Shown here in pieces: positions 1-45,014 of a stretch of DNA of 45,014 bases (within the stretch, counting starts at the first letter, position 1; each line of letters begins with the position of its first letter). The translations under genes and the position numbers were made by a program. Under the pieces are notes generated by a model that was given only the letters and a program-made list of their open reading frames with translations, made no database searches and was not told the DNA's origin. Source of the stretch: Rothia similimucilaginosa (GTDB lineage Bacteria > Actinomycetota > Actinomycetes > Actinomycetales > Micrococcaceae); contig NZ_JAOVAM010000012.1 of assembly GCF_029850875.1 (NCBI RefSeq), positions 1-45,014 on the forward strand. Reading direction: 5' to 3'.

Positions 1-11
1 TCCCCTTTCAT

Positions 12-62
12 AAAAAAAAACCGGAGGGGGGCGGGTAACCGGATAATTCCGGTACCGCCCCA
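12..62 (-). terminator. Rho-independent terminator of clpC
   Basis: Read on the minus strand just past the clpC stop codon, GGGCGGTACCGGA pairs with TCCGGTTACCCGCCC (two bulges). A short CCTCCGG follows and then a run of nine T. Position, orientation and the T run all fit the end of the clpC transcript. Confidence 0.75.
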
Positions 63-99
63 CAGTCGTTTAGTACGCTAGAACTTAGCTACACAGAGC

Positions 100-2661
100 C
101 TAGTCCTCGTCCTGAATATCAGTTGCAGGTGCTTCAGCTGCAGGAGCGTCCGCTTCGTTCAGCTCCTGCACCGAATCCAGAGCCAGCTCCTTCATCGGCT
201 GAGAAGAGAAAACGAACTTCGCGGAGTCGCCCTCGCCCTCAGCATCCACGGTGATTTTCTCACCGGGCTTGATCTCACCGAAGAGGATCTTCTCGGAGAG
301 TGCATCCTCAATGTTGCGCTGCATCTCGCGGCGCAACGGGCGAGCACCCATGGACGGATCGTAACCCTTAGTGGCCATGAGAACCTTCGCAGCATTGGTC
401 AGCTCAATAGACATATCCTGCTCCGCCAGACGCTTAGCCAGGCGACCCACGAACAGGTCCACAATCTGCAGAATCTCAGACTCGGAGAGCTGCGGGAAGA
501 CAATGATGTCGTCCACACGGTTGAGGAACTCGGGGCGGAAGTGTTCCTTGAGGTTCTCCATCACACGCGACTGCATACGCTCGTAGTCGGCGGTTGCGTC
601 GTCCATCGCCTGGAAACCGACCGGGATGCGGCGGTTCACGTCACGCGATCCCAGATTGGTGGTCATGATGATGACGGTGTTCTTGAAGTCCACCACGCGA
701 CCCTGCGAGTCGGTCAGGCGACCGTCTTCCAGAATCTGCAGCAACGAGTTGAACAGGTCGGCGTGAGCCTTCTCCACTTCGTCGAACAGGACCACGGAGA
801 AGGGCTTACGGCGGACCTTCTCGGTCAGCTGGCCGCCCTCATCGTAGCCGACGTAGCCGGGAGGCGCACCGAACAGACGGGAGACGGTGTGCTTCTCCTG
901 GTACTCGGACATATCCAGGGTGATGAGCGAATCCTCATCGCCGAACAGGAACTCAGCAAGTGCCTTAGCAAGCTCGGTCTTACCCACACCGGTCGGGCCG
1001 GCGAAAATGAACGAACCACCAGGGCGGCGCGGGTCCTTCAGACCTGCGCGGGTACGACGGATAGCGCGGGACAGCGCCGCGATAGCGTGCTCCTGGCCGA
1101 TGACGCGCTTGTGGAGCTCCTGCTCCATGGTCAACAGGCGGCTGGACTCTTCCTCGGTGATCTTGTAGACGGGAACACCGGTGGAAGCTGCCAGAACCTC
1201 AGAAATAACCTCGGGGGTCACGGTGCCGAATGCGTCGCCACCTTCGTGCCATGCCTTCTCGGCTTCTTCCTTCTCAGCCAGGACCTTCTGCTCCTGATCA
1301 CGCAGGCTTGCAGCCTTCTCGTAATCCTGGGAGTTGATGGCGTCTTCCTTCTGCTGGCGCAACTTGGCAGCCTTCTCGTCGAGCAGCTTGATCTCCGGAG
1401 GTGCGGTCATGCGCTTGATGCGCAGACGTGCGCCCGCCTCGTCAATCAGATCGACAGCCTTATCCGGCAGGAAGCGGTCAGAGATGTAGCGTGCCGCAAG
1501 ATTCACGGCAGTCTCGATTGCCTCGTCGGTAATGGTGACGCGGTGGTGTGCCTCGTACTTATCACGCACACCCTTGAGAATCTGCACGGCGAGCTCCTGA
1601 GAGGGCTCCTCAACCTGAATCGGCTGGAAGCGGCGCTCCAGGGCCGCGTCCTTCTCAATGTGCTTACGGTACTCGTCCAGGGTGGTTGCACCGATGGTCT
1701 GCAGTTCGCCTCGAGCCAGCATGGGCTTGAGGATGGAGGCAGCGTCAATCGCGCCCTCTGCGGCACCTGCACCGACGAGGGTGTGGATCTCATCGATGAA
1801 CAGGATGATGTCACCGCGGGAGCGAATTTCCTTCAGGACCTTCTTCAGGCGCTCTTCGAAGTCACCGCGGTAGCGCGAACCTGCAACCAGGGAGCCGAGG
1901 TCCAGGGTGTACAGGTGCTTGTCCTTGAGGGTCTCGGGGACGTCACCGTGCACGATAGCCTGTGCCAGGCCCTCCACGACGGCGGTCTTACCGACGCCGG
2001 GCTCACCAATCAACACAGGGTTGTTCTTGGTACGGCGGGAGAGGACCTGCATGACACGTTCCATCTCCTTGTGGCGGCCGATGACCGGGTCCAGCTCGCC
2101 CTCACGTGCTGCCGCGGTGAGGTTGCGGCCGAACTGATCCAGGATGGTCGAACCCGCGGGAGTGCCTTCGCGAGAGTTACCTGCACCCACGCCGGCGGTT
2201 TCCTTATCACCGGAGTTGTTGCCGGGGTAGCCGGAAATCAGGTCCATCACAGCCTGGCGCACGGCTGCGGGTTCAGCGCCCAGCTTGACCAGCACCTGGT
2301 TTGCCACGCCCTCGTTGGCACGAACCATGCCCAGCAGGATGTGTTCGGTGCCGATGTAGCCATGGTTCAGCTGAATAGCCTCGCGCATGGACAGTTCGAG
2401 AACCTTCTTCGCGCGAGGGGTAAAGGGGATGTGGCCGTTAGGTGCCTGGGGGCCGGGGCCGACGATGTCCTGAACCTGTTCACGTACTGCGTTCAGGGTA
2501 ACGCCCAATGATTCCAGGGCGCGGGCACCGATGCCTTCGCCCTCGTGAATCAGACCGAGCAGAAGGTGTTCGGTACCGATGTAGTTGTGGTTGAGCATGC
2601 GTGCCTCTTCCTGGGCAAGCACCACAACGCGCCGAGCTCGATCGGTAAAGCGTTCAAACAT
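100..2661 (-). CDS. clpC: ATP-dependent Clp protease ATP-binding subunit ClpC
   Basis: Hsp100 unfoldase that feeds substrates to the ClpP peptidase in the cytosol; in actinobacteria it is normally essential. The 853-residue protein has two Clp N-domain repeats (about residues 1-145), a first AAA+ module with Walker A GEPGVGKT and Walker B ILFIDEIH, a UVR-type coiled linker (about 430-470) typical of ClpC rather than ClpB, and a second AAA+ module with GPTGVGKT, the pore loop GYVGY and [11 protein letters not shown]. The VGF tripeptide after NRRIP is the ClpP-docking loop. The start is supported by AAGGAG 8 nt upstream. The length is normal for the family. It is transcribed alone, with a terminator behind it and a palindromic element upstream that may bind the ClgR activator. 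Confidence 0.97.
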
Positions 2662-2735
2662 TTACGCACTCCTTGCATTTTCCTATTGATACAAGAGTAC
2701 GTTGAGCGCGGCTGAAAGGGCGGGCTGATGGGCGT

Positions 2736-2768
2736 CTGTTCGCCATCAAGAGAACAGATGAGCTGTTC
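2736..2768 (-). promoter_or_regulatory. Palindromic ClgR-like operator cluster upstream of clpC
   Basis: CTGTTCGC-N6-GAGAACAG (2736-2757) is an inverted repeat with 7 of 8 arm bases paired. A third half-site, CTGTTCG, follows five bases after the second, so CTGTTC, GAACAG and CTGTTC alternate. It lies about 75-105 bp upstream of the clpC start. ClgR of corynebacteria and streptomycetes activates clpC and clpP from GTTCGC-type boxes; naming ClgR here is inference from that and from position. Confidence 0.45.
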
Positions 2769-3014
2769 GAAGCGTTTTAGGCACGGTTTCGGGGCTTCTG
2801 GCGGGGTACGGGAGTGGTTTTGAGGGGGCTAGCTCACGCAGGTGGGCCTACCCTGCAGGTGGATGGGCACTGCCGGTCGGTGCTGACTGTTTTTGCCGGG
2901 GCTGCCTGTGCAGAGTGTGCGCATGCAGAGTGTGTGCATATTGCCATCGGATGTACTGCGGGCAGGTGGTACGGGTGGGTTCTGAGAGACCATGGTGCCG
3001 ATACGAGGGTTTAC

Positions 3015-3405
3015 TGAAGAGGTGAACGCACAATAACCCATATAGACCAACTCCCCAAACTGATTGTTTCCTGCAGGTGCATGAATATATTGCAGAAATT
3101 TTTAAAAATTTATACGCTTAAGTGAGAAATTTCAATAATTTGCAAAAAATACTTGCCGGACAACACGGTACTTATTTCCCAGACAATTCCCGCATGATTT
3201 CGGCACCACACCAAGAAATAATCCGTAATTTCCGAAAGTACCACCGAAGATGCAGGGTCCCTAATTATTCGAAAATTTCAGTCAGTACATTCCAGTCTCT
3301 TCAATGGAATACTCGACTCAGCGACAGCACAAATACTACAGAGCATACCCCCGCTTTGAAGAGGTGAATGCACCATTACCTTTAGTGTTCCTGCCGATAC
3401 ATGAA
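3015..3405. repeat. Diverged direct repeat in the AT-rich spacer between clpC and lsr2
   Basis: The 1.03-kb spacer (2662-3695) has no convincing gene. Two segments of it resemble each other: 3015-3085 and 3357-3405 both begin TGAAGAGGTGAA, continue with GCAC..A...ACC, and end with TTCCTGC followed by CATGAA. The second copy lacks about 22 bases in the middle. The stretch from about 3080 to 3560 is clearly richer in A and T than the neighbouring genes, as expected of an Lsr2-silenced or recently acquired remnant. Short open frames here have no ribosome binding site or recognisable motif. Confidence 0.5.
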
Positions 3406-3599
3406 ATCTAAATGGGGAGCCTGAACTCGACACCAGATTGGGTATCCGATTCCCTAGTCTTCCTCCTGATAATTCAGAAGCGGGCATGGGCAAAGGATCA
3501 ATATGTTTTACATGTAAGTAGTAAATTAGGGTGGGTGATATAAAAACACCCCACCCTCCGCAGATATGCAACACATATCAAGAAATACCGGGGTACAAC

Positions 3600-3633
3600 T
3601 AAAGGCGGATGGTCAGAAAACCAGCCGCCTTTA
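3600..3633 (-). terminator. Hairpin downstream of lsr2, probable terminator
   Basis: TAAAGGCGG and CCGCCTTTA form a perfect 9-bp stem, and inside it TGGT pairs with ACCA. It sits 63 bases past the lsr2 stop codon. There is no long T run, only CTTTAG, so termination efficiency is uncertain. Confidence 0.55.
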
Positions 3634-3695
3634 GCGTCCGGAGAATTAGAGCCCTAAAGCACCAAACCCTCCGACAGCGTGAATACTGAGAGCCT

Positions 3696-4049
3696 TTAGC
3701 CCTGAGCCTTCATTGCTTCGTAGTATGCGTCCTGAACATCCTGGTGGATGCGGCCACGGTCAGAAACCTTGTGGCCATTAGCCTTAGCCCACTCGCGGAT
3801 TGCTGCGGTCTCAGGGTTGCGCTTAACCGGAGCAGCGGTGCCACGGGGAGCACGGCTGCGCTGAGTAGCGGCACCCTGCACGCGGCGGGACTTCGCTACG
3901 AAGGGGCGGATAGCGTCACGCAGGCGAGCTGCGTTTGCAGAGGACAGATCAATTTCGTAGTGAGCGCCGTCCAGGCCAAAACGGATAGTTTCGTCTGCGG
4001 GACCGCCATCGAGATCGTCTTCCAGGATGATGCGAACCTTCTGTGCCAT
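3696..4049 (-). CDS. lsr2: Lsr2 family nucleoid-associated protein
   Basis: Small H-NS-like DNA-bridging protein that coats AT-rich, often foreign DNA and silences it. The 117 residues show the expected two parts: an N-terminal dimerisation region (about 1-60, beginning [15 protein letters not shown]) and a C-terminal DNA-binding domain (about 80-117) with the RGR motif in [11 protein letters not shown] that inserts into the minor groove. A basic, Ala/Arg-rich linker joins them. The start is backed by a strong GGAGG 8 nt upstream. The gene stands alone between two AT-rich spacers, which fits the autoregulation known for Lsr2, though no site is proven here. Confidence 0.96.
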
Positions 4050-4664
4050 TGAGGCGCCTCCTCATCTGTTACATATATCCTATGGGGTAAACCCAAAAAC
4101 CTCTATCGGAATTGAGAAAATAGGGCGCCGGATATATTTATGTACTAATTTTCTTTCATATAGTAACAGAAATATATTAAAGATTCCGAAAATATTCTGA
4201 GCATTGAAACAATGGACCAATCACCCGCAGCGATATATCGCTTCTGCTTCCCCCCGTTAAATCTGCACTCACTACAAGAACATTAAAGTGAAGTTCAGAG
4301 TGCAAATACTTTGGAATCTTCCAGACAGCAGACACAGCCCTCAGAGACAAAGACACCTAATAATGCACCCCCTCATCCTTTGACAATCTGAGTGCAATAT
4401 AGCGCCCGTACGAGCCTGCACATTAGATCATTCGCACCATACATTTCAACTCTATTCAAAAGCAAAATTCTGCCGCCTCCCATCCCTTCATTATTTTCTA
4501 TGTAACACATTCATGTATATAAGCAGAAAACCCCACCAGAGTGAATGGAACAGCATAAATCAGCACCAGAATAAGCAAAAAATCACCCTAAAACTCCCCT
4601 GACCTGTGTAAATAAACAACAAACCCAACCCCAGAAGCTATACGCCGCGCAAAAGAACACACAG
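4050..4664. other. AT-rich non-coding spacer upstream of lsr2
   Basis: About 615 bases between the lsr2 start and the lysS terminator. It is visibly AT-rich and has no open frame with a ribosome binding site. It must contain the lsr2 promoter; a short palindrome, TGGGGTAAACCCA, at 4083-4095 lies close to where that promoter should be. Nothing else is recognisable. Confidence 0.5.
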
Positions 4665-4710
4665 AAAACGGCGGGTGGCGCAGATACAACCGTATCCGCG
4701 GCACCCGCCG
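4665..4710 (-). terminator. Rho-independent terminator of lysS
   Basis: On the minus strand CGGCGGGTG pairs with CACCCGCCG (9 bp). Inside, GCGGATAC pairs with GTATCTGC allowing one G-T pair, giving a long rod. TTTTCTGTGTG follows. It begins 30 bases past the lysS stop codon. Confidence 0.8.
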
Positions 4711-4740
4711 CTTTGACACCCTCACAGGTGAAGGGGAAGC

Positions 4741-6324
4741 TTAGGCCTCCGGCTTCATCAGGGGGAAGAGAATAGTCTCACGAATACCGGGCTGACGCAC
4801 CACAGTACCCGGATGCTCCGGATCCTGGTCGCCCGCCAGCAGCATAATCAGACGGTCGATGCCCAAGCCCAGGCCACCCATCGGGGGTGCACCGTGCTCG
4901 AGGGCGCGCAGGAAGTCCTCATCCAGCTCCATCGCCTCATCATCACCGGCAGCAGCCAGCAGCGACTGAGCGGTCAGGCGCTCACGCTGAATGACCGGGT
5001 CAATCAGCTCGGAGAACGCGGTACCGCGCTCCATACCGCCAATAATCAGGTCCCATGCCTCGATCAGAGGCTCACCGGAACGGTGCGGACGAGCCAGCGG
5101 CTGAGCACTTGGCGGGTAATCGTACACGAAGGTCGGGTTCACCAGGGCCGGCTCAACAATCTCACCGAAAAGCTCGGTCACCAGCTTCTCAGCGTCCCAC
5201 TTCGGGTCAATGTCCACCTCATGCTTCTCAGCAATCTCACGCAAAACGGATGCGTCAGTCTCCGGGGTAATCTCAACTCCCACAGCCTCGGACAGGCCCG
5301 GGTACACGCCAACCCACTTCCACTCACCGAACAGGTCAATGGTGCCGTTCTCGGTCTCAATACGCTCAGTGCCGACAGCCTTCGCGCAGCTCTGGATAAT
5401 CTCCTTCATCCGCTCAGCCATCACAAACTGGTCAGCGTACGTCTCGTAGCACTCCAGGGTGGTGAACTCGGGGCTGTGGGTCGAGTCCACGCCCTCGTTA
5501 CGGAACACGCGGCCAATCTCGTACACACGGTCAATACCACCAACCACTGCACGCTTAAGCGGCAATTCGGTTGCAATACGCATCGTCATCGGCTGGTCAA
5601 AAGCGTTCAGGTGAGTGCGGAACGGGCGAGCCGTCGCGCCACCGTGCACCAGCTGTAGAACGGGGGTCTCAACCTCAATGTAGCCGTGATCTTCCAGCAC
5701 GCGGCGGACGGTACGGGTAATCAGGGCGCGCTTCTTCACCAACTCGCGAGCCTCCTCGCGAACCATCAGATCCAGGTAACGCTGGCGAACGCGGGTTTCC
5801 TCATTCAGGTCCTTGTGCAGAACCGGCATGGGGCGCAGCGCCTTCGACGCCATCTTCCAGTCGGTCACCATAATGGACAGCTCACCGCGGCGAGAAACAA
5901 TCACGCGGCCGGTCACGAACACGTGGTCACCCAGGTCAACCAGGGACTTCCACTCAGACAGGGATTCCTCGCCAACCTCAGCCAGCGACAGCATCGCCTG
6001 GATGCGCTTGCCTTCGGTACCACCCTGCAGGGTCACAAAGCACAGCTTACCGGTGTTACGGACGAACACCACGCGGCCGCCAACATGCACCACACGGTCA
6101 GTCTCTTCCCCAGCCTTCAGCTCCTCAGCAGCCAGCTTCGGATCGTACTCGGCGCGCAGATCCTCAATGTGGTTGGGCTCCACGCGATTACCCTCAGAAT
6201 CCAGCAGACCCACCGGGTATGCCTCGCGACCCGATTCGATCAGCTTCGCACGCTTCTCCAGGCGAATCTGCATCTGCTCGGACATATCAGCAATCGCCGG
6301 TGCGGCAGTGTGCTCAGTGCTCAC
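4741..6324 (-). CDS. lysS: Lysyl-tRNA synthetase, class II
   Basis: Charges tRNA-Lys with lysine. The 527-residue protein has an N-terminal OB-fold anticodon-binding domain (about 75-180, with HVGGRVVFVRNTGKLCFVTL) and a class II catalytic core with motif 2 FRNEGVDSTHSPEFTTLE and motif 3 GLGLGIDRLIMLL near the C terminus. Translation probably starts at the GTG at 6324; the Shine-Dalgarno is weak (ATAGG), and a later ATG 14 codons in is possible. It lies 52 bases downstream of panC and may be cotranscribed with it, as in related actinobacteria. It ends at a strong hairpin. Confidence 0.95.
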   Translation of the reverse strand: MSTEHTAAPAIADMSEQMQIRLEKRAKLIESGREAYPVGLLDSEGNRVEPNHIEDLRAEYDPKLAAEELKAGEETDRVVHVGGRVVFVRNTGKLCFVTLQGGTEGKRIQAMLSLAEVGEESLSEWKSLVDLGDHVFVTGRVIVSRRGELSIMVTDWKMASKALRPMPVLHKDLNEETRVRQRYLDLMVREEARELVKKRALITRTVRRVLEDHGYIEVETPVLQLVHGGATARPFRTHLNAFDQPMTMRIATELPLKRAVVGGIDRVYEIGRVFRNEGVDSTHSPEFTTLECYETYADQFVMAERMKEIIQSCAKAVGTERIETENGTIDLFGEWKWVGVYPGLSEAVGVEITPETDASVLREIAEKHEVDIDPKWDAEKLVTELFGEIVEPALVNPTFVYDYPPSAQPLARPHRSGEPLIEAWDLIIGGMERGTAFSELIDPVIQRERLTAQSLLAAAGDDEAMELDEDFLRALEHGAPPMGGLGLGIDRLIMLLAGDQDPEHPGTVVRQPGIRETILFPLMKPEA

Positions 6325-6376
6325 AGTGATACCTATCTGTGTAGTGTGTTGGGGACTCTTCTAAACGAGCGAACGC

Positions 6377-7324
6377 TTAGCGCAGGTCCATGTTGTCAAT
6401 CAGGCGGGTCGGGCCAACGTACGCAGCAACCAGTGCCAGCACTCGCTCCGACTCCTCAGTCGGCTCGCCGAAAGTCATCGGATCAACCAACTCTAAATAA
6501 TCCAGGCGCACGCCGGGAGTGGAATTAATCCGCTCGCGCGCACCATCCAAGTCAATCTCGTGGAAACCACGGTTCAGTGAATTCTCACGCAGCATCGCCA
6601 AGGTGCGGGACAGCACGAGAGCAGACTCACGCTCCTCATCCGACAGGTAGCCGTTACGCGAAGACAACGCCAAACCGTTATCATCACGCACAATCACCAC
6701 CGGGCGCATGGTCACGTCATGGTTGAAATCGCGCACCATACGCTGAATCAGGATGTACTGCTGAGCGTCCTTCTGCCCGAAGTACGCGTTCACCTGGTGG
6801 TTACCGGCCGCGGGGCGAATAATATTGAAGAACTTATTGACCACAGTCAGCACACCATCAAAGTGACCGGGACGGGTCGCACCCTCAAACTTAGTACCCA
6901 GCTCACCGCTCGAAATGCGGATGAGCGGGTCACCATCGGGGTACATCTCTTCAACCTCGGGGGCAAAAATAATGTCAACACCGGCAGCACCGGCCAGAGC
7001 AGCATCCGCTTCGAGAGTACGAGGGTACGCCTCGTAATCCTCGCCGGGGCCAAACTGCAGCGGGTTCACGAAAATGGAGGCGACCACTACATCATTCTGT
7101 TCAGCAGCACGACGCAACAGGGTTGCGTGGCCGTCGTGCAGGGCACCCATGGTGGGCACATAACCCAGCGTGGCGGTACGGTACTGAACATCAGTGCCAT
7201 TCTGCTCTGCCTCCTGGCGGGCTACCCGGTCCAGTTCCTCCTGCGCTGCGGCAAGGGATTCGGTGATTACCGTACGGAAATCCGCAATGGTGGTCACAAC
7301 TCGGGGCTTCGAAGTCTCAGTCAT
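6377..7324 (-). CDS. panC: Pantothenate synthetase (pantoate-beta-alanine ligase)
   Basis: ATP-dependent condensation of pantoate with beta-alanine, the last step of vitamin B5 synthesis. The 315-residue protein has the HIGH-like motif PTMGALHDGHATLL, the pantoate/ATP-site segment FGQKDAQQ, and the KMSKS-like loop LSSRNGYLS. It carries an internal stretch after the start (about residues 20-50) somewhat longer than in many PanC proteins. Its ATG overlaps the stop codon of the upstream DUF2520 gene by four bases, so the two are translationally coupled. lysS follows after 52 bases. Confidence 0.95.
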   Translation of the reverse strand: MTETSKPRVVTTIADFRTVITESLAAAQEELDRVARQEAEQNGTDVQYRTATLGYVPTMGALHDGHATLLRRAAEQNDVVVASIFVNPLQFGPGEDYEAYPRTLEADAALAGAAGVDIIFAPEVEEMYPDGDPLIRISSGELGTKFEGATRPGHFDGVLTVVNKFFNIIRPAAGNHQVNAYFGQKDAQQYILIQRMVRDFNHDVTMRPVVIVRDDNGLALSSRNGYLSDEERESALVLSRTLAMLRENSLNRGFHEIDLDGARERINSTPGVRLDYLELVDPMTFGEPTEESERVLALVAAYVGPTRLIDNMDLR

Positions 7325-8283
7325 GACGAGAACTCCTTGTTTTCGGGGGTTGAATCATCAATATCGCCGGGCTGGTTGCATTCCGTAGAATCGCCCAGCA
7401 GATTTTTAATTCGTCCCAGTTGCTCATCGTTTAACAAACCTCTATTATGCGCCCTTTTTGCAGTTGCATGTGCCAGAGCGGCATAAGAGTCTGTAATATC
7501 ACCTGTTTTTTCAGGCTCTGAATACTCATTCAGAGCCTGAAGGTGAGCCTTCACGGTACCGGCGTCTCCACGTGCCACGGGCCCGGTTAGAGCACCTTCA
7601 CCGCTGGCGAGCGCATTATCCACGGCGGCTCGAACGAGCGGCCCCATATAGCGTGCCGGGTCCTCAATACCGATAGAGGCAAGCATCTGCTGGGACTGGC
7701 CCAAGATGGTCACGAGGTGGTTCGCGGCATGCGCTAAGGCTGCATGGTAGAGCGCTCGGTCAGCCTCGGCAACGTGCACGGGTTCGCCGCCCATTTCCAC
7801 CACGAGTGCCTGAGCAATCGGGATGAACGGCGCGGGTCCGGTCACAGCGAAGCAGGTGCCGTTCAGACGCTGCAAATCCACGGACATGCCGGTGAACGTC
7901 ATGGCGGGGTGAATCGCCAAACCGATAGCGCCCAGCGCGGTCGCCGGTGCGAGAAGCTCAGTGCCGTGACGGCCGGAGGTGTGCACCAGAATCTGACCAG
8001 CGGTGATACTTCCCAAGGACGCCAGGTAGGTGATAAGGCCCGGCAACTCGTCATCAGGAACAGCAAGAATCAGCAATTCGCTGCGCTCAGCAATCTGCTC
8101 CACCGGCAGCAACGGCACATCGGGAAGCAGCATCGCGGCGCGCTCCTGAGAAGCCTCAGACACCGCGTGAACACCCACAATAGTGTGCTCGCAGGCGCGC
8201 AAAGCTGCACCGAGGACGGCTCCGACCCTCCCGGCTGAAATAATTCCAATGCCCAAACGCGCAGGTTTTGAATGCTGTATCAC
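7321..8283 (-). CDS. Rossmann-like/DUF2520 oxidoreductase-type protein coupled to panC
   Basis: 320 residues if translation starts at the GTG at 8283. The N-terminal half is a Rossmann fold: the dinucleotide loop is GIISAGRVGAVLG and the second half of the fold contains LLILAVPDDEL. The C-terminal half (about 140-290) is the alpha-helical DUF2520 domain with HPAMTF at its beginning. DUF2520 proteins sit directly upstream of panC in many actinobacteria. Together with the fold, which resembles ketopantoate reductases, this suggests a reductase role in pantothenate synthesis; that is inference. The open frame extends to a GTG at 8331 but the extra 16 residues look unlike the family. TATACT lies 7 nt before the 8283 GTG, so this start may be leaderless. 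Confidence 0.85.
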   Translation of the reverse strand: MIQHSKPARLGIGIISAGRVGAVLGAALRACEHTIVGVHAVSEASQERAAMLLPDVPLLPVEQIAERSELLILAVPDDELPGLITYLASLGSITAGQILVHTSGRHGTELLAPATALGAIGLAIHPAMTFTGMSVDLQRLNGTCFAVTGPAPFIPIAQALVVEMGGEPVHVAEADRALYHAALAHAANHLVTILGQSQQMLASIGIEDPARYMGPLVRAAVDNALASGEGALTGPVARGDAGTVKAHLQALNEYSEPEKTGDITDSYAALAHATAKRAHNRGLLNDEQLGRIKNLLGDSTECNQPGDIDDSTPENKEFSS

Positions 8284-8319
8284 GGCTTTAAGTATATTCT
8301 CCCTTGGCAACACCCCCTG

Positions 8320-8347
8320 CCGCCGGTACACAACAGGAGACCGGCGG
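8320..8347 (-). terminator. Hairpin between the PH-domain gene and the DUF2520 gene
   Basis: CCGCCGGT and ACCGGCGG form a perfect 8-bp stem with a 12-nt loop, 30 bases past the stop of the upstream PH-domain gene. There is no T run after it, so it is a weak terminator candidate or a structured spacer. Confidence 0.45.
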
Positions 8348-8376
8348 TAGGGTGTGTTTGCAGTTTTAGTAGCGGG

Positions 8377-10248
8377 TTAACGCACACCGTACCCATTCGC
8401 GCCGGGCACATTCGCAGCAGGCGCAGAACCCAGCGCGGGTTCCGGTACTCGGTAGTAGGGCTCAATACCCTCCAGCCGAACCGTCATCAACCACACCAGG
8501 TTCTCGCAGACGCGTGGCGGCGAGTGCATCATGAGCGTACGCACCGGGCCGGGCACCGTACCGAAATGCACACTCGCGCATCCGAAGGCACGCTGCAGCG
8601 GGCCCTGACCCCAGCTTACGCTCAGCACACGGCTGACCGGAACAATCGACAGGGCACGGATAAAGTAGCCACCACGAATCAGCAGCAGGTCACCTCGCGT
8701 ATGCTCACCAACACTCGAGCACGCCGCATCAGAATCAATGCAAGTGGTCGCCTGCACCGAACCGGCGGTGTAACCGACCGTGGTCACACCGTTACGCTTC
8801 CAGGTGAGCAGATCCATCCAGCGCGCCGAAGAGGGCGTCACAATCATTGCCGGAACCTGCGGCTTCTGACTCTTCAGCGAACTGTTGGCGGTATCCAGCA
8901 GCACCTGCGCCTGCACCTCATCTAGGGCGGGCAACAGCAGACGCAACACCATCACCGTCTCCTGCTTGTTGCCAACCGGTAGGGCAATATTGCGGGTCAC
9001 CAGCTTCTGGTTTTCGTTCTTCTCAATACCAATACCGGCAATGGTCATCTTGATGCGGTACCAGCCAAACGCACGCCACAGGATGGGCTGCTCCACGACC
9101 AGCGCCTGAATACGCTCAACCATCACGTTCTGGGTGTGCGTGCCGGTGAAACCGTACCGCAGGGTTACACCACCCTGACCGCTGGGGGTGATTTTGAAGT
9201 TCGCGGCACCATCAAAACGTGTCCATAGGGCAACCACGTAACCGACCATAGGCGCGAAGGTACCGGGCAGTATCGCCATGAAAATGAGGAACGGGCTCTC
9301 ACCCTCCAGCATTGCGGCTAAGACCGCAATGCCAACCATGAGGGCCACGGCGGGCACCAGCCACACCAGGTGCTCCAGTATGATAGAGCCAATCAGACGC
9401 ACATTCGAGATGCGAAAAATCGGCGGCTGTGAGAGGTCGGCTGCGACCGGCATTGGCATACGACCGCGAGCGCCGCGGCGAGATGCTGAGGGATGCTGAG
9501 GTACAGACTGCTCGGGTGCAAACTGGTCGGGTGCGGGCTGCTGGAATCCCTGCTGAGACACTACCTGCTGGGTGCTGTCCTGCACGGGCGCACCATAGGA
9601 CGCCTCGAACGGCTGGTGCATCTGATCCGCATCCAGTATACGCTCCGTTGAAATCTGCATGCTATCGGACGACACGTCGACCGGGCGGCCAGCCGCCTCC
9701 GAACGCAGCAGGTTAATACTCGCCATCGCGGTGCGGCGCAGAACCTCCGCCTTACGGGCTGAAACGTACTTGATGTGCAGCGCCTCCGAAGAGCCGTCAG
9801 CCACCTCAAAACGTAGCTCCGACAGACCCAGCAGACGAGTCACCAGAGGACGCGAAATGTCCACGCTCTGCACGCTCTCCAGACGAATCGTGCGGTTCTT
9901 CTTGAACAGAAAACCGCTGCGGCGGTGAATCGCCAAATCGTCCAGGCTATAGCGAGTAAACCACCAGTCAATCGAGCCAGCAGCCAGAATCAGCAGGAGC
10001 ACGGCAAAGCCGATGAGCTGCGAGTACGTCGTGCTGAAATAGCTGCTGTTCTCGTCAAATGCCTGCGTCAGGCGCGCGCCCCACTCGTTCGGCGGGGTGG
10101 TCAGAATATTCAGGATAATGCTCTGGAAGAAGCCGAACGCCAGCAGAATAATAAACCAGAGGTTCATAATGAACGTGCGGATATCGGCACGCCACCACTT
10201 CTGATCCTGAGAGTTCGGAGCGTTATTATTCGGAACCGGGGTACTCAT
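8377..10248 (-). CDS. PH-domain (DUF304/bPH_2) membrane protein, YdbT-like
   Basis: 623-residue membrane protein. Two N-terminal transmembrane segments (about 27-48 and 78-97) precede a first bacterial PH domain (about 98-175, with RYSLDDLAIHRRSGFLFKK and IRLESVQSVDI). A low-complexity Gln/Pro linker follows (about 225-275), then two more hydrophobic segments and a second PH-like domain (about 350-430, IQALVVEQPILWRAFGWYR), with a third, weaker one towards the C terminus. Such YdbT proteins usually pair with a shorter YdbS protein, exactly as here: the YdbS-like gene upstream overlaps this start by one base (TAATG). In Bacillus the pair has been linked to resistance to certain antibiotics; the role here is unknown. 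Confidence 0.85.
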   Translation of the reverse strand: MSTPVPNNNAPNSQDQKWWRADIRTFIMNLWFIILLAFGFFQSIILNILTTPPNEWGARLTQAFDENSSYFSTTYSQLIGFAVLLLILAAGSIDWWFTRYSLDDLAIHRRSGFLFKKNRTIRLESVQSVDISRPLVTRLLGLSELRFEVADGSSEALHIKYVSARKAEVLRRTAMASINLLRSEAAGRPVDVSSDSMQISTERILDADQMHQPFEASYGAPVQDSTQQVVSQQGFQQPAPDQFAPEQSVPQHPSASRRGARGRMPMPVAADLSQPPIFRISNVRLIGSIILEHLVWLVPAVALMVGIAVLAAMLEGESPFLIFMAILPGTFAPMVGYVVALWTRFDGAANFKITPSGQGGVTLRYGFTGTHTQNVMVERIQALVVEQPILWRAFGWYRIKMTIAGIGIEKNENQKLVTRNIALPVGNKQETVMVLRLLLPALDEVQAQVLLDTANSSLKSQKPQVPAMIVTPSSARWMDLLTWKRNGVTTVGYTAGSVQATTCIDSDAACSSVGEHTRGDLLLIRGGYFIRALSIVPVSRVLSVSWGQGPLQRAFGCASVHFGTVPGPVRTLMMHSPPRVCENLVWLMTVRLEGIEPYYRVPEPALGSAPAANVPGANGYGVR

Positions 10249-10946
10249 TAGAGTGCCGCCATTCGCTCATCGGCGCGGCGCACTAAATCCGCACGCAGCT
10301 CCTCCGCCACGTTCAGCGGAATACCAAACAGCACCATCGTGCCGGTGGTCGTGCCCGCGGTGCGCACCGTCAGGCGGGCAACACCGCACATGCGCTCCAG
10401 CGGGCCCGAATCCACATCAACATACTGGATGCGACCGTACGGCATGGAGCTCATCGAACGGAACATGATACCGCGGCGAGCCATCAGGTGATTAGACTCC
10501 AGCGCGTAGCTGAGCGCGCGAGTACGGCGCGGAGTGGTCAGGATCCACCACAGACCCCACAGGCCAAACACCCCAATCACAGCCAGACCGATAATGCGCA
10601 GTACCTCCGGGCCGCCGAAGAACGCACCCGCACAGTACATGGCAACACCCGCAAGAATCGGGAACGCCAAAGCAGAAATGGTGTGAACAAAGCGAACTGT
10701 CAGGTAGCGGGAAGCTGCGGGCACCCATTGCGGCTCCGGTACGGATTGCGCGGGAACTGGCTGAGATGCGTTCGGGTACGAGGCTGCGGACGGAACCTGC
10801 TGACCGTACTCTGTTTGCTGTCCATACGGGGTACCATGCTGACCATAGGGCTGCTGATACTGCCCGTTCTGCCCATAGGGGCCCTGCTGGGCGTCCTGCC
10901 CGTACTGGCCATTCGGCGAATAACTATTCTGGTTAGGAGCCGACAT
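10248..10946 (-). CDS. PH-domain (DUF304/bPH_2) membrane protein, YdbS-like
   Basis: 232 residues. The first 70 are low-complexity, rich in Gln, Gly, Tyr and Pro (repeats such as YGQNGQYQQPYGQHG), followed by two transmembrane segments (about 90-110 and 115-135) and one bPH_2 domain (about 140-225) with SNHLMARRGIMFRS and MPYGRIQYVDVDSGPLER. It overlaps the DUF3180 gene upstream by 14 bases and the YdbT-like gene downstream by one base, so the three are made from one message. The function of the pair is not established; an envelope role is likely from topology. Confidence 0.85.
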   Translation of the reverse strand: MSAPNQNSYSPNGQYGQDAQQGPYGQNGQYQQPYGQHGTPYGQQTEYGQQVPSAASYPNASQPVPAQSVPEPQWVPAASRYLTVRFVHTISALAFPILAGVAMYCAGAFFGGPEVLRIIGLAVIGVFGLWGLWWILTTPRRTRALSYALESNHLMARRGIMFRSMSSMPYGRIQYVDVDSGPLERMCGVARLTVRTAGTTTGTMVLFGIPLNVAEELRADLVRRADERMAAL

Positions 10947-11451
10947 AGGTTCCTCCCTCTCGCGGCTTTACGGCACCGGACGAGGAGGCCACATCCTCAT
11001 CATCACCCGGCGGAATACGACAACAATGCTGAGCCCACAGGCCAGCAATCAGCAAGGCAACACTGCCCACACAATTAACAAGAACCTCCCAAAAGACCAC
11101 CGAAAAACCGCGCGTAGACACCATCGCCAAATGGTAGCCAAGAATCGCGCCACACCAGCCCGCCAACAGGGCACCGGTCATAATGGACCCCTGCGCATAC
11201 GCCACCGCACGCGCCGCAAGAATCGGGCCCATATGCGGTGCCTTCTCACGCGTCTGAATACGACGATAACGAGCCACCTGCACACCCAGCCACACGGCAC
11301 CCGCCGCAACCAGCAGGCACACCGCGCCAAGCATCCACGAAAAATTCAGCTCTCCAAAACCGGCGCCAATCATCACGGAATTCACCATAAGAGCGACAGC
11401 GGCAGCGCACACCGCCGCTACAATAATCGCCCAATAGCTCAGGGGCTTCAT
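10933..11451 (-). CDS. DUF3180 family membrane protein
   Basis: 172-residue protein with four predicted transmembrane helices (about 5-27, 36-58, 83-105, 115-140) and a short charged C-terminal tail. The family is confined to actinobacteria and is found directly after folK, as here, which is the main support for the name. Its function is unknown. It lies 45 bases from folK, and its 3' end overlaps the next gene by 14 bases. Confidence 0.8.
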   Translation of the reverse strand: MKPLSYWAIIVAAVCAAAVALMVNSVMIGAGFGELNFSWMLGAVCLLVAAGAVWLGVQVARYRRIQTREKAPHMGPILAARAVAYAQGSIMTGALLAGWCGAILGYHLAMVSTRGFSVVFWEVLVNCVGSVALLIAGLWAQHCCRIPPGDDEDVASSSGAVKPREGGTYVGS

Positions 11452-11496
11452 GGTGTTTCCTTTCGGTAGGTTCCTCTACCTTCCAGGGTGCCATAT

Positions 11497-12102
11497 TTAA
11501 GGCTGATCAGGTACCTGCATCTCACGCATATAGCTAATAGCGTCTTCATCCGCCTCAATCGGCGTACGGGACAGCTCTACAACGTTCACGACCTCGCGGC
11601 TCAGCGGTGCAGGAACCTCATCCGCACGCTCCCCCGAAGGCTTCGCACGATGCGTCACCGTCAAGCGTGCCTGCGGGTCCATCTGCGCCCACGGTACCAG
11701 CACAAAAGCACGCTCCTGCGCCCGCGGATGCGGCAGAGTCAGCACCGGATCCTCAGAGATCATGCCATCATAGTCAATCACGTCAATATCGAGGGTACGT
11801 GGGCCCCAACGCACCAGGCGCTCACGGTGATACGCCGCCTCCACCGCGTTACACAGCTTCAGCAGCTCGTAGGCCCCCAGGTCAGTGGTCACCTCAATGA
11901 CCGCGTTCACGAAATCCGGCTGACCCGCTGGACCACCCACCGGGGCGGTACGGTACAGCCCGGAGGCGCGCACCAGCTGCACACCACTCGCCACCAGGTC
12001 GGCGATGGCACGCTCTAGGGTATCTTCGCTTTCGCCCAGGTTCGAGCCCAACGCCAACACCGCACGGTGCTTCTGTATACCTAGTTTCTGGGTGCCCGCC
12101 AT
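11497..12102 (-). CDS. folK: 2-amino-4-hydroxy-6-hydroxymethyldihydropteridine diphosphokinase (HPPK)
   Basis: Transfers pyrophosphate from ATP to the pterin alcohol in folate synthesis. The 201 residues begin the core with ALGSNLGE and contain SGLYRTAPVGG, PDFVNAV and the magnesium-binding signature RWGPRTLDIDVIDYDG, followed by LPHPRAQERAFVL. All are classic HPPK elements. The gene overlaps folB by one base (stop-start TAATG), indicating coupling, and belongs to the folP-folB-folK set. The last 40 residues go slightly beyond the usual core and look unstructured. Confidence 0.96.
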   Translation of the reverse strand: MAGTQKLGIQKHRAVLALGSNLGESEDTLERAIADLVASGVQLVRASGLYRTAPVGGPAGQPDFVNAVIEVTTDLGAYELLKLCNAVEAAYHRERLVRWGPRTLDIDVIDYDGMISEDPVLTLPHPRAQERAFVLVPWAQMDPQARLTVTHRAKPSGERADEVPAPLSREVVNVVELSRTPIEADEDAISYMREMQVPDQP

Positions 12103-12506
12103 TAACGGACGCCTTCACCGGCGACACGCTCACGGAACACGCTCACCGCTACGCACCCAAATGGCACCTCAATGGGCGCCTGCGGCTTAGAAACCTTGAT
12201 TTCCACCGCGTCAATACGCTCAAAATCAGCCAAAATACCCTCGGCAATGTTCATGGCAAGGGTCTCAATCAAATCCAGCGAGCCGGTGGTAATCTCGCGG
12301 TTGATAAGCTCCGCTACCAGCGCGTAGTTCGTAGTCTTCGTCAGGTCATCGGTGGCAGCTGCGGCAGAAAAATTACTGTACAGGGTCGCGTCCACGACGA
12401 AGGGCTGGCCGTCGCGCTTCTCAAAGTCGAGCACGCCGTGGTAGCCCTTGGCGGTAATGCCGGTAAGAGTGATACGGTCGTGGCGTGCGTAATCTGCCTG
12501 GGTCAT
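12102..12506 (-). CDS. folB: Dihydroneopterin aldolase
   Basis: Cleaves dihydroneopterin to the hydroxymethyl pterin used by FolK. The 134-residue protein has the family start LTGITAKGYHGVLDFEKRDGQ, FVVDATL, the helix ETLAMNIAEGIL and the catalytic lysine region VEIKVSKPQAPI. The size is normal. It is followed directly by folK with a one-base overlap and preceded by folP after 53 bases. Confidence 0.95.
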   Translation of the reverse strand: MTQADYARHDRITLTGITAKGYHGVLDFEKRDGQPFVVDATLYSNFSAAAATDDLTKTTNYALVAELINREITTGSLDLIETLAMNIAEGILADFERIDAVEIKVSKPQAPIEVPFGCVAVSVFRERVAGEGVR

Positions 12507-12559
12507 TGGGGTCTCCTAGAAAGTATTTGGGGCGTTGGGTTGGCGAGCAGCTAACGGTA

Positions 12560-13519
12560 TTAGCTGACAGAGCGCAGCGCGGAGGCGACCGTCACCGCAT
12601 CCACGCTGGCGGGCACGTCGTGCACGCGCACCGCCCACACCCCGCGCGCCGCCACCAGGGCGGTCACCGCCGCAGAAGCTGCGGCACGATGCTGAGACGG
12701 GCGCGGCTCCGACAGCGACTGCCACAGTTCACGTTCAGCCTCACCCGCATCGGTTGCGGTGAAACCGCTCGCATTCAGGCGCTCAGCCAGCGCCATATCC
12801 GCCGCGGTCAGGGCGTTCGCAATAAAACGCTTGCGGGAACCGGCAATGAGCAAGCGGTGGCCCAGGTGGTGCAGCTCATCAATAGCGGCGAGCAGCTCCC
12901 AGTCCTGCATGCCACCCTTAGCGAAGCCCAGACCCGGGTCAAGAATCAGGTTCTGCGGCAGCACACCGGCGGCAAGGAAACGCTCACGCAGGCCGGTCAG
13001 CTCCTCCACAACCTCGGTGACCACGCCGCGCGGGTACTCCGCCAGGCTGTTCATGGTCTGGGAGGTGCCGCGGGCGTGCATGAGGATGTACGGCACCTGC
13101 AGTTCGGCGGCGGTTTTAATCATTTCATCGCTCACGTTCAGACCGGACACATCGTTGATGATGTGTGCACCCGCGGCGATGGCGGCGCGGGCGGTCTGCG
13201 GGTTCATGGTGTCCACGCTAATGGTGGTGCCCATCTGCGCGACTGCCTCAATAACGGGCAGGATGCGGCGATGCTCCTCCTCCACACTGATGCGGATTGC
13301 ACCGGGGCGGGTGGACTCGCCGCCAATATCGATAATGGAGGCGCCCTCAGCGATCATGCGGGCGGCGTGGGCGATAGCATCGGTGGCGGCATAGTGCTGT
13401 CCGCCGTCACTGAAGGAGTCGGGGGTGACGTTGAGGATGCCCATCACGAGGGTGCGTTCAGCAGCGAGCGCATCGCAGGGCAGAGAGGCTACACGAGTGG
13501 TGTGTGTGGATTCAGTCAT
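12560..13519 (-). CDS. folP: Dihydropteroate synthase
   Basis: Joins the FolK product to para-aminobenzoate; it is the target of sulfonamides. Motifs in order: ILNVTPDSFSDGG, IDIGGESTRPGA, ISVDTMNPQTA, INDVSG, LILDPGLGFAKG and the substrate loop GSRKRFI. I place the start at the ATG at 13519 (319 residues), where similarity begins soon after and TACGAT sits 6 nt upstream, as expected for a leaderless message; an open frame to 13627 adds residues without family character. The C-terminal 40 residues after the barrel are Ala-rich. It is first in the folP-folB-folK-DUF3180-PH-PH gene string. Confidence 0.95.
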   Translation of the reverse strand: MTESTHTTRVASLPCDALAAERTLVMGILNVTPDSFSDGGQHYAATDAIAHAARMIAEGASIIDIGGESTRPGAIRISVEEEHRRILPVIEAVAQMGTTISVDTMNPQTARAAIAAGAHIINDVSGLNVSDEMIKTAAELQVPYILMHARGTSQTMNSLAEYPRGVVTEVVEELTGLRERFLAAGVLPQNLILDPGLGFAKGGMQDWELLAAIDELHHLGHRLLIAGSRKRFIANALTAADMALAERLNASGFTATDAGEAERELWQSLSEPRPSQHRAAASAAVTALVAARGVWAVRVHDVPASVDAVTVASALRSVS

Positions 13520-13749
13520 AAATTTATCGTACCGAATCTGCGGTGCTCCCATGTGTGCCGCTGTGATTGGAAGCGCTATTTGGGCGGGGGTCGGGACACC
13601 GACGGGGCGATTCTGGTGACACGACATGCAATATTTGCATTACAGATACCTATTTAAGGGTATGCTGGGAGAGCACGCATACCGCACCGGGCACATTCCT
13701 AGTCGGCAGCGCGCCCCCCACACATACATACTCTAGGAAGTGACTCATT

Positions 13750-13956
13750 GTGAATATGAAGACTGGAGCTTGGATCCTCTCCCTGGTGGCTCTTGCCGCG
13801 CTGGTGACTATTGTGCTCGCTGAAAATGCTCCCGCCGTGCGTTGGATTGCTTTCGGCACCGCAACCAGTTGCGGTTTCATTGCCCTGGGCTTGATCGTAA
13901 CGCTTGTCCTGGGTTGGGATGATCCGAGCGAGGCGAAGGATAGCCTGCAGCGTTAG
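13750..13956 (+). CDS. Small two-helix membrane protein, unknown function
   Basis: 68-residue protein starting at a GTG with AGGAAG 9 nt upstream. Two hydrophobic segments (about 7-25 and 31-56) are joined by a short loop, and a charged tail DDPSEAKDSLQR follows. It is the only plus-strand gene in the first 20 kb and converges on folE; the two share a perfect bidirectional terminator, which supports this as a real transcription unit. No family is recognised. Confidence 0.7.
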   Translation: MNMKTGAWILSLVALAALVTIVLAENAPAVRWIAFGTATSCGFIALGLIVTLVLGWDDPSEAKDSLQR

Positions 13957-14053
13957 TGGCGGGCTCTTCTAGCTTCTGAGGCATAGTATTCACTGCACCG
14001 CCGTTCAGGAGGCGACAGCTCACAACACACTCTCGGAGCACTTTGGCGATGCG

Positions 14054-14087
14054 AAAAGGGGCGGAGGTTTTCACCTCCGCCCCTTTT
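14054..14087. terminator. Bidirectional rho-independent terminator
   Basis: AAAAGGGGCGGAGGT and ACCTCCGCCCCTTTT make a perfect 15-bp stem with a TTTC loop. The A and T ends give each strand its own T tract. It lies between the convergent small membrane protein gene (plus) and folE (minus). Confidence 0.9.
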
Positions 14088-14105
14088 AACGTGTCTAGAG
14101 TGCGC

Positions 14106-14690
14106 TTAGCGCTGCGAGAAAATCAGGCTCATCGCCTCCGCACGGGTTGCGCCATTCATCAGCGCACCGCGTACCGCGCTGGTCACGGTCTTCGCGCCCG
14201 GCTTACGCACACCGCGCATTGACATGCACATGTGCTCAGCCTCAATCACCACAATCGCGCCGCGCGGGTTCAGGTGCTCCTCGAGAGCCTCCACCACCTG
14301 CGTGGTCAGACGCTCCTGCACCTGCGGGCGGCGAGCGTACATATCCACCACGCGGGCAAGCTTGCTCAGACCGGTCACCTTACCGTCCGGACCGGGAATG
14401 TAACCCACATGCGCCACACCGTGGAAAGGTACCAGGTGGTGCTCACAGGTGGAGTAGAACGGAATGTCCTTCACCAACACCATCTCAGAGTGGGCAATGT
14501 CGAAGGTCGTACCCAGAATCTCGCCAGCGTCCTGGTGCAAGCCCGAGAAGAACTCCGCGTAGGCGCGCGCAACACGTGCCGGGGTCTGCTGCAGACCGTC
14601 ACGGTCCGGGTCCTCCCCAATCGCGAGCAGAATCTCACGGACGGCAGCCTCAATACGCGGCTGGTCGACGGCGTTCTTAGCCTCGCTCAT
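14106..14690 (-). CDS. folE: GTP cyclohydrolase I
   Basis: First step of folate synthesis: GTP to dihydroneopterin triphosphate. The core carries the zinc ligands in [12 protein letters not shown] and the third ligand in [10 protein letters not shown], plus [18 protein letters not shown] choose the ATG at 14690 (194 residues) because GGAG lies 6 nt upstream; longer frames to 14702 or 14795 read into ftsH coding sequence and add Arg/Thr-rich residues foreign to the family. The start overlaps the end of ftsH by 14 bases, so translation is probably coupled. Note that it is separated from folP by the plus-strand gene. Confidence 0.95.
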
Positions 14691-16881
14691 TCTCTTCTCC
14701 ATTCTGGTTCGGGGTGCCGTTCTCCGGGCGCTGCGCCGGAGGCACAGGGTAGTTCGGGTACTGCTGGGTGGGCATTGCGACGGTCGGGTCGGCATCCGGG
14801 TTGGTGACCGGCGGCTGTACGGGTGCCTGCTGTGCAGGTGCAGCCGGTGCTACAGGAACAGTAGGTGCCGTAGCAGGAGCTGCCGGTGCAGTAACAGGTG
14901 CTTCCTCAGCCTTTTCAGCTTCCTTCGCCAGCTCGCTCGGTGCCTTCACCGGCGGGATGTCGGTGCGCTCGCGGGTCAGCTTGGAGTACCAGTACTCACG
15001 CTCGGGGCGCTTGCGAACATCCTTGAAGATTTCGGCAATCTCGTTCTCGAGCAGGGTTTCCTTCTCGAGCAGGGCGAAGGCGAGGCGGTCTAGAACATCA
15101 CGGTTTTCCAACAGAATCTGGAATGCCTCATCGTGTGCCTGCTCCAGCAGGGCGCGAATCTCAGTGTCGACCTTTGCCGCGGTTGCATCAGAGTAGTTGC
15201 GTGCCGAAGCGCCGCCGCCGCCGAGGAACGGTTCGGTATCTTCGCCGCCGAGCTTCACGGAACCAATCACGGCACTCATACCGTAGTCGGTAACCATCTT
15301 GCGGGCGGTGTCGGTCGCCTTCTGAATGTCGTTAGAAGCACCGGTGGACGGGTCGTGGAAGACAATTTCCTCAGCCGCACGGCCACCCATCGCGTACGCC
15401 ATCTGGTCGAGCAGTTCGTGGCGGGTCGTGGAGTACTTGTCATCCTGCGGCATGACCATGGTGTAACCCAGGGCGCGACCACGCGGAAGAATAGTAATCT
15501 TCGTGACCGGCGCGGAGTTACGCAGTGCCGCCGCGACCAGGGCGTGACCGCCCTCGTGGTATGCGGTGACCTTACGTTCGTGCTCGTTCATGATGCGCGA
15601 GGAACGCTGCGGACCAGCCATGACGCGGTCAATCGCCTCGTCGATAGCGCGGTCGTCAATCACGTTACCGTTATCACGGGCGGTCAGCAGAGCCGCCTCG
15701 TTCATGACGTTCGCCAGGTCAGCGCCGGTGAAGCCGGGGGTACGCTTCGCGACCTGAGCCAGGTCAACAGTGTTAGCGATCGGCTTGCCTGCCGCGTGAA
15801 CGCGCAGGATGTGTTCGCGGCCCTGCATGTCGGGTGCGTCCACACCAATCTGGCGGTCAAAACGACCAGGACGCAGCAACGCCGGGTCCAGAACATCAGG
15901 TCGGTTCGTTGCCGCAATGACGATGACGTTCGAGTTACCGTCAAAGCCGTCCATCTCAACCAGCATCTGGTTCAGGGTCTGCTCACGCTCATCATTACCG
16001 CCACCCATGCCGACGCCACGGCGGCGACCAACAGCATCAATCTCGTCGACGAAGACGATGGCGGCGGGGTCGCTCTTCGCTTCCTTGAATAGGTCGCGCA
16101 CGCGGGACGCGCCCACACCTACGAACATTTCAACGAAGTCAGAGCCAGAAATCGAGTAGAACGGCACGCCAGCCTCGCCCGCCACAGCCTTGGCGAGCAG
16201 GGTCTTACCGGTGCCGGGAGGGCCGTACAACAGAACGCCCTTGGGGATCTTTGCACCCAGGCGGGTAAACTTTTCGGGTTCAGCCAGGAACTCGCGGACT
16301 TCTTCCAGTTCGGCGAGCGCTTCGTCCACACCGGCGACGTCGCTAAAACGTACCTCCGGCTTGTCCTTGGTAAACTTCTTCGCGCGGGACTTGGAGAAAC
16401 TCATCACGGAGGAGCCGCCTCCGATTCGTCCCATCAGGAACCAGAAGAGCACACCAAAGAGCAGAATCGGCAACAGCAGGGACACCAGGGAGCCCAGGAA
16501 GCTGTGCTCAACCGGCTGGTCCGTGTAGCTTTCCAGCTCAGCGGATTCCATTGCCTTAGCAACTTCGTTGCCGCGGGGCTGCACATAGTAGAAGCGCACC
16601 GACTTACCGTAGTTGTCGTTGCCCTTCTTGTAGTCGTCCTTAAGCTGCAGCTCGACGCGCTGGTCGCCGTCGTAAATCTTTGCGCTCTTGACCTGATGGT
16701 CGTTGAGCAGCTGAAGACCGACGTTAGTGTCCACCTGACGCGAGGGCTGAGTGAAGAAGGAGGTCATGAGGAAACCCAGCATGACCACAATAGCTACACC
16801 CGGAAAGAACCAGGAACTATGAATCAGCTTCTTCAGGAAGGCCTCCGAGCCTTTCTGCGGAGTATTGGGGTTTTGCGCCAA
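14677..16881 (-). CDS. ftsH: ATP-dependent zinc metalloprotease FtsH
   Basis: Membrane-anchored AAA+ protease for misfolded and regulatory proteins. The 734 residues contain a first transmembrane helix (about 24-46), an extracytoplasmic domain, a second helix (about 130-152), the AAA domain with Walker A GPPGTGKT and Walker [12 protein letters not shown], the second region of homology [17 protein letters not shown], and the zinc site HEGGH with the distal acidic residue downstream. The last 100 residues are a Pro/Ala/Gln-rich tail common in actinobacterial FtsH. Upstream (16882-17244) is a spacer with its promoter; downstream it overlaps folE. Confidence 0.97.
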
Positions 16882-17244
16882 TGCTTTGTCCTTACGTTGC
16901 GGCTGTTACCCGTTGGGGTGCGGCCTGCTAGCCGGAACACCCTACGATGCAACCTTAAATGTACCCTACCTCAGCGAGCGGCTAGGTACCGGGCTTCTCT
17001 ATTTCACCTGCGGGCTAAAGGGTTGTAGCACTCGGCGGGGCTGAAAGTGCATCTTCTTCGTCGGGTATTCGCGGCGGCTGGTATCTTTGGTAGCTAGTAT
17101 CGCGGCAACGGTACGTCTGGGTGGCTGCGTCTCCCGCGTCCATCTCCGGATATATCCACAGTCGGGTACAGCAACGCCCCGCTCCCCCACAAACGTGAGG
17201 AAGCGGGGCGTCACCACCAACAGCATGGTTGCTGAGGTGAAGGC
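16882..17244 (-). other. Spacer between hpt and ftsH
   Basis: About 360 bases with no gene. It holds the hpt terminator-like hairpin and must hold the ftsH promoter on the minus strand. The hydrophobic-free open frames that cross it have no ribosome binding site or motif. No riboswitch or repeat was recognised. Confidence 0.5.
17174..17211 (-). terminator. Hairpin downstream of hpt
   Basis: ACGCCCCGCT and AGCGGGGCGT form a perfect 10-bp GC-rich stem, 33 bases past the hpt stop codon. There is no T tract, so it may be a weak or factor-assisted terminator. Confidence 0.6.
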
Positions 17245-17796
17245 TTAGGAGTAAACGTGCGGGTGCAGGGTTGCGACACAGTCCAGGTTGCGGTACTTCT
17301 CAGCGAAGTCCAGGCCGTAACCAACAACGAACTCGGGCTCAATGTCCCAACCGACGTACTTGACGTCAACGTCAGCCTTGACAACCTTAGGCTTGCGCAG
17401 CAGGGTGCAAATCTCAACGGAAGCTGCGCCGCGAGAAATCAGGTTCTGCTGCAGCCATGCCAGGGTCAGGCCGGAGTCAATGATGTCTTCAACAATCAGG
17501 ACGTTGCGGCCTACCAGGTCGGTATCCAGGTCCTTGAGGATACGCACAACACCTGAGGACTTGGTACCGGAACCATAAGAAGAAACAGCCATCCAGTCCA
17601 TGGTGTAGTGGCCCTTGAGAGCACGGGAAAGGTCAGCCATAATCATGATGGCGCCTTTGAGAACACCCACCAACAGCACGTCCTTACCGGCGTAGTCCTC
17701 GTCGATGCGCGCCGCCAGTTCGGCGACCTTCGCATTAACCTCTTCCTTGCTGAAGAGAACGTTCTTAATATCGTCCTGCACGTCGATAGCCTGCAC
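17245..17796 (-). CDS. hpt: Hypoxanthine phosphoribosyltransferase
   Basis: Purine salvage: hypoxanthine or guanine plus PRPP to IMP or GMP. Starting at the GTG at 17796 gives 183 residues, the normal length, with AAGGA 7 nt upstream. Motifs: LLVGVLKGAIMIMADL, the flexible loop SSYGSGTKSSG, the PRPP signature VLIVEDIIDSGLTL, and the base-binding end VGYGLDFAEKYRNL. A longer frame to 17880 adds an Arg-rich piece that does not belong. It lies downstream of tilS, the usual tilS-hpt-ftsH order. Confidence 0.95.
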   Translation of the reverse strand: MQAIDVQDDIKNVLFSKEEVNAKVAELAARIDEDYAGKDVLLVGVLKGAIMIMADLSRALKGHYTMDWMAVSSYGSGTKSSGVVRILKDLDTDLVGRNVLIVEDIIDSGLTLAWLQQNLISRGAASVEICTLLRKPKVVKADVDVKYVGWDIEPEFVVGYGLDFAEKYRNLDCVATLHPHVYS

Positions 17797-17977
17797 GATG
17801 TATTCCTTCGTATCTTTAGACGCTCTGCGTCTCCGCCGGAGCCCCAGGTACGGGGTTTCATACCTTCCCCCAGCGGACAATGTGGATGATGTTCGCCTTA
17901 AGTATGGCTTAAAACGGCGCCGCGGCGCACCTTACCAAGCAGACAGTGTGTGCTGAGGAGGCTCCGCGGGTACCTAG

Positions 17978-19111
17978 TTAGGGTCGAGTTGGCACTAATA
18001 CGAGCACGTCCAGGCATTTACCAGTTGCTGGATGCACAATTTTGCGGCGACGGTACGCGCTTACGTGACCGGGCATCTGAACGGGTCCAGCTACCGCATA
18101 TTCGGCGGTGAAAAAGTCCAGCGCCCGCAGTCGCTCGAAGCCCGGGTTCTCTCCCCCGGCGGCTTTACAGGCCGTCGCAAGCACACGCAAACGAAGCGCC
18201 GGATGCAGCGCCGCCACCTGCGCACGGTCCAGCAGCACGGCGTCCTCGCCTTCGATGCCGCGCACAGCGGTTCCGGCGGGTAGAATTGCCTGCTTGTAGG
18301 CTGCCTGTGCCCGTTCGTCGAGGTATTCGGCATCGGGGCCAGCTACGGAGGCGGTGCGCGCCAGGGAGCGGGCGACGTCCCCCCCGAGGTACTTCTCGAG
18401 GTAGGGCAGCACGCTGTGGCGGATGCGGGCACGCATGAGGGATTGGTCAGTGTTGGTCGGGTCAATCCAGGGCGTGAGGGTTTCGGCGTCGCAGATGTCG
18501 AGCATGTCGGTGCGGCGCAGGTCAAGGAAGGGTCGCAGGTAGATGACACCCTCTTCGACGCGTACAGGCGGCATGCCCGCTAGGGAGCGTGTGCCAGAGC
18601 CTCGGCTCAGGCCGAGCAGCACGGTTTCTGCCTGGTCGTCAAGGGTGTGGCCAAGCAGTACGGCACGGGCACCGGTCGCCTCGATGGCTCTCGCGAAGGC
18701 ACTGTAGCGGGCGGTGCGTGCCGCCATTTCGGGGCCCATGTTACCGGCGGGAACCTGCACTTTTTCGGTGATGACGGGGTGAAGCCCCAGGTCGGCAAGG
18801 GTCTGCGCAGTCTGCGCGGCGATTGCGGCGGAGTCTTCTTGTAGGCCGTGGTCGACGATGATGGCGCCTACGCGTACGTCGCTGCGGCGGGCAAAGTGCG
18901 CGGCAATGGCTGCCAGCGCGAGGGAGTCGGGGCCGCCGCTGCAGGCGACCAGGAGCAAGGGTAGGTCGGCGGCGTCCGCGGTAGAGGCGGTGCGGGAGCG
19001 TCCGGTGGCTTTGATGCTTCCGGCGCCAAGGAGCTTTTCGAGGGCGGCGGCGAGGTGGCGGCGGGCAGTGCCGACGGCGGGGTGCAGGCGTCCTGCGCGT
19101 CCATTCTGCAT
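17978..19111 (-). CDS. tilS: tRNA(Ile)-lysidine synthase
   Basis: Modifies the wobble C of tRNA-Ile2 to lysidine so that it reads AUA. The PP-loop ATP pyrophosphatase signature is ACSGGPDSLALA; LLGHTLDDQAETVLLGLSRG and the region ending RIRHSVLPYLEKY are also typical. I start at the ATG at 19111 (377 residues) because AGGA lies 6 nt upstream and an upstream ATG would run into the previous gene. The C-terminal part carries the small substrate-binding domain. The gene is followed by hpt after about 180 bases. Confidence 0.93.
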   Translation of the reverse strand: MQNGRAGRLHPAVGTARRHLAAALEKLLGAGSIKATGRSRTASTADAADLPLLLVACSGGPDSLALAAIAAHFARRSDVRVGAIIVDHGLQEDSAAIAAQTAQTLADLGLHPVITEKVQVPAGNMGPEMAARTARYSAFARAIEATGARAVLLGHTLDDQAETVLLGLSRGSGTRSLAGMPPVRVEEGVIYLRPFLDLRRTDMLDICDAETLTPWIDPTNTDQSLMRARIRHSVLPYLEKYLGGDVARSLARTASVAGPDAEYLDERAQAAYKQAILPAGTAVRGIEGEDAVLLDRAQVAALHPALRLRVLATACKAAGGENPGFERLRALDFFTAEYAVAGPVQMPGHVSAYRRRKIVHPATGKCLDVLVLVPTRP

Positions 19112-19142
19112 GGTGGTTCCTTTATATAGGCGTGCGGGAGGG

Positions 19143-19367
19143 TTAGGTGAGGGGGTTCGCAATAGTCAGCTCGATGCCGAGCTCTTGGGCGACCTTGAGG
19201 ACCGCACCAATTGATGGGCCGGGTAGCCCACGTTCAATATCACGGATCGTTTTATCGCTGATCCCAACCATCCACGCCAACTCCATTTGAGTGATTTTTT
19301 CGTACTTGCGTACGGCGCGAACCTGGGCACCAAATTCCTGCGCGAACCCCGTTGCGTCGAATGCCAT
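19143..19367 (-). CDS. Small HTH (XRE/HipB-like) transcriptional regulator
   Basis: 74-residue protein that is almost entirely one helix-turn-helix domain: QVRAVRKYEKITQMELAWMVGISDKTIRDIERG, followed by SIGAVLKVAQELGIELTI, the pattern of HipB-type antitoxin/repressor proteins. GGAGG lies 7 nt before the ATG. No HipA kinase or other toxin lies next to it; tilS follows after 31 bases. Upstream, a promoter carries two palindromes that look like its own operators, so it is probably autoregulated and may control tilS expression as well. Confidence 0.85.
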   Translation of the reverse strand: MAFDATGFAQEFGAQVRAVRKYEKITQMELAWMVGISDKTIRDIERGLPGPSIGAVLKVAQELGIELTIANPLT

Positions 19368-19404
19368 GGGGTTTCCTCCTCACCGCTACAGAACCTCAAT
19401 TTAT

Positions 19405-19482
19405 ACGAACTATTCTTCGTAATATGCCCATAATAGCACCCCAAGAATCTCTCTGAGGCTGTGATTCCGAAGAATAGTTCGG
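19405..19482 (-). promoter_or_regulatory. Promoter and paired operators of the HTH gene
   Basis: On the minus strand TTCTTG (19442-19447), a 17-bp spacer and TATTAC (19419-19424) form a promoter. Two palindromes flank it: ACGAA-N6-TTCGT at 19405-19420, just after the -10, and CCGAA-N6-TTCGG at 19467-19482, upstream of the -35. The 13-base core GAACTATTCTTCG of one is the exact reverse complement of the other (19407-19419 and 19468-19480). Their centres are 62 bp apart, about six helical turns, so two dimers would lie on the same DNA face. Binding by the HTH protein is inferred. Confidence 0.65.
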
Positions 19483-19606
19483 CTGCAAATGCTCTTCCCG
19501 GAACCTCCGAACACAATCAAGGAGTACAACAAAAAAAGGGGGCGTGCCCACCGCCTCCAGCACGCACGAAACTCGCACGAACCAGACACGGGGAACACGT
19601 CCCCTG

Positions 19607-19633
19607 ACAAAAACCGGGTGCACCTAACGGTGC
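19607..19633 (-). terminator. Possible terminator of ppa
   Basis: GCACC-GTTA-GGTGC forms a short 5-bp hairpin just past the ppa stop codon, then ACCCGG and TTTTTG follow. The stem is short, so the call is tentative. Confidence 0.4.
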
Positions 19634-19639
19634 GGCAGC

Positions 19640-20125
19640 TTAGTGACCCTCAGCTGCGAAACGGTCGATAGCCTCCTGGACCATCTTCTCAGCAGCGGCC
19701 AGGTCTTCCCAGCCCTCGCCCTTAACCCACTTGCCGGGCTCCAGGTCCTTGTAACGCTCGAAGAAGTGCTGAATCTCAGCCTTCAGCTGTTCGGGAACAT
19801 CAGCCAGGGACTTGATGTGGTTGTAACGCTTGTCGGTGGGAACGCACAGAACCTTAGCGTCGCCGCCAGCCTCATCGGTCATGTTGAACACAGCAACCGG
19901 GCGAGCCTCAACCAGCACGCCGGGAACAACATCAACGTCCAGGATCAGCATTGCGTCCAGCGGGTCGCCGTCCTCACCGAGGGTGTTCTCGAAGTAACCG
20001 TAAGCGGTGGGGTACTGCATGGAGGTGAACAGCACGCGGTCCAGGCGCAGGCGGCCGGTCTCGTGGTCCACTTCGTACTTCACACGGGAGCCGCGGGGAA
20101 TTTCAATAGTGACATCGAGTTCCAT
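19640..20125 (-). CDS. ppa: Inorganic pyrophosphatase
   Basis: Soluble family I enzyme that hydrolyses pyrophosphate and so drives biosynthesis forward. The 161 residues include [17 protein letters not shown], the signature [20 protein letters not shown] with its metal-binding aspartates, and [13 protein letters not shown]. The length is that of bacterial hexameric enzymes. AAGG lies upstream of the ATG. The gene is divergent from dacB, with about 300 bases between them. Confidence 0.96.
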
Positions 20126-20430
20126 CGGAACCTTCTTTCTCGTGAGTTAGAGTCACTTTCGCGGCGACTTCGGCGCGCAAGGTGCGAAAGTTAGGTGTTG
20201 AACTCACCCATTGTAACCCGTTCACGCACACCGAAACCGCGTATTCGGCACCAAAACCAGCGTAATTTACCACGCACACACCACCGTTAACGTTCCACCT
20301 AGTCCCACGCCCGCCACCGTGCCGGGCACCCCAGATAAGGTTCGTGAAGGTCAGCAAGAGCGCAGCATGAGCATCACGGCACCGGCACGTAAACTCGATA
20401 GGCACCCCATCCGCCCGCTATGCTCAAAAG

Positions 20431-21969
20431 ATGCCTTCCAACAAGCACAACACCCAGAGCACCACCCTCACCCGCCGCGCCGCACTCACCCTCGGCGGCA
20501 TGCTCCTCCTCACCGCCTGCGGATCCGCCGCGACCGAACAGAAACGCCCCGAAGGCTCCGCAAGCCCCACCGACAGCGCAACCGGCACCGCCAATGCAAC
20601 CACTTCCGCCACTCCGAGCCCGGCTCTCGCCCCCGCACTGCCCGAGGCGGAGCAGGAGCAGCTACGCAATGCCCTCACCGCGCTCTTCGCGGACGGCACC
20701 TACCCGCACTACAGCCTGCTCGTCACCGACATGGACGGCAACCTGCCCAACATCAAAGCAGCCACCGCACCCGCCGACCTGTACGCCGCCAACGCCGACA
20801 CCGCACGCGTGCCCGCCTCCACTTTTAAGGTGCTGACGCTATTCGCGCTCAGCCACTACGCTAACCTGCAGGCGCGCCTACGCACCCGCGTCACCCGCGA
20901 CACCGCCGGACTGTACCTCATGGCGGGTGGCGACACCCTGCTCGGTGCCGGGGCCTCCAACCCGAAGCAGATTGTGGGACGCGCAGGCCTGGGCACCCTC
21001 GCTGAGCTGACTGTGAAGGCGCTCCTGCAGGGTGAGAAACCTGCCGCGGCGCTACCCGTCTACTTTGACGGCACCTTCTTTAGCGGCCCCGGCGTGAACC
21101 CTGGCTGGGATACTGCCGACCTGGCATCCGGCCAGATCACTCCCATTCACCCGATTGCGCTCGAATCGCACACGGTGCCGGGCAAGTCGACCCCAAGCAA
21201 TCCGGTACGCCCGGACGATGCGGCAGTTGCAGCGCAGCAGGCGTTCGTGGATGCACTCAACACCGCCGGCAAGGAGTCCGGCCTGAGCTTCACCCTGGCT
21301 GAGCGCCGTACCGCCCCCGCAGAGGCGGTTGAAATCGCTGCGGTCGAATCGGCAACCCTGCTGGAGCAGGCGCAGCACATGATGCTCGAATCCGATAACG
21401 CCCTGGCCGAGGTGCTCGGCCGTTGCGCTGCCATCGCCGCCGGTAAGGAAGGCAGCGGCGAAGCGGCACAGCAGACCGTACGCCAGGCACTCGTGGATGC
21501 CGGCGTGAACATCGAAAACCTGGTGCAGGCGGACGTGTGCGGCATGTCGTTGACGGACCGCGTGACCGCCCGAACCCTCGTGCAGGTTGTGGCACTCATG
21601 AACGCCGACGAGCACGCCGAGCAGCTTATGAGCACGTTCCCGGTCGCGGGCGTGAGCGGCACCCTGTCCGATCGTTTTGGTGCGGCGAACGCCGTGCCCG
21701 CACGCACCTTTGTGCGGGCGAAGACTGGCACCCTGTACACAGTGTCATCGTTGTGCGGTGTGGCAACCCGACCCGACGGAACCCGCCTGATTTTCGCGAT
21801 TATTCTGAATGGTCTGGGCGGTTCGGATACACTACCCGCCGCGAAGGAACGCGTGGACGCCGCGGCGGCAGCGATTGCGAACCGCTCGACCTCGCCGAGT
21901 GCTTCTGCTGATCCCTCTGCGGTAGCACCGGCTGCTTCTACCGCGGCTACGGCGGGTACCGCCTCCTAA
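20431..21969 (+). CDS. dacB: D-alanyl-D-alanine carboxypeptidase/endopeptidase, PBP4 (S13) family lipoprotein
   Basis: Cell-wall enzyme that trims peptidoglycan stem peptides. The N terminus carries twin arginines (R15, R16), a hydrophobic stretch and a lipobox LTAC with Cys30, so the mature protein is probably a membrane-anchored lipoprotein. The three penicillin-binding motifs are present: STFK (S130-K133), SDN (321-323) and KTG (431-433). A Ser/Thr/Pro/Ala-rich linker precedes the domain and another closes the protein. TATGCT lies 6 nt before the ATG and there is no ribosome binding site, which suggests a leaderless message. It is divergent from ppa. Confidence 0.93.
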   Translation: MPSNKHNTQSTTLTRRAALTLGGMLLLTACGSAATEQKRPEGSASPTDSATGTANATTSATPSPALAPALPEAEQEQLRNALTALFADGTYPHYSLLVTDMDGNLPNIKAATAPADLYAANADTARVPASTFKVLTLFALSHYANLQARLRTRVTRDTAGLYLMAGGDTLLGAGASNPKQIVGRAGLGTLAELTVKALLQGEKPAAALPVYFDGTFFSGPGVNPGWDTADLASGQITPIHPIALESHTVPGKSTPSNPVRPDDAAVAAQQAFVDALNTAGKESGLSFTLAERRTAPAEAVEIAAVESATLLEQAQHMMLESDNALAEVLGRCAAIAAGKEGSGEAAQQTVRQALVDAGVNIENLVQADVCGMSLTDRVTARTLVQVVALMNADEHAEQLMSTFPVAGVSGTLSDRFGAANAVPARTFVRAKTGTLYTVSSLCGVATRPDGTRLIFAIILNGLGGSDTLPAAKERVDAAAAAIANRSTSPSASADPSAVAPAASTAATAGTAS

Positions 21970-22015
21970 CATGTGCACCCGGATAGCCCCGAAAGCCCTC
22001 TAAATCATTGCTTAA

Positions 22016-22061
22016 AGGTTGATTTTCTGTACTGTTTCACGTGAAACCTAAAAATCAACCT
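22016..22061. repeat. Inverted repeat enclosing the parS site
   Basis: AGGTTGATTTT (22016-22026) and AAAATCAACCT (22051-22061) are perfect 11-bp arms around the parS-like palindrome. In RNA this is a long hairpin 46-91 bases past the dacB stop codon and could end that message; in DNA it brackets the ParB site. The two palindromes are offset by about 2 bp, so they are not one simple extension. Confidence 0.7.
22033..22048. other. parS-like ParB-binding site
   Basis: TGTTTCACGTGAAACC matches the widely conserved bacterial parS consensus TGTTTCACGTGAAACA at 15 of 16 positions, with a perfect 14-bp palindrome GTTTCACGTGAAAC. It is intergenic, between dacB and the helicase gene. ParB binds such sites to load condensin and segregate the chromosome; parS sites cluster around oriC, so this stretch may lie in the origin half of the chromosome. 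Confidence 0.8.
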
Positions 22062-22181
22062 CTCGGGGCGAGGGGGTAGCACGGGGTACCGATAGACTCC
22101 TCCACCGGTGCTCTCGCCCACTCCCTGCGACGGGAGTTTTATATTCGCCTTGTTTCTCTCTCCTCCAGCAGAAAAGTCACC

Positions 22182-25100
22182 ATGGACCTTACCTTCACCC
22201 TCGCTGATCTGACCGCCACCTCCGCATGCGAGCTGCGGCTCTACACCGAGCTTCGGGAATGCGCGCAGAAGCAGTCAGCCCTCCCCCCTGAGAAGTCCGA
22301 GCGTGCCCGCGAAGCGTACCGCGAGTGTCTACGAGTGCTGACCGAAGGTGGCATGGTCAGCAGTGGAGTAGTCGGCAGTGAGCACGCAGGCGGCACAGCA
22401 CGCTCGGTGTCCCTGGTGGCGACCTCTGAGGAGGGGCTGACCTACACGGTGGAGCTTGACCGCCTGGAATGCCCAACCGCGGACAGCGCCGCGCGAATCA
22501 TCTGCACCCCGCACCCGAGTGAGGCGGCGCATCGTGCGCTACTGCGCGGTGCCCTGGCGGCGCACCTGCTGACCGCCGGTACCGTCGAGAGCACTACCGA
22601 GAGTGCTAAGAACGCGGTGCGCCTCGATCTCTATCTAGAGCACGAAAATGAGTCCAAATCAGAGCCCGCTGAGCCCACCGAACATACTGCGCACTCCTCC
22701 CCCACTGGTCAACCTCACCGGGTTGATTCGGCGCGTATTCTGCCGCTGATTCGCCTGCAGGAGCAGCGCCTCCTACTACTCACCCAGGCACTGAACGAGG
22801 GTTTAGAACCGGCGGAACTTGCCCAGCACATCCCATATTTACTGACCTGCGGCGAATGCCCGGCCTGCCTGAACGCGGCGGCACCTCTTGCCCTCGCGAC
22901 CGACACCCCGGAGCTCGTCACCGAAGACACTGCCGAAAACCCTGAAACTGAGGAGCATCCGGCCATGTACCGAGTGCCCGCCGCAGTCGAGAACGACAGC
23001 GAACAGTACCGCCTGCAGTGCCTACTAGATGCCCAGCTCGCCTCCCTCGAAGAGCACGCGGCGGAGCACGGCTGGGGTGCCGGTGAACTTGAGGCGGCGA
23101 TGCTACTGTCCATGACGAATTATCACCGCCGTGAGCGCGCCCCGTTCTGGCGTGAACACATTCGCCGTCTGGAGGACGGCCCGACGGCGTGGGTGGCGAG
23201 CCGCGATTACGCGTACCTTGATCGGGTGCAGGTGCTTTCGGCGGAGCATGCGCATGCTCTTCTGAATGCCCCCGCAGACCTGGAGGCGCTTGCCGCCGCC
23301 ATGAAGGAGTCCACCGAGGTTGAGGACGCCCCCGGCTGGTATCGTGTGCGCGGGGCACAGGTGCGCCTGCTGCGTGCGCGAATTGAGGCTGACCCGAGCC
23401 TGGTGATTGCGCCCTCTGACCGTGCGGTTTTTTGTGCGTATGAGGCGGGGTTGAGCCCGCAGATTGCGCTGGACCGTATGGAGTCGCAGCTGAATTATTT
23501 CCGTGCGTCGAATCCGGGTGAGCGTATGCCCACCGAGTTGGCGGCGACGGGTTTCTTTGGCATGCGTGTTCTGGCGGTGGCGCAGGGCGGTTTTGGTGCC
23601 GGATCTGAGGGTTCTGCGGACCCCGCAGAGGCTACCGCAGAGGCTGTCGAAGAGTCGCCTGGCAAGTTCTTGGAGGTGCTTCTGCAGGAGCGCATCCGCG
23701 TGAAGGATGAGCCGCACGGCGCCCTGCCTTCGGGTATTGGTCCTGGTGATCCGGTGTCTACGGCGACGATTGAGACGGCTCTGCAGTCTGATGTGCACGG
23801 ACTGCTTTTCAACGGTGCCCTCATGCCTAGCGCGCTGATATCTGACCTCCCCACATCCGGTGAAGATTCTGAGCCTTCCGATGCCCCCGCTTCGTCCCGC
23901 GCCCTGCCGAGCGTACTCGATGCGGCGGCTTCGCTGACGGGGGTACAGAGCGCCTCCGCGGATTTGCTGTTCCGCCGCGCACCGCGCCTAAAGAAGGGCG
24001 CCTCGAACGCCAAAAATGCAGAAAATCTACCCCTTGAGGTTGATTTTTCCGCCTCTGACCTGCCCACGGTGGATGCCGTGCACGCGGCGGTTCGCGCTCT
24101 CGACCACTCCTATGTGGCGGTTCAGGGCCCTCCCGGTGCGGGCAAGACTTTCCTCGCCTCGCATGTGATTGCGCGCCTGGTGGCGGAGGGCGCGAAGGTG
24201 GGCGTGGTGGCTCAGTCGCATGCGGTGATTGAGAATCTTATGTTGGCGTGCTACGCCCGTGATGGTTTTGATGTTTCACGTGCGGTGCGTCTGCGCGGCA
24301 AGTCAGTAACCCCGGATGCTCCGTGGTCTGAGGTGTCTGATTCTGAGCTGGTGGAGCTGATTTCTGGTGCGGGTGGCCTGCTGTTTGGCGGCACGGTGTG
24401 GGATTACGTGAGTGAGCGTCGCGTGCCTGCCGGGTCGTTGGATGTGCTGGTGGTTGATGAGGCTGGCCAGTTCTCTCTGACGAATACGGTGGCGGCAGCT
24501 CGTGCGGCGCGTTCGGTGCTGCTGTTGGGCGATCCGCAGCAGTTGCCGCAGGTGTCGACAGGTGTGCATCCGTACCCGGTGGATGTTTCGGCGTTGGGTT
24601 GGTTGTCTGATGGTGCGGCGGCGTTGGATCCTCGTTGTGGCTATTTCTTGGGTGAGTCGTGGCGCATGGATTCGGCACTGTGCGAGCGGGTTTCGTGGCT
24701 GTCCTATGATGGCGCGTTGGCGAGCGCTGCGGCGACGGCTGGTCGTGCCCTGCAGGGCATTGAGCCGGGTGTGGTGTCGTATCCGGTGGAGCATGCGGGC
24801 TGTTCGGTGCGTTCTGTGCAGGAGGCGCAGGCGGTGGTGGATTGTGTGCGCGAGTTGTTGGGCCGTGAGTGGGTTCCGGCAGCTGGTGCTGCGCCGCGCC
24901 CGTTGGCGGCGGAGGATTGCATTGTGGTGGCGGCGTATAACGCACAGGTTGATTGTGTGCGTGAGGCGCTGATTGCGGCTGATTTGGCTGATTCTTCGGG
25001 TGCTGGCGTGCGTGTGGGTACGGTGGATAAGTTCCAGGGTCAGGAGGCTGCGGTGGTGTTGGTGTCGTTGGCGTCGTCGCGGGTTGATTCTGGGCGCGGT

Positions 25101-25256
25101 GCCGGGTTTGTGCTCTCGCCGAATCGTTTGAATGTGGCGGTGTCGCGCGGTCAGTGGCAGGCGGTGTTGGTGCATTCGCCGTGGGTGGCGCGTTCGGTGC
25201 CACAGGATGTTGAGGAGGTGCTGGCTCTGTCGGGCTTCGCGGGCCTGGTGGAGTAG
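22182..25256 (+). CDS. SF1 (Upf1/Dna2-like) DNA helicase of the TM0106/RecB-like nuclease family
   Basis: 1024 residues. The C-terminal half is a complete superfamily 1B helicase: Walker A GPPGAGKT (649-656), Walker B VLVVDEAGQ with D759-E760, LLGDPQQLPQV, VGTVDKFQGQEAAVV and the arginine-finger region PNRLNVAVSRGQ. The N-terminal half resembles the proteins that fuse a RecB-type nuclease to such a helicase: it keeps the cysteine pair TCGECPAC and the segment NYHRRERAPFWREHIRRL. I cannot find the nuclease D-x-K motif or the preceding G-x-x-D segment, and the region is shorter than usual and padded with Glu/Thr/Pro-rich stretches, so the nuclease is probably lost. A role in DNA repair is likely. 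The 5' and 3' ends use different codon choice, the last kilobase being rich in GTG and TTG. Confidence 0.85.
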   Translation: MDLTFTLADLTATSACELRLYTELRECAQKQSALPPEKSERAREAYRECLRVLTEGGMVSSGVVGSEHAGGTARSVSLVATSEEGLTYTVELDRLECPTADSAARIICTPHPSEAAHRALLRGALAAHLLTAGTVESTTESAKNAVRLDLYLEHENESKSEPAEPTEHTAHSSPTGQPHRVDSARILPLIRLQEQRLLLLTQALNEGLEPAELAQHIPYLLTCGECPACLNAAAPLALATDTPELVTEDTAENPETEEHPAMYRVPAAVENDSEQYRLQCLLDAQLASLEEHAAEHGWGAGELEAAMLLSMTNYHRRERAPFWREHIRRLEDGPTAWVASRDYAYLDRVQVLSAEHAHALLNAPADLEALAAAMKESTEVEDAPGWYRVRGAQVRLLRARIEADPSLVIAPSDRAVFCAYEAGLSPQIALDRMESQLNYFRASNPGERMPTELAATGFFGMRVLAVAQGGFGAGSEGSADPAEATAEAVEESPGKFLEVLLQERIRVKDEPHGALPSGIGPGDPVSTATIETALQSDVHGLLFNGALMPSALISDLPTSGEDSEPSDAPASSRALPSVLDAAASLTGVQSASADLLFRRAPRLKKGASNAKNAENLPLEVDFSASDLPTVDAVHAAVRALDHSYVAVQGPPGAGKTFLASHVIARLVAEGAKVGVVAQSHAVIENLMLACYARDGFDVSRAVRLRGKSVTPDAPWSEVSDSELVELISGAGGLLFGGTVWDYVSERRVPAGSLDVLVVDEAGQFSLTNTVAAARAARSVLLLGDPQQLPQVSTGVHPYPVDVSALGWLSDGAAALDPRCGYFLGESWRMDSALCERVSWLSYDGALASAAATAGRALQGIEPGVVSYPVEHAGCSVRSVQEAQAVVDCVRELLGREWVPAAGAAPRPLAAEDCIVVAAYNAQVDCVREALIAADLADSSGAGVRVGTVDKFQGQEAAVVLVSLASSRVDSGRGAGFVLSPNRLNVAVSRGQWQAVLVHSPWVARSVPQDVEEVLALSGFAGLVE

Positions 25257-25281
25257 TGCTCTTCTGCACTCCCCCGCCCCT

Positions 25282-25315
25282 GCCCGCTGCGTTGCGGGGC
25301 TGACCGGTGGCGGGC
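25282..25315 (+). terminator. Hairpin downstream of the helicase gene
   Basis: GCCCGC and GCGGGC pair across a 22-nt loop that itself contains GC-rich inverted pieces; GTCTTT follows. It begins 26 bases past the helicase stop codon. Confidence 0.45.
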
Positions 25316-25403
25316 GTCTTTGGCGTGCCCGGAATCGGGTTCGGTTGGGTGGAAGCACCAAGAATAAGTTATAGTCAATCTAACCCTAATATCAATACTC
25401 AAA

Positions 25404-25548
25404 ATGAGGAAAGTTTTTCAACATGAGTTCATGCATATGACTCATATCTCCACTATGATTTAAGACACCAACAGATGTTGGGGGTTGAGCTGAATCACTC
25501 AACCAAGATTCGATAGCCATAGATGACTATCTGTCGAAAGAAACACCA
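25404..25548 (+). other. AT-rich spacer with overlapping mini open frames
   Basis: Base composition falls sharply after about 25370. The spacer has several tiny open frames; the only one with a good ribosome binding site (GAGGAAAG, 9 nt spacing) encodes the pentapeptide MSSCI at 25423-25440, and a 19-codon frame starts at 25404. None can be assigned. They could be leader peptides, but chance is equally likely. Confidence 0.3.
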
Positions 25549-25608
25549 ATGGAACTCGATATTCAGGATTTGATTACCTCATCCGAAGATGAGCCCAAGA
25601 AGTCGTGA
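25549..25608 (+). CDS. Leader-peptide-like mini-ORF, possible remnant of a RiPP precursor
   Basis: A 19-residue frame reading MELDIQDLITSSEDEPKKS. The LDIQDL core followed by an acidic stretch resembles the leader parts of lanthipeptide or thiopeptide precursors (F/E-L-D-I/V type motifs), but the frame stops where a Cys/Ser/Thr-rich core should begin. The ribosome binding site is weak (GAAAG). The next frame starts inside it. The reading as a truncated precursor is inference, encouraged by the ThiF-like fragment and exporter that follow. Confidence 0.35.
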   Translation: MELDIQDLITSSEDEPKKS

Positions 25609-25879
25609 ATTCTTTTCTTGGATTGACACTTCAGGAAGTAGCGACCCTCGTCTAGGTTACGAGGAAGCTCATACAGATAAAGTTCCAGAGATAAATGCTG
25701 CAATATCTCCTATAGTCCTTATATCTGGATCACTTGCCGCATATGAAGGAATTAGTTATCTTGCCAAACTTAAGCCGCAAAGTTTAGGTAAATCAATACA
25801 TCAAAATATGTTCGATTACAGTAATTCATACATAGTGGAGGTCCCCCATGAGTGTCAACACCGAGCTACTCAAGAATAG
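25589..25879 (+). pseudogene. C-terminal fragment of a ThiF/E1-like adenylyltransferase
   Basis: The 96-residue frame contains RLGYEEAHTDKVPEINA, then AISPIVLISGSLAAYEGISYL and a tail with IVEVPHEC. This is the pattern at the end of ThiF/MccB-type E1-like enzymes, where a helix bearing ALEAxKYL follows the catalytic domain and precedes a last P-x-C. The ATP-binding and catalytic N-terminal two-thirds are missing, there is no ribosome binding site, and a stop closes the frame six codons upstream of the ATG. Its end overlaps the start of the MFS gene by 32 bases. The family call is by eye and moderate. Confidence 0.45.
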
Positions 25880-27089
25880 AGATTTTCGAAATACTCTCTT
25901 CGCCATTGGAGCCAACCAGCTCTCAGACTCGATGAGCTATATCACCACGCCCATCATTATTTTGGCGCTAACCGGCTCCCCCGAAGCTGCGAGTATCACC
26001 CTCTTCGTCGCGGGTGTTCTCGCCACCTGCGCCGGAGCAGTATCTGGAACGTGGGTCGATAGAATCGGCCCCTCAAAGTGCCTGGCACTGTCCTGTATCG
26101 GCCAGTCGCTGTCCTGGATAGCGATTCTTCTCTACCTCGTTTTCAACGTCACCAACATTTACATTTTGGTGATTACGATCTCTCTCGCCGCCATCATTTC
26201 CACCTTCGACTACCCGAGTGAACAGTCCATCATCACCCGCGTAGTCCCCAAGGAACACCTAGGGTACGCATCCGGTATGGGTGAGACGCGCGAGTCCACC
26301 GCCAACCTGCTGGGCGGCCCGGTCGCCGGCATCATTATCGGCTTCTCGACCGTGCTCATGACCGCAGTTCACGCGGTCGTCAACCTGCTGGCGTTCATCG
26401 TCGCACCCAAGAGCTACGGCGCTAGTCGGCAGCCCGCGGAAGAGGAGGAGAGCGAGAAAACCAGCTTCTGGCAGGACTCAAAAGCCGGTTTCGAGTACAT
26501 CCTGAAAAACAAGGTGCTGGTGTCCATTGCGTTCGTTTCAACGCTTGCAAACTTTGGAACGGTCGGCATTCCGCTCACCTTCATCTACTACTACACCCTG
26601 GAGGGCGCACACCCGCTCTTCATCGGCATCTTTGCGAGCGCCTTCGGTGTGGGCGTGTTGCTTGGTTCGTTCCTGGTCGGCCCGCTGACCGAGAAGTTTG
26701 CGCTCGGCCCGCTCGGTATCACCTCCCTGGCTATCATGTCGGCCTGCTACCTGTTGCTGCCGGTGGTTCATTCGATGCTGTGGGCGGTGTGCCTGCTGAT
26801 TGTGTTGGCGGGTATTGTGCTTCCCTCCTTCAATTCGAGCATCATTGCGTACATTAACGCATCCACCCCGGAGCATATGATCGGTCGCGTGCACTCGGTG
26901 CAGGGCATCCCGAACATGGCGCTGACCCCGCTGGCTGTTCTGCTGGCAGGCTTCCTCATTGTTGATTGGGGCATTACGTACACGGCACTGTTCTACGCGG
27001 TGTTCATTTTCCTGTCGCTGGTGGTGATGGTATTCCAGAAGCCGCTACGTCAGCTGCCCCATATCTCGCAGGTAACGAACGCACAGTAG
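25848..27089 (+). CDS. MFS family exporter
   Basis: 413-residue membrane protein with about twelve hydrophobic helices and a central cytoplasmic loop (about 195-220, rich in Glu and Lys). The loop between helices 2 and 3 reads GTWVDRIGPSKCLAL, the usual MFS motif A position, and the protein resembles macrolide/peptide efflux-type carriers more than sugar importers. GGAGG lies 6 nt before the ATG. It is coupled to the ThiF-like fragment upstream and followed by a hairpin. If the upstream pieces are the remains of a modified-peptide locus, this would be its exporter or self-resistance pump; otherwise it is a drug-efflux homologue. Confidence 0.85.
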   Translation: MSVNTELLKNRDFRNTLFAIGANQLSDSMSYITTPIIILALTGSPEAASITLFVAGVLATCAGAVSGTWVDRIGPSKCLALSCIGQSLSWIAILLYLVFNVTNIYILVITISLAAIISTFDYPSEQSIITRVVPKEHLGYASGMGETRESTANLLGGPVAGIIIGFSTVLMTAVHAVVNLLAFIVAPKSYGASRQPAEEEESEKTSFWQDSKAGFEYILKNKVLVSIAFVSTLANFGTVGIPLTFIYYYTLEGAHPLFIGIFASAFGVGVLLGSFLVGPLTEKFALGPLGITSLAIMSACYLLLPVVHSMLWAVCLLIVLAGIVLPSFNSSIIAYINASTPEHMIGRVHSVQGIPNMALTPLAVLLAGFLIVDWGITYTALFYAVFIFLSLVVMVFQKPLRQLPHISQVTNAQ

Positions 27090-27121
27090 TTCCACGATAG
27101 CCCCGTCTATCAACTCCACTC

Positions 27122-27187
27122 AACACCCCCGAAAGCGAATAATTCAACGTGCACTTGCATGAAAATTATTTTCCTTTCGGGGGTGTT
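27122..27187 (+). terminator. Long hairpin downstream of the MFS gene
   Basis: AACACCCCCGAAAG and CTTTCGGGGGTGTT are a perfect 14-bp stem. Inside it ATAATT pairs with AATTAT. There is no strong T tract but the position, 33 bases past the stop codon, fits a terminator. Confidence 0.7.
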
Positions 27188-27330
27188 CTACGTCCTTTTG
27201 AGGATTTCTGCACACAGTGCACGCTTACAATAATTCCCCTTATCAATGCGCATTTTTGGGGTTTTAAATGTTGCCGGTATTACGGCGAACCTTACGCCGC
27301 TTGTTGAAGGTTTTACGGCATAATAGGAAG

Positions 27331-27951
27331 GTGTTCGTTCTAACCTTCATTCAACGTTCCGCACAGCACTCACTCACTGCACTGTCGGACGAACTCGCAA
27401 AGCTCAACCCGCGTGTTGCCTTCGCCCAGACATACCCTGACGAAATTCAGGGCGCTTTCGACCGCGCCAGCGACGCACTACACGCGGCGCTCATTGCCGC
27501 GCGCGATAACGGCTTCTGGGTCGGCATCGGAATCGGCGAGCTCAACATCCCCCGATTCGCAGGCGCACTCGGCGCCGTCAGCACCACCGATTGCACCGGC
27601 GATGCCCTCGAATTCTCACGCCTCGCCGTCGAAGAAGCACAGGGAGGTGCACCCGTACGCTGCATCAGCATCAGCGCCGATAACCGCCACCTTGCCGACC
27701 TTGCCGCAGGCTCCGCACGTCTGCTCTACCGCGTATGCGCCGACCGCACCGAAGCCGAATGGCGCGTGGTAAACCTGCTCGTACCCGGCGTGCGCGGCCA
27801 GCAGAAAGCAGCCGCAACCGCACTCGGCATCACTACCCAGGCGGTCAGCCGTGCCCTCGTCCGCTCCCTCTGGCATGAGGAGCAGGCGGCACGCGGTGCG
27901 CTCATCGAACTACTGACCCGTATTGACCGTTCGCGCCGCCGCGCCACCTAA
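27331..27951 (+). CDS. SatD-like protein with a C-terminal HTH
   Basis: About 206 residues from the GTG at 27331, where CATAAT lies 6 nt upstream (leaderless pattern); the open frame reaches back to 27268 but those residues are Arg-rich and unlike a family start. The N-terminal part (VFVLTFIQRSAQHSL, then AQTYPDEIQGAFDRASDALHAAL, then GFWVGIGIGEL) follows the SatD layout, normally GDEFQG and RxGIGxG. The C-terminal part has a helix-turn-helix, GQQKAAATALGITTQAVSRAL. This is a MarR/sigma-like DNA-binding end, so a regulatory role is plausible; the target is unknown. Three TTACG(G/C)C repeats (27280, 27292, 27313) lie just upstream. Confidence 0.65.
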   Translation: MFVLTFIQRSAQHSLTALSDELAKLNPRVAFAQTYPDEIQGAFDRASDALHAALIAARDNGFWVGIGIGELNIPRFAGALGAVSTTDCTGDALEFSRLAVEEAQGGAPVRCISISADNRHLADLAAGSARLLYRVCADRTEAEWRVVNLLVPGVRGQQKAAATALGITTQAVSRALVRSLWHEEQAARGALIELLTRIDRSRRRAT

Positions 27952-28145
27952 CGCCGCCGCGCATCCCTCATTCTTTTCGCGCCTGCCAGCCTTTCGTACC
28001 TGTCAGCGCAGAATCGAACACCTGATCCCGCCCGTGATGGTCGCCCCCTGCCAGGGCTGAACCGCCGGGCGGGATGCTCTTTAAGCCCGCACTGAATACC
28101 CTGCAACTCGACGGGCAAAACCAGAGAAAAGGTAAACTTATCTTT

Positions 28146-28877
28146 ATGCCTCTCTCAGAACTTTCCGTCAGCACCCAGAACTACCTCAAGGAAATCTGGA
28201 GCCTCGAAGAATGGACCCAAACCCCTGCCACCGCATCCGCCCTGGCAGAGCGCATGGGCCTGCGCATTTCTTCGGTATCTGACGGCCTTAAGCGCCTGGC
28301 TGCCGCCGATCTGATTGAGCATCAGCCCTACGGCGCCATTGAGCTCACTGAAACCGGCCGCTCCTACGCGCTGGCGATGATTCGCCGCCACCGCCTCATT
28401 GAGACATTCCTGGTTGAGACTCTCGGCTACACCTGGGACCGTGTGCACGACGAGGCGGAGGTTCTGGAGCACGCGGTATCCGACTTCATGGTGGACCGCA
28501 TCGACACCCTGCTGGGACACCCGACCCGCGACCCGCATGGCGACCCGATCCCGGACGCTTCAGGGCATATTAGTTTTCCGCAGACCGTGCCGCTGAGCCA
28601 ATGCGAACCCGGCGAAACGGTCGTGCTCGAACGCATTAACGATGACGACCCACGCCTGCTGCGTTACCTGCAGGGCCAAGGTTTTGTGCCCGGCGTGCGC
28701 CTGCACATTGAGGAGGGTGCGCCCTTCTCTGAGGCGGTGAATGTGAGCGTGGTCGGTGCCGGTTCCGGCAACCTGCACGAGACGGACGCAGCCGGCGTGG
28801 TAAAGCCCGGCGGCACGATTATTCCGTTGGGTGCGGAGGCGACCGCCTCCCTGTTCGTGTCCCGCACGGTGCGGTAG
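28146..28877 (+). CDS. DtxR/MntR family metal-dependent regulator, probably manganese-sensing
   Basis: 243 residues from the ATG at 28146. An N-terminal winged helix (about 1-65; ASALAERMGLRISSVSDGLKRLAAADLI) precedes the metal-binding dimerisation domain with RRHRLIETFL and HDEAEVLEH, then GHPTRDPHGDPIP, and a C-terminal SH3-like (FeoA) domain. In iron-sensing DtxR/IdeR the dimer-domain motif has Cys (E-A-C-x-x-E-H); here that position is Glu, as in manganese-sensing MntR. It converges on a Mn-type ABC importer, its probable target. TAAACT lies 7 nt before the ATG, so the message may be leaderless. Confidence 0.85.
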   Translation: MPLSELSVSTQNYLKEIWSLEEWTQTPATASALAERMGLRISSVSDGLKRLAAADLIEHQPYGAIELTETGRSYALAMIRRHRLIETFLVETLGYTWDRVHDEAEVLEHAVSDFMVDRIDTLLGHPTRDPHGDPIPDASGHISFPQTVPLSQCEPGETVVLERINDDDPRLLRYLQGQGFVPGVRLHIEEGAPFSEAVNVSVVGAGSGNLHETDAAGVVKPGGTIIPLGAEATASLFVSRTVR

Positions 28878-28900
28878 AAGCGCGACTAAACCTTCAGAAG

Positions 28901-28949
28901 ACAGCAATAGGCGGAAAACCCCACGGTGAGACTTTCCGCCTATTGCTGT
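28901..28949. terminator. Bidirectional terminator between mntR-like gene and importer operon
   Basis: ACAGCAATAGGCGGAAA and TTTCCGCCTATTGCTGT make a perfect 17-bp stem with a 15-nt loop. It lies between the convergent regulator gene (plus) and the ABC permease gene (minus). Confidence 0.85.
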
Positions 28950-28964
28950 ATGTGGTGAGCTTTC

Positions 28965-29849
28965 TTAGGAAGCTGACAGCTCAGTTTTCGTTGCAGCAGT
29001 GTTGAGCCGGCGGGCACGCATCCTGCCCAGCAGACCGTAGCGCGGGGCAAACACATACGCCAGGGCGAACAGCATACCCTGCGTAACAACCACGGCACCG
29101 CCGGGGGATACATCCGCGTGGTAGCTGACGTACAGACCGGTCAGCGTGCCCACCAGGGACACACCCACACTCACCAGAAGCATGGGCACAAACCGGTCAG
29201 TGACCAGGCGCGCGGTAGAGCCGGGGATGACGAGCATCGCCACGACCAGCACCACACCCACAATCTGCAGCGCCACCACAGAGGTCAGTGCCAGCATAAT
29301 CAGCAGCAGCGCACCGAGCAGACGCGGACGCAACCCAACCGCCTGCGCGAAGCCCGGGTCGAAGGCGTACAGCACGAAGTCGCGGCGCTTGACCAGCAGC
29401 ACGGTGGCAACCACCACCGCGAGGACGGCTACCTGCCAGACATCCGACCAGGACACGCCCAGCACGTTACCGAAGAGAATATGGTTCAGGTCGGTATTCG
29501 ACGGCGTGACCGAAATCAACACCAGACCGAACGCGAAGAGGGTCGTGAACACGATGCCGATTGCGGCGTCTTCGCGCACGCGGCCGCTGCGCCGCACCCC
29601 GCCGATGAGCGCCACCGCCACGAGCGCGGCAATGACCGCACCCACCGCGAAGGGTGCACCGAAAATGTAGGCGAGCACCACGCCGGGCAGCACCGCATGC
29701 GAGATGGCGTCGCCCATGAGCGACCAGCCGAGCAGCACAAGCCAGCAGGAGAGCAGGGCGCAGACGGCGGCGGCAATGATGGTAACCACGAATGCGCGGA
29801 GCATGAAGGGCAGGGTCAGCGGCTCTACCAGAAAGTTGAGGATGTCCAT
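28965..29849 (-). CDS. Manganese/zinc ABC transporter, permease (ABC-3 family)
   Basis: 294-residue membrane protein with about eight to nine helices. LVLLGWSLMGDAISHAVLPGVVLAY near the N terminus is the signature segment of ABC-3 metal permeases, and PGSTARLVTDR lies in the second half. The ATG follows directly on the ATPase gene (the stop of that gene and this start abut), so the two are coupled. The importer as a whole takes up Mn(2+) or Zn(2+); the binding-protein ligands favour manganese. Confidence 0.92.
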   Translation of the reverse strand: MDILNFLVEPLTLPFMLRAFVVTIIAAAVCALLSCWLVLLGWSLMGDAISHAVLPGVVLAYIFGAPFAVGAVIAALVAVALIGGVRRSGRVREDAAIGIVFTTLFAFGLVLISVTPSNTDLNHILFGNVLGVSWSDVWQVAVLAVVVATVLLVKRRDFVLYAFDPGFAQAVGLRPRLLGALLLIMLALTSVVALQIVGVVLVVAMLVIPGSTARLVTDRFVPMLLVSVGVSLVGTLTGLYVSYHADVSPGGAVVVTQGMLFALAYVFAPRYGLLGRMRARRLNTAATKTELSAS

Positions 29850-30668
29850 TTAGTTCTTCCCTTCCGCAGAGCTGTTTGTAGTATTGCCGGAGGTAGTAGC
29901 TGTGGAGGCAGCGACCGGTGTGCCGGTGTCTACTTCCATGCCGAAGGCACGCACCAGGTTCTCGGGGGCGAGCACCTTCTCGGGGGTGTCGTGCATCAAA
30001 ATCTCACCGCGCAGCAGCAGCGCCTCGTCGGCGAACTGGCGCAGGGTCGCTAAGTCGTGCGTGGAAACCAGCACGGTCGCACCCTCGTCGCGCAACTGTT
30101 CAATAACCTGAATGAGCATTGCCTCGCTACGCTTATCCACACCGGCGAAGGGCTCATCAAGCAGCAGCAGCTGGGCACCCTGGGCGATAGCGCGTGCCAC
30201 GAAGGCGCGTTTACGCTGACCACCCGAGAGCGCCCCAATCTGACGGTCGGCAAGGTCGGTCAGTTCCACGCGGACAAGCGCCTCATCCACGGCGGCACGG
30301 TCTGCGGCACGCAGGCGGCGGGTGATGCCGAGGTTGCGGTAGCGCCCCATGCTGACGACCTCGCGCACGGAGATGGGGAAGGCCCAGTCGATTTCTTCGC
30401 TCTGCGGCACGTAGCTGACGAGTCCGGCACGGTGGTGGTGCGCGTTCTTGCCGCGGTTACCGCCGACGGACTGCCCGTCGAGAGTAATGCTGCCGGCATG
30501 CACGGGCACGACCCCCATGATGGCTTTGAAGAGGGTGGATTTGCCGGAGCCGTTCATACCGATCAGGCCGCAGATACCCCCGGTGTCCAGGGTGAAGGAT
30601 GCGCCGGTGAGGGCGCGGACTGGCCCATAGTTCACGTGCACATTGTCGCAGCTGAGAAGAGTGCTCAT
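29850..30668 (-). CDS. Manganese/zinc ABC transporter, ATP-binding protein
   Basis: 272 residues. Walker A GMNGSGKST, the Q-loop at YVPQSEEIDWAFPISV, signature LSGGQRKRA, Walker B LLLLDEPFAGVD and the H-loop STHD are all present. The sequence EEIDW..P is typical of metal-import ATPases. A Ser/Thr/Ala-rich tail ends the protein. The gene lies between the lipoprotein gene (212 bases upstream) and the permease (directly downstream). Confidence 0.93.
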   Translation of the reverse strand: MSTLLSCDNVHVNYGPVRALTGASFTLDTGGICGLIGMNGSGKSTLFKAIMGVVPVHAGSITLDGQSVGGNRGKNAHHHRAGLVSYVPQSEEIDWAFPISVREVVSMGRYRNLGITRRLRAADRAAVDEALVRVELTDLADRQIGALSGGQRKRAFVARAIAQGAQLLLLDEPFAGVDKRSEAMLIQVIEQLRDEGATVLVSTHDLATLRQFADEALLLRGEILMHDTPEKVLAPENLVRAFGMEVDTGTPVAASTATTSGNTTNSSAEGKN

Positions 30669-30827
30669 TCCTTGTGTTCTTTCTGGTGGTCACCGTATGC
30701 GTGCGGCGGGTGTACTTGCTTATGTGGTAGTGAGTGGGTGCTGTGTGAGCGAGTGTTAACGACGTGGGAGGATCGGAGCCAAGAAGGCGACCGCCCCTCC
30801 TACCCTATCGGTGGTGTGGGATTTACC

Positions 30828-30885
30828 CGGGGTTTTCGATGCGGGGTTTGGCCCGGGTTTGACCCTGGTTTATACCGGGTTTAAG
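30828..30885. repeat. Short GGTTT repeats at helical spacing after the metal lipoprotein gene
   Basis: On the plus strand five GGTTT cores begin at 30831, 30845, 30856, 30867 and 30878, that is 14, 11, 11 and 11 bases apart, most preceded by CCC or CGG. The last runs into the stop codon of the minus-strand binding-protein gene. The array lies in the 212-base gap between that gene and the ATPase gene. Confidence 0.5.
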
Positions 30886-31843
30886 AGTTGCCCTTGAGGC
30901 CGGCCACGATGGTGCGTGCGTCGTAGCGGATCATGTCCAAGTAGGTGGGCACGGGGCCGTTCGCCTCGGAGAGCGAGTCCACGTAGAGCACGCCGCCGAA
31001 TCGCGCACCGGTGGCGTCGGCTACCTGGCGCATCGGGTTATCGGAGACGGTGGATTCGCAGAACACGGCAGGCACCTGGTTCTGGCGCACGTAATCGATT
31101 GCGGAGGAAATCTGTGAGGGGGTCGCCTGCTGTTCGGAGTTGACCGCCCAAATGTACTTTTCCTTCAGGCCCGCGTCTGCCGCCAGGTAGGAGAAGGCGC
31201 CTTCGCAGGTGACGAGTGCGCGCTGGTTCTCGGGCAGGGTGGAGATTTCCTTGACAAGCTCGTCACGCACGCCCTGCAGCTGCTTCTTGTAGGCTTCGCC
31301 GCGGGACTTGTAGTCGGCGGCGTGGGTGGGGTCGAGGGCGCTAAATTCACGAATCATCACGTCCACGTACTTCTGTACGTTGCTGGGGCTCATCCAGGCG
31401 TGGGGGTTGGGCTTGCCTGCGTAGGCGTCCTCGGTAATAGAGATGGGCGTGACTCCCTCGGAGACGGTCACGTGCTTAGCGTTAGATTCTTCAACGAACT
31501 TGGCGAACCAGGATTCGAGGTTCAGGCCGTTGTCGAGCACCAGGTCAGCGGCGTGAGCCTTCTTCAGGTCGGAGGGGGTGGGCTCGTACTCGTGGATTTC
31601 AGCACCGGGCTTGGTGAGGGATTCGACATTCAGGTCATCGCCTGCCACGTTGCGGGCAATGTCTGCGAGCACGGTGAAGGTTGTGAGCACGGTCTTCTTG
31701 CCGTTGCTGCTCTTAGCGCCTTCGGCGGTGCTGGCGGTGTTACCGCAGCCGGTGAGCACGAGTAGCAGGGTGAGTGCGAGGGCGGCGCAGAGCGCCTGGA
31801 CGAGGCGGCGTGCATTGCTGCCTGCGGGGGTGAGAGCATTCAT
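30881..31843 (-). CDS. Manganese-type ABC transporter, substrate-binding lipoprotein
   Basis: 320 residues from the ATG at 31843, with AAGGA 6 nt upstream (an in-frame ATG 12 codons earlier is less likely). The signal peptide ends in the lipobox LTGC. The four metal ligands of the cluster A-I family are visible: His in EIHEYEPTPSD, His in NPHAWMSP, Glu in TCEGAFSYL and Asp in YVDSLSE. Glu at the third position, rather than His, is the PsaA/MntC arrangement linked to manganese over zinc. The first gene of the importer operon, it is preceded by a structured leader and a promoter with a palindrome in its spacer. Confidence 0.92.
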   Translation of the reverse strand: MNALTPAGSNARRLVQALCAALALTLLLVLTGCGNTASTAEGAKSSNGKKTVLTTFTVLADIARNVAGDDLNVESLTKPGAEIHEYEPTPSDLKKAHAADLVLDNGLNLESWFAKFVEESNAKHVTVSEGVTPISITEDAYAGKPNPHAWMSPSNVQKYVDVMIREFSALDPTHAADYKSRGEAYKKQLQGVRDELVKEISTLPENQRALVTCEGAFSYLAADAGLKEKYIWAVNSEQQATPSQISSAIDYVRQNQVPAVFCESTVSDNPMRQVADATGARFGGVLYVDSLSEANGPVPTYLDMIRYDARTIVAGLKGNS

Positions 31844-31905
31844 GAGGCATCCTTCATTGGAAGTCACGCGTTTGAGCATGTGGCTGATATGTGGAATTTG
31901 TCGCG

Positions 31906-31971
31906 CCGGGACGATAGGGACACAGTTGTGTCTGCGCAGGCATCATGGTGCGCTTTTGCCTATCGTCCCGG
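31906..31971 (-). ncRNA. Structured 5' leader (three-way junction) of the Mn importer message
   Basis: Read on the minus strand the 66 bases fold completely: P1 pairs CCGGGACGATAGG with CCTATCGTCCCGG (13 bp, perfect); CAAAA joins it to P2, GCGCA/TGCGC with a 10-nt loop; one A joins that to P3, GACAC-AACT-GTGTC; and P3 abuts P1 with no gap. Every base is accounted for. It starts about 4 nt after the transcription start predicted from the promoter and ends 62 nt before the ATG. It does not look like the yybP-ykoY manganese riboswitch that I know. A DNA-level operator is the alternative. Confidence 0.55.
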
Positions 31972-31981
31972 GCGGAATTTA

Positions 31982-32010
31982 ACAATAGTTCGGCAAGGCG
32001 AACTTTTCAA
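31982..32010 (-). promoter_or_regulatory. Mn importer promoter with a palindrome filling the spacer
   Basis: On the minus strand TTGAAA (-35, 32005-32010), a 17-bp spacer and TATTGT (-10, 31982-31987). The spacer is nearly the whole of a palindrome, AGTTCG-N6-CGAACT (31987-32004). A repressor bound here would block RNA polymerase directly. The MntR-type regulator 3 kb away is the natural candidate, but that pairing is inference. Confidence 0.65.
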
Positions 32011-32105
32011 CTAAGCCACACAGAAAACCCCAAAATATTGGCAGAAACACAGGGGTCGACGTGCAGAGACAGGCGCACAGAGAAAGAAGCACCTACAGAT
32101 AGAGT

Positions 32106-32136
32106 AAGGAGGCGAGAGCCTCACTCTCGCCTCCTT
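32106..32136 (-). terminator. Terminator hairpin of exoA
   Basis: AAGGAGGCGAGAG and CTCTCGCCTCCTT form a perfect 13-bp stem with a 5-nt loop, 31 bases past the exoA stop codon. Confidence 0.75.
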
Positions 32137-32166
32137 GCCCCCCTGCAACAGGTATATGACGGTTAT

Positions 32167-32967
32167 TTAGTCGGCAATCTCAACCACGACCGGCGTGTGG
32201 TCGCTCGCGCCCTCACCGGCGCGTTCCACCCTATCGATCCAGGCACATTCCACGCGTGCGGCAAGCGCGGGCGAGAACAGCTGAAAGTCAATGCGCATAC
32301 CCTCATCCTTGGCGAAGCGGCCCGCCTGGTAGTCCCAGTAGGTGTACTCGCCGGGAGTGTGCGGGCGTACTACGTCCACCATGCCCTCATCGAGCAGGGC
32401 GGCGAAGGCACGGCGTTCAGGCTCGGAAACGTGGGTCAGCTCGTTACGCAGGAAGTAGTCAATGTCCCACACGTCGGTGTCTTCGGGGGCGACATTCCAG
32501 TCGCCGACCAGGGCGAGCTGCGACTGCGGGTTAGCGGCAAGTTCGTTGTGCACGTTCTGGCGCAGCGCCTCCATCCAGCGGAGCTTGTAGTCCATGTGCG
32601 GGTCGGTCAGGCCGCGGCCGTTAGGCACGTAGAGGCTCCAGACGCGCACGCCGCCGCAGGTCGCACCAATTGCGCGCGCCTCGAGCACTTCGGGTTCGCC
32701 GGGCTTGCCGAAGTGCGGCTGGTTGTCAAAGCCGCGCTGCACATCCTCAAGGCCCACGCGGGAGGCGATTGCCACGCCATTCCACTGATTCAGGCCAAAG
32801 TGCGCGACCTCGTAGCCCATGAATTCGAAGAGGTCGAAGGGGAAGGTTTCGTCCTTGGTTTTTGTTTCTTGCAGGGCGAGCACGTCAACATCGTGTTCGT
32901 CGAGCCAGTCTTCGACGCGGTTTTCGCGGGCGCGGATTGAGTTGATGTTCCAGGTGGCAATCTTCAT
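32167..32967 (-). CDS. Exodeoxyribonuclease III / AP endonuclease
   Basis: Base-excision repair nuclease of the Xth/ExoA family. The 266 residues from the ATG at 32967 start with the canonical MKIATWNINSIRAR and contain LALQETK, SLYVPNGR, LVGDWNVAP and the C-terminal SDHTPVVVE; the catalytic Glu, Asp, Asn and His are all in these segments. A longer frame to 33033 adds residues before the family start. TAAGCT lies 7 nt before the ATG without a clear ribosome binding site, again the leaderless pattern. It is transcribed toward the Mn importer but ends at its own hairpin. Confidence 0.94.
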   Translation of the reverse strand: MKIATWNINSIRARENRVEDWLDEHDVDVLALQETKTKDETFPFDLFEFMGYEVAHFGLNQWNGVAIASRVGLEDVQRGFDNQPHFGKPGEPEVLEARAIGATCGGVRVWSLYVPNGRGLTDPHMDYKLRWMEALRQNVHNELAANPQSQLALVGDWNVAPEDTDVWDIDYFLRNELTHVSEPERRAFAALLDEGMVDVVRPHTPGEYTYWDYQAGRFAKDEGMRIDFQLFSPALAARVECAWIDRVERAGEGASDHTPVVVEIAD

Positions 32968-33062
32968 GTCTTCTAGCTTAGCGGGTGCAGCGCAGACGCC
33001 TTTCAGTGTACGCAGGCGATTGTGTAGCGGCATGGGTACTCACAACCTGCCAGAACAGCGCC

Positions 33063-33103
33063 CCGCCCGCCTGCACAACCCATTGGGTCGCGCCGGCGGG
33101 CGG
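33063..33103 (-). terminator. GC-rich hairpin upstream of exoA
   Basis: CCGCCCGCC pairs with GGCGGGCGG (9 bp, perfect), and the loop contains the palindrome ACCCATTGGGT. It lies about 47 bases past the stop of the broken gene at 33150-33354, on the same strand, and probably terminated it. No T run. Confidence 0.5.
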
Positions 33104-33149
33104 TGAATATATGCGCTAGTCAGCACTAAAAAGCTGGTCGGTATTACTC

Positions 33150-33354
33150 CTAGTCAACGACGGGAGTGTCCACAACCTTCAGGCCCCTATCGTCGTACGC
33201 ATTGAGCATGTACAGGGAATCGGAGAAGTACAAGGGGTTGGCGGGGGTTCACCACGTCGGCTACACCGTCACCGTCACGGTCAATTTCGGGGTAGGCACG
33301 GAGCGTGCGAGATGCCCAGCGGTTTTCGGGCTTGGTATGTTCAGTCTTCTTGAC
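33150..33354 (-). pseudogene. Remnant of a protein with a DxDxDG calcium loop, frameshifted
   Basis: In one frame the minus strand reads KPENRWASRTLRAYPEI, then DRDGDGVADVVN; in the next frame ANPLYFSDSLYMLNAYDD, then RGLKVVDTPVVD and a stop. Removing one C from the run of five C at 33243-33247 joins them into continuous sense, VADVVNPANPLYF. D-R-D-G-D-G-x-x-D is a dockerin/thrombospondin-type calcium-binding loop. A TAA stands directly upstream of the readable part and no start codon or leader is seen, so the gene is also truncated at its 5' end. Family unknown. Confidence 0.55.
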
Positions 33355-33356
33355 TT

Positions 33357-33825
33357 AGGCACGCAACGGGCGGGGAGTGAATCTCAACCGTTCCCATGTG
33401 AGTCTAAATTCTTGCAAGCAAGATGCACATCTATATAACCCTCGACAAAATGTTTTAAGGCAAAAATTAGGGAGCTTGTGTCACTCAACACCCTATAGTG
33501 TTGATTGTCTCCCCGGTTACTTTTATGCAATGGAGTGAAAATAATCCACAGAAAACCAACCGACCAGTGCAAATACCATATTTTGCACATAAATGCACTA
33601 ATTGGTGAATTTTTATCGGTACGCGCCATATCACTTCATAAACCGGTTGATACTATCCGAAGCACCTCCATTAAAACCCCTCATCCAAGGCTTATCTCAC
33701 AGGATCAGAGGCCCCGAATAGCACCCGCCGGGCACCTACCAGAAGAACGCCCAATGAGCACTCCCCCGGCATCCACTTCTAACAGACACCCGGCGAACGC
33801 CCAGCAGATTAGCTTCAATCCCCTA
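33357..33825. other. AT-rich spacer without a gene
   Basis: About 470 bases after the symporter stop codon and before the calcium-loop remnant (both minus). It is AT-rich in its middle, with one tight palindrome TCAACAC-N6-GTGTTGA at 33485-33504. A plus-strand open frame from 33505 has no ribosome binding site and runs antisense into the symporter. Nothing else recognised. Confidence 0.45.
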
Positions 33826-34812
33826 CTAAGATTCCTTCGCGGAGGCGGCACCCACCACATCCAGGCGCGCATAGCGGCCTGCAAGCCAGGTACAAATCAT
33901 CAGTTGAACCTGATGGAAAATCATGATTGGCAGCATCATCAGGCCCAGCGAGCCCGCACCAAAAATAATGATTGCCATCGGCAGGCCAGCCGCCAGCGAC
34001 TTCTTCGAACCACAGAACTGAATTGTAATGCGGTCGGCACGGTTAAAGCCCAGACGCTTAGCCAGCTGGTCAGTCAGCCACAGCATGAACACCACAATAA
34101 TCGCCATGAGGACGACCAGCAGCGCGATCTGCCACCACTCCACGCGCGTCCACACACCCTGCACCACCGAAGCGGAGAACGCCGAATAGACGATCATCAT
34201 GACCGAGAACTTATCCAGCCACTTGGTGGTCGGCTTCTTGGCGAACTCGCCCACCCAGCGGCGCGTCAGCTGGCCGAGCACGAACGGCAAGAATAGCTGA
34301 ATAGCAATATCCAGGAAGACCGTTCCGGAGAACTCAATATGGCCCGTGTTCATCAGCAGCATGGCGAGCAGCGGGGTCGCCACCACACCCACAATCGAGG
34401 AGAGCGAGGCGCTCACAATCGCCGCCGCCACATTACCGCCCGCAATCGAAGTGAACGCGATTGACGCCTGCACAGTCGAGGGCACAAAGGTCAAGAACAG
34501 TATGCCCATGTACAGCCCATCACCAAGTACAAAACGCAGCGGTGAAAGCGCCAAACCAATCAGGGGGAACAGCACGAACGTGCAGCTCAAAATCATCAGG
34601 TGCAGACGCCAGTGGGTTAGGCCGCGAATGGCCTCCGTGGTGGAGAGGCGAGCGCCATACAGGTAGAACAGCAGGGCGACCGCGAACTTTGTTCCGGTGC
34701 TGAACCATTCTGCGAAGTCGCCGCGTGCCGGTACGATAATTGCGAGAATAACCGCGCTAATGAGCATGGTCAGTAGCGGGTCAAGCTTGATAGAGCGAAG
34801 GGATGAAAGCAT
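33826..34812 (-). CDS. Bile acid:sodium symporter family protein
   Basis: 328-residue membrane protein with about nine to ten helices of the SBF-like (PF13593) type. Characteristic segments are FLTFVPSTVQASIAFTSIAGGN, with its polar pair in a membrane helix, and QFCGSKKSLAAGLPMA. In bacteria such carriers are orphan sodium-coupled transporters of organic anions; the substrate here is unknown. I place the start at the ATG at 34812 because TAGAAT lies 7 nt upstream; the ATG three codons earlier overlaps that box. Confidence 0.9.
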   Translation of the reverse strand: MLSSLRSIKLDPLLTMLISAVILAIIVPARGDFAEWFSTGTKFAVALLFYLYGARLSTTEAIRGLTHWRLHLMILSCTFVLFPLIGLALSPLRFVLGDGLYMGILFLTFVPSTVQASIAFTSIAGGNVAAAIVSASLSSIVGVVATPLLAMLLMNTGHIEFSGTVFLDIAIQLFLPFVLGQLTRRWVGEFAKKPTTKWLDKFSVMMIVYSAFSASVVQGVWTRVEWWQIALLVVLMAIIVVFMLWLTDQLAKRLGFNRADRITIQFCGSKKSLAAGLPMAIIIFGAGSLGLMMLPIMIFHQVQLMICTWLAGRYARLDVVGAASAKES

Positions 34813-34969
34813 GCTGACCATTCTAGACCTGTGTCTGTGTGCAGGTTCGGGAGTGCCGGGTGTATCTCAGCTGTAGGCGGGGTAGTTGAAGGTTACGGGC
34901 GTCTCATGCCAGGTAACCCGAATGGCTGTAGCAACCGGCTACGAGCCTGTGAGGAGGCGGTTAACGGCA

Positions 34970-35006
34970 GAACCCGTCGGGGCGCCTCAGGCACCCCGAC
35001 GGGTTC
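34970..35006 (-). terminator. Terminator hairpin of the M48 protease gene
   Basis: GAACCCGTCGGGG and CCCCGACGGGTTC form a perfect 13-bp stem with an 11-nt loop, 62 bases past the M48 stop codon. No T tract. Confidence 0.65.
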
Positions 35007-35068
35007 GTGAAGGTTATTGAGCTGTGCGGCTCAGGCAGGCGCTTAGAGCGCACCCGGGCGGCTACTGG

Positions 35069-36715
35069 CTACTTCTTATCGCCGTCAAAGCCGTAACCGT
35101 ACGGGCCGCCCTCAGAGGGGCCGCTACCGTACTGGCCGTAACCGTACTGTTCGGGAGCAGTCTGACCATTAGAAGATTGGCCGTTAGGCTGGCCATTAGA
35201 AGGCTGCTCAGGGGCGGGCTGGCCTGCGCCGTTCTGGGTTGCACCATTCTGGCCTGCGGCAGGCTGACCGAAGCCAGGCTGCTGACCGTACGCAGGCTGA
35301 TTGGGTGCAGGCTGACCCGGTGCGGGCACCTGCGGGCCACCGGGAGCACCCGGTGCCGGAGCGCCACCGGCGGCAGCGTACGCATCCCAACGCTGGCCGT
35401 GGAAGGCACGAGCCTGCTCAGTGAGCCAGCCAGCGAACAGCGTAGCATTCGCATCGAACTCGGGGGCGTTCTCAGGCTTAGAGTACACATCCACGGTTTC
35501 CAGGGTGTGGTCTGCCCAAATGTCCTGGTGTTCACGCATGAACTCGGTGGACTGAATCGGATCGGGCCACATATGCACCGGCTCCGCCGCCGGGATCAGG
35601 ACAGGAACGCGCGGTACGGTGTCCTTGACCGGGTTCTCAGTCGGGCGCCAGAACAGGCGGCCGGGCTGGGTGCGGTCACGCAGCGCATGCGCACGCCAGG
35701 TGAGGATGGGGTGGCTTGCTATGAGGTTCACATACCAGACGGCAAGGCCGCGGTCGGTGACGGCACGGTCGGCAAGCTCATCGAAGTTAACCTGCTTGTT
35801 CAGGTACTTACCTGCCGCAAGCACCTTGACAGCGCCCTCAGCACCCTCGGGGCAGAAACGGTAGCCGAAGTTGTCGGCGGTGTATTCCTGCGAGCGGGAC
35901 AGTGCACTCGACAGCACCGGAATCTGGCTGAACAGCATAGTGAAAATCAGACGGAAATAACCGACGTGACCTGCGGCGATGTGGCCAACCTCGTGGCCAA
36001 TAATGAAGCGTAGCGCCTGCGGGTCACGGGACTTACCGCCAATCTCGAACAGGTCAGAGTACAGGCAAATGTAGCGGCGGAAGCCGTGACCTGCCGCAAA
36101 AGCGTTCATGGTGCCGTTACCGAGAACAACGTACGCGTCCGGTACACGACGCAGACCTGCCGCCTCAGCTGCTTCGGCGAGCATCTGGTACGCCTCAGGG
36201 AACTGGGTGGGGGTGATGCGCACACCCCGCACACGCTGCTGCGCGTAGTAGATTGCACGAACGATGAAGATGGCAATCGGGCCCAGGAGGAGCAGGCTAA
36301 CCGTCTGGAAAATTAGGTCTTCCATGCTTGCCGTGGTGCTACCGGAAGAAGGTACACGAACCGAGCCTTCACCGGTTGAGCTGAAGATGTAATGCATCAT
36401 CGAGCTGAACAGGTCAGCCAGCGCCATGAACAGCACAATGTAGCCGACCGCGGTGACCGCGTAGGCGGCGACCAGCCACGGAATTTCGGAGGGGTGACGC
36501 AACGCGTGCAGCACTTTCGGTGGCAGCATCGACTGGTAGGCGAAGAGCTTCGGCTGGGGCAGGGGGCTGACCGGCTTCTGGCGCTCGTCTTCGGGGAGCC
36601 AGCCGGCGGAGAGGTCCTGCGGGAGGGGCTCACCGGGAGCGTGGAATGCCTGCTGGCCGGGCTGGGCGTTAAACTGCCCGCCAGTCTGCTGGTGGTTTTC
36701 AGGGGGTTGAGTCAT
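35069..36715 (-). CDS. M48 family metallopeptidase, membrane protein
   Basis: 548 residues. Two hydrophobic segments (about 80-105 and 135-160) flank an external Ser/Gly/Thr-rich loop. The zinc site is HEVGH in RFIIGHEVGHIAAGH, with the third ligand in SRSQEYTADNFG, as in HtpX/Ste24-type enzymes. The N terminus and the last 100 residues are low-complexity, rich in Gln, Gly, Pro and Asn (QPAYGQQPGFGQPAAGQ). The role is likely membrane protein quality control. It stands alone, with its own terminator. Confidence 0.9.
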   Translation of the reverse strand: MTQPPENHQQTGGQFNAQPGQQAFHAPGEPLPQDLSAGWLPEDERQKPVSPLPQPKLFAYQSMLPPKVLHALRHPSEIPWLVAAYAVTAVGYIVLFMALADLFSSMMHYIFSSTGEGSVRVPSSGSTTASMEDLIFQTVSLLLLGPIAIFIVRAIYYAQQRVRGVRITPTQFPEAYQMLAEAAEAAGLRRVPDAYVVLGNGTMNAFAAGHGFRRYICLYSDLFEIGGKSRDPQALRFIIGHEVGHIAAGHVGYFRLIFTMLFSQIPVLSSALSRSQEYTADNFGYRFCPEGAEGAVKVLAAGKYLNKQVNFDELADRAVTDRGLAVWYVNLIASHPILTWRAHALRDRTQPGRLFWRPTENPVKDTVPRVPVLIPAAEPVHMWPDPIQSTEFMREHQDIWADHTLETVDVYSKPENAPEFDANATLFAGWLTEQARAFHGQRWDAYAAAGGAPAPGAPGGPQVPAPGQPAPNQPAYGQQPGFGQPAAGQNGATQNGAGQPAPEQPSNGQPNGQSSNGQTAPEQYGYGQYGSGPSEGGPYGYGFDGDKK

Positions 36716-36885
36716 GTCTCGTCTGCTTCGTATCGAGTGTTATCTGATTCCACTCTATCGTTTTTGGGTACTTACCAGTGAATGTGAATACGCTTTTTCT
36801 CATAGAATCCCCATTCGCGACGCTACGGTACATCACATCATCGGAATACACAGCGCCGGGGCACACAGCCTTACGGGCATAAGAA

Positions 36886-36926
36886 ATCCGCCGTAGCATC
36901 CATACGGAATGGGCGCCACGGCGGAT
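36886..36926 (-). terminator. Terminator of ackA
   Basis: ATCCGCCGT and ACGGCGGAT form a perfect 9-bp stem; on the minus strand TTCTTAT follows directly. It begins 42 bases past the ackA stop codon. Confidence 0.7.
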
Positions 36927-36967
36927 CACTTTACGCTGAGCCGCCTACACGGCGGGGTGCGTGGGGC

Positions 36968-38104
36968 TTAGAGGCTCTTGACGAGTTCCTCGGTAGCCTC
37001 AGCGATAGCCTTCTCCTCGTTGGTGGGGATGACCAGCACCTTAATAGCGGAATCCTCGGTGGAAATCACGCGCGGCTCGGGGGAACGCTTAGCGTTCTCT
37101 TCCTCGTTGTACTTGACACCCAATGCGCCAAGGCGATCCAGGACCAGCTTGCGGAAATCACCGGAGTTCTCACCGATACCAGCGGTGAAGATCAGCGCAT
37201 GCGCGCCGCCAACAACCAGGTTGTAGCCGCCAATGTACTTCACCAGGCGGTATGCGGTCATGTTCAGTGCGAGCTGTGCACGCTCGTCGCCGGACTCTGC
37301 AAACTCAAAGACCTTACGCATATCGTTGGAGCCAGCCAGTGCGAGCAGGCCGGACTCCTTGTTCAGGATGGTATCCAGGCGGGCACCGTCAATACCCTCA
37401 CGGATCAGGATGGTGGTCAGTGCCGAGGGATCAATGTCGCCGGAGCGGGTACCCATGATTAGGCCAGCCAGCGGGGTGTAGCCCATAGAGGTGTCGACAG
37501 ACTTACCGCCCTTCACAGCGGTCACGGACGCGCCGTTACCGAGGTGTGCGACGATACCGTTGAACTCGTCGCGAGCCACGCCGAGCATGTCAGCTGCAAC
37601 GTGGGAGACGTACTCGTGGCTGGTGCCGTGGAAGCCGTAGCGGCGGATGCTGTACTTATCTGCCAGGTCGTAGGGGATTGCGTAGCGCCATGCTTCTTCG
37701 GGCATGGTGGAGTGGAACGCGGTATCGAAGATAGCGACCTGCGGCAGGGAGGGCCACTTATGCATTGCTGCACGCATGCCCTGAACGTGTGCGGGGTTGT
37801 GCAGCGGTGCCAGCGGGGAGAGGTCGTCAATCTGCTGGACAACTTCCTCAGTCAGCAGGGTAGGGTGGGTGAACTTCTCTGCACCCTGCACCACGCGGTG
37901 GCCGACTGCCTGCAGCTCACGGCCGTGCAGGACGGGCTCAAGCTTCTCGGACATGATGTCGAATGCGACCTCGTGGTTGGGCACATCGGTGCCGATGTTT
38001 TCGACGAGGCCGGAGGTCAGCATCTGCTCTGACTCGGGCAGGGAGGTGTCACGCACCTGGTACTTCAGGGAGGAAGAACCGGCGTTCACAACGAGAATAA
38101 GCAT
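36968..38104 (-). CDS. ackA: Acetate kinase
   Basis: Interconverts acetyl phosphate and acetate with ATP formation. The 378-residue protein has the phosphate-1 motif VNAGSSSLKYQV, HNPAHVQGM, RRYGFHGTSHEYVS, VAHLGNGASV, SMGYTPLAGLIMGTRSGDIDP and FTAGIGENSG, the full ASKHA-fold set. The length is slightly short because of a compact N-terminal domain. In most actinobacteria pta lies directly upstream; here the upstream neighbour is dagK, 630 bases away, so ackA is transcribed alone. Confidence 0.95.
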   Translation of the reverse strand: MLILVVNAGSSSLKYQVRDTSLPESEQMLTSGLVENIGTDVPNHEVAFDIMSEKLEPVLHGRELQAVGHRVVQGAEKFTHPTLLTEEVVQQIDDLSPLAPLHNPAHVQGMRAAMHKWPSLPQVAIFDTAFHSTMPEEAWRYAIPYDLADKYSIRRYGFHGTSHEYVSHVAADMLGVARDEFNGIVAHLGNGASVTAVKGGKSVDTSMGYTPLAGLIMGTRSGDIDPSALTTILIREGIDGARLDTILNKESGLLALAGSNDMRKVFEFAESGDERAQLALNMTAYRLVKYIGGYNLVVGGAHALIFTAGIGENSGDFRKLVLDRLGALGVKYNEEENAKRSPEPRVISTEDSAIKVLVIPTNEEKAIAEATEELVKSL

Positions 38105-38289
38105 GAAAGTATCTTCTTTCGTAGTTTTCTTTTCCGCTCCATTCTCGCACTTTTCGAGCCTGCGTGCGAGACGGCCCCGACAGTGTTTTTACCGGGGGTT
38201 TTTACTAGGGGGCAGCCGTGGGGTTAGTGAGGTGCGGGTGTGGTGGGGTGCCAGAAGCTACCGAAGGATGAATGGTTAGGGACACGCCA

Positions 38290-38317
38290 GGGCTCATCCC
38301 CGCGCATACGGGAATAC
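38290..38317. repeat. Solitary type I-E CRISPR-like repeat
   Basis: The 28 bases contain GGCTCATCCCCGCG, then CATA, then CGGG and AATAC. This is the form of actinobacterial type I-E repeats (GGCTCATCCCCGCG-xxxx-CGGGGAxxAC) with one G missing from the second stem arm. No second full copy follows at about 61-base spacing and no cas gene is in view; only the 11-base tail ATACGGGAATA recurs, at 38569-38579. It may be the scar of an array or a chance likeness. Confidence 0.35.
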
Positions 38318-38397
38318 ACTTAGCCACAAGGCACAATGCCTAGCAGAAGCCTAAAAATATTCAGTTTCCCACACGTATACATATATAAAAGGGATGA

Positions 38398-38572
38398 GTA
38401 GACGATTACTCGTCTACGGTGACCCGCCGCCAGTGGCGGCTGGCCTTGACGCATCCAACGCCACATCCCCCAACACCACCGAACCGATACGTGGGTTTTT
38501 GTTGGGGCGTAGCATCTAGAAACGATGACTGTTCCAGGGTATTCGGGTGCCGGAGGTTGCCACCCTGAATAC
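38398..38572. repeat. Cluster of four hairpins in the ackA-dagK spacer
   Basis: The spacer (38105-38734) has no supported gene. Four inverted repeats follow each other: GTAGACGA-TTAC-TCGTCTAC (38398-38417, perfect), GCCGCCA-G-TGGCGGC (38426-38440, perfect), CCCCAACA with TGTTGGGG (38468-38507), and GTATTCGGGTG with CACCC-T-GAATAC (38539-38572). Together with the A/T hairpins that follow, nearly 300 bases are structured. Whether this is RNA, a decayed mobile element or stacked terminators cannot be told. Confidence 0.5.
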
Positions 38573-38588
38573 GGGAATAGCAAGAAAA

Positions 38589-38670
38589 ATAGTGTAAAAA
38601 ATCGCTAATTTTTTCACTATCCCCCTAATTTTCAGGAAATAGTGAAAAAATCCGCGATTTTTTTCATTAT
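38589..38670. terminator. Tandem near-identical A/T hairpins downstream of dagK
   Basis: 38589-38620 (ATAGTG, AAAAAAT, loop, ATTTTTT, CACTAT) and 38639-38670 (ATAGTGAAAAAAT, loop CCGCG, ATTTTTT, CATTAT) are two copies of the same hairpin exactly 50 bases apart. Both have A and T tracts in the stem, so each can act as a terminator on either strand. They begin 65 bases past the dagK stop codon. Confidence 0.65.
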
Positions 38671-38734
38671 CCAGGTCACAAATGGATGGCTAGGGCGCTA
38701 GATAGGATTTTGCCTTGCACCTTCACCACGCCCG

Positions 38735-39823
38735 CTATAGCACCTCGGGGTGGACCGCCACCTCCACGGCGGCAGGCAGCACCCGCGCGCTAATGCGGTA
38801 CGCTGACGGTGCCGGGTCACCATCCACCTCAACGGGCTGCACACCATCCGGGAACTCCAACACCACCTCAGACCCCACCATATGGCGAATCACCGGCAGC
38901 TCAATGCGCGGCGAACCCAAAATCGTTCGGCGCGTAACCTTCGCCATCAGCAGGCCCCACTCCATCAGGTCACGCGGCGACGCCACAATCACCTCAAGGT
39001 TGCCGTCATGCACATCCGTCATATCAGCCAGGCGAATACCACCCTGCAGGCGGCCACAATTCGCGATCAGCACCGACCGCATCAGCAGAGTACGGAACGG
39101 TGCACCATCCACACTGACACGCACCGGGTGCGACCCGCCTAGCATGTGCTTCATGCCGGACTGCACGTACGACACCCACCCGAACTTCGCCTTAATGTCC
39201 TCGTTCGTGTAGCTCATGACGAGCGCATCAAAGCCTGCACCACTCATCACAAAGAACGTGTGTTCGGTTTCTTCGCCGGGGGTGCTCGTCGTCGTCATCT
39301 CAATCGCATCAACGGCCTGACCTGCACCATTGAGCGCAATATTCACGCACGCCGCCACGTCACTGACCGGAATGTACAGGTTACGTGCCAGTAGGTTACC
39401 GGTACCCATCGGCAGAATACCCAGACGCGGCTTGGTCCCCTCATGATGCGCCAGCGCCGCCGCCACAGCGCGCACCGTACCGTCACCACCGGCAGCAACC
39501 AGCAGGTCAACACCCTCAGCGATCAGCTCGCGGGCAGCCTCGGAACCGGGCTCGTCCACGCGGGTGGTACGCACCAGCGCCTGCGGGTGGCCGTTCGCCG
39601 CGAGGGTACGTTCCAGAATCTCGATAGCCGCCGCAGCGCCGGGTTTGCTGGGGTTGTACACCACGCCCACGCGCTGCCCCTCGCCGGTGGGCAGGGTCGG
39701 CAGAACGCCGAAGGGTGCACCCAGTTCGATAGCGCGTCGGCGGGCTTCACGGCGGGCACGAGTGACGGAGGCGGTCAGGGCCGCCGCCGCGGAAACACCA
39801 AGGATTTTACGGTATAGAGGCAT
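38735..39823 (-). CDS. Diacylglycerol/lipid kinase family protein
   Basis: 362 residues. The DAGK catalytic domain starts near residue 50 with VGVVYNPSKPG and has the nucleotide loop VAAGGDGTVRAV and ILPMGTGNLLARNL; the C-terminal beta-sandwich carries FVMSGAGFDALVM and the end LEFPDGVQPVEVDGDP. Such enzymes phosphorylate diacylglycerol or other lipids at the membrane; the N-terminal helix could anchor it. In related genomes this gene follows serS, which agrees with the SerRS tail found just upstream. Its first 16 codons are repeated at the right end of the window. Confidence 0.92.
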   Translation of the reverse strand: MPLYRKILGVSAAAALTASVTRARREARRRAIELGAPFGVLPTLPTGEGQRVGVVYNPSKPGAAAAIEILERTLAANGHPQALVRTTRVDEPGSEAARELIAEGVDLLVAAGGDGTVRAVAAALAHHEGTKPRLGILPMGTGNLLARNLYIPVSDVAACVNIALNGAGQAVDAIEMTTTSTPGEETEHTFFVMSGAGFDALVMSYTNEDIKAKFGWVSYVQSGMKHMLGGSHPVRVSVDGAPFRTLLMRSVLIANCGRLQGGIRLADMTDVHDGNLEVIVASPRDLMEWGLLMAKVTRRTILGSPRIELPVIRHMVGSEVVLEFPDGVQPVEVDGDPAPSAYRISARVLPAAVEVAVHPEVL

Positions 39824-39831
39824 AGTTCTTA
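39777..39831. repeat. Direct repeat, left copy (start of dagK)
   Basis: These 55 bases, covering codons 1-16 of dagK and 8 bases before it, are identical to 44960-45014. The likeness stops sharply at 39777, inside the gene, while on the other side the window ends before the repeat does. It marks the left edge of a 5.2-kb inserted segment. Confidence 0.95.
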
Positions 39832-39848
39832 GACTACCGGGATACGCG

Positions 39849-39886
39849 AAAACCCGCCCACCGTTTACGCGGTGAGCGGGTTTTTT
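39849..39886. terminator. Terminator between serS tail and dagK
   Basis: AAAACCCGC-C-CACCG and CGGTG-A-GCGGGTTTT pair around TTTACG; T runs follow on the plus strand and TTTTC on the minus strand. In the normal locus it ends serS before the dagK promoter. Confidence 0.8.
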
Positions 39887-39924
39887 CAGCTGGTTGTGAG
39901 ATTACTCAGCGGGCAGGGTTTCCC

Positions 39925-40110
39925 TTATTCAGCAGCTACTGCCGGGATGACCTCGGCACCACCCATGTAGGGGCGCAGAGCCTCAGGAATACGCACAGAG
40001 CCGTCAGAGCTTATCGCGCCCGTCCAGACCCAGCAGGCGCCAGGCGTCTCCCCCTTGACGACTTTCTCCCAGAAGCGGCGGGCCTCTTCGCTTTGGTTAG
40101 CCTGTTGCAT
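39925..40110 (-). pseudogene. Chimera: HNH endonuclease N terminus fused to the seryl-tRNA synthetase C terminus
   Basis: 61 residues. The first 38 (EEARRFWEKVVKG, then CWVWTGAISSDG) are the start of a phage-type HNH endonuclease, which normally reads FWxKV...CWxWTGxxxxxGYG. The rest, DGSVRIPEALRPYMGGAEVI, is the extreme C terminus of SerRS. The switch occurs in the shared S-D-G codons. Neither part is functional alone. It overlaps the recombinase fragment upstream (ATGCAACAGGCTAA) and is followed by the serS terminator. Confidence 0.75.
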
Positions 40111-40261
40111 CGATGTACTCCGATTCAGCGTATTTGCCGATACGGTCCAATACCGCATAGACCGTGTGACGGCTACAGCCCATCTTGCGGGCGATAGCCA
40201 TCTTAGGAACGCCCAAGGCATCCAGCTGATGCGGTCTCTGTCTGCGATACCCCTTGCTTCT
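40097..40261 (-). pseudogene. C-terminal fragment of a serine recombinase or similar HTH protein
   Basis: A 54-residue frame without a start codon, opening after a stop. It reads YRRQRPHQLDALGVPKMA, then IARKMGCSRHTVYAVLDRIG and a short tail. The pattern x-G-V-x-K-x-x-I-A-R-x-x-G-x-S-R-x-T-V-Y is that of the C-terminal helix-turn-helix of Hin/resolvase-type recombinases. The catalytic domain is absent. It lies between the S9 pseudogene and the HNH/SerRS chimera. Confidence 0.6.
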
Positions 40262-40279
40262 TTACAGCATACGCCCGAA

Positions 40280-41964
40280 TTAAGCCTTTTCGAGTAGTAC
40301 GCGAGTTAGGAAGTTGCGGGCCGACTCGGAGATGAGTTCAACATCCTCCGGGATTGAAGCATAATGCCCTCGTCCCGGAAGCCACACCCGTTCCCACGGA
40401 TTCCCTTGTTCCTTCCAGCGCTCTGCTACTTCGTTCGCCAGGTAGGCAGGGCAATTAATATCGTTCTCGCCGTGTATCTCCAGCACCTGCAGGTCTGCGT
40501 TGAACCCGTTCATGCCGCTGAAGAACTTGGCATCATCGCCTTCCAAATCGAATCGTCGTGCAAATCAGTCGAGATGCCCTGGATCTATAGTCACCGCATG
40601 CTCAACATGCTTTGCTAGGTTGCCTGTAGGCGCCCCCAACAATAGGCCTTTTGTCCGTTCAGTGGATGCGCCGAGCGTCAGAGCCAAAGTCGCCCCGAAG
40701 CTCCAGCCTGCTAGCACAAGAGGTCCAGAGGTCAGTTCGACAGCCCCCAAGAAATCCTCCTGCATCGCGGACCTCCACCTGTGCCAAGCCGAACGCGTAT
40801 ATAGACGGTCCGGCATAAGTGATCCCTGGTAGTTCACACCAATCCAGTCCAGGCCATGCGCGTTGCACCATTGAGGAAGTCCGAAGAAGCGACCCTCCGG
40901 CACCTCGTAGCTTTCAGGGCCTCCATGAAAATGGATCACTGCACCCGTTGCTCGTTCCGGTGCACGAGACACCACGTATTCCCCATGTGGTGAAGGGAAG
41001 GTCAACCCTGTAATAACTGGACGAGGACTTCGCAGCACTCGATTCCGCCTGGGGACAGAGGCGACCGTAAGCGTATCCGTGAACCCACGTACGGTGTAGA
41101 GGCTGCCGTCAAGAGACAGTGCTTTATATCCACTGAGGGTATCCACATGGTGCACCACTAAGTCACCGACGCCATCTTCAGTGATCTCACGCAACTGGGT
41201 GTCACTGCCCGTGAACACCGACATCACAACGCGGGTGGAATCGCCTCCTGCCTCTATTACAGGCCCGTCGGATTCCAGGAACGTTACCTGTCCATTAGCG
41301 AAAACGTGCAGACCATGCAGCCCATCCTCGTCTGTCGGGTCATTACTGGAGATGGCGAGAACTCGACCTAAAGCGGCGAAAGCGAACGCAGCCCGGACTC
41401 GCCATGTTGCCGAACTCGCCATATCCACAACGTTCAGGAATGTGCCTTGGACACCAAGGTCCTCCACGAATCCTGCGACCGTGCCGGAGCTGAACAGCAG
41501 TTCACCCCTGGGTCTTGGGTCCACCGTCGCTGGGTTCCTTCTTGCACCGCCGTTCGAAATCGTCCAGATTCTCTGGCACTGCTCCGCGTGTCCAGCCACA
41601 GCTCTACACCGCCAGGGATACCGAGAACTACAAGGTCCTCACCGTGTAGGCTGTGAACATTTACCACGCACGGTTGCCCCGCAGGCTTGAATGCCTCAGC
41701 TTCAAATCGATACGCCTGGACCCGAAAGCTTTCGTTCTCAAACCAGCATGCGTACATCACACCGTCGGGGCTCAATACAATCTCATCCGCCTCGGGTAAG
41801 TCCAGCGGTGTCGCCTCGCGGTCAGGTGTGCACAGTGTGGCGCCGTACTCGTTCAGAAGTGCCACCGACGAATCGGTCCAGGCTATAGGTTTGGCCCTAT
41901 AGATTCGCATTTCGTCCTCGATAGTTCTTGGAGAAAAACGTAGTACTTGGGTCAGCTCACTCAT
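40280..41964 (-). pseudogene. S9 (prolyl oligopeptidase-type) peptidase, broken by frameshifts and a stop
   Basis: The reading is split. Residues 1 to about 130 are in one frame from the ATG at 41964. The sense then passes through a second frame (PENLDDFERRCKKEPSDGG) and enters a third near 41510, where an extra G in a GGGG run explains the shift. In the third frame a TGA near 40565 interrupts HLD*FARRFDLEGDD. The C-terminal hydrolase has the nucleophile elbow GWSFG, Asp in HGENDINCP and His in GRGHYAS. S9 peptidases beside ABC exporters often process modified peptides. Its start overlaps the ABC gene by 8 bases. Confidence 0.85.
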
Positions 41965-44887
41965 CTAAATTCACCACTTCTTTGAAACAGTCAAGGTTAG
42001 AGCGCGAGTGAAGGACAATCACAACCTGCTTGTCACTGCCCTCGATAGCGCACGCCATCGATTCGAGCTCAGTGCGCTCCTCTGAGGGAGTGAGACTCTT
42101 CAAGGTCTCATCAAGCAACACAAGCCGGGTAGCGCCTTCACGTAATACGGAACGCGCAAGCATGAGCCCGCTCGAATTCGATGCTTCAGATGCGAACGGA
42201 TCGATATCTGGTACGATTACCACTTCGCCTTGGGGATACCGGCGGTATAGAGCATCAAGCATGACGGACTTCCCCGCGCCAGTTGGTCCAATCAAGGCAA
42301 CCATAGAACACCCAGAGTTAAGAACACTCTCAAGCAGAGCCAGGTCAGCAGACCGTACGGGCGGATAAGAACGGTCGGCCCGGTACTCTTCAAGCATCCG
42401 AACACGCTCCGCAGTCAAGCTGACTACACCAACCTTTTGCAACGTCTCCACCGTAGATTGGATACCAGATGACAGAGTTACTGCAAAATATATTACGACC
42501 GCGGGAGCAACCACTGAGTTCGATCCTTCGACCATCAGTGCCAATACCACTGCAGAAACATTCAGTGACAACACAAGCAACTGAATCAGTCCCGTACGCA
42601 GTGCGTAGGCGTTCGCCAACTGAATCGAGCTACTGACGTATGCAGCCTCCGAATGAGCGTAGGCTTCTTCTCCAGCCCGACGCAGCCCTGCACTGACGGG
42701 CGCAGCGTGTAAGCCAGCCTGGGCACCAGCCACCCCGATGAAGTCACCTCGGCGATTGGCAGCCGTCGTCGAGGCAGGGAGAATCCATTTTGAACCCTGA
42801 CGCATAGCAAGCATCGCTAGGGGTGCTACCGCCAACACAACGATTATGAACAGCGGGGCGCCGGCCACTGCGCCTCCGATGAGCATAGAGGTCTGTAGAA
42901 TGACCATAAATACCGAACCCAGGGCGCTAGGCACCGACATCTGAAGGTCGGAGAAGTCTTCACCCATCCGCCCCATGACCGCACCGCTTGTTCTAGGACT
43001 AGCGAATCGATCGAGCCTGCGTATAACCCGGTCATGCAAATCGCTCAGCCTAGCGATGGGAGCCCAGTAGAGCGGGCCAAAGAACATGACGGACCCAACA
43101 ATTGCTGCCAGTGCGCAAGCAGCTGACACTCCAGCAACCTGAGCAGACAGCCCATCACTGTGAGCAATCGTCAATGCAAAAGCAACTTCTGATCCGCTCA
43201 AGAGTAGGGCGCCACACGTAATCCACACCAAATGCGGTCCAAACAACAACAGGGCCGATCGTCGGAATGTGGCACGCTTCGGCTCAGGGTCAGGAAGGTC
43301 CTGTCCCTCGCTCACCTCCATCGAACCAGCATCTGCCTCCTTAGCTGCCCCGGGGCTATGAGCCTGCAACTCAAGAGGGTCTACCCTCGCATCATTGCCG
43401 GGGGTGAAGGCACTCGGTACGTACTCCTCCGAGCTTGCCAGAAGTGTGCACGTTGGCACGCACTCTAAGATCCTCTCGGCAACCACTTCTCGTGTTACAG
43501 GATCAAGCGCTGCGAACGTATCGTCCAAAATTAGCCAGTCCGGTTTGTCTGCCAAAACGATAGCGACAGCAGCACGGTGTCTCTCTCCTGACGACAAGGT
43601 TGTTGCGTCTTGCCAGAACCGCCCGATCACATCCTCAGTGAGCCCCATATCTAAAGCGAGGCTAGTGAACCGGGATACCTGATGTGGAGAAGCAGAAGCT
43701 CGCCACGCTGACAACACCGAATGGGACATTTCCGGGTTGCGTGGTACGAAAGCGGAATCAGGGGTGGTCACGGATGTGCGCAATGCTTCAGCGCGCTCAG
43801 ACGTAGCTGCAAGCACCTCTCTAGAGTTTGAAGGCTGCCCCACCCAGTCCTGCTGTTTAACCGTGCAATTTGGAGACGACTCGAGCTTGTCGAGCTCACG
43901 CATCATTGGCACAGCGAGCCGAATAACCCGATAGTTTACGATGTTGTTCTGCACCGCTGCGTACAGGTAGCGGGCTGCCAAAATAATTCCAATACCGAAA
44001 TGAGCGGATGGCCAGAGCCACGCGCCGAGAACCGCAACCACAGCGAGCACCGCAGTTAGTGCTCCCCGTTCAAGGAATCCATTCAGGATCTGCAACGGGA
44101 CCCGTCTGCGCAGAAGATGCTCTTCGGTGTTTCGGATGCTAGCGACCTTGTCCAGGGCGGTACCCCAGCTGGGGATGCTTCGCCCTCGAGGCATCGCGTT
44201 TGCTACACGCTGGATCCACTGCCTACGCTCTCCCTCTAGAGCAACGTACTGTTCCCATAGTCGGCCCACCAAGTTGATGAGACGGACGCTGACGAATACC
44301 AATCCAGTGATGAGCAACGCAGCGATTGCGCCGCTTGCACCATATAGCGCGAGCGAAGCCGCGAGAAAGGCAATAATCTGAACGGTTGAAACGGCGAAAT
44401 CAACAACGAAGGCAAACTGGCTGATCTGTGCTGGGTATGTGAGAACATGCCCGTGAGCTTCCGGCGGATGGGATGACCTACCAAAGATGTCCCGGAAACG
44501 GCGGTATGTAAGCTGTCGAACCGCGATCGTGAGAATAATCTCTTGGCGTTCCTTCACCCAGTACCCTAGGCTTTCAGCCAAGAAAGCGAAGATGAGTAAC
44601 CAAATAGCACTGCCTGGGGTCCTCTCACCTGACGTTACCCGGCCGATACCTGCCGTAATCATCAGAGCCCCTGCAACACTCAGTAGGCCAGCAGTGAAGA
44701 CGGTGAAACTCGTGCTCGTTGGCGCGAATACCAAAGCAAGCCAGCGAATCCGTCTCGGCAGGTTCCGCGCTATCCTTTGATAGCGCACATACAAGTGCTC
44801 GATGGGCATGTCTCTCAGATGCAGGCTAGGAGCGCTCTGTGCTTCGCCCTGTCGCTTGTGATTAATCACCATTATGTTTCCAGTCAT
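41957..44887 (-). CDS. Fused two-half ABC exporter with complementary degenerate ATPase domains
   Basis: 976 residues, two membrane-ATPase units in one chain. Unit 1: about six helices (45-330), then an ATPase domain with signature LSSGE (431-435) and Walker B LILDDTFAALD but no Walker A. Unit 2: about six helices (545-810), then an ATPase domain with Walker A GPTGAGKS (867-874) and Walker B RLVLLDET but no LSGGQ-type signature. In an ABC dimer each ATP sits between the Walker A of one half and the signature of the other, so these two halves make exactly one normal site. Its ATG overlaps the short chimeric frame upstream (ATGA), and the broken S9 peptidase follows. A peptide or natural-product exporter is likely. 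Confidence 0.85.
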   Translation of the reverse strand: MTGNIMVINHKRQGEAQSAPSLHLRDMPIEHLYVRYQRIARNLPRRIRWLALVFAPTSTSFTVFTAGLLSVAGALMITAGIGRVTSGERTPGSAIWLLIFAFLAESLGYWVKERQEIILTIAVRQLTYRRFRDIFGRSSHPPEAHGHVLTYPAQISQFAFVVDFAVSTVQIIAFLAASLALYGASGAIAALLITGLVFVSVRLINLVGRLWEQYVALEGERRQWIQRVANAMPRGRSIPSWGTALDKVASIRNTEEHLLRRRVPLQILNGFLERGALTAVLAVVAVLGAWLWPSAHFGIGIILAARYLYAAVQNNIVNYRVIRLAVPMMRELDKLESSPNCTVKQQDWVGQPSNSREVLAATSERAEALRTSVTTPDSAFVPRNPEMSHSVLSAWRASASPHQVSRFTSLALDMGLTEDVIGRFWQDATTLSSGERHRAAVAIVLADKPDWLILDDTFAALDPVTREVVAERILECVPTCTLLASSEEYVPSAFTPGNDARVDPLELQAHSPGAAKEADAGSMEVSEGQDLPDPEPKRATFRRSALLLFGPHLVWITCGALLLSGSEVAFALTIAHSDGLSAQVAGVSAACALAAIVGSVMFFGPLYWAPIARLSDLHDRVIRRLDRFASPRTSGAVMGRMGEDFSDLQMSVPSALGSVFMVILQTSMLIGGAVAGAPLFIIVVLAVAPLAMLAMRQGSKWILPASTTAANRRGDFIGVAGAQAGLHAAPVSAGLRRAGEEAYAHSEAAYVSSSIQLANAYALRTGLIQLLVLSLNVSAVVLALMVEGSNSVVAPAVVIYFAVTLSSGIQSTVETLQKVGVVSLTAERVRMLEEYRADRSYPPVRSADLALLESVLNSGCSMVALIGPTGAGKSVMLDALYRRYPQGEVVIVPDIDPFASEASNSSGLMLARSVLREGATRLVLLDETLKSLTPSEERTELESMACAIEGSDKQVVIVLHSRSNLDCFKEVVNLDE

Positions 44888-45006
44888 TCGGTATTCGAGT
44901 TCAGGTGTACGGCCTCGTTAATAAGTTCGTCGTTTGGAAAACGGGCTTGGAGGTCGTTGAGGGCCGCCGCCGCGGAAACACCAAGGATTTTACGGTATAG
45001 AGGCAT
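44884..45006 (-). pseudogene. Chimeric short ORF: DagK residues 1-16 joined to a foreign tail
   Basis: 40 codons. The first 16 residues, MPLYRKILGVSAAAAL, are those of dagK; the rest, NDLQARFPNDELINEAVHLN, then SNTE and a stop, are unrelated. The stop overlaps the ATG of the ABC exporter by four bases. The tail is probably the end of the gene that stood upstream of the exporter in its source; I do not recognise it. The fusion may put the exporter under the dagK promoter. Confidence 0.75.
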
Positions 45007-45014
45007 AGTTCTTA
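44960..45014. repeat. Direct repeat, right copy (start of dagK), cut by the window end
   Basis: Identical to 39777-39831. It marks the right edge of the inserted segment; the repeat must continue past the window. Confidence 0.95.

Follow-up and report, generated by a model that had tools for sequence, protein, structure and literature searches.

A stable branched hairpin at the predicted front of a probable manganese importer message in a small group of Rothia

The window analysed here is a stretch of 45,014 nucleotides from Rothia similimucilaginosa (assembly GCF_029850875.1, contig NZ_JAOVAM010000012.1, positions 1 to 45,014). Its minus strand carries an operon for a metal ABC importer, made up of the genes for an EfaA/MntC-like binding lipoprotein (30881..31843; PF01297, 1.9e-84), an ATPase (29850..30668) and an ABC-3 type permease (28965..29849). 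The start of the lipoprotein gene was placed at the ATG at 31843 rather than at the open reading frame start at 31879, judging the Shine-Dalgarno sequence and the lipobox by eye. The best NCBIfam models for this protein are EfaA, MntC and SloC, followed by the zinc protein AztC, all below their curated cut-offs. Convergent to the operon, on the plus strand, lies the gene of an MntR/DtxR-type regulator with a FeoA domain (28074..28877), which scores 164.6 bits against the NCBIfam MntR model, under the cut-off of 350. Considering the lipoprotein model matches and the neighbouring regulator, the imported metal is probably manganese, and the regulator is the probable manganese sensor for the importer promoter. 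Between the convergent regulator and permease genes, a 17-bp perfect inverted repeat (28901-28949) probably acts as a two-way terminator.

A scan of positions 31800-32200 returned a single promoter (0.2 expected), formed by the -35 hexamer TTGAAA (32005..32010) and the -10 hexamer TATTGT (31982..31987) on the minus strand, 17 nt apart. A similar -35 hexamer is seen by eye in many leaders of the genus. The spacer is filled by the palindrome GTTCGCCTTGCCGAAC (31988..32003), a putative operator of the MntR/DtxR type. Thirty-two of the 35 genus genomes yielded the binding-protein gene, and 30 loci were examined. A script pattern, TTCGN6CGAA, was present upstream of the gene in 22 of these loci; three more carry degenerate copies recognised by eye and five are without an operator. 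The MntR-type palindrome occurs at five exact places in the genome compared with three for its reversed control, so that the pattern does not discriminate by itself. The palindrome in the spacer is probably the operator of an MntR/DtxR-type regulator. From the spacing (7 nt past the -10 hexamer), transcription is predicted to start at about 31975, 4 nt before the element described below. This agrees with the original prediction, which had put the element about 4 nt into the message and at the head of a manganese-type importer transcript; the lipoprotein gene follows the element after 62 nt.

The element occupies positions 31971 to 31906 on the minus strand, which also carries the importer gene. 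Its 66 bases form a three-way junction with none left over, as had been claimed from the letters alone. Indeed, RNAfold returns exactly this structure at -35.9 kcal/mol for the minus strand, and the mirror image at -37.2 kcal/mol for the plus strand. The 13-nt 5' arm of the closing stem P1, CCGGGACGATAGG (31959..31971), is followed by a 5-nt junction, CAAAA (31954-31958), and by P2, a 5-bp stem with the arms GCGCA (31949..31953) and TGCGC (31934..31938) around the 10-nt loop CCATGATGCC (31939..31948). A single A (31933) separates P2 from P3, a hairpin of 5 bp with a 4-nt loop (GACAC-AACT-GTGTC, 31919..31932), which leads directly into the 13-nt 3' arm of P1, CCTATCGTCCCGG (31906..31918). The stems were assigned with RNAfold. 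In the minimum free energy fold, P1 is prolonged by three further outward pairs beyond a 1-nt bulge, reaching 31974 and 31902. The stability exceeds that of shuffled sequences by far: the plus-strand 66-mer has z -5.88, and a 75-nt minus-strand segment taken from about the predicted start has z -7.0, each equalled by none of 200 shuffles. The message would begin with about 4 unpaired nucleotides, or 1 if the outer P1 pairs form; the proximity of a stable stem to the 5' end, within a few nucleotides, holds only given the predicted start at about 31975.

Downstream of the element, a 62-nt spacer (31844..31905) with weak local hairpins only leads to the start codon. It contains the Shine-Dalgarno sequence GAAGGA (31850-31855), part of which is paired in a local hairpin; in the minimum free energy fold the site does not pair with the element. 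No terminator-like site was found in 31800-32200 by a scan restricted to loops of 3-8, and the T run that, together with a stem, would make an intrinsic terminator is absent 3' of P1. An upstream open reading frame starting from ATGATG in the P2 loop was considered by eye in the alignment. In the window it reaches the Shine-Dalgarno region; it was rejected because it is cut by an early stop in two related genomes (G014 and G015) and frame-shifted in a third (G013, R. mucilaginosa 141_RMUC).

By itself, a long stem without mismatches does not distinguish the element in this window. Perfect inverted repeats (arms of 13 bp or longer, loops of 3-60) occur on average 0.017 times per shuffled window (60 shuffles), and the window holds nine of them, the element included. 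The repeats at 19406-19481 and 27122-27187, for instance, each have perfect arms of 14 bp, enclosing 48 and 38 nt, and are apparently intergenic. This abundance favours the view that the element is a neutral structure, one of the long inverted repeats frequent in the intergenic DNA of this genome and without a role of its own, a reading considered rather unlikely. Several of the other repeats look terminator-like by eye; the element lies downstream of a promoter, and it is this position just inside the predicted message that sets it apart. The element is present once in the genome: among eight matches one is the full copy, and the other seven are 13-20 bp long, two of them being its own arms. 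A mobile or repeat element with inverted ends was rejected on account of this single copy.

Known RNA families do not account for the element. Rfam gave no match at the gathering score in the window, and at E<=10 over 12 loci nothing fell on the element, the 21 matches elsewhere being tRNA/tmRNA or chance. The yybP-ykoY family (RF00080), which the original prediction had set aside, gave no match on the element and none at E<=0.001 in its own genome. Across the 35 genus genomes, RF00080 produced sub-threshold partial matches in six and none over the cut-off; as a control, the same model detected 5 of 14 known genomes, with 2 over the cut-off. In the available portions of open-licence PMC articles on Rothia manganese or MntR, on R. 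mucilaginosa riboswitches and on Rothia 5' UTRs or start sites, this leader was not found.

Homologues of the element occur in 4 of the 35 genus genomes (that of the window, G013, G014 and G015), always before the importer lipoprotein gene. The element has the same sequence in G014 and G015, leaving three distinct sequences. The P2 and P3 stems and the 5-nt junction are invariant in the four genomes, two positions of the P2 loop vary and so does the P3 loop. Without variation, P2 and P3 are neutral on the question of structural conservation. In P1, ten pairs are invariant and three of the 13 vary, by breakage only, with 4 of 39 cells unpaired. Each of the three relatives has two mismatches in P1, so the perfect 13-bp stem is peculiar to the window's genome. 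Their fold still lies far beyond shuffles: z values over the 75-nt frame are -7.0 in the window and -4.3, -5.2 and -4.1 in the others. The neighbouring genome on the tree (G006) has a different, longer branched fold, which closes over 68 nt with z -1.5. In the alignment of the four genomes, 7 of 66 positions vary in the element, 4 of 41 in the promoter and operator, 11 of 62 in the spacer and 18 of 150 in the coding start, compared with 41 of the 60 nt upstream of the promoter. Conservation therefore covers the whole leader and not the element in particular. That P1 decays without compensation speaks for a neutral structure; that the element is about as conserved as the coding start speaks against it.

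These data bear on the possibility that the junction is a riboswitch, binding Mn2+ or another metal and then shutting down the importer mRNA. Such a sensor is suggested first by the presence of a three-way junction where the message of a manganese importer is predicted to begin, and the invariance of P2, P3 and the 5-nt junction is in line with it. Not one of the 23 pairs shows compensation, however, although three distinct sequences give the covariation test low power; the lack of compensatory change that had been named as grounds for refutation is therefore seen only in part. P1 is broken in the relatives, at 3 of its 13 pairs, and the element is confined to 4 of 35 genomes. No expression platform was seen, neither a terminator-like site nor, in the minimum free energy fold, pairing of the Shine-Dalgarno sequence with the element, and an MntR-type operator already serves the promoter; an RNA sensor of manganese would therefore be possible but unnecessary. 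The positive evidence amounts to place and shape, and a metal-sensing riboswitch is not supported and seems very unlikely. The original prediction had allowed for a metal sensor or a stability element, and it is the latter that stays a live option.

The leaders of other Rothia genomes extend the comparison. The 25 loci with an operator, 22 by pattern and three by eye, were folded in a frame of 75 nt that opens near the predicted start. Ten of them close into one structure spanning 66-74 nt (z <= -2.39): the four described above, four of the koreensis group (G010, which is R. koreensis, G023, G025 and G026), and those of R. halotolerans and R. santali (G009 and G022). The six genomes of these two other lineages have unrelated sequences, yet their leaders close over 66-71 nt with z -2.4 to -4.2, and their closing helix starts no more than 8 nt into the frame. 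The leader of R. aeria (G001) forms a local hairpin with a span of 33 and z -3.0 and has no closing stem; stem loss in close species, also named beforehand as a refutation, is thus partly observed. The remaining 14 leaders, that of G006 among them, have z above -1.6. On the binding-protein tree (35 rows), the ten closed leaders occupy three places, which takes three changes; well-supported branches force at least two of these, and a single gain with two losses would also be compatible with this tree.

A similar layout at three places of the tree argues against a neutral structure, and it is likewise a point in favour of a riboswitch; against the latter, the interiors of the three lineages differ in sequence. 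By a loose measure of closure, which counts windows overlapping the element, attains 13 pairs at 615 of 17976 window positions and is given little weight, between 0.6 and 6.8% of the 75-nt windows in the same loci close as well (9 of the 10 leaders, G015 left out); this favours neutrality and speaks against a capping role. The koreensis group shares the P1 sequence GGCGGGUGnGn and the invariant GATCCAGCT. Its P1 has one compensated pair, G-C to A-U, which is not significant since 123 of 500 shuffles equalled it. One compensated pair was also found between R. halotolerans and R. santali, within chance (244 of 500 shuffles as high).

Covariance models did not connect the lineages. The model of the window's element recovered its own four among the 35 genus genomes at E below 1e-14; the next matches were at E 1.3 (on the plus strand of the element), 4.1 and 5.8, with none better than 1.2 in the rest of the 35. 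On 11 other loci its best match (E 0.25) lay off the leader, and 1 of 36 matches fell on the R. halotolerans hairpin (L049, 1324-1382, E 3.7; minus-strand twin E 9.6), at chance level. The koreensis-type model was applied to 395 family genomes and matched 24 at E<=1, the four source genomes being below 1e-9. Its best match elsewhere, in G052 at E 8.6e-4, is to a plain, short hairpin that lacks GATCCAGC, and 19 further genomes matched at E 0.04-0.99. On nine loci its best match (E 0.089) lay elsewhere, and 1 of 37 matches touched the R. santali leader (L047, 1241-1271, E 6). Both models match strongly only at the importer lipoprotein gene. Remote homology of the window's element with the other two lineages was rejected, as no significant match was obtained in either direction.

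Outside the genus, 137 genomes of the family have the gene (161 of 295, minus 24 of the genus). In 77 of their leaders read by eye, many have an operator-like palindrome near the start codon and are short, while several are longer (e.g., L225 and L227-L232). Since closure as described above is not reached by 15 of the 25 folded genus leaders and many leaders beyond the genus look short, the importer can in general do without such a structure. In another genus, a long palindrome seen by eye in L232 (G183) begins at the -10 hexamer of the binding-protein gene. In four Rothia loci (L065, L066, L067 and L206, from G021, G018, G005 and G016), a long hairpin without a recognisable operator precedes the importer gene; the gene directly upstream is presumably that of seryl-tRNA synthetase, which its end resembles by eye.

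The invariant koreensis-group sequence raises another possibility, namely that the hairpin displays a sequence for recruiting or holding the ribosome (standby site) or for pairing with an antisense partner. GATCCAGCT lies inside the closed leader hairpin of L051 (G026), L053 (G025), L059 (G010) and L063 (G023) and is complementary to the 3' end of 16S rRNA; GATCCAGC pairs with GCTGGATC of that 3' end, which was found in all 6 genomes tested. The leaders of R. halotolerans and R. santali contain GATCC as well. Out of 300 letter shuffles, 1 was as good as the predicted pairing in G026, 4 in G025, 23 in G010 and 42 in G023, so the signal is strong in two near-identical genomes and weak in the other two. 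For the window's element, by comparison, 229 of 300 shuffles were as good (210 in G014, 223 in G013), which does not exceed chance, and the same holds for R. halotolerans (234/300) and R. santali (156/300); in G006 the count was 38/300. Part of the rRNA target is normally within helix 45, which also counts against this explanation. Pairing of the hairpin interior with the anti-Shine-Dalgarno sequence was obtained in G025 by duplex prediction and by eye in G026 and G022, but it was not seen in the window's clade. The koreensis-group complementarity may be taken as a lead for a ribosome-related role there; it fails for the window's element, and a translational element seems decidedly unlikely overall.

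An attenuator or a Rho-dependent terminator in the leader would be a further explanation. In the relatives, the spacer after the element is rich in C and poor in G, with 19 C and 7 G in 52 nt in G014; the window's spacer has 17 C and 9 G in 52 nt. Such a composition is a feature of Rho sites. Rho also acts in the leader of E. coli mntP according to the available part of one study (PMC11647493). Composition by itself is weak evidence, however, and neither a terminator-like site nor an alternative anti-structure was seen; of the readings considered, this is the most improbable.

The explanation judged best, at about an even chance, is that the element is a 5'-terminal branched hairpin protecting the importer mRNA. 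How the leader folds, and where this structure lies with respect to the predicted promoter, follows from the computation, whereas the protective role is drawn from precedent and is itself put at even chances. MntR bound in the promoter spacer would set, according to manganese, whether the message is made, as the operator and the neighbouring regulator suggest. In the mntABC-type message, no more than about 4 unpaired nucleotides would then precede P1; this stem could hide the 5' end from decay that depends on it, and the 62-nt spacer would hold the ribosome site apart from the stem. For this purpose a stable P1 would suffice even if imperfect, in line with the mismatches it tolerates; a protective role allows mismatches and wholesale sequence replacement, as observed. 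The capping role is supported by the fold, which lies far beyond shuffles in all four genomes despite the P1 mismatches of the relatives, by the variation in the element, close to that of the coding start and far from that upstream of the promoter, and by the similar layout in two further lineages. Against it stand the lack of covariation in the window's clade, the many importer leaders that do without such a structure and the partial local pairing of the Shine-Dalgarno sequence.

Precedents for protective 5' hairpins exist. In the sections available, 5' stem-loops are listed as protective, with E. coli ompA as an example (PMC7509114), and a 5' stem-loop is described that protects the gyrase mRNA of M. 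smegmatis, its disruption costing stability (PMC2358910); the latter provides a precedent in Actinobacteria. The likeness lies in a stem at or near the predicted 5' end, followed by a spacer and a Shine-Dalgarno sequence. Unlike the ompA and gyrase hairpins, the element is a three-way junction rather than a simple hairpin. With yybP-ykoY (RF00080) it shares a multi-branched fold in the leader of a manganese transport gene, but it does not match the model and its gene is an importer. In E. coli, yybP-ykoY precedes mntP and alx, whose expression is raised by manganese, as stated in the accessible part of PMC9603457. The leaders of the koreensis and santali/halotolerans types share with the window's element the gene, the promoter layout, the closing stem at most 8 nt from the frame start and the span of 66-71 nt; they differ in having the interior motif GATCC in place of P2 and P3.

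In summary, the element is a stable branched hairpin at the predicted front of the message in one small bacterial group, and it most resembles known protective 5' hairpins. The sequence analyses of this leader and of its relatives' leaders gave no evidence of metal sensing beyond place and shape. A broader proposal, and an unlikely one, is that Rothia importer mRNAs carry undescribed, fast-evolving 5'-capping modules of about 70 nt under an MntR promoter. These would form a post-transcriptional layer acting on stability or ribosome recruitment, possibly in a metal-dependent manner, with the outer stem replaced in its entirety from one lineage to another at a constant position and span. Should the protective role not hold, the case would be a caution that a perfect junction in one genome may be the best-paired version of its sisters' imperfect stem. 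Should it hold, control of the manganese importer would include a step after transcription in addition to MntR, and the three lineages, with different sequences and one layout, would offer a natural set for relating 5'-end structure to mRNA life in Actinobacteria.
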